DNA of 10,846 nucleotides. Origin: Strigomonas culicis. Taxonomy: Eukaryota; Euglenozoa; Kinetoplastea; Trypanosomatida; Trypanosomatidae. Numbering within the stretch: the first letter of the stretch is position 1; each line of letters starts with the position of its first letter. The stretch is taken from the NCBI GenBank assembly GCA_000482145.1, contig AUXH01000631.1, forward strand, positions 1 through 10,846, read 5' to 3'. Shown one piece after another: positions 1 through 10,846 of this stretch. The position numbers and the translations under genes are program-made. The notes beneath the pieces are model-generated. The model searched no databases. It was not told where the DNA came from and was given only the letters and a program-made list of their open reading frames with translations.

Positions 1-689
1 CGGGCGAGAGTACGTTTTTTTTCCTTTCCTCTCTCTCTCTCTCTTTTTTTTTTTTTCGTTCATGCTTGTTTTCTTCTTCGTTGATGCGTGTGTGCGTACA
101 TGTTGCTGTTGTGAGAAAATGAACACTGCGATCCACAGACGCATCAGAAAGGCGAAAAAAAGATGAACAGCAGACTGAAAGAGAAAAGAGTTACACCAAC
201 GTCATTATTATTATTATATGTATGCGATACCATACGTATAAGTGCTTCGTTTTTCTTTTTTTATTGATGTACGTGAACGGCTTTCATTTTGATTCTGCTA
301 TTGGTTTTAGTGGACTTCATTTTTTTTTTCTTTCTCTTTTCTGTTTTTTTTTCTTTTTTCGTTGCTATCATGTTTTTTTTCTTCTTCCTTTTTCGTTGCT
401 TTGGAGACAACCTGTCTGATACGTAGTGAGTATTGGAATACATATCTTGACTGTTTGCTGTATATGTATTTCTATTTACATTTCCCTCTCTGTATATATT
501 TCCTTTTTTATTCCTTTTTCATTTTTTTCTGTTGTCATGCTTCATTTTCTTCTTTCTTTCTTTTCTTTTGTACCTCATTTAGATTTGTATAAAGCCATAC
601 TGTTCGCACGAAACATGCTGCCTTGGCAGAGAAATATAATAGAAGAGAAAAGGATAACAATAAAAATCATGAAATCGCAATGCTTAAAA

Positions 690-727
<38 letters not shown>

Positions 728-1150
728 GGACTCACTACAGCAAGAAAAAACAAACAAATGGTAGCAGATTACCTCCTTAAAAAAACAGTTTTTCATTTGA
801 GTTTTTTTTTTACTTTTCGTTTAAGCTACTCTTTTTTTTTTTTGTTCTCATTCTTTCGAGCTTTTTTCTTCTTTACTTCGGGGATTTAATATTAATCGTA
901 ATACTGTGTTGTTTTCCCCTTTCGTTCATTTTTGTTTTTGTTAAAGCAGAAAAGAAAATGTGAAGGCTAAGCGGAGTACTTTTTCACTTCTTATGTGTTT
1001 TTTGTGTAGTTTTTATCGTTTCAGCATTTTTTTGTTTCCTTCTTTTTCTTTTTCTCTTAACGATATAAGTATAAATATATATAGACACATAAATGTACAT
1101 CCATAATCATAATTAAAAAAAAATAATTCCCCTATTCTATTTCTTTTATG
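1..1150. other. Gene-free AT-rich region, probably 3' UTR/intergenic of an upstream gene
   Basis: I see no coding region here. The open frames are T-rich or A-rich low-complexity translations (runs of Phe/Leu/Ser or Lys/Arg) with no GC rise. The region holds a CT-rich run near the left edge (about 29-56), many T-homopolymers, and a long AT dinucleotide run at 692-722. ATG triplets occur freely here (for example near 62, 82, 119, 162, 266, 369 and 1148), in sharp contrast to 1151-2226. That free use of ATG fits 3' UTR or intergenic DNA rather than a scanned 5' leader. The upstream gene it would belong to lies outside the window. Confidence 0.5.
692..722. repeat. (AT)15 dinucleotide microsatellite
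   Basis: This is an uninterrupted alternating A/T run of 31 bases, the longest in the window. Shorter AT runs lie at about 3765-3784, 5509-5524, 5572-5591, 7251-7267 (continuing into an AC run) and 8068-8085. All lie outside the coding regions. They are probably replication-slippage tracts and likely polymorphic. Nothing suggests a promoter role. Confidence 0.9.
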
Positions 1151-1159
1151 ATTGAACTG

Positions 1160-1268
1160 TATTCTTTCTTTTTTACTCTTTTTTTTTGTTTTTCGTGTTC
1201 TGTATTCTCTTCTTCTATTTCTTTCTTCTCCTCTTTCTCTTCTTTTTTTTTTATCATAACTACAAAAG
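1160..1268 (+). promoter_or_regulatory. Candidate trans-splice acceptor for gene 1 (polypyrimidine tract + AG)
   Basis: Bases about 1160-1253 are almost entirely C/T, with only scattered A and G, and the first AG afterwards is at 1267-1268. In trypanosomatids such tracts direct spliced-leader addition at a nearby downstream AG and also set the poly(A) site of the gene upstream. The tract sits exactly where ATG triplets vanish (last ATG at 1148-1150), which supports the mature mRNA starting about here. If AG 1267-1268 is used, the leader is 958 nt plus the spliced leader. A second, weaker acceptor is the T/C-rich stretch about 1901-1940 with AG at 1944-1945, giving a 281-nt leader. Both are predictions from sequence pattern. 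Confidence 0.5.
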
Positions 1269-2226
1269 GACACGGTATTTATAACATACTTATTATTGTT
1301 CAATAATTATAAATAAGTACTTCTTTAAATTCTACCTATTCTGGTACCTTCCTTTTTTTTTGTTGTTTGCTTTCATCATTGCTTTTTTTTTTTGTTGTGG
1401 TTGCATTTATTTCCATCTTTTAGTTTTTCTTAAAAGAACAAGATCGTAACATATTCTCTCGTACTTACTTGAACTGAAATTCTACTCTAGTTATTATTTC
1501 CTTTTTTTTGCTTTTTGGAATTTTTTTTTTTTGCGTACTTCTCTCCCTCCTTTTTTTTTTGTTCTCTCCTTTTCACCTTCTACCTTTCACTTCTTTTTTC
1601 TAGTTTTTTTTTTTGAATTACATTTCTCCCTTTTTTTTTCCTTCGTTGAAAAGTAATTGAATCAATACGTAAAGAAAAATAGAGAAAAAAGGAAAAAAAA
1701 TATTGAAGATTATCACCGCAACATCCATAAAAGGGTAAACGGAGGCGCTCTTCTTACCACAGCAAATTGTTTTTTTTTTCTCTTTCTTGCGTTTATATTT
1801 CATTACAAACATTTTTTTCCCCTTTTTCTATCAACACACTAATCTATCTATTCAATATATAGAAGGAAAAAAAGAAGGGTATATATTTATATATACATAT
1901 TTCTTTTGTATTGTTATTCTCGTTCTCTTCTTGCCGCTGTTGTAGTAAGTATACGCATACCAACAGGCAAACCGAACTAAGGAAGGAAAAGAGATAACCG
2001 CCAACTACCACCGCAGAAATATATAAACGAATCAGTCAGCATAAGTCACGCCGATATACAAGGAAAAAGAATAAAAAGAATACAAAAGAGGGAGCATACT
2101 TGAGCAACAAGCAAGCCTCAAAGGAAAAGAAAAGAAGAAAAAAAAGAAAGAGAACAGAGAGAGAGAGACAGAAAGAGAGAGAGTGTGTGTAAGAAAAAAA
2201 AACTAAGGAGGAGTTAAGCCTCAACG
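1269..2226 (+). promoter_or_regulatory. Predicted long AUG-free 5' leader of gene 1
   Basis: Reading base by base, no ATG occurs on the + strand from 1151 to 2226, while CAT, the same triplet read from the other strand, occurs about 16 times. The first ATG is that of the 225-aa gene at 2227. The first two thirds are T-rich with a few A-rich patches. The last part (about 1960-2220) is purine-rich and ends in a GA-rich run. Selection against upstream start codons in a scanned leader is the simplest explanation. The exact 5' end depends on which acceptor is used. Confidence 0.6.
2104..2190 (+). repeat. Purine-rich A/G tract with GA repeats just before the gene 1 start
   Basis: This stretch is almost pure A/G and ends in GA dinucleotides followed by a short GT run (about 2182-2190). 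It lies in the predicted 5' leader, ending about 37 nt upstream of the start codon. It lacks pyrimidine tracts, so trans-splicing within it is unlikely, and it may keep the leader unstructured near the start. It is also complementary to the CT-rich run at 29-56, but that run lies outside the predicted mRNA. Confidence 0.7.
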
Positions 2227-2904
2227 ATGAGCCGCTCGCCCAACACGATGGGGACGTACCTGGCTGCAGCGGCGGCGCTCGCAGAGCACCACACAGGAAA
2301 GCACGCAGTGACGCTGCCGGCCGTTATGCAGCGACGAAGCTCCGCGGACGATGACACGGCCGACAACGATGAGGTGACCGCCAACGTGACGAACCGACAC
2401 CGCCAGCCGCAGCCGCAGCCGCAGCCGCAGCCGCACCCACTGGGGGCGGCGGCGCACGGTGTGCACACCCAACGCAGCACCGGAGACAATCATGTTCGCC
2501 GGAACAGCATCAACAGCAACAACAGCAACAACCATCACTGCCACAACCACCACAACGCCCCTACGGCCGCCAACGCGCACTCAAGCAGCCACACCCTGAC
2601 CAGCAACGACTCCAACTGGAGTACCGTGACGCTGTGCTCTCACAACAATCATCACCAGCATTTTCATTCGCACAACAACAACAACAACACCTCCACCAAC
2701 AATCATAATCATCATCACCATAATCAACCGCACCATCTGCATCCGAGTGCGCCGCCGCAGCGACCGACCGATGCGGGGCGGCAGATGCAACGGCTCGGCA
2801 GTTTCTACGTCCCGCCGACCGGCCGCGCTGATCCGCAGCGGAAGAAAGACAGCGAGAGAAGCGTGCGGGCTGCGGAGCTCCTCCTTCTCCTCAAACCGTC
2901 ATAA
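2227..2904 (+). CDS. Asn/His-rich low-complexity protein, 225 aa, C-terminal SVRAA-LL motif (gene 1)
   Basis: I do not recognise a family or domain. The frame is clearly GC-richer than its surroundings, and its ATG at 2227 is the first after 1,076 ATG-free bases, which fixes the start. Residues 11-20 form an Ala-rich stretch; H-A-V-T lies at 26-29 and recurs at the same residues in gene 3. Residues 60-70 are a Gln-Pro repeat, and 93-111 and 139-172 are Asn/His-rich with Asn and His runs. Residues 188-193 (Q-R-L-G-S-F) match a motif in the two other genes. A basic patch at 205-207 precedes the C-terminal motif S-V-R-A-A-E-L-L (212-219), followed by Leu-rich residues and K-P-S. There is no signal peptide or membrane segment, no CCCH zinc finger and no RRM. 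Most of the chain is probably disordered. It is the most diverged family member: R replaces E in the motif and the end is extended. The protein is probably real; its function is unknown. Antisense frames over it are shadows of the repetitive codons. Confidence 0.85.
   Translation: MSRSPNTMGTYLAAAAALAEHHTGKHAVTLPAVMQRRSSADDDTADNDEVTANVTNRHRQPQPQPQPQPHPLGAAAHGVHTQRSTGDNHVRRNSINSNNSNNHHCHNHHNAPTAANAHSSSHTLTSNDSNWSTVTLCSHNNHHQHFHSHNNNNNTSTNNHNHHHHNQPHHLHPSAPPQRPTDAGRQMQRLGSFYVPPTGRADPQRKKDSERSVRAAELLLLLKPS
2404..2436 (+). repeat. Gln-Pro hexanucleotide repeat inside gene 1
   Basis: Five near-perfect copies of a CAG-CCG hexamer encode alternating Gln and Pro (residues 60-69) followed by His. It is a likely slippage-prone, length-polymorphic tract in the disordered part of the protein. 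Confidence 0.9.
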
Positions 2905-5140
2905 AGAATGATATTATTCTTTTTAAAAAAGAAAAAGGAGGTGTAGAGAGAAAAAAAAGAAGTGAATAGAAACAAGGAATAATGAAAAAAAAAACAAGAA
3001 CAAAAATAATAGAGAGAGTAAGTAGATGTATTCATATCTATCTATCTATCCATCTATCTTTATATATACATGAAAGAAGGCATTCAAAAGAATGGGAATG
3101 CGCAACTGCAATTCGTCGTTTTTTTATTTTGGATATGACATTTTTTTCTTTTTTTCTTTTTAGTATACTACCATTATTGTTTTCTCCTTTTCTTTTTGTT
3201 TTCCTTCTCTTATTTTTTTCTTTTTTTCTTGTGGTTTACTGAAATCGTACTTATTGAGGTGTGCATGTTTTTCTACATGCAAACACTTTTTTTTTTTTTT
3301 TAAATACTCTTCTTTTTTTTTTCTCCTTTGAAAAAACAAAAACAAAAACAAAAAAATAATAACAACAAATGCAAAAATAAAGAATACACAACAAGAACAA
3401 CACCAACATGGAAAAAGAAAAGAAATAAAAGAGTATTAGTATTCAAGCTGAAATAAAAGTTACAATGATATTGAAAAGAAGAAGATTATTTATTTCCGTT
3501 TTTTTAATAATGAAAAAAAGAAATAGACACTGAAATAACCTTAAAGGGGAAAGGACACATGTTCATTAAGATCATTTTTTTTGGTCTTCTCTTTTTCCTC
3601 CCCGTTCTTTTTTTTCTTTTTTTTTCTCCGTTGAACTAAACAAATGAACAGCAGCGTTTTGTACAAACCATCATTACTTTCACATTTTTTTTTTAATATA
3701 TAAAAATTACATTCGCTGTATATGGTACCTACAAGAGCACCCTCCTCTATATAACCTTCGAATTTATATATATATATATATATACATAATACATAAATAA
3801 ATAAATCTATATATCTACCTATCTATATCAGTATTTGTATTGTAATAATTTTTTTAATTATTTCCACATCTTCTATATAAACATACATAACATACATATA
3901 TATATATACATTGCCGTCATGTACATATATGCTCATTGATCATTATAATAATATCATTTTTTTTTCACTTCCATTCCTTTTTTCTTTTGCTGGTTTTGCG
4001 TCTCATCTTCGCACAAAAAACAAACAAACAAAACAAACGTTATATGGATAAGGATAATAATAGTGTTAATGAATTAAATATTGTTAACTGTTTTCTGTAT
4101 TATTATTATTGTTATTATTATTTACCATTTTTTCATTCTTCTTATTCTTCTTAAAATAGAAGAACTGAAAAAAGAATTAATATCTTTAGTTTTATTTTTC
4201 ATCAAAACAAAACTCCACAGAACAAATACATGAACAAAAGTGTTTAATCCCTCCCAAAAAAGAAACATGCATAAAAAAGTAAATCAATAGAAAAGCAGAA
4301 GTCTAAAGGAGAAGAAAAGTGCACCTGTATAGTAAAAATACATGCAAGATAGAGAGAAAAGTACACTTTTTTTTCTCTTTGTGTTATTATTCTTTCTTAA
4401 TCCCACAATTTCATTTTGATTTTTTTTTAAAGTTCTTTTTTCTCAATTGTATTCCCTTTTTTCCTTTCTCTTTCCTTTTGCGTTTCTCTAATTATGATTA
4501 TTATTATTTATTATTATTATTATTGTTAATAGTTTACGAGTTCCTTTTTTTTCTCTTTCTGCACTTTTTTTTTGAATTAACATGATGACTGGAGAAGAAG
4601 GAGAGTATATTGGTGCGTACACCATCATTATATGTGCAATGTTGCAGGAATAGTACAGAGACTAATAATCAGAAAAAAGAAGAAGAGAATAAAACAAACG
4701 AAAAAAAAAGATGTATAATTTGATAAATCATGATAAAAGAGCATTATTTCGTGTGTATGCGTGTGTGTGGGAGGTATATATATATATATTTTGAAATCAG
4801 GCAAGAGGAAGAAAAAGGAGAAAACAGAAGTAATTAAAGGAAATCTGCATTTCTTTTTTTTCTTCCTTTTTTTTATGTATTCATTTTTTTTCTGTTCCTC
4901 TTTTTTTTGTGCTTTTTTTTTGGGTGTCCTTTTGCCTCATCTTAATAATAATAATAACAACAAAGTATAATTGTGTTTTTAGAACTTTTTTGTCTTCCGC
5001 TTTGGCGATGTCTGAGAAGAAAAAACAACAACCGGATATGATGTTGCTTCTGCTCTGTGGCAATCTGTTTTTTTTTCTCTTTAGGTTTTCTGTGATTCAT
5101 ACGCATCATTATGCGTTTGTGTTTGCTATGCTTGATGAGA
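2905..5140 (+). other. 3' UTR of gene 1 and intergenic region; no gene seen
   Basis: No coding region is supported here. Frames are T-, A- or ATT-driven low complexity without a GC rise, and ATG triplets are plentiful. Contents include an A/C-rich block at about 3336-3420, ATT/TAT-rich blocks at about 4100-4125 and 4495-4525, an AT run at 3765-3784, and ATCT/TATC repeats around 3037-3060 and 3808-3830. The frame at 4909-5295 contains a few ordinary-looking residues around 4990-5060 but is dominated by homopolymer translation. Poly(A) addition for gene 1 would be expected some 100-500 nt upstream of the acceptor at 5183, giving a 3' UTR of roughly 2 kb. Confidence 0.6.
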
Positions 5141-5146
5141 CAACAT

Positions 5147-5183
5147 TTTTTTCTTTACTCCTTCTTCTTCTTCCCTCTCTAAG
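5147..5183 (+). promoter_or_regulatory. Candidate trans-splice acceptor for gene 2 (polypyrimidine tract + AG)
   Basis: Bases about 5147-5180 are T/C with a single A (T-rich, then TTC repeats, then a CT run), and the first AG follows immediately at 5182-5183. This is a textbook trypanosomatid acceptor. It lies 45 nt after the last ATG (5135-5137) before a 1,426-nt ATG-free stretch, which supports its use. The predicted leader is 1,380 nt. It would also define the poly(A) site of gene 1. This is inferred from pattern only. Confidence 0.55.
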
Positions 5184-6563
5184 ATATCCTTTTTTGATAA
5201 GCCCATCTTTAAAGAAATTACTACTATTACTTGTTTTTTTTTACCCCTTTTTTTCTCACTTTTTTTTTTTTAAAGAAACAAGAAGAAAATCTTGAAACAC
5301 GTGACCGAAAAGCTGACGGCAACCATAAAAAGAAAAAATAAAGAATTCAAAAGAATATATATTTCTAATTATAAAATCGATATACTCTTTTTTTTTCTTT
5401 TTGATTCGCTTTATAATTTTTTTCCAGTTCTCTCTCTCTCTATATTTATATACAGAGCACATTTTCTTTTATTGATCTCTCCATCGATTTTTTTCTTCTT
5501 TTTTTTTCATATATATATATATACATATATACAGTATCTATATCTAAGGGTTTTCTTTCTTATTCGTTCATTATATATATATATATATATACACATTTTT
5601 TGTTTGCTTTTATACTTTTTTGTATATATCATTTTTTTTTGAGATTTTATACGCTTCTTTTTTTCTTCTTTTCTTTGTGTTTCCATTATCAGGACTCACT
5701 TGCAGATCATTCGAAAAAAGAAACTTAAAAGTATTATATCAAAAAAAAAACCCTTTTAGGAAAAGTAAAAACAAAAGCAAACGAATATACTTAGCGGTTT
5801 ATATTTAACGAGCCCCCCCCTCCTGTTCCGTGAACCGTTTGTTAAAGTTTTTTTTTGAATAAAACTTCTTTTTTTTTCTGAATCGTTCGTTTTTTTCTCC
5901 TTTTTTCTCTTCCTTTCAGCGATAATTATTACTGTATATCTTCTATTGTTGTTTGGAAAAGAAAAAAAAGAGAAGTATATTAATATACCGATTTTGTTTT
6001 TGCTATCTTGCTTTTTTATTTATTATTTTTTAATTTTGAACTCAAGTCTTTACTGTTCTTATAATTATCCTTACGTTCCCTTTCCTTAATAAAGAACGTC
6101 ATCGACAGGTGATTAAAGAAGACACTAACAAGAAAAGAACAAGAAAGCACTGTTAAAAAAAAAGAGCATTACGTAGATAGTAGCAATAATAATAATAATC
6201 CCCCAAAAGAGATTTATATTTCATTGTTTTTTGTTTTATTATTATTGTTATCATCTTTATTAGTATTGTTGTGTTTTCATTCCGTCTATACCTTTATTAT
6301 TATTATAAATTCACTTGCTTATTCGATTTTTGTTTCTCTTTTTTTTTTTGCATTCGGAAGAAAAAAAAGCAACAACACAACACCAACATAGTATAAAAAG
6401 GTACAGATTCTGTTTTTCCAAAAAGAAAAGAGAAAAAAAAGATAAAACAGGATATTATCAGAAACACTTTTGGACATCCGCTTTTTTTTTACATATATAT
6501 ATATATACATATCTATATATTATAAATACATTTTTTTTCTTTTTTCTTTTTGTCTTGTTTACC
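5184..6563 (+). promoter_or_regulatory. Predicted very long AUG-free 5' leader of gene 2
   Basis: No ATG occurs on the + strand from 5138 to 6563, while about 23 CAT triplets do. Apparent open frames here (from about 5292, 5620 and 6315) begin only at TTG and are T-rich low complexity, so I do not call them genes. The region alternates T-rich and A-rich blocks. It contains AT runs (5509-5524, 5572-5591), a C8 run at 5813-5820, ATT/AAT repeats (about 6185-6199, 6236-6247), and several internal pyrimidine tracts that could act as alternative acceptors. It is the longest ATG-free stretch in the window. Confidence 0.6.
6326..6360 (+). promoter_or_regulatory. Alternative trans-splice acceptor candidate for gene 2
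   Basis: A T/C-rich tract at about 6326-6349 is followed by the first AG at 6359-6360. Its use would give a 203-nt leader, which is an ordinary trypanosomatid length. It competes with the upstream acceptor at 5183 and the two need not be exclusive. Sequence alone cannot say which dominates. Confidence 0.45.
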
Positions 6564-6878
6564 ATGGGCAGTGAGAATAAATCTAAAGTCCCCTTGACGG
6601 AACTCGTACATACCACTACTACCACTATTGCTACCAATAATAATAACATGAATATGTACTCTCCCAACAAGAAGAGAATGTGTCGGATGGAGTGCTATGT
6701 CGAGGGCTTGAATTATTACGGGGATGCGACAGCTGTCAATCGCGACAGCACTGCGCCTCTTCCTTCTCCCCCCACGACCACTACGGCTTATCAGAACGTA
6801 TACACATATGAGGATCGTTATCTACAAAGCGATCGATCGGTGGAGGCCGCCTCGAAGCTCTTGGCTATGACAGAGTAA
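6564..6878 (+). CDS. Small Thr/Asn-rich protein, 104 aa, C-terminal SVEAASKLLAM motif (gene 2)
   Basis: I do not recognise a family. The ATG at 6564 is in a good context (ACC before, G after) and is the first after 1,426 ATG-free bases. The frame is open back to 6315, but only from a TTG and through homopolymer sequence, so I reject the longer version. Thr and Asn runs occupy residues 17-28. K-K-R at 36-38 is followed by C-R-M-E-C-Y (40-45), which aligns with motifs in genes 1 and 3. A Pro/Thr-rich linker (63-74) and a Tyr-containing segment (76-86) lead to R-S-V-E-A-A-S-K-L-L-A-M-T-E (91-104) at the very C terminus, nearly the same as the end of gene 3. The motif looks like an amphipathic helix (V93, A96, L99, L100). 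No signal peptide, membrane span or catalytic domain is visible. The third codon positions look less GC-biased than in genes 1 and 3. It is probably a real member of the three-gene family; function unknown. Confidence 0.83.
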   Translation: MGSENKSKVPLTELVHTTTTTIATNNNNMNMYSPNKKRMCRMECYVEGLNYYGDATAVNRDSTAPLPSPPTTTTAYQNVYTYEDRYLQSDRSVEAASKLLAMTE

Positions 6879-9016
6879 ATGCATAAAACAAATAGATAAG
6901 AAGATAATATATATATATATACTATTTCTTCTCTTTTATAATAAACACTGTTTGCATAAAAACAGTTTTTTTTCTTTGAAAGAAGAAAAAACAGAAAAGG
7001 AATATGTAACCCGTCGAATTTTTTTTTGCGCTATTTTACTTATTGCACTGCTTTTTCTTATCTTTTTTTGTCTATTTCCGATGTAATAAAAAAAGGGAAG
7101 TAAATACATAAAACAAATTAGTTATCATCATAATAAGTACAATGCAATGATGTCAAATCTATCTGTTACAGTGAATACACTGACACACCAACACACAGTA
7201 TAAAAAGGAAGTTTTAAAACACAACTATAACCATACTTATGATTTATCAGATATATATATATATATACACACACGTTTATATGTATATGTATATATGTAT
7301 ATACGTTTTTGTATATGATAGCTCATGGTCCGAAGAAAAACAAAAAGTATTATTTTTAATTAATATATTTGATATTTGTTTTTCTCATATCAACAACAAC
7401 AACAACAAACCAGTTATACAGAGAGAAGAAATGAGAGGATTTTTGTTTTCTTTCTCTTCTTTTTTTCCCTTTTCCGCCTTCGAATACGCTTTTTTTTGCT
7501 TCCTTTAATAGAGATCTATACCCCATGACATACATAAAAAAGAAAGGAACATATGTTATATATTCAAAAAGAAAAAGATAACATCTTTTTTTTTTGCTCA
7601 CGCAATTGATCTGTAAACAAATACTCAATATGCTTTTACGAAGGACTTATATCTATAACTTTTTTTCATATACTTTTCACCTTTTTGTTTGTTTCTCTAC
7701 CGTTCGTTAGTTTTTTTTTAAATGAAAGTAATTTTTCTCTAAAACAAAAAGATAAAAAAAGGCCTTCTTTTTTTTTGCTTTACTTGTTTTCTTTGAGTGC
7801 AATTCTCAAGAGTGAACTCTTATTTTTTATTCTGTCTCTTCATCTTGTTTTTTTGATTCTGTTTTTCTTCCTCTTTTCCTTGTTAATACTCTAGTTTACT
7901 ATTTTATTTTACATGAATATCTACTGGAGTATTAATAAGAATTCCAAAAAAAAAGGAGAAATAAACGAAGAACAAATCATAATAATAATAAAAAAAATTG
8001 CAATGGTAATACCATTTTTTGCTTTTTTTTTTAAGTGTATGTATACGTATTCATACACACCATACAGATATATATATATATATATTTATTTACGCTCTTT
8101 TGTTTTCAAATACCTATAAACAGTTCTTTTTTCTGGTTTATTTATTACTTTTTTTTTGTTCCTCTTTCAGAGTGAATCACATTTTCTTTTTTTCTTTTCC
8201 GTTTTTTATTTTTGTCTTTGAATGACATTTCTCTCCTGTTGCCATATGGTACTGACATTGCAGCAATTAAACAGAAAAAAAAATAAAAGGAACGTGCAAG
8301 CGAAACATAATACTTCAAAAAACGATAAAAGCGATGAATAAAAAAAGATAAGAAAAAGGAAAATTCACTTCCCATAACTTTTTTTTGTTTTCCCTTTTTT
8401 TCCCGCTTCTCTTCTTTCTCTGTTTGGAAAGGATTAGCGAAGTGCAGAGTGTGAATCGAAAAAAAAAGAAAAACAAGAAAAAAAGTAAAAGGAGGAAGAA
8501 GAAGCAGAACACATATACACCATATTATAAATTGTTTTATGTATGCTGCTACTTTTCACAAACTATACACACTTTTTTTAAATTTATATATATGTTTTTT
8601 TATCATCGTTTTCTTTTTCCTCTTCTTGTTGTGATTCTAGAGAAAAAGGAAGAAGGAATAAACAATAAAAGAAAAACGCTGATAACAAACCAGAATCTGA
8701 CAATTTTTTTTTTGCCTTTCTTCGGTCAAATATGCACGTAAACAAAAATGTGTGAATGCCCCCCTTTTTTTCTCTTCTTTCATTTATTCTGTTTCTTAGA
8801 TCCGTGCTGATATGTGTTTACCTCACTATGTATACAATTATTTTATTTCTCTCTCCCTCTTTCTCTCTCTCTCTTGCTCCTTCCTTTCCTTTTACTTTTT
8901 TTTTACGATAAGGTCTTTTTGGTGATTATTGTATTCTTCTGTTCTGCATCCCCTCATTTTTTTTTTGTAGCCCTCTTATATAAATATATATACTTGCTTT
9001 GCAAAACTCTTTTATG
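6879..9016 (+). other. 3' UTR of gene 2 and intergenic region; no gene seen
   Basis: No coding region is supported. The frames are T-rich or A-rich homopolymer translations. About 32 ATG triplets occur in these 2,138 nt by hand count, so it does not behave like a leader. It holds AT runs at 7251-7267 and 8068-8085, a CAA run near 7391-7407, alternating TATG/TATA sequence around 7278-7305, and many T8-T10 homopolymers. The distance from stop codon to next predicted acceptor (2,187 nt) is close to that after gene 1 (2,279 nt). Confidence 0.6.
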
Positions 9017-9065
9017 TTTTGTTTTTGTTTTATTTCTTCCCATTGTTTCCGTTGTAAAATTCAAG
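9017..9065 (+). promoter_or_regulatory. Candidate trans-splice acceptor for gene 3 (polypyrimidine tract + AG)
   Basis: A T-rich, C-containing stretch at about 9017-9054 is followed by the first AG at 9064-9065. It starts directly after the last ATG (9014-9016) before the 740-nt ATG-free region. The tract has more G and A interruptions than those of genes 1 and 2, so it is a weaker call. Use of this AG would give a 691-nt leader. Confidence 0.45.
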
Positions 9066-9524
9066 GGCAACTGAAGCATTCTTACCCACGCAAAGGAAAA
9101 TAATAATAATAATAACAATAATATTAAAAAAACATAAAAACAAAAACAAACAAACAAACAAACCAACAAAAGAAAAACCTGCGAAAAAGAAAAAAAATAG
9201 TTTTCATCTTTAACTTGAAGCTAAAAAAGAAGAATAAAAAGAGAAAATAAAACTAAACCAATAAAAAAACTGACGAAGTATAGTAAACAAAAAAGAAAAA
9301 GAAATTAAAACACCGAAACAGATAAACAGAGGCTTTTCTTGTTTTTCTTCTTTATTACTTATTTTTCTTTCTTTTTTCTTTTTGTTACTCATTTTGTATA
9401 GAGTTTAAACCTTTTACCTATATATATTCACATACATATATATCTATCCTTGTTTATTTCTATATACACAACTACTCATTAATATATATTATTCCCACTT
9501 GTTGTTTTATTCTATTACAGCTGC

Positions 9525-9547
9525 AATAATAATAATAATAATAATAA
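9525..9547 (+). repeat. (AAT)n trinucleotide microsatellite in the gene 3 leader
   Basis: Seven or more AAT units in a row follow a small T/C-rich acceptor-like site ending in CAG (9518-9520). A second imperfect AAT/AAC array lies at 9098-9123. Both add A/T-rich, ATG-free sequence to the leader and are likely to vary in length. Confidence 0.85.
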
Positions 9548-9648
9548 AGGAAAACGTGAATAACTACATAGCACTCAATAGTAAAAAAGAATACATATAT
9601 TTTTGCTGACTTATAACAATACGCAAAAAAAAAAGGAAACAGACACAC

Positions 9649-9674
9649 TTTTTTCCCCCTTCTTCTCTTTCTAG
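9649..9674 (+). promoter_or_regulatory. Proximal trans-splice acceptor candidate for gene 3
   Basis: A nearly pure T/C tract at about 9649-9672 is followed at once by AG at 9673-9674. By pattern it is a better acceptor than the distal one at 9065 and would give a leader of only 82 nt. Another candidate is the tract 9332-9399 with AG at 9400-9401. The ATG-free zone reaches well upstream of this site, so longer isoforms are probably also made. Confidence 0.5.
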
Positions 9675-9756
9675 AAGAAGAAGAAAGAAAAGAGAGAAGA
9701 CTGAAAAACAAACAAACACAAAAAAGACAAGTATCCTATACAAAAACTCCGGGGCG

Positions 9757-10025
9757 ATGGATTTTAGCACCATTTCCACAGACACTAATTGTACGTATGG
9801 CGAACCGAACTCGACGAATCAAAGTGCGCATCACGCAGTGACGGCTGCAACGCGTGCTGCTGCTGCGGTGAAGCACCAAACGTTGTGCTTACAGGAGACC
9901 GCGTTCTTCGTCTCATCCACCTCCTCTAACGGTAGCAGCCCGAACCACATTAATCGCTTCTCCACCGCTCACGCGCCAGCGCCGGCGCGGCTGCCACCGC
10001 CGCCGCGGTGTGCAGACCTGAACAC

Positions 10026-10056
<31 letters not shown>

Positions 10057-10176
10057 CAGCGGATGAGTATCTTCAATGATGGTGGCGCGGATGCCTGCAA
10101 CGCGGTGGAGCGACGCAACAAGAAGAGTGCGCAAGCGGTGGAGGCGGCGCAGAGACTGCTGGCGATGGTCGAATAG
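9757..10176 (+). CDS. Gln-tract low-complexity protein, 139 aa, C-terminal AVEAAQRLLAMVE motif (gene 3)
   Basis: I do not recognise a family. The ATG at 9757 (purine at -3, G at +4) is the first after 740 ATG-free bases, and the frame is GC-rich compared with its flanks. Residues 1-24 are Ser/Thr/Asn-rich. H-A-V-T lies at 26-29, the same position and the same 12 bases as in gene 1, followed by an Ala-rich stretch (30-38). Residues 52-61 are Ser-rich, and 72-83 are Ala/Pro then Pro-rich. Nine Gln codons (91-99, all CAG) lead into Q-R-M-S-I-F (101-106), which matches motif A of the other genes. A basic patch (118-123) precedes A-V-E-A-A-Q-R-L-L-A-M-V-E (127-139) at the extreme C terminus. TAG is followed directly in frame by TAA, a tandem stop that guards the C-terminal motif against readthrough. 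No signal peptide, membrane span or known domain is visible. It is likely disordered apart from the C-terminal helix. Antisense frames here are shadows. Confidence 0.87.
10027..10053 (+). repeat. (CAG)9 trinucleotide tract encoding polyGln in gene 3
   Basis: Nine pure CAG codons give nine Gln, followed by CGG-CAG-CGG (Arg-Gln-Arg). The lack of synonymous CAA interruptions suggests recent slippage expansion, so the length is likely to vary between alleles. It lies immediately before motif A. Confidence 0.92.
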
Positions 10177-10846
10177 TAAACGTATCCGCATCCGCACGAT
10201 AGCCACCCCCTTCCTTCCCTCAAAATAAAAAACAAACAAACAAAAATTACAAAAAAAGTAGGCATCACCATATACACACCCAAAAAAAAAAACAATAGCA
10301 GCAAAATCAAATACAAAAAAAAACAAAAACAAACAAACTAACAAACAAAAAATACAGACCAACAAACAAGTAAAGAAAAAAACAGTATTCGTACCTCCTG
10401 ATCCCTTACTGTAAAGTATTGTTTAATCATTGATGCAATCATAATAATCATATATAATAATAAGAAAGGTATTAATACATGAACTGTAGAAACAGAAACA
10501 GCAGCATGATAAAAAAAAAACTAAACTATAATTGAATGCAAATACAGTTTTTTTTTCATATTCTTTCAGAATAAAAGGAGAAAAAAAACTTTTTTTTTTG
10601 CCAGAGAAAGGTATTTTTGTGTCATGATCGAAAGCTGTTACGTACCATTTTTTCTCCTTTTCCCTTTTTTTTTATATTTATCCATTACACATGGTTCCTC
10701 TTTTTTTTCTTTTTTTCTTATTAATTGTTTTTTTCATTTATTTTGCTTTCCTCCCCACTTTTTGTACTGTTGATCGTGTTTTTTTTGTTCATTTTTTCTA
10801 TTCATGTTCTTGTCCTTCTCTTTAAATCGTCTTTTTTCTCTCTCTG
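10177..10846 (+). other. 3' UTR of gene 3, running off the window; no gene seen
   Basis: No coding region is supported. The first part (about 10220-10380) is A/C-rich with many CAAA units and almost no G. The rest changes to mixed AT-rich and then T/C-rich sequence by about 10645-10846. ATG triplets reappear (near 10432, 10479, 10507 and 10624), consistent with 3' UTR. The pyrimidine-rich right end may approach the acceptor of a further downstream gene. Confidence 0.55.

Follow-up and report, generated by a model that had tools for sequence, protein, structure and literature searches.

The window analyzed here is the complete contig AUXH01000631.1 of the Strigomonas culicis assembly GCA_000482145.1, 10,846 nucleotides (nt) in length. 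It is an AT-rich island of very low gene density, with three small predicted genes in 10.8 kb, and its G+C content is 0.315 compared to 0.552 in a 200-kb sample of the genome. All three genes lie on the + strand, and each is immediately preceded by a long stretch that lacks the triplet ATG, which we refer to as an ATG desert (Table 1). Gene arrays in the genome sample mostly run on a single strand, and KMP-11, a kinetoplastid-specific protein, is encoded in four tandem copies (C184:26990-30237, - strand) and found in 0 of 14 control genomes; together, these two properties mark the genome as trypanosomatid.

Table 1. Genes, ATG deserts, candidate splice acceptors and internal control segments in the window
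Feature	Position	Strand	Evidence
Desert before gene 1, its predicted 5' leader (1,076 nt), with the first acceptor-like AG at 1267-1268	1151-2226	+	
Gene 1, 225 codons, His/Asn/Gln-rich, C-terminal RSVRAAELLLLLKPS	2227-2904	+	
Gene 1 3' UTR / intergenic, internal control	2905-5137	+	38 ATG seen, 34.9 expected
Desert before gene 2, its predicted 5' leader; splicing at 5182-5183 would give a leader of at most about 1,380 nt	5138-6563	+	0 ATG, 23 CAT; 9 to 22 ATG expected
First polypyrimidine tract and AG in the desert, candidate spliced-leader acceptor, one of 12 there	5146-5183	+	rough site score
Later alternative acceptor with tract at 6274-6349 and AG at 6359-6360, which would leave a leader of 203 nt	6274-6360	+	rough site score
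Gene 2, 104 codons, C-terminal DRSVEAASKLLAMTE, start context ACCATGG	6564-6878	+	
Gene 2 3' UTR / intergenic, internal control	6879-9016	+	32 ATG seen, 27.6 expected
Desert before gene 3, its predicted 5' leader (740 nt), with the first acceptor-like AG at 9064-9065	9017-9756	+	
Gene 3, 139 codons, C-terminal AQAVEAAQRLLAMVE	9757-10176	+	

The last 21 residues of the three predicted proteins align with pairwise scores of 33, 32 and 45, whereas 15 is the 99th percentile for 2926 pairs of C-termini taken from the genome sample; the respective scores are reached by 6, 6 and 5 of these pairs, some of which are perhaps real paralogues. The core common to all three is V-x-A-A-x-x-L-L near the C-terminus, and despite this common motif the N-terminal parts are little alike. 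Judged from their sequences, the three proteins look like diverged tandem paralogues, possibly of an uncharacterised family. In Pfam, none of the three proteins reaches the cut-off of a family, including the RRM and CCCH domains that RNA-binding-protein regulators would carry, and a protein database search with genes 2 and 3 gives no match at E<=10. A search within the same genome returns nothing but the query for gene 2, and the query plus four weak matches (E from 0.02 to 0.5) for gene 3. The pattern VEAAxxLLA has 4 matches, two of which are genes 2 and 3, and its backward control has 5; since the control is as frequent as the pattern, we claim no further family member. Codon-usage scores are 0.256 for gene 1, 0.135 for gene 2 and 0.214 for gene 3, and the predicted coding status of gene 2 is deduced from its C-terminal motif, from the context of its ATG and from the desert in front of it.

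The stretch upstream of gene 2 had been singled out in the initial annotation as a 1,426-nt interval devoid of ATG, with about 23 copies of CAT, in front of only 104 codons, and this description is exact. Direct counting gives 0 ATG and 23 CAT on the + strand of 5138-6563, and the flanking ATGs are located at 5135-5137 and 6564-6566, the latter being the start codon of gene 2 (CDS 6564-6878). At the rate found in the non-leader, non-coding part of the window (96 ATG in 6183 positions), 22.1 copies of ATG would be expected in the desert and the probability of finding none is ~2.5e-10. The dinucleotide composition of the desert itself leads to an expectation of 10.4 (probability of zero 2.9e-5), and calculation in 100-nt blocks leads to 9.0 from dinucleotides and 17.3 from single bases. 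The dinucleotide-based expectations are conservative because AT and TG themselves become rarer when ATG is lost. In simulated sequences (3 x 300, 9.5 kb each, Markov orders 1 to 3), the longest distance from one ATG start to the next is 727, and the longest run in the window without CAT, which is equivalent to an ATG-free run on the - strand, is 393. When the whole window is considered, some other triplets have gaps longer than those of ATG, namely CGG (2160), GGG (1970), GGC (1721), CCG (1715) and GTC (1501); these triplets mostly contain G and C and are rare in the AT-rich window, yet TTG, with 188 copies, also has one gap of 1029. The case therefore rests on strand contrast, fixed end points and three-fold repetition, and not on length alone.

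The three longest ATG-free runs on the + strand of the window measure 1426 (5138-6563), 1076 (1151-2226) and 740 nt (9017-9756), followed by a fourth of 276 nt, and each of the first three stops exactly at a gene start (6564, 2227 and 9757, respectively). When the three leaders are pooled, ATG has the lowest observed/expected ratio of all 64 triplets (0 versus 22.5), and the ratios for CTG (1.07), GTG (1.30) and TTG (1.38) are at or above expectation. Outside the leaders, the counts of ATG are those given in Table 1 for the two internal controls and, in the other segments, 19 versus 16.3 expected and 7 versus 6.1 expected. The depletion affects the sense strand without affecting the reverse complement, and it stops at the start of the coding sequence and is missing from the 3' regions; both properties characterize a 5' UTR purged of AUG. 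The long ATG-free stretch is a property of the whole three-gene cluster and not of gene 2 alone. A chance origin of the desert is unlikely, and chance or base composition was rejected as its cause by the expected counts, the simulations, the ranking of triplets and the control segments.

The upstream regions of other genes in the same genome were surveyed in 20 stretches of 10 kb (200 kb in total) from 13 contigs, which were chosen and are not a random draw; the DNA examined amounts to less than 2% of the assembly (17.7 Mb, 670 contigs). A gene finder based on codon usage and trained on the same DNA predicted 77 genes of at least 100 codons, and the ATG-free runs upstream of them have a median of 114 and a maximum of 388 nt (6 of the 77 runs are cut by the end of the stretch and were kept). 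For the 56 of these genes that have a defined upstream intergenic stretch of at least 60 nt, the ATG/CAT ratio is 0.19 in the first 50 nt upstream, 0.32 between 50 and 100 nt, and 0.74 to 1.05 thereafter. The purge thus fades past about 100 nt, which marks the usual short 5' UTR and places the genes in the window far outside the usual range. The runs of 1426 and 1076 nt are the longest seen before any predicted gene in the DNA examined. Gene 2 itself scores below the survey threshold of 0.15, so that the survey would miss it and may have missed other genes with long leaders.

The runs in the window appear to be the extreme end of a class and not an isolated case. On the - strand of C83:2701-10000, where small single-RRM genes are arranged in tandem, one small RRM gene has an ATG-free upstream run of 762 nt with 18 CAT, and the runs of the other four RRM genes measured are 391, 215, 95 and 81 nt. 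On the - strand of C452:1-8000, three related genes have runs of 656, 407 and 358 nt; their products start with MGN, which we take to be a possible site of N-myristoylation. A tract pattern, TTATTATT, occurs at 8 loci and led to the stretches of C452 and C182; in the latter, no complete ATG-free run before the listed frames exceeds 109 nt, and one of 417 nt is cut by the end of the stretch. Among other sampled products, for one protein the PDB chains 'T-lymphocyte triggering factor, putative' and 'Trypanin' are better matches than the listed DRC4 chains, and a 111-aa frame has no PDB match.

We propose that the mRNA of gene 2 carries the desert as its 5' untranslated leader, that this leader is scanned linearly and that selection keeps it free of AUG; we consider this explanation probable. 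Kinetoplastid mRNAs carry a capped spliced leader. A polycistronic transcript would be trans-spliced near the left edge of the desert, with 5182-5183 as the first candidate site, and the mRNA would begin with a capped leader about 1.1 to 1.4 kb long. Initiation complexes would then scan this leader from end to end and, because any upstream AUG would divert them, selection may have removed every one. Genes 1 and 3 would be handled in the same way and would form with gene 2 a tandem set of small, diverged and probably low-dose proteins. The spliced-leader pattern that we used, searched without mismatches, has 0 matches in the genome, so the spliced-leader step draws on general kinetoplastid biology. 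The proposal of a long leader, already made in the initial annotation, gains from the fact that the purge is one-stranded, ends at the start codon and recurs at two neighbours, and that ordinary genes are purged over only about the first 100 nt.

The position of the 5' end is a more delicate matter. The acceptor named earlier (tract 5147-5180, AG 5182-5183) exists, our own scoring placing the tract at 5146-5180, but it is not distinctive. The same rough acceptor score is passed by 24 sites in 2905-6563, of which 12 are within the desert, and with acceptor-like sites this dense, finding one 45 nt inside the desert edge is unremarkable. From the left edge of the desert, which is soft, the 5' end would be placed near 5183. 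Over the first 290 nt, 4.5 ATGs would be expected at the background rate and 1.1 from the dinucleotides of the sequence itself; their absence there is only weakly informative, so the true 5' end could be located a few hundred nt further in, and the density of acceptor-like sites throughout the region implies that it may vary.

The same density lends itself to a different reading, in which the main mRNA starts late, for example at AG 6359-6360, which is among the sites that pass the score, and the desert upstream is due to chance, composition or purging for the benefit of minor long isoforms. A leader of 203 nt would be in keeping with the median 5' UTR of 242 nt given for L. mexicana in the available portion of PMC4599935. 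However, a late start alone leaves 1,223 ATG-free nt unexplained, where 19 ATGs are expected (9 conservatively), the probability that 5138-6360 is free of ATG by chance is about 6e-9 (1e-4 in the conservative model), and a similar coincidence would be needed for genes 1 and 3. Selection on minor isoforms alone is presumably not strong enough to remove every ATG. We therefore regard the late start as unlikely.

Two further alternatives concern the nature of the stretch itself. Translation could begin upstream at a non-AUG codon, which would make part of the desert an N-terminal extension of gene 2, and the gene-2 frame is indeed open for 85 codons upstream of its ATG. However, longer stop-free runs (86 to 122 codons) are found elsewhere in the gene 2 leader, gene 1 is open for only 3 codons upstream, and the gene-2 ATG is in the context ACCATGG. 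The extension was rejected on the comparison of stop-free runs, and we consider it very improbable. The least probable of the explanations considered is that the stretch holds an internal ribosome entry site or encodes a non-coding RNA of its own, for which its length speaks: neither would lead one to expect that ATG disappears from a single strand as far as the start codon, all 16 Rfam matches found in the window (E<=1) are below the gathering score, and no tRNA was found. Full-length scanning would call for a purge over the whole 1.4 kb, whereas neither an internal entry site nor a separate RNA would need one.

According to the accessible part of a review (PMC6597758), the kinetoplastid 48S complex scans to the start codon and most 5' UTRs are shorter than 100 nt and rarely exceed 250 nt. 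In a survey of selection against upstream AUG in eukaryotes (PMC7889888, as far as its text is available), AUG has the lowest 5'-over-3'-UTR ratio of the triplets. The leaders described here resemble that result in that no triplet is more depleted than ATG, but differ in that they lack it entirely over 740 to 1,426 nt; neither 'kinetoplast' nor 'Leishmania' appears in the main text of PMC7889888. Leaders of kilobase length have been reported in T. brucei, where trans-spliced mRNAs with a 5' UTR longer than 2 kb were counted for 198, 191 and 153 genes in three stages (PMC2916883, available portion). In T. congolense, the length of the 5' UTR correlates with the number of uORFs (r = 0.88; PMC6084854, in part); longer leaders carry more uORFs there, so that a ~1.4-kb leader without AUG is unusual, and three in a row are more so. 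Trypanosome mRNAs repressed by uORFs, as described in the accessible sections of PMC7059621 and PMC3973304, follow the same scanning logic, and AUG is the main start codon of the repressive uORFs in T. cruzi, but the design here would be the opposite, with zero upstream AUGs. Control of gene 2 by a uORF was discarded, as it needs at least one upstream AUG and the leader has none. The regulators ZC3H20, 21 and 22, as presented in the available part of PMC6597758, also combine very long untranslated regions with one set of genes; in that case, however, the oversized part is the 3' UTR, and the proteins described here have neither RRM nor CCCH according to Pfam. AUG depletion and long leaders are thus already known, and it is the length that is extreme here. 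In the open-licence literature, a kilobase AUG-free leader is named in no title or beginning of an abstract among the matches listed.

If the full leader is used, ribosomes would scan well over a kilobase in a group of organisms with mostly short leaders, and three paralogues that differ in leader length would make it possible to test, on natural genes, how processive scanning is and what determines the choice of an acceptor among many similar tracts. The calibration on 56 predicted genes suggests that ATG-free runs may reveal the length of the 5' UTR directly from a trypanosomatid genome.

The initial annotation went further and suggested that the leader itself carries regulation, for example through protein binding or a length-dependent limit on translation; the small protein so limited would be a dosage-critical one. 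Such a function would add to the explanation that we prefer, and we consider it possible but doubtful. Long deserts are present in all three genes of the cluster, and one of the five RRM genes measured has the 762-nt run. The consulted part of the review PMC6597758 states that 5' UTRs longer than 200 nt lowered the expression of a reporter in T. brucei and that unusually long 3' UTRs are found in the mRNAs of many RNA-binding proteins and protein kinases. However, the available text of PMC7059621 reports no genome-wide correlation between 5' UTR length and translation efficiency in T. cruzi, and the removal of AUG, which keeps translation going, would point away from strong repression. That leader length itself lowers protein output is more speculative. 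More specifically, AUG-free, weakly folded leaders of about 0.7, 1.0 and 1.4 kb might set the output of the three paralogues through loss of scanning complexes, the proteins being dosage-critical; this version appears quite unlikely.

The leaders were also compared for sequence elements, and here the regulatory reading is unsupported. No complex 11-mer is common to any two leaders and no complex 8-mer to all three, and a folding scan of all three leaders and of two 3' regions shows the leaders to be folded no more strongly than the adjacent 3' regions. CATAGAA, which we take to represent the Crithidia-type octamer, has no match on the + strand of the window, and a looser form with A or C in the first position has 4 (638, 2965, 4155 and 4286), none of which is in a leader. 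Poly-purine tracts in 3' UTRs are linked to translation in T. brucei in the accessible part of PMC11405848. Purine runs of at least 12 nt account for 131 nt per kb in the gene 1 leader, 132 in the gene 3 leader, 57.5 in the gene 2 leader, and 82 and 70 in the 3' regions; since the gene 2 leader is not rich in such runs, they explain nothing about the desert. Purine runs are located just upstream of gene 1, at 1979-2202. The most unusual folding window, 4765-4884 (z -6.4 with 25 shuffles, MFE -32.6), belongs to the 3' region of gene 1 and not to a leader.
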